Translations under genes and position numbers: made by a program | The notes under the pieces: generated by a model | Databases searched by the model: none | The model's input: the letters and a program-made list of their open reading frames with translations, nothing else | What the model was told of the DNA's origin: nothing | Source of the DNA: an uncultured Acidobacteriia bacterium | GTDB taxonomy: Bacteria; Acidobacteriota; Terriglobia; Bryobacterales; Bryobacteraceae | Length of the DNA stretch: 33,538 nt | Reading direction: 5' to 3' | NCBI GenBank assembly: GCA_903892565.1 | Contig: CAITIX010000315.1 | Location: 1-33,538 of the forward strand | Part shown: piece by piece, positions 1 through 33,538 of the stretch | Layout: the number at the start of each line of letters is the position of its first letter | Position numbering within the stretch: position 1 is the first letter of the stretch

Positions 1-355
1 CTTTTTCGTGCGCGGCGTCGAGCGCGTCGGCGATCTGTTCGGCGATCTTCAGCACTTCGTCGACAGGCAGAGGACCTTTCGGCTCCGTGCCTTCGACATA
101 CTCCATCACCAGGTAGCCCGAGCCGTTGGGCATGGCTCCAATGTCGAACAACTGCGCGATGTTGGGGTGATTCAGCGCGGCGACGGCGCGTCCTTCACGC
201 TCAAAGCGCTCGGTGAATTGCGCCTTCGATGTCTTGATGGCGACCTCGCGATTAAGACGCGTATCGCGCGCCTTGTACACGTCGCCCATGCCCCCGGCGC
301 CCAGGGGCGCTAGGATTTCGAAGGGTCCAAGACGTTCGCCAACGGAGAGAGGCAT
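1..355 (-). CDS. Serine/threonine protein kinase, N-terminal part (runs off the window)
   Basis: The minus strand reads from an ATG at 353-355 to the window edge, giving 118 residues of a Hanks-type kinase. Seen: a glycine-rich loop LGAGGMGDVYKA near residues 18-29, the ATP-anchoring lysine in EVAIK, the helix-C glutamate context EREGRAVAALNHPNI, and the hinge GYLVMEYVEG. The catalytic loop, and any transmembrane or sensor domain, lie outside the window. Kinases with this N-terminus are very numerous in Acidobacteriota and often carry C-terminal WD40, PD40 or TPR domains, which cannot be tested here. The gene is divergent from the MFS/spermidine-synthase gene starting at 489. Substrate unknown. 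Confidence 0.9.
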   Translation of the reverse strand, partial: MPLSVGERLGPFEILAPLGAGGMGDVYKARDTRLNREVAIKTSKAQFTERFEREGRAVAALNHPNIAQLFDIGAMPNGSGYLVMEYVEGTEPKGPLPVDEVLKIAEQIADALDAAHEK

Positions 356-488
356 GATCGATAGGGATTAGTGTAACGGGATTGGCGACGTGGCGCACGA
401 AGAGCGGGGTAGGAGTCTGAAGGCAGAGACGAACGTTAAGTTGCGTTCATTCATGGAGACGTGGATTTACGCTATCCTAAGCGGTCGA

Positions 489-2570
489 ATGCCCGTATAC
501 GCCGCGACGATCTTCCTTAGCGCGTTTCTCCTGTTTCAGGTCCAGCCACTGATCGCGAAGTTCATTCTTCCCTGGTTTGGCGGATCGGCAGCCGTGTGGA
601 GCGCCGCCCTCTTATTCTTTCAGCTGGTGCTGCTGGCCGGTTACTTCTATGCGCACGTTTTGATCCGCTATTTGAAGCCAAAAATGCAGTTCAACGTGCA
701 CGCCGTGCTGCTTGTGGCCAGCCTCGCGACGCTTCCCATCGTGCCGAATGCCGTCTGGAAAACCACGGGCTCGGCCGATCCCACGTTCCGCATTCTGTTG
801 CTGCTCGCGGCCACCGTCGGATTGCCCTACGCGATTCTTTCGGCCACCAGTCCGCTATTGCAAGCTTGGTACGTGCGCACGCACAAGGGCGCGATTCCGT
901 ATCGCCTGTTCGCGCTCTCGAACTTTGGATCCTTGCTGGCGCTGTTGAGCTATCCCACGCTGGTGGAACCGCGCTTGACGCTGCACAGCCAGGCTGTGGC
1001 ATGGTCCTGGGGATTCCTGGCCTTCGCCATCGCCTGCGCGCTGGCTGCATGGAAAAGCAAAGAAGCTGGATCGGACACAACCTCGGAGACAACCTCCTCC
1101 CCGGAAGCCGATGCGGCCGACGCTGCGGCTGTGGCGCCGTCGCTCGCCGAAAAATTTCTATGGATCGGCTTGGCCTCCTGCGCCTCGGTCCTATTGTTAG
1201 CCGTCACGACATATCTAACGCAGAACGTCGCTCCGATTCCGCTGCTGTGGGTTGTGCCGCTCAGCTTGTACCTCCTGAGCTTCATCCTGTGCTTTGAAAG
1301 CGACAAGCTCTATCCGCGCTGGCTGTTCCTGCCGCTGCTGGTCGGCGCACTGGGCCTATTTAGCTACGGCATCACCTGGTATGAGAACAACACCGACATC
1401 AAGCGCCTGATCCCCGCATTGTGCGCCTCTCTCTTCGTGTGCTGTATGGTGTGCCATGGAGAGCTCGCCAAGCGGCGTCCTCATCCGAAATTCCTGACGC
1501 AGTTCTATCTGATGGTTTCCGTGGGCGGCGCCGTGGGCGGCATGTTTGTGGCATTCATCTCGCCCCGTGTTTTCCAGGATTATCTGGAACTGCCCATCGC
1601 GCTGGTAGCGGTTCTGGCTCTAGTCACTTGTGTTTTCTGGAACAAGGCTCCGCAGACGCCGGGAGCTCCGCGAGAAGCGCGCGCCGTGTGGATTCGCGTT
1701 GCACTGGTGCTGGTCACCATCGGGTTTGCCGGCTATCTGGGACGCGCACAGGTGAAGAAAGATCGCACCTTCGTACGCTCCGTGCGCAACTTCTACGGCG
1801 TCCTCCACGTGCGTGACGATAAAGAAGGCGATTACGGCTCTCCCGCCGAACGCGTCCTCGTACACGGCACCATCGATCACGGCACGCAGCTCTCGCGACC
1901 CGGATCCGACCGCATCCCCACTTCTTATTTCGGCAGCGGCTCCGGCATTTCCCGGGCGCTGCGCACGCTGCATGAAACCCGCGGAGCGATCCGCATCGGA
2001 ATTCTGGGCCTGGGCGCCGGCGTTACCGCGACGCTTGCCAATGCAGGCGACACGCTGCACTATTACGAAATCAATCCGCTGATTCTGGACATCGCCACGC
2101 ACCAGTTCGGCTTCGTCAACGGCACTCCCGCGGAAAAGAGTGTTTTGATGGGGGATGCGCGCCTCATTCTGGAATCCATTCCTTCCGAGCAGCTCGACTT
2201 TCTCGCGATGGACGCCTTCTCGAGCGACGCCGTTCCCGCGCACCTGCTCACGCGCGAGGCCTACCAAACGTACTTGCGCCATCTGAAGCCGGATGGCGTT
2301 CTCGCCGTCCACATTTCAAATCGCTATTTGGATCTGGAACCGGTGGTTTCGCAATCCATGACGGAAATCGGCTGGAGTGGTATCAAGGTGGAGGATGAAG
2401 GCGACGAAGAGCCTTTCTATAGCGGCTCCACCTGGACGATCCTCAACCACGACCCGAACTTTTTCAAGCATCAAAATTTCAAAACGTCGGGCACGTTCCC
2501 CCTGAAGCCCAAGCCCGGCTTCCGCGGCTGGACCGACGACTTTAGCAACCTGATTACGATCCTGAAATAG
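489..2570 (+). CDS. Fused MFS-like membrane / spermidine-synthase-like protein, copy 1
   Basis: This 693-residue protein has a long hydrophobic N-terminal half (roughly ten membrane segments, residues 1-430) and a soluble C-terminal half resembling spermidine synthase. The C-terminal part shows a Rossmann SAM-type loop GILGLGAGVTATLA, an acidic YEINPLI that would hold the ligand, GDARLILE, and MDAFSSDAVPAHLLT in the place of the synthase active-site loop. The start at 489 is preferred over in-frame 390 because MPVYAATIFLSAF aligns with the first residues of the neighbouring copy (MALYAITIFLSAF) and the lengths then agree (693 and 685). No clear Shine-Dalgarno precedes it; TATCCT at 473-478 could be a -10 of a very short leader. 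Polyamine synthesis is not proven; such fusions have no settled role. Confidence 0.88.
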   Translation: MPVYAATIFLSAFLLFQVQPLIAKFILPWFGGSAAVWSAALLFFQLVLLAGYFYAHVLIRYLKPKMQFNVHAVLLVASLATLPIVPNAVWKTTGSADPTFRILLLLAATVGLPYAILSATSPLLQAWYVRTHKGAIPYRLFALSNFGSLLALLSYPTLVEPRLTLHSQAVAWSWGFLAFAIACALAAWKSKEAGSDTTSETTSSPEADAADAAAVAPSLAEKFLWIGLASCASVLLLAVTTYLTQNVAPIPLLWVVPLSLYLLSFILCFESDKLYPRWLFLPLLVGALGLFSYGITWYENNTDIKRLIPALCASLFVCCMVCHGELAKRRPHPKFLTQFYLMVSVGGAVGGMFVAFISPRVFQDYLELPIALVAVLALVTCVFWNKAPQTPGAPREARAVWIRVALVLVTIGFAGYLGRAQVKKDRTFVRSVRNFYGVLHVRDDKEGDYGSPAERVLVHGTIDHGTQLSRPGSDRIPTSYFGSGSGISRALRTLHETRGAIRIGILGLGAGVTATLANAGDTLHYYEINPLILDIATHQFGFVNGTPAEKSVLMGDARLILESIPSEQLDFLAMDAFSSDAVPAHLLTREAYQTYLRHLKPDGVLAVHISNRYLDLEPVVSQSMTEIGWSGIKVEDEGDEEPFYSGSTWTILNHDPNFFKHQNFKTSGTFPLKPKPGFRGWTDDFSNLITILK

Positions 2571-2586
2571 CACACCCACCTACAAC

Positions 2587-4644
2587 ATGGCTCTCTACGC
2601 GATCACGATTTTTCTCAGCGCCTTTTTGTTGTTCCAAGTCCAGCCTTTGATCGCCAAGATTATTCTGCCGTGGTTCGGTGGATCGGCCGCGGTCTGGAGC
2701 GCCAGCATGTTGTTCTTCCAACTGCTGCTGTTGGCCGGCTACGCCTACGCGCACGTTTCCATCCGCTTCTTAAAAGCCCGCAGCCAGATGATCCTTCACG
2801 TGGCGTTGCTCGCGGGAAGTTGTCTCTTGCTCCCGATTTTGCCCAACCCCATATGGCGGCCCACGGAATCCGGCGATCCCACGTTCCGAATTCTTCTGCT
2901 GCTGGGCGCAACCATTGGCCTGCCCTACTTCTTGCTCTCGTCCACGAGTCCTTTGCTGCAGGCTTGGTACGTGCGACGTTCTGGATCAGGGATCCCATAC
3001 CGGCTCTTTGCGCTCTCCAATTTTGGATCGCTCCTCGCGCTGGTGAGCTTCCCGTTCGTCGTGGAACCGCAGATGGCCTCGCGCATGCAGGCCTACTCTT
3101 GGAGCACCGCATACGTCGCGTTTGCCTTGGTGTGCGCGTTCACGGCATGGGTCAGCAAGGACGCCTCATCGAACTCCGCCGCGAGTTCGGATTTAGCGAA
3201 CCTGTCGGCGGCATCGGATACCGATTCCGCTCCCGGATTCCTGCAACTGCTGCTGTGGGTTTCGCTCGCCGCTTGCGCTTCGGTGCTGCTGATCGCCGTA
3301 ACCAATCACATGAGCGAGAACGTCGCGCCCATCCCGTTGCTTTGGGTGTTGCCGCTTGCGATCTACCTCTTGACGTTCATCTTCTGCTTTGAAAGCGGAC
3401 GCTTCTATCACCGCTGGCTCTTCATCCCGCTGCTGTTTCCCGCGCTCGGCGGAATGGCGTATATGATTTACGCCGCCGAGGGAAACCTGACCATCAAGTG
3501 GGCGATCCCCGGATTCGCCGGCGGCCTCTTCGTCTGCTGCATGCTGTGCCATGGTGAGCTTGCGCGCCGCCGACCCGCTCCGAAGCATCTTACGCTCTTT
3601 TACCTTATGGTGTCCGTGGGCGGCGCCATCGGCGGAGTCTTCGTCGCGCTGATCGCGCCCCGCATCTTCGTCACCTACTTCGAGCTGGAAATCGGGCTCG
3701 TCGCCTGCGGAGTGCTTGCATTGATCGCCGCATGGAATGCGTATCTCCCGAAGCTCGGCGCTCTGCCTGTACGCATCGCGATCATCGTCGGTATCGGATT
3801 CCTCGCCGGCTACGTCGGACGCAAGGAACGCGAGCTCAACAAGGGCGTCCTCCTGCGCGTCCGCAATTTCTACGGACCGTTGGACGTCCGTCAGGACGCA
3901 CCAACGGAGCCTTACGCTGAGCGCACGCTCATGCACGGCACCATCAATCACGGATCGCAACTGGTGGATCCCGTGCTCAAGTACGTCAGCACGTCATACT
4001 ACGGCAAGAATTCCGGCATTGGCCGGGCGATCAAGGCCATTCAGGCGGGCGGGCCCGTTCGCATGGGACTCATCGGACTCGGCTCCGGCGTCACCACGAA
4101 CTACGGGCGCAAAGGCGACTACGTTCGCGTTTACGAAATCAATCCCCTGATCGAGATGATCGCCCAGAAGTGGTTCACCTTCTATCCTCACTCTGACGCA
4201 GACAAACAGATCTTGATGGGCGACGCGCGGCTCACCCTGGAACGCCAGGAGCCGCAAAACTTCGACCTCATGGCCGTCGATGCATTTTCCAGCGACGCGA
4301 TCCCGGTTCACTTATTGACGCGCGAAGCCATGGCGATTTACTGGAAGCATCTGAAACCCGATGGAGTTCTCGCGCTCCACATCTCAAACCGTTACCTGAA
4401 TCTGGAACCCGTCTGCCTGGGCGATGCCGTCGCCTACGGGAAAACGGCGATGACCGTGGACGACGACGGCGAAGAGGCCTCGTACATGTCTTCTTCCACC
4501 TGGGTGCTCGTGACGTCCAACAAGGATTTCTTCAAGAGCTCGAGCTTCGGCGATGCGGACATGCACCCCACCAAGCCCGTCGCCAAGTTCCGCCCGTGGA
4601 CCGACGACTACAGCAACCTGTTCCAGATCCTATCCATCCGGTAG
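2587..4644 (+). CDS. Fused MFS-like membrane / spermidine-synthase-like protein, copy 2
   Basis: A 685-residue paralogue of the preceding gene, 16 bases downstream and very probably co-transcribed. The same layout is visible: about ten membrane segments, a CHGELARRRP loop, then a soluble synthase-like domain with GLIGLGSGVTTN, YEINPLIEMI, GDARLTLE and VDAFSSDAIPVHLLT. The two copies share long stretches such as FLLFQVQPLIAK and ILPWFGGSAAVWSAS/A, so they are an old tandem duplication. Retention of both suggests different substrates or a hetero-oligomer (inference). The gene ends 31 bases from the convergent ribA stop; no terminator hairpin is obvious between them. Confidence 0.88.
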   Translation: MALYAITIFLSAFLLFQVQPLIAKIILPWFGGSAAVWSASMLFFQLLLLAGYAYAHVSIRFLKARSQMILHVALLAGSCLLLPILPNPIWRPTESGDPTFRILLLLGATIGLPYFLLSSTSPLLQAWYVRRSGSGIPYRLFALSNFGSLLALVSFPFVVEPQMASRMQAYSWSTAYVAFALVCAFTAWVSKDASSNSAASSDLANLSAASDTDSAPGFLQLLLWVSLAACASVLLIAVTNHMSENVAPIPLLWVLPLAIYLLTFIFCFESGRFYHRWLFIPLLFPALGGMAYMIYAAEGNLTIKWAIPGFAGGLFVCCMLCHGELARRRPAPKHLTLFYLMVSVGGAIGGVFVALIAPRIFVTYFELEIGLVACGVLALIAAWNAYLPKLGALPVRIAIIVGIGFLAGYVGRKERELNKGVLLRVRNFYGPLDVRQDAPTEPYAERTLMHGTINHGSQLVDPVLKYVSTSYYGKNSGIGRAIKAIQAGGPVRMGLIGLGSGVTTNYGRKGDYVRVYEINPLIEMIAQKWFTFYPHSDADKQILMGDARLTLERQEPQNFDLMAVDAFSSDAIPVHLLTREAMAIYWKHLKPDGVLALHISNRYLNLEPVCLGDAVAYGKTAMTVDDDGEEASYMSSSTWVLVTSNKDFFKSSSFGDADMHPTKPVAKFRPWTDDYSNLFQILSIR

Positions 4645-4675
4645 CTGCGGCAACGCCGCGCAAGAGGCAATCGCG

Positions 4676-5287
4676 CTACTGGGGATCCAGCAGGTGCCCG
4701 AGCTTTTCTCGTTTCGTCCGCATGTAATGTTCGGTCGAACCCATCGGCTCCGCGATGCACGGAACTCGTTCGACCACTCGGATGCCCGCCGCTTCCAGGG
4801 CTTGAATCTTTTCCGGATTGTTCGACATCAAGCGCACCGCCTTCACGCCCAAATACTTGAGAATCGCCGGAGGCATCTCATAATCCCGCATATCGGCCTT
4901 GAATCCGAGTTGCTCGTTCGCCTCCACCGTATCCGCGCCGTGATCCTGTAATTCGTAGGCGCGCAGCTTGTTCATCAGCCCGATGCCGCGGCCTTCCTGC
5001 TCTTCGTAGATCAGCAGTCCGCGACCTTCGCGCGCAATCGCCTCGAGAGCAATCTCCAACTGCTCCCGGCAATCGCAGCGCAGGCTGTGGAATACATCGC
5101 CCGTCAGGCACTGCGAATGGATACGCACCAGCACCGGAGCCGCATCCGAAATATCGCCCATGCGCAGCACGACGGATTCTTCCGTCTCGCTGCCCGTTGT
5201 TCCCTCGAAGCCGAGGATACGAAAATGTCCGAATCTACTAGGAAAATCGGCTTCGGCAACCTTGCGTAATGTAAGTGTGGATGTCAC
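4676..5287 (-). CDS. ribA: GTP cyclohydrolase II, first step of riboflavin synthesis
   Basis: This 203-residue enzyme opens the imidazole ring of GTP to 2,5-diamino-6-ribosylamino-pyrimidinone phosphate. Diagnostic sequence: RIHSQCLTGDVFHSLRCDCREQL supplies the zinc cysteines (three Cys around GDVFHSLRCDC), EEQEGRGIGL is the GTP-binding and catalytic segment, and RLMSNNPEKIQAL is the conserved C-terminal motif. It is a stand-alone RibA; no RibB (DHBP synthase) domain is fused. The start is a GTG at 5285-5287, with only a short distance to the preceding inverted repeat at 5301-5323. No FMN riboswitch is recognisable upstream. No other rib genes are in the window, so the gene is isolated from its pathway. 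Confidence 0.95.
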   Translation of the reverse strand: MTSTLTLRKVAEADFPSRFGHFRILGFEGTTGSETEESVVLRMGDISDAAPVLVRIHSQCLTGDVFHSLRCDCREQLEIALEAIAREGRGLLIYEEQEGRGIGLMNKLRAYELQDHGADTVEANEQLGFKADMRDYEMPPAILKYLGVKAVRLMSNNPEKIQALEAAGIRVVERVPCIAEPMGSTEHYMRTKREKLGHLLDPQ

Positions 5288-5300
5288 GGAATCGTCTAGG

Positions 5301-5323
5301 CGGGCTCACATCGCGCGAGCCCG
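5301..5323. promoter_or_regulatory. Inverted repeat between divergent ribA and the histidine kinase gene
   Basis: Arms CGGGCTC (5301-5307) and GAGCCCG (5317-5323) are perfect complements with a 9-base centre. The element lies in the 81-base gap between the divergent ribA and histidine kinase starts, so it could be an operator for either gene or an RNA hairpin in the kinase promoter region. Function is inferred from position only. Confidence 0.35.
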
Positions 5324-5347
5324 AACATTTGGTGCGGATATTCTCAT

Positions 5348-5353
5348 TATAAT
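5348..5353 (+). promoter_or_regulatory. Probable -10 box (TATAAT) for the histidine kinase gene
   Basis: A consensus TATAAT lies 15 bases before the ATG at 5369. No good -35 is seen at the right distance. Transcription would start near 5360 and leave a leader of only about 9 bases, too short for a normal ribosome binding site. Confidence 0.45.
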
Positions 5354-5368
5354 GATCGGCAGCGGCGC

Positions 5369-6712
5369 ATGCTCCAACAATACTTAGTGATTCTGCTCGT
5401 CAAGCTGGCCGTTGCGGCATCGCTCGCCAGCTTATTGACGCGCAGCGGACGCTTTCAACGCATGCTGATGCGCGAGGAGCGCACGCTCACGCAGCGCGTT
5501 CAAATGGCAATCGTGTGCGCGGTGATCTTCGGCTCGGGTGTCGCCACGCGCATCATGACGCACGATGCGTACCAAGCCGTCGATCTCGGCCTAGAAGGCA
5601 GCCTTGCCATTGGCATGCTCGGCGGCTACGTAACGGGTCTGCTTTCCGGCGTATTGATCTCGATTCCCGCCATGCTCAACGGCGAGCTCATGTCCATGAC
5701 GTTGCTCGCGGCGGTCGGAGTTCTCGGAGGACTGCTTCGCGACGTCGCGCCCGACAAGGAATTCATCTGGAAGTTCACCATGTTCCCGGATCTCGCGCTC
5801 GTGCGCTTGCTGCGAAAGGGCGATCTACGCCTGCCGGCGTTCAGCATTATTTGCGTTTTGATGATCGCGCTCGCCGAGCTACTGCGCTCTTCGCTCAACG
5901 CCGTATTCCCAACCAAGGGTGTTTTCGCGCTGCAGGAACATTGGCAGGAACACAGCCCGTGGCTCACCGTTGCCGTGTATCTCACAACGCTGTTCGCCAC
6001 CGCATTGCCCATCAAAATATGGAACAGCAGCCGCAATGAGAAGAAGCTCGAACAACAACAGCTGCACCTAAACCAGGCTCGTCTGGCGGCACTCAGCCGC
6101 CAGATCAACCCGCATTTTCTCTTCAACACGCTGAACTCCGTCGCCTCGCTGATTCGCCTGGATCCGGAGCAGGCGCGCCAAGTGGTCTACAAGCTTTCGA
6201 AAATCCTGCGACGCTTGCTGCGCCAGCAGGACAATCTCACCACCTTTGCCGAAGAGCTCTCTTTCATCGACGACTACCTTGCGATTGAAATGGTCCGCTT
6301 CGGCGACAAGCTCCGCTTCTTCCGCGAGGTGGATCCCGAAACGCTCGACATGCTCGTGCCCAGCATGCTCCTGCAGCCCATCGTCGAAAACAGCATCCGT
6401 CACGGACTCTCCAGCAAAGTGGAAGGCGGGACCATCCGCGTGCGTAGCCGCCTCGCCGCGGGCCGCCTGCTCATCACTGTGGAAGACGACGGCATCGGCA
6501 TCCCGGAGGAGAAACTCGCAAATCTGTTCGACCTGGGCATCGGCGTCAGCAACGTGAACGAACGCCTGCAGGTGCTCTATGGAGACGACTACAAAATGTG
6601 GGTCGATAGCCGCCTGGGCGAAGGCACCACCACGGGTATCGATCTCCCCGAGCAAGCCGGCGTGACGTCGTCCGCTCCCGCCGAAACGCTCGTCGAAAGC
6701 CGCAAGAGCTAA
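5369..6712 (+). CDS. LytS-type sensor histidine kinase
   Basis: This 447-residue membrane sensor kinase begins with a multi-span 5TM_5TMR_LYT-like region (about residues 1-215; hydrophobic runs include LAIGMLGGYVTGLLSGVLISIPAML and LTVAVYLTTLFATALPIKIW). A short coiled linker rich in E, Q and L follows, then a HisKA_7TM/His_kinase domain with phospho-acceptor H249 in QINPHFLFNTLNS. The ATPase domain shows the N box VENSIRHGL and G box DDGIGIPEEKL. LytS/YpdA kinases normally phosphorylate a LytTR regulator encoded next door; none is adjacent here, the downstream gene being a convergent MmgE/PrpD gene. The signal it senses is unknown. Confidence 0.9.
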   Translation: MLQQYLVILLVKLAVAASLASLLTRSGRFQRMLMREERTLTQRVQMAIVCAVIFGSGVATRIMTHDAYQAVDLGLEGSLAIGMLGGYVTGLLSGVLISIPAMLNGELMSMTLLAAVGVLGGLLRDVAPDKEFIWKFTMFPDLALVRLLRKGDLRLPAFSIICVLMIALAELLRSSLNAVFPTKGVFALQEHWQEHSPWLTVAVYLTTLFATALPIKIWNSSRNEKKLEQQQLHLNQARLAALSRQINPHFLFNTLNSVASLIRLDPEQARQVVYKLSKILRRLLRQQDNLTTFAEELSFIDDYLAIEMVRFGDKLRFFREVDPETLDMLVPSMLLQPIVENSIRHGLSSKVEGGTIRVRSRLAAGRLLITVEDDGIGIPEEKLANLFDLGIGVSNVNERLQVLYGDDYKMWVDSRLGEGTTTGIDLPEQAGVTSSAPAETLVESRKS

Positions 6713-6760
6713 ACGTCTTCGCAGGAAGAACTTCTTGCTTTTTCCCCAATCCCCACGTGT

Positions 6761-6793
6761 GTCATCCCGAGCGAAGTCGAGGGATCTGCTGTT
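6761..6793 (-). repeat. Dispersed repeat family 1, short copy A
   Basis: The minus-strand reading of this 33-base stretch is AACAGCAGATCCCTCGAC followed by TTCGCTCGGGATGAC. The same core occurs at 22401, 22516, 22714 (inverted), 23177, 26151 and 26256. The ATCCC/GGGAT ends can pair around a GCTTCGC-like centre. This copy lacks the longer GC-rich tail found in the island copies. Confidence 0.75.
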
Positions 6794-6812
6794 CTGCCGC
6801 AGCCCGCGCTTA

Positions 6813-6868
6813 ACCCTTCTGGATCCACCCTTCTGGATCCACCCTTCGGCATCAACCCTTCTGGATGA
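6813..6868. repeat. Four tandem 14-bp units running into the end of the mmgE/prpD gene
   Basis: ACCCTTCTGGATCC occurs at 6813-6826 and 6827-6840, followed by degenerate units ACCCTTCGGCATCA (6841-6854) and ACCCTTCTGGATGA (6855-6868). The last units overlap the final codons and stop (6852-6854) of the minus-strand MmgE/PrpD reading frame. Because 14 is not a multiple of three, changes in unit number would alter the C-terminal end of that protein. Confidence 0.7.
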
Positions 6869-7400
6869 GCGACCGCAGTTCGCGAATATTCTTCACCGCC
6901 TCGATATTCCAGATCGTCGAAATCAGCTTGTCCGCCTTCGCCGCGCCTAACGACGGAGCCACCAGATCGCGAGCCTTCGTCGCGACTTCGTCCTTCGTCA
7001 TGGGATTATCCGGCGTACCGCGTACGGCCTCGACGCGCTCCGTCAACTGCGTGCCGTCCGTCAGCTTCACTTCAATAATGGTCACGCGCTTGGGGATGAG
7101 CTTCTCGAGCTCCTCATCGAAAAAGAGCTCGACCTTCGCGCGCTCTTTCAGCACCACGGGATCCTGCATGCGCGCCTTATCGTGCGCCGCCGCGAAGCTC
7201 GCGGTCTTGTCGAGCAGCATCACCGCGATCATGTGCTGCAGGCAAATATCCGGCATGTCGCGATTATTCACCGTATTCGCTTCGCTCGACGACACGCGCA
7301 CGCGGATGTGCTCCACTTGCGCGGCCTCGAACGGATGCCGCTTGCGCAAATTCTCCACGGCATCAAGCGGCGCCTGAATCGGCGACCCCACCGTCCACTT
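6852..7400 (-). pseudogene. C-terminal part of MmgE/PrpD family protein, separated by an in-frame TAG
   Basis: This is the continuation, in the same frame, of the gene at 7401-8309. After the TAG (7401-7403) the frame reads KWTVGSPIQAPLDAVENL, the conserved segment that opens the C-terminal lid domain of MmgE/PrpD proteins, and runs 182 residues to a TGA at 6852-6854. A GTG at 7389-7391 could start a separate 179-residue chain, but no Shine-Dalgarno precedes it and it would begin inside a conserved motif. I read it as the detached C-terminal half of one ancestral gene (nonsense mutation or sequencing error). TAG ends several other genes here, so general recoding is unlikely. Confidence 0.75.
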
Positions 7401-8309
7401 CTAGATCGTGGTCTCCTTCACATTGAAGCGCTCGCCCAGCTTGTCGATCAAAATACCGGGATCGGACTTCGGCGCATACGCCAGCAGGAAATTATCCGTC
7501 CCCGCAAAAATATCCTCCACGCCGCTGCCGCCAATCTGGATCAGCAGCGCCGCACTCACACCATTGCGCGCCGGATGCCCCGCAAACACGAGCGATTTCT
7601 CGATGTGTTCCGTATCGCGCTCCCACGCCGCAATGCCCGACGCCTGCTGCGACGCGTAATCCAGAATGAAGCGCATCTGCCTTGGATCCAGACTCGCCGC
7701 GCAGCCCGCGGCCGACGCAGCGCAGAAATTTTCCGCGATGCTGTGCGAGCTCCTGTGCGTCTCCATTTGATACTTCAATGCCCCGAGCGTCGTCGTCACG
7801 CGCGTGCCAATGTCATAGCCCAGCGTCACCGCGCGCAAAAAGTGCGTCCCGCTGATGCCGAACTGTTCGCCCGCCGCGAGCGCCGCCGGAATGGTCGCGC
7901 ATCCCGGGTGCGAATGCGAAGGCGCGTGCGAATCGTCCGTTTCATCGGAGTGCGCCAGCATGCCGTTCGCCATCGCAGCTTCCAGCGGACCGCAGACAAT
8001 GTTCGATGCCGCCACCGTCGCCACCATTTCGCCCTTGTGCGCGGCGGCGAACTTCAAGGCGATTCTTCCCGGAGGCAGATCCGCGCCCGAAATCATCGCG
8101 GCCAACGTATCGAGGATGTGATACTTCGCGTGATCGACGATATCGGCCGGCAGTTCCTTCTCGCGCGCAGCGCTCATGTAAGCCGCCAGCTTCTCCGTCA
8201 CCGGACTGATCTTCGCCGCCTCAGCAGCCCTCGCGCGCATCGGCAAAACGGCTGCGGCCGCACCCGCTCCCATCGTCTGCAAAACCCCGCGCCGCGTCAT
8301 GGATTTCAT
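7401..8309 (-). CDS. MmgE/PrpD family protein with Tat signal, truncated by an in-frame TAG
   Basis: MmgE/PrpD proteins include 2-methylcitrate dehydratase and immune-responsive gene 1-like enzymes acting on small carboxylic acids. This 302-residue piece holds most of the all-helical domain: KLAAYMSAAREKELP, HYILDTLAAMISG-like segment, GMLAHSDETDDSHAPSHSHPGCATIPAALAAGE in two adjoining motifs, and ALLIQIGGSGVEDIF. The start ATG at 8307-8309 is chosen because AGGAGG sits 9 bases upstream and because the product then begins MKSMTRRGVLQ, a twin-arginine signal, with an alanine-rich hydrophobic stretch after it. Export would place the enzyme in the periplasm, unusual for a core PrpD. Homologues are about 450-490 residues; the missing part is encoded at 6852-7400. 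Confidence 0.82.
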   Translation of the reverse strand: MKSMTRRGVLQTMGAGAAAAVLPMRARAAEAAKISPVTEKLAAYMSAAREKELPADIVDHAKYHILDTLAAMISGADLPPGRIALKFAAAHKGEMVATVAASNIVCGPLEAAMANGMLAHSDETDDSHAPSHSHPGCATIPAALAAGEQFGISGTHFLRAVTLGYDIGTRVTTTLGALKYQMETHRSSHSIAENFCAASAAGCAASLDPRQMRFILDYASQQASGIAAWERDTEHIEKSLVFAGHPARNGVSAALLIQIGGSGVEDIFAGTDNFLLAYAPKSDPGILIDKLGERFNVKETTI

Positions 8310-8377
8310 CTTTGATGCCTCCTGTGAAGGCGAGGCGAACACAGCCCGTCCGCACGCACTCCAACACCGGCTTTGAT

Positions 8378-8383
8378 TTTATA
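8378..8383 (-). promoter_or_regulatory. Possible -10 box (TATAAA) for the MmgE/PrpD gene
   Basis: On the minus strand TATAAA lies about 70 bases before the ATG at 8309, within a TTGAT-N5-ATCAA inverted repeat (8373-8387). A TTGCTA further upstream is 19 bases away, so the promoter assignment is weak. Confidence 0.3.
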
Positions 8384-8445
8384 TCAAGACCCAGGCTCTA
8401 AGTAGCAAGGCGTGCGGCAGGCGTCGTGACAGTTAGTAAAGCAGT

Positions 8446-8985
8446 TTAATAAAAAAGATACTTCCGCCACTGATCGTCGCTCTTGCCCAGCAGCCTCATC
8501 AAATGGCGGCTGGTATGCAAACTAAACGGCTTGGGGACCTTCGCCAGTTTCATCCCCGCTTCTTCCGGCGTGCGGCTGCCCTTCCTGTTGTTGCAGGTAT
8601 GGCAGCAGGCCACGAGGTTCTCCCACGTCGTGCCACCGGCGCGCGAGCGCGGGATCACATGATCGAGCGTCAGCTCATTCGAGCTCATGGTCTTGGCGCA
8701 ATACTGGCACGTGTAACGATCGCGCATCAAAATGTTCTTGCGCGAAAGCGACCGCGCCTGCATCGGAATGCGGCGATACTCCAGCAAGCGGATCACGCTC
8801 GGCACCTTGATGTTTTGCCGCGCCGAATGGACATGCGCCAGGGAGTGCTCCTCGGCGGAAGCCACGCCCTTTAACACCAGCACCAGCGCCCTGCGCGCCG
8901 CGCACACATTGATGGGCTCGTAGCTGGCGTTTAAAACCAGCACGGGCTTGTGCAAACGTTCTTGCGTTCGATGCATCGCTATCAC
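8446..8985 (-). CDS. HNH endonuclease family protein
   Basis: A 179-residue protein with a complete HNH (McrA-like) fold in its C-terminal half: two zinc cysteines in TCQYCAK, the catalytic [21 protein letters not shown], and the second cysteine pair context [17 protein letters not shown]. The N-terminal half ([26 protein letters not shown]) is the conserved extension of this widespread family. The start is a GTG at 8983-8985; AGGAGG lies 9 bases upstream. The GTG overlaps the comF stop in the pattern GTGA, so translation is coupled to comF. Substrate is unknown; the link to ComF may hint at DNA processing, but that is inference. Confidence 0.9.
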
Positions 8986-10049
8986 GTTGTTGTTCCTCCT
9001 GCGGTCTTCGTGCGTTTCTTGTCTTGAGAAGCGGCGTCCGTTGAATCTCCGGCTACCGCAACTTCTTCGAACTCAAAATCCGTCAGCGCCACGCGCCGAT
9101 CTGTGCGAGCGACCGCCCCGAGCGTCACATGCTTCGCTCCGGCTCGCTTCAGTGCACGAGCGCAAGCCGCCGCCGTCGCGCCCGTCGTCATCACGTCGTC
9201 GATCAACAAGACCCGAGCGCCCTGAAGAATTTTTTTTGTAGCTACCTCATCCCCGCCCTTACGGACGGTTCCATCTTTGGGATCGCGCACCACGCGTTCG
9301 CTGTGCGCAAAACCCCGCGGCGTTAGCCCGGGGATAAAGGAAAAGCCGCCCAAGACTCTGTGCAAGAGCGGGCGGCTCGGGATGAAAGCACCGGACATGT
9401 TCTTCCGGCGTTTCGCATTGGTCAATGCGGCTTGGGGGACGGTCGCCTTCACGCGGCGCACGGCCCCTACCACCGGTATGCCCCACCTCCGCGCAAGCTC
9501 CCTGGCAAGCAGGTCGGATTGATTGAACCCCCGCGTCCATCGCCTGCGCCAGTGCAGCGGCATCGCGACCACGGCATCGAACTTCTCTTCCCTGGGGATC
9601 GACCTCGCCAGCAACTCGCCCAGCGGCCTGGCCAGCGCATGGACTTTTTCGTATTTGAAGAGATGAATCAGCGTCCGCAGCGTGCCTTCGTAGGACCCAA
9701 ACGTATACACGCCATCGAATCCCGCCACGCCCAAGCGGCACAGCGCACAGCGGCCGTCTTTATCTAAAGGATGTTCATTGAGGAACGGAGTCTTGCAGGC
9801 GACGCAGAAGAATTCGGCGTCCATCGCCTCGGGCTCGTGCAGGCAGCGCGAGCACACCGGTATCCGGGAAACTTCTTTAAGGGGTTCGCCGCAGACGCGG
9901 CAATCATCGGGGAATAGGGCCGTAATCAGGCCGCAAAAGCCCTTCTCCGCTGAGCGGAGCAAAACATTCGGCAGAAACTGCCAGCGTCCAGAACTAGGGA
10001 GCAGTCTACTCGAGAAGACCCACCTCCAGCGAACACCTTCAGTGTACAA
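8982..10049 (-). CDS. comF: ComF family amidophosphoribosyltransferase-like protein with an internal insertion
   Basis: ComF proteins pair an N-terminal zinc ribbon with a type I phosphoribosyltransferase domain and support uptake of transforming DNA in competent bacteria. Here the cysteine pairs CRVCG, CSRC, CVAC and CALC lie near residues 50-108, [23 protein letters not shown] follows in adjoining blocks, and the PRPP loop is [15 protein letters not shown]. Between SGAFIPSRP and the PRPP loop are about 45 extra residues ([18 protein letters not shown] onward) not expected in the family. At 355 residues it is longer than the usual ~230. The start is uncertain: the 10049 codon is a TTG without a clear ribosome binding site, and the first ~40 residues are not family-like. 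Confidence 0.85.
9225..9366 (-). repeat. Putative palindromic element inserted in frame within comF
   Basis: This part of comF encodes the extra ~45 residues before the PRPP loop. It contains a near-perfect hairpin at 9313-9333 (CCCCGCGGC, GTTA-type loop, GCCCGGGG with one mismatch), a run of seven or more T/A at 9230-9238, and low-complexity GC-rich blocks. The pattern resembles palindromic elements that insert within genes while keeping the frame, as known for Rickettsia palindromic elements. No second copy is in the window, so the element status is inferred from the break in family homology plus the hairpin. Boundaries are approximate. Confidence 0.5.
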
Positions 10050-10055
10050 CAGGCG

Positions 10056-10295
10056 CTAGCGATCTCGTTCAATCACTTCACGCGGCAACGCATCGACATC
10101 CTCACCGCGTTCCCTGAGCACGTGGACTCGATGGTGGCCGTCCAGCATTGTGCCGTCTGGACGTGTCTTCAGACTATGCTCGTTTCCCGGCGCCAGAGAT
10201 TTCTTCAGCACGTCAGAAGAGAGCTTTTCAAAGACGGCCAGCTTTGATCGAACAAGCTCCGCATGCAGTGGCTTCAGTGGCGGGCGTTCGGACAT
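10056..10295 (-). CDS. Small ParB-like hypothetical protein
   Basis: A 79-residue protein in which TMLDGHHRVHVLRERGEDVDALPREVIERD resembles the core of the ParB/Srx N-terminal fold, where a G-H-H/R motif binds nucleotide (CTP in ParB). Here the run is DGHHRVHVLRERG. The rest of ParB (HTH, dimer domain) is absent. It starts 6 bases after the stop of the phosphatase gene, so the two are probably co-transcribed. Upstream sequence is too short to hold its own promoter. I cannot assign a function; a stand-alone nucleotide-binding module is a guess from the motif. Confidence 0.6.
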   Translation of the reverse strand: MSERPPLKPLHAELVRSKLAVFEKLSSDVLKKSLAPGNEHSLKTRPDGTMLDGHHRVHVLRERGEDVDALPREVIERDR

Positions 10296-10301
10296 ACAAA
10301 T

Positions 10302-10814
10302 TTACGAGTGATGGTGCGCTGCGGCGAAAGCTCTGGCGTATTGATCGATCCACTGGCGCTGCTCGGACGTTTCGGGCACAGACACCCCACGCGCTCCACT
10401 CAAGCGCTGCACCGCCGCTTCGGGTTCGACGCCGTTCATCACGAGCAAACACGCGGCGACAAGGCCTGTGCGTCCGATTCCCTGACGGCAATGGACAACG
10501 ACGTTGCCACCGGCCTCCAGTTCAGCCTCCAGCTTTCGTAGTGCGTCCGAAAGAGTGCTTTCGGAATCCGGGACCTGGCGATCGAGGATCGGGAACGACC
10601 AGAACTGCATCCCATGGGATTTTGCGGTTGCCGCTTCCGCCGCGACGTCAAGATCGCTCTCTTCTTCCGGCGTGAGCAAAGAGAACACGGTGCCGATGCC
10701 TTCGCGGTGCCAACTCGCCATCTCATCGTCGAGCCACTCACCGCCGCGCGGACGCGCCGCCAGCGCGAGCTTGCCCTGCCAAGGTCCGTCAATCCAATGC
10801 AGCTTGGTCCACAT
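10302..10814 (-). CDS. Dual-specificity / tyrosine phosphatase-like protein
   Basis: This 170-residue protein carries the cysteine phosphatase signature VVVHCRQGIGRTGLVA (HCX5R) near residues 115-125, a candidate general-acid aspartate in FPILDRQVPDS, and the N-terminal HWIDGPWQGKLALAARPRGG typical of bacterial cyclin-dependent-kinase-inhibitor-3-like phosphatases. The ATG at 10812-10814 is chosen over a longer in-frame start at 11012, because the extension would run through the toxin gene and GAAGG lies upstream of this ATG. An AT-rich ATTATAAAT block at 10836-10844 probably holds the -10 box. It could oppose Ser/Thr/Tyr kinases, which are common in this group; no partner is adjacent. Confidence 0.85.
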   Translation of the reverse strand: MWTKLHWIDGPWQGKLALAARPRGGEWLDDEMASWHREGIGTVFSLLTPEEESDLDVAAEAATAKSHGMQFWSFPILDRQVPDSESTLSDALRKLEAELEAGGNVVVHCRQGIGRTGLVAACLLVMNGVEPEAAVQRLSGARGVSVPETSEQRQWIDQYARAFAAAHHHS

Positions 10815-10903
10815 TATTGTGGGGAATTTTCCTTCATTTATAATTGTCACGCATTCCGCAAGGGCGGAGTGCCTCAGTGGTCGCCGGTCAATCCGCGCCG
10901 GGA

Positions 10904-11173
10904 TCAATTTCCGTAGACGGTGCGGCGATGGCCCACAGTCACCACCAAGACAACCAATCGTTGATCCTGCAACTCGCAGATGATCCGATAATCGCGCACG
11001 CGATAGCGCCACAAGCCGAATCTGCTTCCGCGCAATGGCTTTCCAAATTGACGAGGATTCTCCGCGGCTGCTATGCGCTGATCCATGTAATCGAGGATCT
11101 CGCGCTGGACGGAACGATCCAGCTTCTTGAGGTCGCTCAGCGCCTCGGGATCGTATTCAATGGTCCAGTTCAC
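10904..11173 (-). CDS. RelE/ParE-family toxin
   Basis: An 89-residue RelE-superfamily toxin: WTIEYDPEALSDLKKLDRSVQREILDYM forms the N-terminal strand and helices, GKPLRGSRFGLWRYRVRDYRIICE is the typical core, and VVLVVTVGHRRTVYGN ends with the conserved His-Arg-x-x-Val-Tyr tail. RelE members cleave mRNA on the ribosome, whereas ParE members poison gyrase. The RYRVRDYRIICEL and GHRRxVY residues favour the RelE (mRNase) type. It starts at a GTG, 9 bases after the antitoxin stop, the common antitoxin-first order. The reading frame is complete and apparently intact, unlike the toxin at 16838. Confidence 0.88.
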   Translation of the reverse strand: MNWTIEYDPEALSDLKKLDRSVQREILDYMDQRIAAAENPRQFGKPLRGSRFGLWRYRVRDYRIICELQDQRLVVLVVTVGHRRTVYGN

Positions 11174-11182
11174 TGCGCAGGC

Positions 11183-11395
11183 TCAGCGGGCAAGCCCGAG
11201 TTGCTTGCGAACCTGACGGCCCGTGAGCGCAGAGCGGCGTTTTCCTATGCGCGCCTCGGCAAGATAGCGATCTTCCAGATCTTCCAGATTGCTTTCGATC
11301 AGTTCTCGCACGAGAGAGCTCCTCGTCCGGCCCGTGCGCTTCGCAAGAGTTTCCAGGCGCTGCTCAACGTCAGGATCTAGGCGGATCGACAACAT
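11183..11395 (-). CDS. Ribbon-helix-helix antitoxin (CopG/RelB-like)
   Basis: A 70-residue protein whose N-terminus MLSIRLDPDVEQRLETLAKRTGRTRSSLVRELIESNLEDLEDRYLA (read in pieces) is a textbook ribbon-helix-helix: one beta strand, then two helices with the Arg-Ser-Ser-Leu-Val turn. The C-terminal tail (GRQVRKQLGLAR) would wrap the toxin. It is the first gene of the toxin-antitoxin operon and should autoregulate it by binding its own promoter in the 44-base gap to the divergent DUF3592 gene. Confidence 0.85.
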   Translation of the reverse strand: MLSIRLDPDVEQRLETLAKRTGRTRSSLVRELIESNLEDLEDRYLAEARIGKRRSALTGRQVRKQLGLAR

Positions 11396-11439
11396 GCTTT
11401 GAGTATGACGTCTTTCGATTAGACTCGTATCTAGCCCAC

Positions 11440-11856
11440 GTGACGCAAGATCTCAGCACCCACTCTATCGCTGGCTTTTCCTACAACGTGGCAGTATTTG
11501 CTGCACTGTTCGTAGTCTTCGTCATCCTGACGCTCGAAGCGGTGCGCCAGCTTCTCCGGAAACAAAAATCCAAGCAATCGCTAGGTTGGCCGATGGTCGA
11601 GATGACAGGCGAGAAAGGCAATATCAGGGAAACCTGCGGTCCGGACGAAGTTACGAGGTATCAATTGCACATGCCCTATTCATATATGGTTGGACATCGG
11701 CGATATTCGGGCTGGTACTTCGAAGAGTTCAACTCGCTGCAAGACGCGCAGCTTGCTCGAACTACGCTTGCGGAGAGGAAGCTGCTCGTGCGATACGATC
11801 CGGCCAACCCATCAGACTCTTTGCTGGAACCGTATAGGGACTACGAACGCTACTAA
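11440..11856 (+). CDS. DUF3592-like membrane protein
   Basis: A 138-residue protein with one N-terminal membrane segment (NVAVFAALFVVFVILTLEA, about residues 15-33) and a soluble domain resembling DUF3592: GWPMVEMTGEKG, a YSYMVGHRRYSGWYF strand pair, and LLVRYDPANPSDSLLEPYRDY, the family's ending where a Tyr-Asp-Pro-x-x-Pro motif recurs. The start is a GTG at 11440. TATCTA at 11428-11433 lies only 6 bases before it, which would suit a leaderless message. Function is unknown. The gene is divergent from the antitoxin and 79 bases ahead of dnaE. Confidence 0.7.
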   Translation: MTQDLSTHSIAGFSYNVAVFAALFVVFVILTLEAVRQLLRKQKSKQSLGWPMVEMTGEKGNIRETCGPDEVTRYQLHMPYSYMVGHRRYSGWYFEEFNSLQDAQLARTTLAERKLLVRYDPANPSDSLLEPYRDYERY

Positions 11857-11879
11857 GTGCCCTCGTCAGCTCCCGGAGC

Positions 11880-11885
11880 TATACT
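11880..11885 (+). promoter_or_regulatory. Possible -10 box (TATACT) for dnaE
   Basis: TATACT lies 50 bases before the dnaE ATG in the 79-base gap after the DUF3592 gene. No matching -35 box is visible at 16-18 bases. Confidence 0.3.
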
Positions 11886-11935
11886 GAAATTCTCCCCTGC
11901 GGCGAGCCCCGATGTGCTCCCTTAAGTAGTCCGTT

Positions 11936-14900
11936 ATGCCGAATCCGTTCGTTCATCTTCATTGCCACACCGATTACTCGCTCCTCGATGGCGCGTGCGA
12001 AATTTCGCAGATGATGAAGATCGTCGCCGAGCAGAAAATGCCCGCCGTCGCGATGACCGATCACGGCAATCTCTTCGGCGCCGTCGAGTTCTACAACAAC
12101 GCCAAGGAACAGGGCATCCATCCCGTCATCGGTTGCGAGGTCTACGTCGCGCAGCAAGGCATCAAGGATAAAAGCGACTCCAACCGCTATAACCATCTCG
12201 TGCTGCTGTGCGAGAACCAGGAAGGCTATCGCAACCTCATTCAGCTTGTCTCCACTGGCTATCTAGAGGGCTTCTACTACAAGCCGCGCATCGATAAGGA
12301 CCTGCTTTCGCGCCACTCCAAGGGCCTGATCGCGCTCTCCGCCTGCCTGCGCGGTGACGTGAACGAGACGCTCTTACAGGATCGCTACGAAGACGCCCGC
12401 CGCCTGGCCTACGAATACACGGACCTCTTCGGCAAGAACAATTTCTTTCTGGAACTGCAGGACCACGGCCTGGAGCCGGACGCCAAAGTTCTGCCCCTGA
12501 TCAACCGGCTCGCGTCCGACACAGGCATTCCGCTTGTTGCCACGAACGATTCGCATTACTTGCGCAAGTCCGATGCCCGCGCGCACGAAGTGATGTTGTG
12601 CATCCAGACCGGCAAGACCATGTCGGACCTGAACCGCATGCGCTTCGAGCAGGAGGCTTTCTACCTCAAGACGCGCGAAGAGATGATGAAGCTCTTCGGC
12701 GAAGTGGAGCACGCGGTTGATCGTCCGTATGATATTGCCCAGCGCTGCCAGCTCAAGCTCCAGCCCGTTTCCGAGCCCTTTCCGAAGTTCCCCATTCCGC
12801 CCGAGCACACCACCGACAGCTTCTTCGAATACGTGGCGCGTCAGGGATTCGAAAAGCGCCGCATGCGTCTCGAAGCCCTCGCCGCGCAGGGCGCACTGAA
12901 GCACGATCTCGCAGAATACGCCGAACGCCTGGATCGCGAAATCAAGACGATCCAGCAGATGAAGTTCTCCGGCTACTTCCTCATCGTCTGGGATTTCATT
13001 CGTTTTTCGAAGCAGCGCGGCATTCCCGTGGGCCCCGGACGCGGCTCCGCCGCGGGCAGCCTGGTCAGCTATGCGATGGAGATCACCGATATCGATCCCC
13101 TGCACTACGGCCTGCTGTTCGAGCGCTTCCTGAATCCCGAACGCATTTCGATGCCTGATATCGACATCGATTTCTGCACGCGCGGGCGCGGCGAAGTGAT
13201 TCAGTACGTCACCGAAAAATACGGGCGCGAGCAAGTCGCCCAGATCATCACGTTCGGAACGCTCGGCGCGCGCGCGGCCATCAAAGACGTCGGTCGTGCG
13301 CTCGATATCGGCTTCTCGGAAGTAGAAAAGATCACTAAGCTGATTCCAACCATGCCCCTCAACATCAAGTTGAAGCAGGCGCGTGAGATGGAACCGCAGA
13401 TTGACGATCTTGCGGCGCGCGATCCGAAGATCAAGGACGTTCTCGAAATCGCAGGGCGCCTCGAAGGCATGGCGCGCAACGCCAGCGTCCACGCGGCGGG
13501 CGTGGTGATTTCGCCGCAGCCTCTGCGTGAGCTTGTTCCGCTTTACAAGACGAACAAAGACGAAATTGTCACGCAGTACGACATGGTGGGCCTGGAAAAA
13601 CTGGGCCTGCTCAAGATGGACTTCCTCGGGCTCACCACGCTCACGATCATCGCTGATGCTCTTAAATTAATAGACAAGCATCGCGGCGTGCGGATGACCA
13701 TCGAGGACATCCCGCTCACCGACAAGAAGACCTTCGAAGCGGTTTTCAGCAAAGCCTACACCAGCGGCGTGTTCCAGTTCGAATCCGGCGGCATGCGCGA
13801 CGTTCTGCGCCGCTACCAACCGGATCGCATCGAGGATCTGATCGCGCTCAACGCGCTCTATCGTCCCGGTCCCATGGACATGATCGATGACTTTGTCGAT
13901 CGCAAACACGGCCGCAAAGAAGTGGTGTACGACGTCAAGGAGATGAAGGAGATCCTCGAAGAAACCTTCGGCGTCATGATCTACCAGGAGCAGGTGATGC
14001 AGATTTCCAATCGCATCGCCGGATACTCGCTGGGTGAAGCCGACCTTCTGCGCAGGGCGATGGGTAAGAAGAAGATCGAGGAAATGGCCAAGCAGCGCGC
14101 CAAGTTCGTCGACGGCGCGAAAGCCAACGGACATCCTCCGAAGAAGGCCGAAAAGATTTTCGACCAGATGGAAAAATTCGCGGGCTACGGCTTCAACAAG
14201 TCGCACTCCGCTGCGTATGCGTATCTGGCGTATGTGACCGCGTACCTCAAGGCCCACTATCCCACCGAGTTCATGGCCGGCCTGCTGACGTCGGAAACCG
14301 GCAACACGGCGAAGGTCGTGAAGTACATCAACGAATGCCGCGAAATGAGCATCAAGGTGCTCCCGCCGGATGTGAACGCCTCGGCCTTCAACTTCACGCC
14401 CGACGGCGATAGCATCCGCTTCGGACTCGGCGCCATCAAAAACGTCGGCGGCAACGCGGTCGAATCCATCGTCAACGCGATTCAAAAAGATGGGCCGTTC
14501 GCTTCGCTCTACGATTTCTGCGAGCGCGTCGATCTCGGCGCCGTCAATCGCCGCATGATTGAAAGCTTCATCCGAGCCGGCGCCATGGACCTGCTCAATG
14601 GCACGCGCGCGCAAATGATGGCCGCCATCGATAGCGCCATGGAAAACGGCATCCGCGCCTCGCGCGATCGCGAAAGCGGCCAGTCCGGCTTGTTCGCGGC
14701 CCTCATCGAAGAACAGCCCACCGCGCATCACACACTGCCGAACGTCTCCGATTGGACGCCGCAGGAAAAGCTCACCAGCGAAAAGGAGATGCTCGGGTTC
14801 TACGTCACCGGCCATCCTCTGGATTCGTACATGGATAAAGTCTCCGAGCTCGCCACGCACACCACTGCCGCGCTCGAAGGACTCAGCAAGGGCACTGAGG

Positions 14901-15409
14901 TCGCGCTCTGCGGTGTGCTCGTCGGCGTGGCGCGCCGCCGCACCAAGGAAGGCAAGCCCTGGGCGTCCCTGCAGATCGAAGACCTCGAAGGTGCCATCGA
15001 AGCGATGGTCTTCTCGACGCAGTTTGACCGCCTGAATACGTCGCTCATTGAGGACAAAGCCGTGCTGGTTCGCGGCCTTGTACTTCCCGAAGAAAGCGGG
15101 CCTCCGAAAATCAACATTCAGGATATTGTGCCGCTCGACGTCGCACGCGTGAATCTGCCTTCGGTGATTTCCATTCGCGTTCCCGTCAACGGGTCCACGA
15201 GTGGAACGACAGCTGCGGACCGCGCCACGGCGCTCGAAGCGCTCTTCCGCAGCAAGCCCGGCCAGAGCGAGGTTCGCCTGCGCCTGGAAAAGCCGCGCGA
15301 CTTCTCGGTTATCCTGGATGTAGCCGCGAAGGTTCGTCCCGACAAAGCGTTTCGCGCCGAGGTCGCCCGCATCTGTGGGCCCGAGGCCGTGGAAGTGCTG
15401 GCGAACTAA
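11936..15409 (+). CDS. dnaE: DNA polymerase III alpha subunit (DnaE type)
   Basis: A 1157-residue replicative polymerase. Domains in order: PHP (residues 1-270; [14 protein letters not shown] and [13 protein letters not shown] keep the His-x-His metal motif, so proofreading activity in this domain is plausible), palm/fingers with [14 protein letters not shown] near 365, catalytic aspartates in PDIDIDF (about 407-413) and KMDFLGL (Asp562), [12 protein letters not shown], the helix-hairpin-helix region around [27 protein letters not shown], and an OB-fold near 985-1060 ([21 protein letters not shown] region). Length matches DnaE1. The accA gene follows after 11 bases, so the two are likely co-transcribed. 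Confidence 0.97.
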
Positions 15410-15420
15410 GCGTCGATTGC

Positions 15421-16269
15421 ATGGCTGATCCTTCTGTTTCCCCCCGAGCCACGAACCCCAGTTGGGAGCGCGTCCAACTTGCGCGTCATCCTAAGCGCCC
15501 CCACGCGCTCGATTATATCCAGCGCCTCTTCCCCGAATTTCACGAACTCCACGGTGACCGCCGCTTTGCCGACGATCAAGCCATCGTCGGCGGTATGGGG
15601 CGTTTTGATGAACAGCCTGTGATGATCATTGGCCAACAGAAGGGTCGCGACACGAAGCAAAAGGTCCTGCGTAATTGGGGCATGCCCCGCCCCGAAGGCT
15701 ATCGCAAGGCGCTCCGCCTCATGGAGCTTGCCGCGAAATTTTCGCGCCCCATCATTACGTTGGTCGACACACCCGGCGCTTATCCCGGCATCGACGCCGA
15801 AGAGCGCGGCCAAGCCGAAGCCATCGCGTTTAACCTGCGCGAGATGTCGCGCCTCGGCGTGCCCGTAATCGTCGTCGTGATCGGCGAAGGCGGCAGCGGA
15901 GGAGCACTCGGCCTCGCTGTCGGCAATCGCATATATATGTTGGAGAACACCGTCTACAGCGTCATCTCTCCGGAAAGCTGCGCCGCAATCATTTATCGCG
16001 ATTCGGGCCGCGCCCCTGACGCTGCGGCCGCTCTCAAGATGACCGCGCAGGATCTCCTGAAGCTCGGCTTGATCGACGCCATTATTCCCGAGCCGGGCGA
16101 AGGCGCGCATACCGACGCCGACGCTGCGGCCGACGCCGTCCGCAGCACATTGCGACAAGCTCTGGCGGAGCTCGCAGGCATCTCACCCGCCCAACTCATG
16201 GACGAGCGCTACAAAAAATTCCGCAACATGGGCGCCTTCTTCCGCGAAGGTGCCGCGGCGGCGCACTAG
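15421..16269 (+). CDS. accA: Acetyl-CoA carboxylase carboxyltransferase subunit alpha
   Basis: AccA pairs with AccD to transfer carboxyl from biotin to acetyl-CoA, the committed step of fatty acid synthesis. The 282-residue sequence shows [52 protein letters not shown], the oxyanion-loop block [35 protein letters not shown], and [12 protein letters not shown]. It is about 35 residues shorter than the E. coli protein because the N-terminal coiled segment is reduced. It lies directly behind dnaE, a common chromosomal neighbour in several phyla. No accD is in the window. Confidence 0.96.
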
Positions 16270-16275
16270 GTTCTT

Positions 16276-16542
16276 ATGAAGAAACCCGTCTGGATCGGCA
16301 TCGCCTTCGTCGTCATCTTCCTGGCGGCCATCGCCTACTCCACCATGAATCTTTCGCAGAACAAGGTGGAGGTTTGCATGACCTTCAACGGGCGCTCGCT
16401 CTGCCGCATCGCCTCCGCCACCACCAGGGATTTCGCGGAACGCACGGCCATCACCAATATTTGCGGCGAAGTCGCCTCTGGCGTCACCGAAAGCATGGCT
16501 TGCAATCAGACGCAGCCCACCAGCGTGAAGGTACTGAAGTAG
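16276..16542 (+). CDS. Small membrane-anchored hypothetical protein
   Basis: An 88-residue protein with a Lys-Lys N-terminus followed by one hydrophobic helix (VWIGIAFVVIFLAAIAYSTM, about 4-24) and a short extracytoplasmic domain with four cysteines (VCMTF, LCRIA, ICGEV, ACNQT), which could form two disulfides in the periplasm. It starts 6 bases after the accA stop and is probably part of the dnaE-accA transcript. I do not recognise a family. Confidence 0.65.
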   Translation: MKKPVWIGIAFVVIFLAAIAYSTMNLSQNKVEVCMTFNGRSLCRIASATTRDFAERTAITNICGEVASGVTESMACNQTQPTSVKVLK

Positions 16543-16567
16543 CCTAGGCAGCGCAGACGAACGAGCT

Positions 16568-16596
16568 TTGACACCGCAGCAACTTCTGCTTAGACT
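16568..16596 (+). promoter_or_regulatory. Strong sigma-70-type promoter placing transcription start at the antitoxin ATG
   Basis: TTGACA (16568-16573), a 17-base spacer, and TAGACT (16591-16596) make a near-consensus promoter. The antitoxin ATG is at 16603, 6 bases beyond the -10 box, which is where transcription should begin. The message would therefore be leaderless, and no ribosome binding site exists between promoter and ATG. Confidence 0.75.
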
Positions 16597-16602
16597 GACA
16601 GC

Positions 16603-16827
16603 ATGGACGTTCGCTTGAATCCTGAGCTTGAGGCGAAACTGTCGCGTCTCGCCGCCGCGCAAGGTCGTCCGGCGGAAGCGCTTTTGCAAGAAGCGGCCCA
16701 AAACCTGGTCGACTACGACGAATGGTTTTTGCAAAAAGTGGATGAAGGTATCGCGGCTGCCGATCGTGGCGAGTTCGTCGAACACGCGCACATCCGCAGC
16801 TTGATCGACCGGCGGTATCCCGGCTGA
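16603..16827 (+). CDS. CopG-type antitoxin of a ParE-like module
   Basis: A 74-residue protein: MDVRLNPELEAKLSRLAAAQGRPAEALLQEA is a ribbon-helix-helix-like DNA-binding start, and the C-terminal YDEWFLQKVDEGIAAADRGEFVEH is the toxin-binding region characteristic of antitoxins beside ParE toxins (the FLQKVDEGIAAADRGEFV run is near diagnostic). It would repress its own promoter and neutralise the toxin. It begins at the transcript 5' end predicted from the promoter at 16568. The toxin frame begins 10 bases after its stop, but that frame is interrupted. Confidence 0.85.
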   Translation: MDVRLNPELEAKLSRLAAAQGRPAEALLQEAAQNLVDYDEWFLQKVDEGIAAADRGEFVEHAHIRSLIDRRYPG

Positions 16828-16837
16828 AGCTGGCTCC

Positions 16838-17116
16838 ATGCCGATTCGTTGGACGAGTTCTGCGGCTTTCGACCTGACGCAGATTAGCGATTAAACTCAG
16901 GTGCGCTTCAGCCCTACGCAGGCGCGCAGGATGGCTCTGACGATCTACGATGCGGCCGAGTCGTTAAGCACTCACCCCTATCGCGGCCGTCCTGGGCGCA
17001 AGCCCGACACGCGGGAACTCGTTATTTCCGGGCTGCCATTCGTGATCATCTATCGACCCCGCACGAACGACATCGAAGTCCTTCGCATCTTGCACGGCGC
17101 CCAAAAATGGCCGTGA
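16838..17116 (+). pseudogene. ParE-family toxin broken by an in-frame TAA
   Basis: From an ATG at 16838 the frame reads MPIRWTSSAAFDLTQISD, then TAA at 16892-16894, then TQVRFSPTQARRMALTIYDAAESL and continues in the same frame to GLPFVIIYRPRTNDIEVLRILHGAQKWP. Family members have Asp-Tyr-Leu at the stop position, so TAA probably replaces a tyrosine TAT or TAC through one base change. The C-terminal part keeps the RGRPGRKPDTRELV and ILHGAQKWP motifs. A GTG at 16901 could start a shorter chain, but it would lack the first strand and helix. The toxin is most likely inactive while the antitoxin is intact. Confidence 0.8.
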
Positions 17117-17192
17117 GCGTGAAGTGAGTCCGATAGCGCATCATATATTTAAGTCGCATCTCAATCCCGTATCCAAATCAGGGAGAGGCCAA

Positions 17193-18389
17193 ATGTTCGC
17201 ACTCGTCACGATCCTCGTGCTTCTATTCGCGTCGTTCTCGAGCGCCGCTACCTACACAGGATCCGCCGCCTGCCGCACCTGTCACGCCGCTACTTACGCG
17301 CGCTGGCAGAAAACGCCCATGGCCAACATCGTGCGCGATCCGCGCGAGCACCCCGACGCTATTCTTCCCGACCTCTCCAAGCCGGACCCTCTCGTCAATT
17401 TCAAAAAAGAAGACATCGGCCTGGTTTACGGCAGCATCTGGAAGCAGCGCTATTTCAAGAAGGTCGGTGACGATTATTATCCGCTCGACGCGCAGTGGGA
17501 CGTCACGCATCAAATCTGGCGCGCTTACCGCGTTGCCGATAACACCGATTGGTGGGTGAAATTTTATCCGCCCGAAAACGCCAAGCGCCCCACCAGCGCC
17601 CTGTGCGATGGATGCCACTCCACCAATCTCAATCTGCAAACCAAGACAGTGACGGAATGGAACGTCGGCTGCGAGCGCTGCCACGGCCCCGGCAGCGATC
17701 ACGTTGCGAAGCCTTCGCGCGCGAACATCGTGAACCCGGCTCGACTGGATACGGTCGCCGCCAACGACACCTGCATCCAGTGTCATTCGCAGGGCCAGCC
17801 TCCGCAGAAGCCCATGAACGGCGTGTATGCCGATTGGCCCGTCGGCTACGAAGTCGGCAAAAATCTACGCGATTTCTGGCAGTTGGAAGAACACAAACTG
17901 GGTGAGACCACCTTCACGCACTTTGCCGATGGCACCGCGCACAAGAATCGCATGCAGGGGAACGATTTCGTCCAAAGCGCCATGTATGCGCACGGCGTCA
18001 CCTGCTTTTCTTGTCACGACGTCCACGGTACGGACAACCGTGCGCAGCTCATCAAGCCCACCAGCGTCGTCTGCCTGGAATGCCACGGACCCTCTTCGCC
18101 GAACGGTCCGCATGCGCCGTCCATTGAAACTCAAACACAAGAAGCGCACACTCACCATCGCGCCGGAACCCCGGGCAACGATTGCGTCAGCTGCCACATG
18201 CCGAAAATCGCCACGCAGCTGGCCGACGTCAACGTGCGTTCGCACACGTTCCGCTTCGTTCCTCCGTCGATGACCAAGCTCGATAAGGTTCCGAACGCCT
18301 GCAACGCTTGCCACGCGGACAAATCCACCGATTGGGCTAGCGACGCTCTTCGAACCTGGAAAGATCGCTCCCCGTGGCGCGCGGAGTAA
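17193..18389 (+). CDS. Exported octaheme c-type cytochrome
   Basis: A 398-residue periplasmic electron carrier or reductase. Eight CXXCH haem sites are visible: CRTCH, CDGCH, CERCH, CIQCH, CFSCH, CLECH, CVSCH and CNACH. The order and the spacer GPGSDH after CERCH, plus GVTCFSCHDVHG, resemble the cytochrome c554 / multihaem superfamily seen in Acidobacteriota. The start at 17193 follows GGGAGAGG and gives a signal peptide (MFALVTILVLLFASFSSA), cleaved before ATYTGSAACRTCH; an upstream in-frame start at 17124 lacks a ribosome binding site. There is no membrane anchor. The redox partner is unknown; it is upstream of a group of other exported proteins. Confidence 0.9.
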   Translation: MFALVTILVLLFASFSSAATYTGSAACRTCHAATYARWQKTPMANIVRDPREHPDAILPDLSKPDPLVNFKKEDIGLVYGSIWKQRYFKKVGDDYYPLDAQWDVTHQIWRAYRVADNTDWWVKFYPPENAKRPTSALCDGCHSTNLNLQTKTVTEWNVGCERCHGPGSDHVAKPSRANIVNPARLDTVAANDTCIQCHSQGQPPQKPMNGVYADWPVGYEVGKNLRDFWQLEEHKLGETTFTHFADGTAHKNRMQGNDFVQSAMYAHGVTCFSCHDVHGTDNRAQLIKPTSVVCLECHGPSSPNGPHAPSIETQTQEAHTHHRAGTPGNDCVSCHMPKIATQLADVNVRSHTFRFVPPSMTKLDKVPNACNACHADKSTDWASDALRTWKDRSPWRAE

Positions 18390-18446
18390 GCGCCCCGCGC
18401 AACGGTAACCGGAGAGCCCACTCCAGCGTCTTTCCGTATGCCTGGA

Positions 18447-18493
18447 ACCTGAGGATGACGTTCAGACAAACCTCAGGTCTACGCTGTTATAAT
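18447..18493 (+). promoter_or_regulatory. Extended -10 promoter with an upstream 8-bp inverted repeat
   Basis: ACCTGAGG (18447-18454) and CCTCAGGT (18471-18478) are perfect complements 16 bases apart. They end 7 bases before the extended -10 sequence TGTTATAAT (18485-18493). No strong -35 is seen, which fits an activator- or extended -10-dependent promoter. The repeat overlaps the -35 region, so it is a plausible operator for the DUF6152 gene at 18549. Confidence 0.5.
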
Positions 18494-18548
18494 TGACACG
18501 AAATATCAGTTCGTGAGAACATTACCCCCCAGGGAGGCTCCCTTTTCC

Positions 18549-19013
18549 ATGAAGAATCGCATGCTCGCTCTGTCTTGCGCCGTCGCTCTCGCGCTGGCCG
18601 CTTTTCCCGCTTCAGCCCATCACGGCGATGCCGGACGCTACGAAGATAATATTGTTGTCATGAAGGGCACGGTTGTAGAGATGCAGCTGATCACGCCGCA
18701 CTCCATCGTCGTCTTCGACGCTCCCGACAGCGCAGGGAAGATGGTTCGCTGGCAGGCCGAGATGGGCGGACGCGCCCAGATGATTAAGGAATTCGGCTGG
18801 ACGACCTCCACGCTGAAGCCCGGCGACAAGATCACGCTGACGGGCCGCAAAGTAAAGAGCGGCGCGCCGTATATGAACCTGACGGATCGCGCCAACGTCG
18901 TATTGACCGATAGCGGCAAAGAACTCTTCCGCACCGCGAACTACGGCACCAACGAGCCGAAGCGTCCCGCGCTTGGCCTTGGCGTGCCCACCACGCCGCC
19001 CGCGGAGCAATAG
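18549..19013 (+). CDS. DUF6152 family secreted protein, copy 1
   Basis: A 154-residue exported protein: signal peptide MKNRMLALSCAVALALAAFPASA, with predicted cleavage directly before HHGDAGRYEDN, so the mature protein would begin His-His. The rest is beta-rich (VVMKGTVVEMQLITPHS, GDKITLTGRKVKSGAPYMNL) as expected for the OB-like DUF6152 fold. The start at 18549 is preferred to in-frame 18513 because the signal peptide begins there. The ribosome binding site GGGAGG lies in a perfect palindrome AGGGAG-G-CTCCCT (18531-18543 region). A second copy of the family is at 21420. Function unknown. Confidence 0.82.
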   Translation: MKNRMLALSCAVALALAAFPASAHHGDAGRYEDNIVVMKGTVVEMQLITPHSIVVFDAPDSAGKMVRWQAEMGGRAQMIKEFGWTTSTLKPGDKITLTGRKVKSGAPYMNLTDRANVVLTDSGKELFRTANYGTNEPKRPALGLGVPTTPPAEQ

Positions 19014-19053
19014 AAGCGTCCGCAGCCCAGCGTTGCGGTTTTGCACAGTACAT

Positions 19054-19112
19054 CGGGGATCGGGCCGTTCGATCGCTCTCTTGGGAGCCGAACACTCCCG
19101 ATCCCCGTTTTT
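19054..19112 (+). terminator. Long Rho-independent terminator after the first DUF6152 gene
   Basis: CGGGGATCGGG (19054-19064) pairs perfectly with CCCGATCCCCG (19097-19107), followed by TTTTT. The 32-base interior holds two further nested stems, GTTCG/CGAAC and GCTC/GAGC. It ends the DUF6152 transcript 40 bases before the propeller gene. The unusual length leaves open a second role as a leader element of that gene. Confidence 0.82.
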
Positions 19113-19151
19113 CCGTAATCTGATAAAGGAATGGCAGTTTTGGGGAGAGTA

Positions 19152-20726
19152 ATGAGAACACGACATCTATCGGTATATATCCTCGCCGGAGCGGCTCTGT
19201 GTAGCAGCCTCGCGGCCAACGCCCAGGGGCTGAAGCAGACTGCTTACATCAAGGCATCCACTCCCCACGCCAACGATCACTTTGGCAACGGCGGAGCTCT
19301 CGAAGGCCACGGCCTCGCGCTCAGCGGCGACGGACTCACCATGGCCGTCAGCGCTCCCTACGAAAGCAGCAACGCCAAAGGGATCAACGGCAATCAGGCG
19401 GATACATCGCTCTATTCCGCGGGTGCCGTGTACGTATTCGTGAATCGCAATGGCGCGTGGACGCAGCAAGCTTATCTCAAGGCGTCGAACCCCGGACAGA
19501 GCTTTCGCTTCGGCCATCATATTTCGCTGAGCCAGGACGGCAACACCTTGGCCGTGTCGGCGCACTTTGAAGCCAGCGACGCCAAGGGCATCAACGGCAA
19601 CCAGAACGACAAGTCCATCCCCCAAGCGGGAGCGGTTTACGTCTTCACGCGCACTGGCAACACGTGGACGCAGCAGGCGTATCTCAAAGCCTCCAACACC
19701 GGCGAAAAAAGCACGCCGGATCACGCCGATGAAGGCGATCAGTTTGGCTTCTCCGTCGCTCTCAGTGCCGATGGCAACAACCTCGCCGTCGGAGCGATCT
19801 CCGAAGACAGCAAAGCCACCGGCGTCAACGGCGATCAGGAAGATAACTCCCAGCAGTCCTCCGGCGCCGTGTACGTATTCACGCGCAACGCCGGCAAATG
19901 GGCCCAACAAGCTTACGTGAAGCCTTCGAACACATGGGCCGCGATGCTCTTCGGCTATGCCGTAGGCCTCAGCGCCGATGGCAACGTCATGGCCGCAAGC
20001 GCCTACGACGAACGCGGCGGAGCACGCGAGATCAACGGCGTGCAGGATCGCACGCGTCCGGGCTCGGGAGCTCTCTACGTTTTCGTGCGCACGGGAACCG
20101 AGTGGAAGCAGACGGATTATCTCAAGGCGCACAACGCCGAAAACGGCGATTCGCTGGGCTATGACATGGCCATCAGCCAGGACGGCAACACCATCGTTGG
20201 TGGCGCTGCCGACGAAGACTGCTTCGCGACCGGCATCAATCCTCCGGGCTGCGACAACGAATACAAGACCGATACGTCCACGGGCGCGGCTTACGTCTTC
20301 GTCCGCAAGGACGGCAAGTGGACGGAACAGGCATTTATCAAAGCCACGAACCCCGGCAAGGAAGACTGGTTCGGCTCGCGCCTGACGATCAGTGGCGACG
20401 GCAACACCATCGCGGTGGGCGCGCAACTCGAAAACGGCAATTCGAAGGGCATCAACGGCAATCAGAAGGATCAGAGCGCGGAAGACTCTGGCGCTCTCTA
20501 CTTATTTACGCGCACGGGCGATACCTGGACGCAGAAAGCCTACATGAAAGGCTCGAACACCGAAGCGTACGATGAGTTCGGTTCCTCGATGGCTCTTTCG
20601 AAAGACGGTAAAGTGCTGGCCATCGGCGCTCGCGGAGAAGGCAGCACCGCCAAAGGCATCAACGCGGATCAGAAGGATAACTCGGCGATGGGCGCCGGTG
20701 CGGTCTACGTTTTCGCCAATCAGTAA
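19152..20726 (+). CDS. Exported seven-repeat FG-GAP (integrin-like) beta-propeller protein
   Basis: A 524-residue secreted protein with a signal peptide (MRTRHLSVYILAGAALCSSLAANA) followed by seven repeats of about 65-75 residues. Each repeat reads QAYLKASN, a Phe-Gly, LSxDGNTLAVSA, a KGINGNQ loop with acidic residues, and GAVYVFTRTGNTWTQ. Seven repeats match a seven-bladed propeller of the integrin-alpha FG-GAP type. The Asp-rich loops could bind calcium. The start at 19152 follows GGGGAGAG; an in-frame ATG at 19131 is earlier but has no ribosome binding site and would put residues ahead of the signal peptide. The SGNH hydrolase gene follows after 15 bases. A role in surface adhesion or glycan binding is inference. 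Confidence 0.88.
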   Translation: MRTRHLSVYILAGAALCSSLAANAQGLKQTAYIKASTPHANDHFGNGGALEGHGLALSGDGLTMAVSAPYESSNAKGINGNQADTSLYSAGAVYVFVNRNGAWTQQAYLKASNPGQSFRFGHHISLSQDGNTLAVSAHFEASDAKGINGNQNDKSIPQAGAVYVFTRTGNTWTQQAYLKASNTGEKSTPDHADEGDQFGFSVALSADGNNLAVGAISEDSKATGVNGDQEDNSQQSSGAVYVFTRNAGKWAQQAYVKPSNTWAAMLFGYAVGLSADGNVMAASAYDERGGAREINGVQDRTRPGSGALYVFVRTGTEWKQTDYLKAHNAENGDSLGYDMAISQDGNTIVGGAADEDCFATGINPPGCDNEYKTDTSTGAAYVFVRKDGKWTEQAFIKATNPGKEDWFGSRLTISGDGNTIAVGAQLENGNSKGINGNQKDQSAEDSGALYLFTRTGDTWTQKAYMKGSNTEAYDEFGSSMALSKDGKVLAIGARGEGSTAKGINADQKDNSAMGAGAVYVFANQ

Positions 20727-20741
20727 CGCAGGAGGACTTGC

Positions 20742-21395
20742 ATGAACACATCGCGCCGTTTCGTTCTCGCCGCGATTCTTGCGTCCGGAGCATCAACGGC
20801 GTTGTTCGCCGCCGATGGTCCACCGAGCCAGGGTATTGTGTTCGTTGGCAGCAGCATTTTCGCGCGCTGGACGCATCTCACGGAGCAGATGGCTCCCCTG
20901 CCTGTTCTGAATCGTGCCATCTCCGGCACGGTCACGCAGGATCAACTGGATCGCGTGAATCAGCTCGTGTTCCCCTACAAGCCGCGCATCATCGTCTACT
21001 ATTGCGGCAGCAACGATGTGGGTGCGGGCGAAAACGCCGAGCCAATCATCGCGCGCACCAAGCGTTTCATCGACGTGGTGCACAAGCAATTGCCGGAAAC
21101 GTTCATCTATTACACGTCGATCAATAAGGCTCCCGATAAGCGCGATCGCTGGAACATCGTCGATGAAGTCAACAAGCAGATGGAAGCATACGCGCGCACG
21201 GCAAAGAATGTCGGGTTCATTGACCTGAACCCCGTGTTGTTCGATCACGGGAAATTGCGCGAGGATCTGTTCCTGCCCGATCAGCTGCACTACCGCCCGG
21301 AATCGTCCGCGTATCCGGAATTCGCCGCCGTCGTGAAACCGGTCTTGACAAAAGCCTGGGAGAATGGAGTGGGCGTCGCAAGGTCCACAAAGTAA
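20742..21395 (+). CDS. Exported SGNH/GDSL-type hydrolase
   Basis: A 217-residue esterase-like protein. After a signal peptide (MNTSRRFVLAAILASGASTALFAA) the SGNH blocks appear in order: block I IVFVGSSIFARW with the nucleophilic serine, block II NRAISGTV, block III VYYCGSNDVGAGE with the conserved Asn, and block V LPDQLHYRPE with the Asp-His pair. It resembles the GDSL subfamily acting on acetylated sugars or lipids. AGGAGG precedes the ATG by 6 bases. It sits between the propeller protein and the second DUF6152 gene, presumably in one operon; the propeller might present its substrate, which is inference. Confidence 0.88.
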   Translation: MNTSRRFVLAAILASGASTALFAADGPPSQGIVFVGSSIFARWTHLTEQMAPLPVLNRAISGTVTQDQLDRVNQLVFPYKPRIIVYYCGSNDVGAGENAEPIIARTKRFIDVVHKQLPETFIYYTSINKAPDKRDRWNIVDEVNKQMEAYARTAKNVGFIDLNPVLFDHGKLREDLFLPDQLHYRPESSAYPEFAAVVKPVLTKAWENGVGVARSTK

Positions 21396-21419
21396 CGCGC
21401 GGCGCGCTGAGGAGCATTT

Positions 21420-21809
21420 ATGAAGATTGTCGGCATCGTCGTTTTATCCGCTGCACTACTGGCTCCCGCGCTATTCGCGCATCATTCGTTCAACTCCGAG
21501 TTCGACATCAACAAGCCCATCACCGTCAGTGGCATGGTAACGAAAATTGAGTGGACGAATCCTCACAGCTGGTTTTACGTGGAGGGCAAGGACGAAAAGG
21601 GCAAGCAAGCGAATTGGGGATTTGAGGGCGCGGCACCGAGCCTGCTGATCCGCCGCGGACTGACGAAATCGACATTGAAGGTCGGCGACATGATCACCAT
21701 GGACGGCTTCCGCGCGAAAGACGGTTCCGACGTCGCCTCGAGCACCTTCGTCAGCGCACCCGATGGCAAGAAATATCGCACGGGCGTGGTCGGTGGCCCG
21801 AGCGATTAG
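21420..21809 (+). CDS. DUF6152 family secreted protein, copy 2
   Basis: A 129-residue exported protein, paralogous to the gene at 18549. The signal peptide (MKIVGIVVLSAALLAPALFA) should be removed before HHSFNSEFDINKPITVSG, again leaving His-His at the mature N-terminus. VTKIEWTNPHSWFYVE and LKVGDMITMDGFRAKDGS are the typical family strands. GAGGAG lies 6 bases before the ATG. It is the last gene of the propeller-hydrolase-DUF6152 operon. The two DUF6152 copies differ in length and sequence, so they are old paralogues. Confidence 0.85.
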   Translation: MKIVGIVVLSAALLAPALFAHHSFNSEFDINKPITVSGMVTKIEWTNPHSWFYVEGKDEKGKQANWGFEGAAPSLLIRRGLTKSTLKVGDMITMDGFRAKDGSDVASSTFVSAPDGKKYRTGVVGGPSD

Positions 21810-21848
21810 ACGGCTGAATAAGCTGTGTAACACTACGGACGTTGCGGA

Positions 21849-21896
21849 CGGCAGGACCCGCGTCCACGCGTGCTGCGTTCACACGTGATCCTGCCG
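21849..21896. other. Long imperfect stem-loop after the second DUF6152 gene
   Basis: CGGCAGGACC (21849-21858) pairs with GATCCTGCCG (21887-21896), and ACGCGTG pairs with CACACGT inside. It lies 40 bases after the stop. There is no T-run, so it may be a degenerate terminator or a mobile palindrome. The rest of the stretch to 22400 carries no gene I can support. Confidence 0.4.
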
Positions 21897-22400
21897 CCGA
21901 TGAATTACTCAGTCTCTGGCGGGGATTCTGGCTCGTAGAAAAGAAACCTGAATTGCCTCCGATTCAATCCTGAGCTCTGATGACCGAGGGGAGAGGCGAT
22001 CGCGCTGCGTCGCTTTCTGGCCCGCGCTTTGCGGACTGGCTGGTGTCACCCAGACTCCGAACGGCGTTTCGAAATCGATTTCGAGGTCTCTCGTCGCCGA
22101 CGTCCGTATAGTCGCCGCACGCAAGGCTTCAGGCCTCCGAGAGATCAGCTTCATTAAAAGTGCAACGTTTCCCCGGCCGGGGAAGAAACTTGTTACGCCT
22201 GCAGAGTAGCGGAGGGCGTGTGGGTTGCGCGGGGGTGGATTCCGGAAAGCGTTGAGAAATCGGCGGAAACATTGGTCAGGAGGCAAGTGATGGGCAAATA
22301 CCCGCATGGGTGAGCGGGCTAAAAGGGATTGAACAGAAGCTCGGCGCTTTTGAGAAACGCTAGGGATAATCTGCTGTTCAGATTTTGGTGAGGCAAGAAG

Positions 22401-22486
22401 AAACAGCAGATCCCTCGTCGCTTCGCTCGCTCGGGATGACCGGGCGATGGGGAGGAAAGTAGCGTGGTGGGCGTCCTCGAGTGGTG
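22401..22486 (+). repeat. Dispersed repeat family 1, copy B
   Basis: A long copy: AAACAGCAGATCCCTCGTCG, a TTCGCTCGCTCGGGATGAC segment, then the tail GGGCGATGGGGAGGAAAG and GCGTGGTGGGCGTCCTCGAG. It shares both head and tail with copies C, D and E. Confidence 0.85.
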
Positions 22487-22515
22487 ATTGGTGCAGTGGA
22501 GACTGTATTTGATTG

Positions 22516-22613
22516 AACGGCAGATCCCTCGTCGCGTCGTTTACCCACTTCGGTTCGCTCGGATGACCGGGCGGCGGGGGAAGAAGTGGCGTGGTGGGCG
22601 TCCTCGGGTGGTG
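22516..22613 (+). repeat. Dispersed repeat family 1, copy C
   Basis: Same unit as copy B, with about 17 extra bases (TTTACCCACTTCGGT) in the head hairpin region. The tail GCGTGGTGGGCGTCCTCGGG is intact. Copies B and C are 29 bases apart and in the same orientation. Confidence 0.82.
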
Positions 22614-22713
22614 CGTTAGAAAGGGACGCTGTGTTTGGCGGGCCAGAGCCCCAGCTTGCATTGCTGGATGAAGGGCGAGTTCGGGACGAGGACATTTCGT
22701 GGAAGAGTCAACC

Positions 22714-22793
22714 GCGAGGACGTCCTCCACGCTATTCTGTTCCTCAAAGCCGGGTCATCCCGAGTAGCGAAGCGACCGAGGGATCTGCTGTTT
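22714..22793 (-). repeat. Dispersed repeat family 1, inverted copy D (beside the GIY-YIG gene)
   Basis: The reverse complement of the unit: GACGTCCTCCACGCTA at the tail, then GTCATCCCGAGTAGCGAAGC and GAGGGATCTGCTGTTT at the head. Its head end lies 15 bases past the GIY-YIG stop codon. It is in the opposite orientation to copy E on the other side of that gene. Confidence 0.85.
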
Positions 22794-22808
22794 GCTCGCG
22801 TGCAACGG

Positions 22809-23108
22809 CTATCGGCGACTATCCCAATCAACGGAAAGATCTTCCCACGTTGAGTTGGTCGCTTCGACGAGAGCTACTTTCTTCTCGCGTCGCCAGGCTT
22901 TGATTTCTTTCTCACGGGCGATCGCGGCCTGAGGAGTAACAAAGTGTTCGAAGTAAACCAGGCGGTGAACCTGGTAGCGCCCGGTGAATCCCTTGTTCTC
23001 GCCTGCGCGATGCTGCCGGATGCGGCGCTCCAGATGGTTGGTGACACCGCAATAGAGAACACGCGAGCGGCTTGCGAGGATATAGACGAAGAACGAACTT
23101 TGCCGCAC
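22809..23108 (-). CDS. Small GIY-YIG nuclease (URI-like)
   Basis: A 99-residue single-domain GIY-YIG protein. The signature appears as FVYILASRSRVLYCGVTNHLERRIRQHR, with Tyr-Ile-Leu in the place of GIY and Tyr-Cys-Gly in the place of YIG, the catalytic Arg in LERRIRQH, and the metal-binding Glu later in AIAREKEIKAWRREKK. Small members of this type occur in many genomes with no known substrate. The start is set at a GTG (23106-23108) because upstream in-frame codons to 23273 read through repeat copy E and give non-family residues. It is bracketed by inverted repeat copies D and E. Confidence 0.85.
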   Translation of the reverse strand: MRQSSFFVYILASRSRVLYCGVTNHLERRIRQHRAGENKGFTGRYQVHRLVYFEHFVTPQAAIAREKEIKAWRREKKVALVEATNSTWEDLSVDWDSRR

Positions 23109-23176
23109 GACCGCAGTGTAACTCTCGTTGGGCGTTGGGTGGGGATTCGCGAGCGGCGGATTTTGTTGGGGCTCGA

Positions 23177-23260
23177 AGAAACAGCAGATCCCTCGTCGCT
23201 GCGCTCGCTCGGGATGACTGGGCGATGGGGAGGAGAGTAGCGGGGTGGGCGTCCTCGACG
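23177..23260 (+). repeat. Dispersed repeat family 1, copy E (beside the GIY-YIG gene)
   Basis: Head AAACAGCAGATCCCTCGTCG and TCGGGATGAC, then tail GGCGATGGGGAGGAGAG and GGGGTGGGCGTCCTCGACG. The head faces the GIY-YIG start, 69 bases away. With copy D it makes an inverted pair around the gene. Confidence 0.85.
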
Positions 23261-23308
23261 TTATTTCAGACACCCGAAATGCGAAGCCTGCCCCACGATC
23301 GGTTCAAT

Positions 23309-23764
23309 TCAGTTTTCCTTTGATGGGGTGGGCTTGAGGTGCGGGAATTTCTCGTAAAGCTCCTCCATGATATAGCCGGCGGAATAATCCGGACCCGGCG
23401 ATTGCTGTGGGGGCCTGAAGATGCTTAGATCCTCTTTTTGGCGGACCCAAGCGGCGACGGAACCTTCGTCCATTCCGATACGTTCACTGTACGTTAGTTC
23501 TGCACCGTGACGAAGTTCATCGTGTATTTCGTCCAGGTGATGAAGGCCCCGGAACTTGAATGTGACTAGCTTTCCCTCCGGGTTGGTGAACGAGGTCTCT
23601 TCAGCGTTACCAAGCTCGACGGCTTTGTCGTATGCTTCCTCACGCGAAGCGGCCAGCACCAACATCGTGTTCGTATGGACGACGTTGCGATGGTCGTCCT
23701 CCACTTGAATCTCAACAACCAAGTCCGCGATGTACCATTTGGGTGCTGTCGAATTCTCGTTCAT
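23309..23764 (-). CDS. DUF4288 family protein
   Basis: A 151-residue soluble protein: KWYIADLVVEIQVEDDHRNVVHTNTMLV opens with the Trp-Tyr strand of DUF4288, followed by AASREEAYDKAVELG and FKFRGLHHLDEIHDEL, as in that family. The C-terminal YIMEELYEKFPHLKP is a helical tail. The ATG at 23762-23764 is the only sensible start; longer frames upstream run antisense to groEL. AGAAGG lies very close to the ATG, an untidy ribosome binding site. The gene follows the groEL terminator by about 40 bases, so it should have its own promoter, or depend on readthrough. Function unknown. Confidence 0.75.
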   Translation of the reverse strand: MNENSTAPKWYIADLVVEIQVEDDHRNVVHTNTMLVLAASREEAYDKAVELGNAEETSFTNPEGKLVTFKFRGLHHLDEIHDELRHGAELTYSERIGMDEGSVAAWVRQKEDLSIFRPPQQSPGPDYSAGYIMEELYEKFPHLKPTPSKEN

Positions 23765-23805
23765 CCTTCTTGAGTCCTCTTCAAGAAGGATAGTCCAAGA
23801 GAAGC

Positions 23806-23834
23806 AAAAAAGGCCGCCCCTTGCGGAGCGGCCT
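23806..23834 (-). terminator. Rho-independent terminator of the groESL operon
   Basis: On the minus strand AGGCCGCTCC, loop GCAA, GGGGCGGCCT and then a run of six T. It lies 35 bases past the groEL stop. Confidence 0.9.
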
Positions 23835-23835
23835 C

Positions 23836-23867
23836 TTCTGACTACTGACTTCTGTCTTCTGACTTCT
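23836..23867. repeat. CTGACT-type low-complexity repeat between groEL and its terminator
   Basis: TTCTGACTACTGACTTCTG followed by TCTTCTGACTTC is a tandem of the heptamer-like TTCTGAC / TACTGAC. A related stretch in the opposite orientation is at 26083-26110 (GTTAGGAGACAGGAGTCAG). Such short degenerate tandems recur as spacers in many GC-rich genomes. Confidence 0.6.
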
Positions 23868-23868
23868 T

Positions 23869-25509
<1,641 letters not shown>

Positions 25510-25530
25510 TCAAATCTCCTAGTAAAAGCC

Positions 25531-25839
25531 TTACTTCTTCTTCGCGGAACCTTCGAGAACGCCGAGTACTTCGTCCTCACGCATGATCATGTACTCGTCG
25601 GTGCCGATCTTGATGTCCGAACCGGAGTACTTGCCGAACAGAATGCGATCGCCCACTTTGACGTCGAGCGGGATCAGCTTGCCGTCTTCGGCGCGCTTGC
25701 CCTGTCCGGCGGCGATCACTTCGCCCTGCTGCGGCTTTTCCTTGGCGGAATCGGGGATAAACAATCCACCGGCCGTTTTCTCTGTGTCATCCTCAATCCG
25801 TTTGACCACGATGCGGTCGTAGAGCGGACGAATTTTCAT
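25531..25839 (-). CDS. groES: Co-chaperonin GroES (Hsp10)
   Basis: A 102-residue cap protein: [48 protein letters not shown] (read in pieces) contains the mobile loop [11 protein letters not shown], and [34 protein letters not shown] ends the fold. GAGGAGG is 7 bases before the ATG. It is the first gene of the operon controlled by the CIRCE-promoter element at 25932-25961. Confidence 0.97.
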
Positions 25840-25931
25840 CGTTGTACCTCCTCAGAATCTTTTGGCTGGTCCCGCGAGGCGGGATTACCTGTTTGAATGG
25901 AAGTCGCGAAGCTGCGCCCTTCCGAGCACTA

Positions 25932-25961
25932 TTATTAGCACACTCGAGGGAGGAGTGACAA
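25932..25961 (-). promoter_or_regulatory. groESL promoter overlapped by a CIRCE (HrcA) operator
   Basis: TTAGCACAC-N9-GAGTGACAA at 25935-25961 matches the CIRCE consensus TTAGCACTC-N9-GAGTGCTAA at 15 of 18 positions with the exact 9-base spacer. On the minus strand TTGTCA (25956-25961) and TAATAA (25932-25937), 18 bases apart, form the promoter, so the operator covers it from -35 to -10. HrcA binding would block transcription, the classical heat-shock arrangement. The UTR to groES is about 85 bases. Confidence 0.82.
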
Positions 25962-26082
25962 TACTTAGCCGTAAGTGATTGATAACAAGATTAAAATAGA
26001 TTTCAATCGTGCGACGAAAGCGCACGGAGAGAAAATAGGGCCGCAGAAGATATGAGTGACGATAACTAAGATATAGACGGGA

Positions 26083-26110
26083 GTTAGGAGACAGGAGTCA
26101 GAAGACAGAA
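26083..26110. repeat. Low-complexity GGAGTCAG-type repeat
   Basis: GTTAGGAGACAGGAGTCAGA followed by AGACAGAA is the reverse-strand relative of the CTGACT repeat at 23836. It is in the gene-free 25962-26440 stretch, which otherwise holds an AT-rich block and repeat copies F and G. Confidence 0.5.
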
Positions 26111-26150
26111 TAAAACGCGGTGATTCGGCAATGTTTTATGAACGGCAGAT

Positions 26151-26225
26151 CCCTCGTCGCGGCGCTCGCTCGGATGACGCGGTTGGTGGGACGGAGAAAT
26201 AGCGTTGTGGGCGTCCTGCAAGTGG
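26151..26225 (+). repeat. Dispersed repeat family 1, copy F
   Basis: Head AACGGCAGATCCCTCGTCGC and CTCGGATGAC with tail GTTGTGGGCGTCCTGCAAG. It is more diverged than copies B to E, and is the third long copy outside the GIY-YIG bracket. Confidence 0.78.
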
Positions 26226-26255
26226 CATTTCGGAAGTGGGGGCTGTCCACGGCGG

Positions 26256-26289
26256 AACAGCAGATCTCTCGACTTCGCTCGAGATGACA
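26256..26289 (+). repeat. Dispersed repeat family 1, short copy G
   Basis: AACAGCAGATCTCTCGAC and TTCGCTCGAGATGACAG: only the head is present, and the hairpin is made nearly perfect by compensating changes (ATCTC with GAGAT). Confidence 0.72.
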
Positions 26290-26440
26290 GGCGAGGGGCT
26301 TGGGCGGAGAGGTCGGAGATTATCGGTTCGGAATCGTGCGCGTTATCCTAAATCCCAGGGGGACTCGCCACGTGGCACCTGCTTCGTCCATAACCAAACC
26401 GCGCATCAACAAAGAAGAATTATTTAACTTGCCTCCGGCG

Positions 26441-27613
26441 ATGCAGTCTCGCTCGCGGTTTCGCAGCCATCGCGCGGCGGCGATGACGGAAAGCGTAATT
26501 CGCGAAATGTCGCGCGTGGCGAATCGCTACAAGGCGATCAACCTGGCGCAGGGATTCCCGGATTTCGAGGCTCCTCTTGAGATTAAGGCGTCGGCGTGCG
26601 ACGCGATTAATCGCAACATCAATCAATATCCCATCACGTGGGGCGCGAAGCCGTTGCGCGACGCGATCGCGGCGAAGTACAAGCATCATTACGAGCTGGA
26701 GTTCGATCCGGAGCGCGAAGTGACAGTGTGCTGCGGAGCAACGGAGTGCATGATCGCGACGATGATGGCGATACTGGATCCGGGCGATGAAGTGGTGGCG
26801 TTCGAGCCGTTCTACGAGAACTACGGGCCGGATTCGATCTTCTGCGGAGCGAAGCTGAACCTGGTGAAGCTCCACGGGCCGGAGTGGACATTCGATCCGG
26901 ACGAACTGCGCAAGGCGTTTTCTCCGCGCACGAAGGCGATCATTCTCAACACGCCGAATAATCCCACGGGGCGCGTGTTCACGCGTCAGGAACTGGAAGC
27001 GATCGCAGCGCTATGCCAGGAGTTCGATGCGCTGGCGATCACGGACGAAATCTACGAGCACATTGTGTTCGACGGAGCGAAGCATATCCCGATCATGACG
27101 CTGCCGGGCATGCGCGATCGCACCGTACTGATCAGCAGCCTGAGCAAAACGTACACGGTGACGGGATGGCGCGTGGGCTGGGTGCTGGCGAGTCCGGACC
27201 TGAGCGATTCCATTCGCAAGATCCACGATTTTTTGACGGTGGCCGCCGCGGCTCCGCTACAAGCGGGAGGCGTCACCGCGCTCGCGATGCCCGATGAGTT
27301 TTACGCAGGCATCAGCCGCGAGTATCAAAAGAAGCGCGACATGATGCTCGGCGCGCTGTCCGATGCGGGGTTCCGCTGCTATTCTCCGCAGGGCGCGTAT
27401 TACATCATGACGGATATTTCGGGCTTTGGATTTCCGGACGACATCACGTTCATGGCGCACCTTGCGGAACACGTCGGACTGGTGGGCGTGCCGGGATCGT
27501 GCTTCTTTAAGGATCCGGAATCCGGGGCGCAGAACGTACGCTTTTGCTTCTGCAAAAAATATGAGACGCTTGAGGCGGCAAAAGATCGGTTGAGTAAACT
27601 GGCTGGTTCGTAA
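26441..27613 (+). CDS. Class I/II PLP-dependent aminotransferase
   Basis: A 390-residue aminotransferase of the aspartate-aminotransferase fold type I, closest in pattern to kynurenine/methionine aminotransferases. Seen: INLAQGFPDFEAP near the N-terminus, NQYPITWGAKPLRDAIAAKY, CCGATECMIATMMA, ILNTPNNPTGRVF, the aspartate in ITDEIYEHIVFDG, and the PLP lysine K236 in SSLSKTYTVTGWRVGW. The ATG at 26441 is chosen because the residues before it (to 26300) are not family-like. No clear ribosome binding site precedes it; TTG at 26429 is an alternative. It would transfer amino groups between an amino acid and a 2-oxo acid; the substrate cannot be told. Confidence 0.9.
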   Translation: MQSRSRFRSHRAAAMTESVIREMSRVANRYKAINLAQGFPDFEAPLEIKASACDAINRNINQYPITWGAKPLRDAIAAKYKHHYELEFDPEREVTVCCGATECMIATMMAILDPGDEVVAFEPFYENYGPDSIFCGAKLNLVKLHGPEWTFDPDELRKAFSPRTKAIILNTPNNPTGRVFTRQELEAIAALCQEFDALAITDEIYEHIVFDGAKHIPIMTLPGMRDRTVLISSLSKTYTVTGWRVGWVLASPDLSDSIRKIHDFLTVAAAAPLQAGGVTALAMPDEFYAGISREYQKKRDMMLGALSDAGFRCYSPQGAYYIMTDISGFGFPDDITFMAHLAEHVGLVGVPGSCFFKDPESGAQNVRFCFCKKYETLEAAKDRLSKLAGS

Positions 27614-27621
27614 GATTCGCT

Positions 27622-27714
27622 CGTCCCCTCCTTTACAGTCGGGGTTCGGTGCTGGGCTTGCGAACGAAGTCGGTAGATAGCACCGGCACGCGACCGTTAG
27701 GGCGCGGGTCGACA
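27622..27714 (+). repeat. Palindromic repeat family 2, copy 1
   Basis: Left arm TCCCCTCCTTTACAGTCGGG then GTTCGGTGCT (27622-27653); right arm AGCACCGGCACGCGACCGTTAGGGCGCGGG (27679-27714). The reverse complement of the right arm is the CTAACGGTCGCG type. Both arms end in GGTGCT/AGCACC facing the loop. The second copy at 33320 carries the same two arms with the order reversed. Confidence 0.78.
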
Positions 27715-27789
27715 GCCAAGCTGTTGGTTTGTACAAATCACGAGTCGGCAACGCACAGACTGAGTGGATGCCGAGGGGGGATGGTAGTT

Positions 27790-28167
27790 ATGTTGCCTGC
27801 GTTTCTCCTGCCCGAGAAGATCGCGTCTGAGGATGGCCGCGGCGCACATGTCGCGCTGGACGAATATTGCGCACATCCGGTATACCTCACGTTGGGCATC
27901 ACCCGCATCCTGGAACGCGAGAGTCTGGAGGTGCACATCTGTGGCTCCCCGGACGGCGAACATTGGAAGTGCATCGCGGCCTTTCCTCGCAAGTCTTTCT
28001 GCGGGACTTACAACCTGAAGGTCGATCTATCGCGCCACCGCGACGTGAAGTATCTGCGCACCGAATGGAAGATGCATCGCTGGACGCACCAGGAATCACG
28101 CCCGATATTCAGCTTCTATGTGTGGGCGGAGCATCAGGAGCCGAAGGCACTGCAAGCGGCTTCGTGA
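27790..28167 (+). CDS. Conserved hypothetical protein
   Basis: A 125-residue protein with no signal peptide or membrane segment. Notable stretches: LPEKIASEDGRGAHVALDEY, HPVYLTLGITRILERESLEV, SPDGEHWKCIAAFPRKSFCGTY and DVKYLRTEWKMHRW, giving a beta-sandwich-like pattern of alternating strands. I recall near-identical motifs from uncharacterised acidobacterial proteins, but no function. The start ATG at 27790 is preferred over 27781 because GAGGGGGG lies 9 bases before it. It converges on larB with a 1-base gap between stops. Confidence 0.75.
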   Translation: MLPAFLLPEKIASEDGRGAHVALDEYCAHPVYLTLGITRILERESLEVHICGSPDGEHWKCIAAFPRKSFCGTYNLKVDLSRHRDVKYLRTEWKMHRWTHQESRPIFSFYVWAEHQEPKALQAAS

Positions 28168-28168
28168 A

Positions 28169-28915
28169 TTACAAGCGATTCATCAAGCTCGCGGCGTAGC
28201 CAGCGCCGAAGCCGTTGTCGATGTTGACGACGGTGACGTTGCTGGCGCAGCTGTTCAACATTCCTAACAATGCGGCGAGTCCCTGGAAGCTGGCTCCATA
28301 GCCGATGCTCGTGGGCACGGCAATCACAGGAACGTTGACCAAGCCTCCGACGACGCTCGGGAGCGCGCCTTCCATTCCTGCACAGACGATCACGACGCGA
28401 GCTTCACTCAAGCGGTCGCGGCTGTTCATCAGACGATGAATCCCCGCGACGCCGACGTCATGCAGCGTGATTACTTCGTTTCCCATCACTTCGGCCGTGA
28501 CTTGCGCTTCTTCGGCGACGGGCAGGTCGCTGGTGCCAGCGCAGACGACAGCGATCTTGCCTTTCCCATGCATATCGCGATCGCGCCAGAAGCGCAGCGC
28601 ACCAGAGGCCGGGAAGAATTCCCCGCCCGTGTGCTCTTTCAACAGCCGTTCGGCGACACCCGCATCCGTGCGCGTGACCAAGACGTTCTGGGCCTGCGCC
28701 AGCAGTGCCCGCGCGATGGACGAGATTTGATCCGGCGTCTTACCCTTGCCGAAGATCACCTCTGGCATGCCGTGGCGGATCGCCCTGTGGTGGTCCACTT
28801 TCGCGAAGCCGAGGTCCTCGAAGGGCATGTGGCGCATGCGCTCCATGGCGGCATCGATGCCGGTCGATCCGGAGCGCACCTCGTCGAGGAGGGAGCGCAG
28901 CTGTTTTTCGTCCAT
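28169..28915 (-). CDS. larB: LarB, nickel-pincer nucleotide cofactor biosynthesis carboxylase/hydrolase
   Basis: A 248-residue PurE-like enzyme. LarB carboxylates nicotinic acid adenine dinucleotide and hydrolyses the phosphoanhydride in the first step to the nickel-pincer cofactor of lactate racemase. Key stretches: [24 protein letters not shown] (the HR..RxGxPEV.. start), [31 protein letters not shown] and the C-terminal [13 protein letters not shown], with [16 protein letters not shown] and [13 protein letters not shown] between. No larC, larE or larA lies in the window, so the rest of the pathway must be elsewhere. TATT-rich sequence lies upstream. Confidence 0.93.
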
Positions 28916-29438
28916 ATTATTATTTCGTCCGTTAGATTTCCGTACGATCTCAGGATAGCGGAGCCAAGGTGACCGCCGGGCCTTAACTATCGGCGGAACT
29001 CCGCTATTCCTTTATACCCGCAAAGGAGTATCCCAAAACCCTCCTCGGGATACTTGGCTGGGACTACTCCCTTAGGCATAATCGGTCATACGCCTATGGA
29101 TCTCGATTACGCACCCGTACCGGAAATCTGCCGATCGGTCGGCCTGAGCTGCAAGAGCTGTACGGAGGATTCCGCCAAGTCGCTCGCGGCTGTCTGTAAA
29201 GGACTAAAGGTAAAGGCAGTTACTCAGCTTTTCTATCAAATCTATCCGGTCAGTGCGTGTTCCTCAATGCGCCCCCATTTCAGCCGCACTTATCAGGCAG
29301 CTTCGCGCGACATCGCAGTCGAGAGCGAGCGCAATCAGCGGGATCGAAACCATACGGGAAAAACTGGGATCGATGCGACTCGCCGAGAGGTGGGGATATT
29401 CGGTACTGGTGCTGTTGCGGCAGTCGCCTAAGCGGGGG
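28916..29438. other. Gene-poor stretch with one stem-loop and a doubtful reading frame
   Basis: Between larB and the RodZ-like gene there is no confident gene. AGTATCCC (29027-29034) pairs perfectly with GGGATACT (29047-29054) over a 12-base loop. A plus-strand frame from ATG 29096 to 29431 would encode 111 residues beginning MDLDYAPVPEICRSVGLSC, with three early cysteines; it lacks family similarity I recognise and its codon use is not clearly coding. I leave it unassigned. Confidence 0.4.
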
Positions 29439-30332
29439 TTACAGCTCGTGCTTGGGGGTATCCTGATCCGCCGGCGCCTGATCCTCGGTCGAGAGCACGT
29501 GGAAATCCTGATGAGTGAAGCGAACCGTGCGAACTTGACCGCGTGGACCAACAGGCCCAATCGATTTTCCATTCCACTGGATCGCTAAACCACCCGCATT
29601 TCCGATCTTGAGAGTCGCCATCTCGCCGCCGTTCAGCGTCTTCGATTCGCTGGGCCGGAGCGTGCCGGAAAAAATCACTTTACCGTGGCTGGTGATGGAG
29701 AGCCACGTCTCTTCCGTGGCGGACAAATTCAAAACCACCTGGTTCGCAGCGTCCACAGAGGCCGTCGCGCTGAGTCCCCCACCCGATGCCGGAACCAGAG
29801 GCGTCTCGACACCTCTCTTGACGGGCACTTCCACAACTTTCCCCGGAGCGGCTTCCACCACCGGAGCCGCCTGCGGCGCCCGATTCCACCACGCAAAAAT
29901 CCCCGAACCGAGTATCACGGTGGCGATCAACGCCGCTGCGGAGATGCCAATGGGATATCCGGCGAAATAGCGTCGATTGGTGCCTTCCACGATGGGATCG
30001 ATGGCCCGGGTTGCCGGTACATATGTCGACGCAGCCGCTGGCGAAGCTCTGTGGGCCGGCGTCAGCCCGGCGGACGAATCCGGCTCCGGAGCCTGCAGCA
30101 TACCGGTCAACTCCGCGAGAGCCTTGTTGACGGCGGCGCGGTCCAACCCGAGAAGGACGCCATATTGGCGCACGAAGCTTTGGTAGAAGAACAATCCCGG
30201 CAAGGATTTGATGTCGTCTTCTTCGATCGCGCGCAGATAGCGTTCCATGACGCAGAGCTCCGACGCCAGTTCTGCTGTGGATCGCCCTTGAGCTTCGCGC
30301 GCCTTGCGAAGCATTTCGCCAATCGAGGCCAT
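29439..30332 (-). CDS. RodZ-like helix-turn-helix membrane protein
   Basis: A 297-residue protein with the RodZ layout: an N-terminal helix-turn-helix (MASIGEMLRKAREAQGRSTAEL to about residue 80, including ERYLRAIEEDD and LFFYQSFVRQYGVLLGLD), a proline-rich linker, one membrane helix (PIGISAAALIATVILGSGIFAWW, about 127-149) and a C-terminal periplasmic DUF4115-like domain (ATEETWLSITSHGKVIFSGT ... NAGGLAIQWNGKSIG). RodZ ties MreB to the cell envelope, but similar proteins serve other roles. The start at 30332 follows GGGGAA; an upstream 30353 start would add seven residues. No mre genes are near. TATTAT at 30377-30382 may be its -10 box. Confidence 0.85.
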   Translation of the reverse strand: MASIGEMLRKAREAQGRSTAELASELCVMERYLRAIEEDDIKSLPGLFFYQSFVRQYGVLLGLDRAAVNKALAELTGMLQAPEPDSSAGLTPAHRASPAAASTYVPATRAIDPIVEGTNRRYFAGYPIGISAAALIATVILGSGIFAWWNRAPQAAPVVEAAPGKVVEVPVKRGVETPLVPASGGGLSATASVDAANQVVLNLSATEETWLSITSHGKVIFSGTLRPSESKTLNGGEMATLKIGNAGGLAIQWNGKSIGPVGPRGQVRTVRFTHQDFHVLSTEDQAPADQDTPKHEL

Positions 30333-30376
30333 GTGATTTATTCCCCGCTTCAAATACGATTCTGCCGTGGAGTACT

Positions 30377-30382
30377 ATAATA
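30377..30382 (-). promoter_or_regulatory. Possible -10 box for the RodZ-like gene
   Basis: TATTAT on the minus strand, 44 bases ahead of the ATG, in an AT-rich patch of an otherwise GC-rich intergenic region. No -35 match is convincing. Confidence 0.3.
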
Positions 30383-30482
30383 CAACACCGGGCTAAGGCT
30401 AGGGAATCCGATTTAGGGTCCGATGTAGGGGATACGCCGGTCCGCGCCCGGCATCCTGAACGCAGCCCGGTTGCGGTACGCC

Positions 30483-31469
30483 ATGGAGACCTCCCTCGTC
30501 CAATTCGGCCGGTGTCCCGCGTGCGATGCGACGTCCGCAAATCTCCTCTTTATCGCCGGCGACCGCCGCTGGGCTACAACCGATAAAACGTTCCAGATTG
30601 TGGAATGTTCCCAATGCCGGTTGATTCGCCTGCATCCTCAGCCCACGCCCAGCGAATTGAACAGTTATTACCCGCCGGATTACTGGAAGGCTCCAGAACA
30701 CGACCTGGACGACTGGCTACGGCAAAAATACCGTCGACTGGCGCTCTCCGATTGCATCTACTTTATAGAGCGGGCCCTGGCCGAGGCTGCCGAGCTTGCG
30801 CCGGGGGCAAGAGGCGTCCTGCTGGACGTCGGCTGCGGCGATGGCTTCCTATTAAGGGTTCTGGCTTCCCACGGCCATGGACCCGTAGCCGGGATCGATT
30901 TCTCGCTGGATGCAGCAACCGCCGCCTGGCGTGAAAACCGCGTCCCAGCCATCTGCGGGACTCTTTCGAGCGCTCCGCTGGCAGACGAAAGCTGTACGGT
31001 CATCGTGATGCTTCACGTCTTGCAGCATCTGTACAATCCCATGGAGTATCTCGACGCCGCGCACCGTCTTTTGGCGCCGGAAGGCCGCTTGATTGTCCAG
31101 GTACCAAACGCCGCTTGCTGGCAATTTCTGATGTTCGGCGACAAATGGCACGGCATGGACGTGCCTCGCCAACTGCTGCATTTCCGCGCGTCGGACCTGG
31201 AAACGCTGCTCGAACATTGCGGCTTCGAGGTGCTGCGGCGGAAGCATTTTTCTTTGCGCGACAATCCGTCGAGCCTCGCCTCCAGCCTGCTCCTGCGGCT
31301 GGATCCCGTGCTTGGGCCACTTCGCAGAAGTCTTGCGAAAAGCAAGTGGCGGCTATTGAGCGACGTCGCGTATCTCGCGCTGGTAGTCGCTTGCCTGCCC
31401 TTCACCATCTTTGAAGCGGCTTGCCATGCGGGATCCACGGTGATTTTGGAAGCCCGCAAAAAATCCTGA
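30483..31469 (+). CDS. Class I SAM-dependent methyltransferase with N-terminal zinc-binding segment
   Basis: A 328-residue protein. The N-terminus CPACDATSANLLFI...VECSQCRLIRLHPQP holds two CXXC pairs, typical of the zinc segment found before a methyltransferase domain in sugar C-methyltransferase-like proteins. The SAM-binding motif is VLLDVGCGDGFLLRVLA near residue 115, followed by GIDFSLDAATAAW and VIVMLHVLQHLYNPMEYL, then VQVPNAACWQFLMFGDKWHGMDVPRQLLHF. A C-terminal hydrophobic helix (SDVAYLALVVACLPFTIFEA) could associate with the membrane. Substrate unknown. It is divergent from the RodZ-like gene; the start ATG at 30483 is the second in-frame start. Confidence 0.87.
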   Translation: METSLVQFGRCPACDATSANLLFIAGDRRWATTDKTFQIVECSQCRLIRLHPQPTPSELNSYYPPDYWKAPEHDLDDWLRQKYRRLALSDCIYFIERALAEAAELAPGARGVLLDVGCGDGFLLRVLASHGHGPVAGIDFSLDAATAAWRENRVPAICGTLSSAPLADESCTVIVMLHVLQHLYNPMEYLDAAHRLLAPEGRLIVQVPNAACWQFLMFGDKWHGMDVPRQLLHFRASDLETLLEHCGFEVLRRKHFSLRDNPSSLASSLLLRLDPVLGPLRRSLAKSKWRLLSDVAYLALVVACLPFTIFEAACHAGSTVILEARKKS

Positions 31470-31525
31470 CCCCAAAAATCCCGATCCAAAAAACGGGTGC
31501 CCAAAAGTCGTAATGTGGAATAGGT

Positions 31526-32401
31526 ATGTTTCGCTCTTTGCTGGTTCTGATCGCGGTTGCCGCAGGCCTGATGCCGGCCGCTCAAATTTCAGGCACGTCC
31601 GCTTTTGAGTTCACGAAGCACGCGGTGGACTTTGGACCGCGCCCGTCGGGCTCCGCGGCCAATCTCGCCTTGCAAAAGTACATTCTGGCGCAGCTGAAAT
31701 CCTGCCGGTGCGAAGTCACGGAGGACGCCTTCACGGCGACCACGCCGCGCGGCGCCGTGGCGATGAACAATATCATCGCGAAATTTCCGGGCAAGGCTCG
31801 CGCAGGCACACCCACCGCGGCCATTGCCATCACTGGCCACTTCGACACGAAGTATTACCCGGGACGCAAGTTCGTGGGGGCAAGCGACGGAGGATCTTCC
31901 ACTGGAATGCTGCTGGAACTCGCGCGCGTGCTGACTGGCGAGCCACGAACGGACGACATCTATCTTGTCTTTTTCGACGGCGAGGAAGCCGTCGGCGATT
32001 GGACCGAAACCGATAGCGTGTACGGCAGCCGCCACATTGCCGACCGCTGGCGCCGCGACGGAACGCTGGTGCGTTTAAAAGGCTTGATCAATCTCGACAT
32101 GATTGGCGACAAGAACCTGAACATCCGCCAGGAGACCAATTCCACGCCGTTCTTGCGAAAACTGTTTTGGACCACGGCGACCGAGCTCGGCTATCAGGCG
32201 TATTTTCCAAACGAGGCGATCGCCACCGAAGACGATCACATTCCGTTCCTGAAAATGGGCGCTCCCGCGATCGATATCATCGACTTTGACTATCCGCCAT
32301 GGCACACGGACAACGACACGATGGACAAGCTGAGCGCCAAGAGCCTGGAGATTATCGGAACGGTTACGCTCGAAGTGGTACATCGATTGGAACGTCAGTA
32401 G
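31526..32401 (+). CDS. M28 family / glutaminyl-peptide-cyclotransferase-like zinc enzyme, exported
   Basis: A 291-residue protein with a signal peptide (MFRSLLVLIAVAAGLMPAAQ). The active site is of the M28/glutaminyl cyclase fold: zinc aspartate in GHFDTKYYPG and GASDGGSSTGMLLELA, the glutamates in FFDGEEAVGDW, the DSVYGSRHIADRW stretch, LINLDMIGD, DDHIPFLKMGAPAIDIID and the histidine in PPWHTDNDTM. The sequence tracks glutaminyl cyclases more closely than typical aminopeptidases (FFDGEEA, xDSLYGSRHLA, WHTxxD). It would either remove N-terminal residues or convert N-terminal glutamine to pyroglutamate in the periplasm. Confidence 0.85.
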   Translation: MFRSLLVLIAVAAGLMPAAQISGTSAFEFTKHAVDFGPRPSGSAANLALQKYILAQLKSCRCEVTEDAFTATTPRGAVAMNNIIAKFPGKARAGTPTAAIAITGHFDTKYYPGRKFVGASDGGSSTGMLLELARVLTGEPRTDDIYLVFFDGEEAVGDWTETDSVYGSRHIADRWRRDGTLVRLKGLINLDMIGDKNLNIRQETNSTPFLRKLFWTTATELGYQAYFPNEAIATEDDHIPFLKMGAPAIDIIDFDYPPWHTDNDTMDKLSAKSLEIIGTVTLEVVHRLERQ

Positions 32402-32416
32402 AGACGATCATTCATA

Positions 32417-32428
32417 GAACGATCGTTC
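32417..32428. promoter_or_regulatory. 12-bp perfect palindrome upstream of the DUF4159 gene
   Basis: GAACGATCGTTC is its own reverse complement. A near copy of one half, ACGATCATTC, lies 15 bases earlier at 32404. It is in the 43-base gap ahead of the DUF4159 ATG, so it may be an operator; no promoter boxes are clear. Confidence 0.35.
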
Positions 32429-32444
32429 GGCAACGGGGCGGAGC

Positions 32445-33278
32445 ATGAAGCGGCTGGCAAGGCATGGCATCTTTCTAGGCACGGTCGTTCTGCTGCTCGC
32501 GGTTGGGGCGTTCGCCCAACGCGGAGGGAGGCGATTCCTGGAAGAGCCCTCTAGCATTACCATCCCCGTACGCAATGCCGAGTTCAACTTCATCCGGCTG
32601 CAGTACACCGATTCTCCCTACTATCATCGCGGCTTCGGTTTCGCTTCGCGCGATGGGCAAGGCACGGGCTGGTGGATTGTCGATTGGCCCGATGCCGATA
32701 ACCACTTCACAGCGGGAATCCAGCGGCTCACGCGTATCGACACGGGCGACCCCCGTCACGTGAAGATCATGGACGACAATCTGTTCGACTATCCGTGGAT
32801 CTACGCCACGCAAACCGGATGGTGGGGACTTTCCGACGCAGAGTGTGCGCGGCTGCGCGAATATCTGATGCGCGGCGGCTATCTTGTGACCGACGACATG
32901 TGGGGCGCTGACGCGTGGGACGTATTTCGCGAGACCATGGCTCGCGTGTTGCCCGGGAAAGATATCCCAGACATCGCCGAAAGCGACGCGGTGATGCATG
33001 TGATGTACGACATCGAAGAAAAGGACCGCACGTTTATCCCTGGTTCGCGCCACTTGCGCGTGTCCGGCGGCAGCACGCAAGTGGTGCAGCCTTCCGGCTC
33101 AAATCCCGCATGGCGCGCCATGTACGATGATCGCGGCCACATGGTAGTCGCCGTGAACTACGATACCGACGTGGGTGACGCGTGGGAATTTGCGGACGTG
33201 CCGTATTATCCGGAGAAAATGACTGCGTTGGCCTATCGCTACGGCATCAACTACATCATCTATTCGATGACGCACTAG
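32445..33278 (+). CDS. DUF4159 domain protein, exported
   Basis: A 277-residue protein with a signal peptide (MKRLARHGIFLGTVVLLLAVGAFA) followed by a DUF4159 domain: EFNFIRLQYTDSPYYHRG, WWIVDWPDADNHFTAGIQRLT, IYATQTGWWGLSDAECARLREYLMRGGYLVTDDMWG and a C-terminal VNYDTDVGDAWEFADVPYYPEKMTALAYRYGINYIIYSMTH. The family resembles class I glutamine-amidotransferase-like folds and often sits with BatA-like or VWA/AAA genes; none is here. It follows the M28 gene by 43 bases. Function unknown. Confidence 0.85.
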   Translation: MKRLARHGIFLGTVVLLLAVGAFAQRGGRRFLEEPSSITIPVRNAEFNFIRLQYTDSPYYHRGFGFASRDGQGTGWWIVDWPDADNHFTAGIQRLTRIDTGDPRHVKIMDDNLFDYPWIYATQTGWWGLSDAECARLREYLMRGGYLVTDDMWGADAWDVFRETMARVLPGKDIPDIAESDAVMHVMYDIEEKDRTFIPGSRHLRVSGGSTQVVQPSGSNPAWRAMYDDRGHMVVAVNYDTDVGDAWEFADVPYYPEKMTALAYRYGINYIIYSMTH

Positions 33279-33319
33279 GGTGCGCCGGCGGCGTGCCCCA
33301 AGAGCGCTAAGGCTATTCT

Positions 33320-33403
33320 TGTCCGCTCCCTGACGGTCGCGGTTCGGTGCTGAATACGGGCTCGCAAGACTAGCACCGAACCCCGACTGTAAAGGAGGGG
33401 ACA
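33320..33403 (-). repeat. Palindromic repeat family 2, copy 2 (opposite orientation)
   Basis: Left arm TGTCCGCTCCCTGACGGTCG then CGGTTCGGTGCT (33320-33351); right arm AGCACCGAACCCCGACTGTA then AAGGAGGGGACA (33372-33403). The arms pair over about 32 bases with roughly six mismatches and enclose a 20-base loop. It is the same element as at 27622, inverted. Confidence 0.82.
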
Positions 33404-33420
33404 TAGGAAGGATCGCGCTA

Positions 33421-33538
33421 CTAGTTGCTAAACGTGATGTCCGATTCCGCGCCAAACTTGCGGTAATTGCGGAACTCGATGCGATTGCGGAGACAGTGGC
33501 TGGATCCCGCTTCGCAGGAAAGTATTTCGGCGGCCACC
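33421..33538 (-). CDS. C-terminal end of an unidentified protein (runs off the window)
   Basis: The minus strand gives 38 residues, VAAEILSCEAGSSHCLRNRIEF followed by RNYRKFGAESDITFSN, then a TAG at 33421-33423. The ending EFRNYRKFGAESDITF looks like the C-terminal strand of a secreted, beta-rich acidobacterial protein, but this is from memory of similar endings and is not a firm assignment. It is read toward the palindromic repeat, which lies 17 bases past its stop. Confidence 0.5.
   Translation of the reverse strand, partial: VAAEILSCEAGSSHCLRNRIEFRNYRKFGAESDITFSN

Follow-up and report, generated by a model that had tools for sequence, protein, structure and literature searches.

A small GIY-YIG nuclease gene and the two outward-tagged palindromes that frame it probably constitute one module, in which a UPF0213-like GIY-YIG nuclease serves CGTC REPs as their dedicated enzyme. 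The module was recognized in a stretch of 33,538 nucleotides from an uncultured Acidobacteriia bacterium, here called the window. The association of nuclease and repeats occurs in many bacterial groups, the repeats are predominantly outward in polarity, and the type of REP follows the lineage of the nuclease. In addition, the outer stem of the repeats exhibits complementary changes, and the module as a whole is present at some sites and missing from their counterparts. The nuclease family is therefore put forward as a strong candidate for the missing partner of the CGTC REP superfamily. REPs rank among the commonest repeats in bacterial genomes, and those of the GTAG type have a known enzyme partner, the RAYT. 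The first-pass annotation of the window had proposed a nuclease-repeat module akin to RAYTs and their REPs, and this proposal is now supported by the flanks of 89 of 122 homologues and by a difference in repeat number between genomes.

The nuclease gene and its repeats in the window

The nuclease gene (22809-23108, minus strand) ends at 22809 and encodes 99 aa from a likely GTG start at 23108, with the frame open upstream as far as 23273. The protein is a single-domain GIY-YIG nuclease. Its sole Pfam family is PF01541 (GIY-YIG, E 8.6e-15), with little sequence beyond the domain, and the same Pfam search revealed no HUH/Y1 tyrosine transposase domain; no NCBIfam model matched. Residues Y9, Y19, G21, R29, H33 and E66, which we take to be the catalytic residues of a GIY-YIG nuclease, were conserved in 98-99% of 123 aligned homologues and invariant in an alignment of 30. 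The AlphaFold model of the protein (mean pLDDT 89.3) gave its best fold match with PDB 1zg2 (UPF0213 protein BH0048, E 1.8e-5) and its second with Slx1, a branched-DNA nuclease (E about 0.006). Solved structures nearest by sequence were likewise UPF0213-like (1zg2 and 1ywl). The Slx1-like fold of the model makes a hairpin or cruciform substrate plausible. A defence origin of the protein was rejected, as no PADLOC family matched at E 0.001, and so was a phage origin, with no PHROGs family at E 0.001 and 15 matching phage records that were more distant (at most 38% identity).

The gene is framed by two inverted GTCAT-tagged hairpins, at 22754-22784 (plus strand) and 23188-23218 (minus strand), inside the REPs termed copies D and E. 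Copy D (22754-22787, plus strand) lies downstream with its GTCAT tag at 22754, and copy E (23185-23218, minus strand) lies upstream with its tag at 23218, so that both tags point away from the gene and both CAGATCCC heads face it. Read from the tag, the two copies are of the form GTCATCCCGAG...CGAGGGATCTGCTGTT, with the CAGCAGATCCC end directed at the gene. One CAGCAGATCCC head ends 18 bases from the gene end and the other begins 73 bases from the likely GTG start. The first-pass annotation had described inverted copies with their heads toward the gene at 15 and 69 bases, close to our recount, and had placed related copies at 6761, 22401, 22516, 26151 and 26256, all of which correspond to REPs. 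These are a long-subtype REP like D and E just outside the module (22407-22440, minus strand), detected by repeat comparison and pattern search, and three recovered by pattern search, namely a variant with a longer loop (22521-22567, minus), a dispersed copy of the short subtype (6761-6788, plus) and another dispersed copy (26146-26178, minus). The last is a dispersed, short-subtype copy with a variant stem at about 26261-26288 (minus), seen as an inverted repeat with 6745-6799. A tandem repeat of 14 nt (ACCCTTCTGGATCC) occupies 6813-6866, adjoining the REP at 6761, and a second dispersed repeat, around TTTACAGTCGGGGTTCGGTGCTG, occurs at 27623-27663, 33318-33352 and 33362-33402, with 95% complementarity across 41 nt for the pair that starts at 27623 and 33362.

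The repeat unit of about 80-85 bp that had originally been proposed turned out to be local. Extended units that include an outer arm surround copy D (22714-22795, minus, found as inverted repeats) and copy E (23178-23258, plus, a direct repeat 92% identical to 22381-22480), and this arm of about 40 bases outside the hairpins is common to the copies near the nuclease gene. The single 14-mer of the outer arm that was tested has exactly 4 occurrences genome-wide, of which 3 lie inside the window, and this rules out the longer unit as a dispersed element; the genome-wide unit is the hairpin of about 28-34 nt. The base before GTCAT gives GGTC and AGTC in copies D and E and TGTC in the copy at 6761. 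Stems of the window REPs carry inner mismatches, and as single-stranded DNA the window hairpins folded no better than shuffles in a simple model of single hairpins.

The 4.63 Mb genome that contains the window holds 49 exact matches to the pattern CAGATCCCTCG N{4,30} GGATGAC, against 0 for the reversed control. The total of such repeats is about 50, so that a given 1-kb stretch holds a repeat with a probability of about 0.01. Close REP pairs among the matches listed in this genome were of both kinds of orientation. A second nuclease copy, 61% identical, resides on contig C299, where a repeat with an outward tag ends 10 bases before the aligned start, and only a decayed repeat copy was seen by eye on the downstream side. 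Both GIY-YIG genes found in the genome thus adjoin repeats, of different types: long (34 nt) at the window nuclease and short (28 nt) at C299. Two other genomes of the same genus contained no nuclease match. Counts with a looser pattern were 17 and 16 in these genomes versus 82 in that of the window, and the matches listed in them resembled background by eye. They provide no clean empty site because they have only the groL side of the window in common with it.

Repeats at the flanks of nuclease homologues

We assembled 123 homologous loci: 70 from phylum genomes, 40 from the genome_contigs collection, and 13 of 40 plasmid-collection records (some of which are chromosomes). The best matches with a named source were mostly Acidobacteria. 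The phylum search detected a nuclease match in 108 of 396 genomes, and the 70 phylum loci comprise the matches of at least 55.9 bits, the C299 copy included; four matches of 50-56 bits were left out (the fragment G241:828093; G286, which lies close to a contig end; G012:C140; and G036:C6). Exclusion of L092, which has a short flank, left 122 loci in the counts, and five additional loci (L223 and L229-L232) were inspected by eye outside the counts. To count as a tagged hairpin, a sequence had to contain GTCAT with three further bases, then a loop of 4-50 and a complement that ends in AT. The joint criterion was the presence of outward hairpins on both flanks or a sequence-blind inverted-repeat score of 18 or more. 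As a sister-group control, we used 20 of the weaker GIY-YIG matches (37-49 bits), which are a sample of all such matches.

The joint criterion was passed by 89 of 122 homologues, as compared with 20 of 623 neighbouring control ORFs and none of the 20 sister-group members. These figures led us to reject chance as the cause of the repeat pairing, and they answer a check that the first-pass annotation had suggested for the flanks of relatives; the first of the outcomes it had named as adverse, no enrichment near GIY-YIG genes, did not occur. Small control ORFs (<700 bp) at the same loci passed in 9 of 271 cases. The strict hairpin alone was found at 57/122 homologues versus 13/623 control ORFs. 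Outside the phylum search, 41 of 52 loci passed, including 11 of the 13 plasmid-collection loci, those of R. tumorigenes (L180) and Photobacterium (L187) being the two that failed. Overall, 33 of the 122 homologues failed, some of them with REPs in direct orientation.

Polarity was examined in the first 109 loci, 50 of which had an outward hairpin on both sides and 8 of which had both inward. Outward hairpins on both sides were seen at 8 of 576 control ORFs of the same loci, and three scrambled tags yielded none on both sides in 109 loci. The nearest tagged repeat faced outward at 66 of 78 upstream flanks and at 53 of 74 downstream flanks. In the sister group, 2 of 20 loci had a tagged hairpin on one flank and none had it on both. 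Members of the sister group fall on one side of a branch with support of 99/95, in a tree derived from few columns, so that the repeat association belongs to one part of the family.

By record title, passing loci belong to Acidobacteria, Verrucomicrobia, Gemmatimonadetes, Anaerolineales and Clostridia, and also to Bacteroidota, Alpha- and Gammaproteobacteria, Neisseria and the cyanobacterium Planktothrix. As many genome_contigs records are metagenome bins, some of these assignments could be mistaken. The same picture was obtained in named replicons of Azospirillum lipoferum, Spirosoma, Rhizobium CIAT894, Shinella and Neisseria gonorrhoeae.

Relationship to CGTC REPs and to RAYT genes

Di Nocera et al. 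2013 (PMC3733652) sorted REPs into GTAG and CGTC superfamilies. As described in the accessible portion of their survey, CGTC REPs have an unpaired CGTC, TGTC or CCTC tag, a stem of 8-9 bp that opens with A-T pairs, and mostly CCA-like tails; they are mostly paired with their tags outside (HH dimers) and include dRS3 of Neisseria and RPE-4 and RPE-6 of Rickettsia. By their sequence, the module repeats fit this superfamily and not the GTAG REPs of RAYTs. Among 182 outward hairpins that follow the GTCAT definition, T precedes GTCAT in 109 and C in 63, giving TGTC or CGTC in 172. Tag variants include CCTCAT in Sinorhizobium and CGTCAC in Sphingobium, and stems are of the ATCCC/GGGAT type (outer 5 bp tested). 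Neisseria provides CGTCATTCCCGCG, Azospirillum CGTCATCCCCGCGAAGGCGGGGATCCAG and Sinorhizobium CCTCATCCCTGTG as examples of module REPs. Two features agree less closely with the superfamily: copies D and E of the window carry GGTC and AGTC, and tails of CTG or CTC outnumber CCA, the commonest tail only among the plasmid-collection loci. Four related Sphingobium replicons contain nine close REP pairs among the pattern matches, spaced 52-59 bp from start to start and some perhaps orthologous, and all nine have their tags outside. Such pairs have the form of the module without its gene.

RAYT-type genes (PF01797) matched in 41 of the 47 genomes of the class, and the genome of the window has 8 matches. 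No tagged hairpin was found near any of these 8 loci, nor within 600 bp of the 27 RAYT loci of the class that were tested (29 were fetched, and L210 and L217 were dropped for length), while 48 of the 70 nuclease loci of the phylum search had at least one. With none of 35 RAYT loci having a tagged hairpin nearby, RAYT was rejected as the partner of these repeats in the genome of the window and in its class. The survey's accessible text reports the same lack of a tie between RAYTs and CGTC REPs in other species, states that CGTC REPs "apparently lack a dedicated transposase," and surmises that their enzyme has vanished or is generic (PMC3733652).

A separate arrangement was noted in Sphingomonas parapaucimobilis (L224:1690-2260, sufB|sufC), where a DUF559 gene (PF04480, E 2.4e-32) has inverted copies of another palindrome, CCCCTCCCCTTCAGGGGAGGGG, on its flanks. 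Here a different enzyme and a different repeat may form a second nuclease-REP pairing.

Co-variation of repeats and nucleases

In genomes with several nuclease copies, the two repeats of a locus resemble each other far more than they resemble those that flank the other copies (median match score 26, n=42, versus 11, n=88; p 2e-7), and nuclease copies that are alike have one repeat type in common (L037 and L140 in G359). Protein identity correlated with REP similarity in the phylum set (r 0.471), and with removal of pairs having homologous flanks r was 0.336 (744 pairs, p 0.0002, above all 5000 permutations). For all 78 loci, r was 0.290, and 0.214 without syntenic pairs (2955 pairs, p 0.0002); these tests correct only partly for relatedness, and many of the loci come from metagenome bins. 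Complements of their own stem lay near 162 of 289 outward tags; with stems swapped between loci (500 swaps), the count averaged 35 and never exceeded 53. The two halves of the stem change together.

Sinorhizobium meliloti Ak57 provides an example. Its second nuclease is 81% identical to that of Rhizobium CIAT894, so that the REP type of the CIAT894 lineage would be expected at its flanks rather than that of the first Ak57 copy, whose REP is CCTCATCCCTGTGCTCGTCACAGGGAT. This is what was found: the second nuclease has the CGTCATCC..GGGCTTGACCC type, as in the CIAT894 lineage. On either flank it has CGTCATCCTCGGGCTTGACCCGAGGATCCA, which is identical to the Shinella type; the tag of the downstream copy is altered. 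At the Ak57 locus L229, in the 260 bases before position 2501, a further, very similar nuclease gene ends and its downstream repeat follows, an arrangement that looks like a tandem duplication of the module. In Sinorhizobium medicae (L232:2501-2590), a nuclease gene cut short to about 30 codons and preceded by one REP is apparently a decaying module.

Repeat number in nuclease-bearing genomes

The repeat counts of genomes with and without the gene, another comparison that had been suggested beforehand, were higher in the former. Among 47 genomes of the class, the median number of pattern matches was 54 in the 31 with a nuclease and 20 in the 16 without (p 0.0002), with G121 counted as nuclease-bearing on a weak match (E 2.9e-7). 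REP count correlated with the number of nuclease copies (rho 0.59) and not with the number of RAYT matches (rho -0.02). The background level of pattern matches is probably about 15-25. Note that four genomes have many matches and no detected nuclease (G094, 103; G163, 101; G337, 75; G352, 43), that three bear a nuclease with matches at background levels of 16-21 (G049, G139 and G388), and that five more lie just above this level, at 27-30. Within g4, the only genus with enough genomes, counts were 113 in 15 genomes with nuclease and 59 in 6 without, a borderline difference (p 0.05).

Occupied and empty sites

The Azospirillum lipoferum module lies between sufB and sufC. The same junction in A. 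ramasamyi, A. oryzae, sp. B510 and A. brasilense contains only a spacer and no nuclease gene. Shinella PSBB067 has a family nuclease and REPs at this gene junction as well, in a region where the record is unannotated, and its first repeat begins 6 bases past the presumed sufB stop; the S. meliloti site, about 89% identical to that of Shinella along the sides that match, lacks both the gene and the repeats. Inspection by eye revealed no REP of the module kind at the empty sites of A. ramasamyi, A. oryzae and S. meliloti. At these sites, gain or loss of the repeats thus seems to have accompanied that of the gene.

In Sphingobium TomMM7A the module separates fnrL from a response regulator. The corresponding site of TomTYG64 (about 91% identity) carries CGTCACCCCGGGTCAAGCCCGGGGTGACG, which equals the outer halves of both repeats joined together. 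TomTYG74 has a mutated fused palindrome at this site and TomTYG72 a different palindrome. The fused site is the only one of 10 pattern sites in the TomTYG64 replicon that ends in a second tag, and one pattern site in TomTYG74 ends in the near-tag GTGATG. Loss by deletion between two palindromes is the simplest reading of the fused palindrome of TomTYG64. However, a target prior to insertion would look like a fused palindrome too, and the empty sites fit insertion and loss alike. No target-site duplication was resolved at the compared sites. The nearest two-sided record without the gene for Spirosoma, from Runella, was only 73% identical and so gave no usable empty site, and the matches listed for Rhizobium CIAT894 were one-sided only, leaving no empty site there.

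Other palindromes were seen at such locations. That of TomTYG72 at the nuclease site (L227:805-925) is CCCTCTCTCCTTCAGGGGAGAGGG, and a GGGGGAGGG-type palindrome lies between sufB and sufC in Azospirillum B510 (L221:1540-1720). It may be that palindromes of several families are drawn to one and the same intergenic location.

Proposed mechanism and alternative explanations

We propose that the nuclease would recognize its own type of REP, probably as an extruded hairpin or cruciform, and would cut at or near it. Host repair could then copy, insert or delete the framed DNA, and the gene and its repeats would spread together as a unit. Solitary REPs and outward-tagged REP pairs would represent non-autonomous derivatives. 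DNA hydrolysis by GIY-YIG enzymes proceeds without a covalent intermediate, and the route must therefore differ from that of RAYTs despite the similar layout. We are evenly divided on a broader version of this proposal, in which the modules make up a class of mobile elements distributed over many phyla, with a GIY-YIG nuclease of ~95 residues as the only gene and CGTC REPs as ends. The nuclease would move the REPs and itself through hairpin cutting and host repair, with no need of a transposase, an integrase or a covalent intermediate, and this would explain how CGTC REPs, Neisseria dRS3 among them, became dispersed.

The most serious competitor, although a rather unlikely one, is that the REPs spread by other means and serve as landing sites for a free-standing homing gene, whose product cuts one REP type and which is copied into the break. 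Homing endonucleases do occur among GIY-YIG enzymes, the tracking of nuclease lineage by repeat type would be expected of such a gene, and the fused palindrome at the unoccupied Sphingobium site could be its uncut target. Nevertheless, the empty sites of S. meliloti, A. ramasamyi and A. oryzae have, by eye, no such REP to land in, and homing leaves unexplained why REP number tracks nuclease number.

Insertion sequences are drawn to REPs, according to the accessible text of PMC1525189, and the gene could accordingly be a passenger at palindromes that mark hot or safe intergenic spots for insertion or recombination, residing there by chance or through selection for transcription ends. We find this improbable, given that small control ORFs (9/271) and the sister group (0/20) seldom or never share the arrangement, that repeats are alike within a locus and unlike those of other copies, and that catalytic residues are kept in 98-99% of homologues. 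Even less credible is the idea that RAYT transposases move these REPs while the nuclease only processes hairpins, for example in protecting replication. PF01797 genes are present in the genome of the window (8 matches) and in 41 of 47 genomes of the class, and the resemblance of the nuclease fold to Slx1 would suit processing of branched DNA. However, 0/35 RAYT loci had a tagged hairpin nearby, RAYT number was unrelated to REP number, the part of Di Nocera et al. available (PMC3733652) reports the same for other species, and a housekeeping nuclease has no need of a substrate that frames its gene.

Comparison with known systems

A search of the open-access literature, preprints excluded, found no link between GIY-YIG proteins and REPs in titles and the beginnings of abstracts, in part among the best 20-25 matches listed. 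The one paper containing both "GIY-YIG" and "extragenic palindrom" mentions the terms apart and, in its accessible text, draws no link. In the text available of a 2025 paper on a REP tool, CGTC occurs only in the Di Nocera reference, with transposase, RAYT and nuclease unmentioned; that of a 2018 paper on HUH enzymes has CGTC once, in the references, and GIY is absent. The CGTC class, which the accessible survey text of 2013 leaves without an enzyme partner, is now fitted by a specific nuclease family. If the proposal is true, part of the large family of small GIY-YIG proteins acquires a biological role. The conservation of catalytic residues and the tracking of lineage by repeat type make the question testable with short oligonucleotides and a 100-residue protein.

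UPF0213-like small GIY-YIG proteins (1zg2, 1ywl) share the single GIY-YIG domain with the module nuclease, but the sister group that was tested had no repeat pair at its flanks (0/20). Free-standing GIY-YIG homing endonucleases are likewise encoded by genes that may spread through their own cutting; the module differs in being framed by palindromes, and an unsystematic look turned up no intron, intein or fixed host gene. The module repeats are similar to the CGTC REPs of Di Nocera et al. 2013, as far as the available text describes them, in the CGTC/TGTC/CCTC tag, the A-T pairs that come first in the stem, the CCA tail of many proteobacterial loci, and, in Sphingobium, pairs with their tags outside, although the pairs listed in the genome of the window are of both kinds. 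They differ from that description in having a nuclease gene between them, where the survey associates no enzyme, in occurring also in groups absent from its phylum list, and in ending more often in CTG or CTC.

The closest parallel is the REPtron (RAYT / TnpA-REP, with GTAG REPs). Both systems place the gene of a DNA-processing enzyme amid inverted palindromes that are dispersed in the genome, and in both the pairing is repeat-specific. However, the enzyme of the module is a GIY-YIG nuclease and that of the REPtron a HUH tyrosine transposase, and the repeats are tagged CGTC/GTCAT in the former and GTAG in the latter. Since enzyme class and repeat superfamily both differ from the RAYT/GTAG pair, we count the nuclease-REP pairing as new in kind, while a stricter reader may regard it as another version of the REPtron idea.
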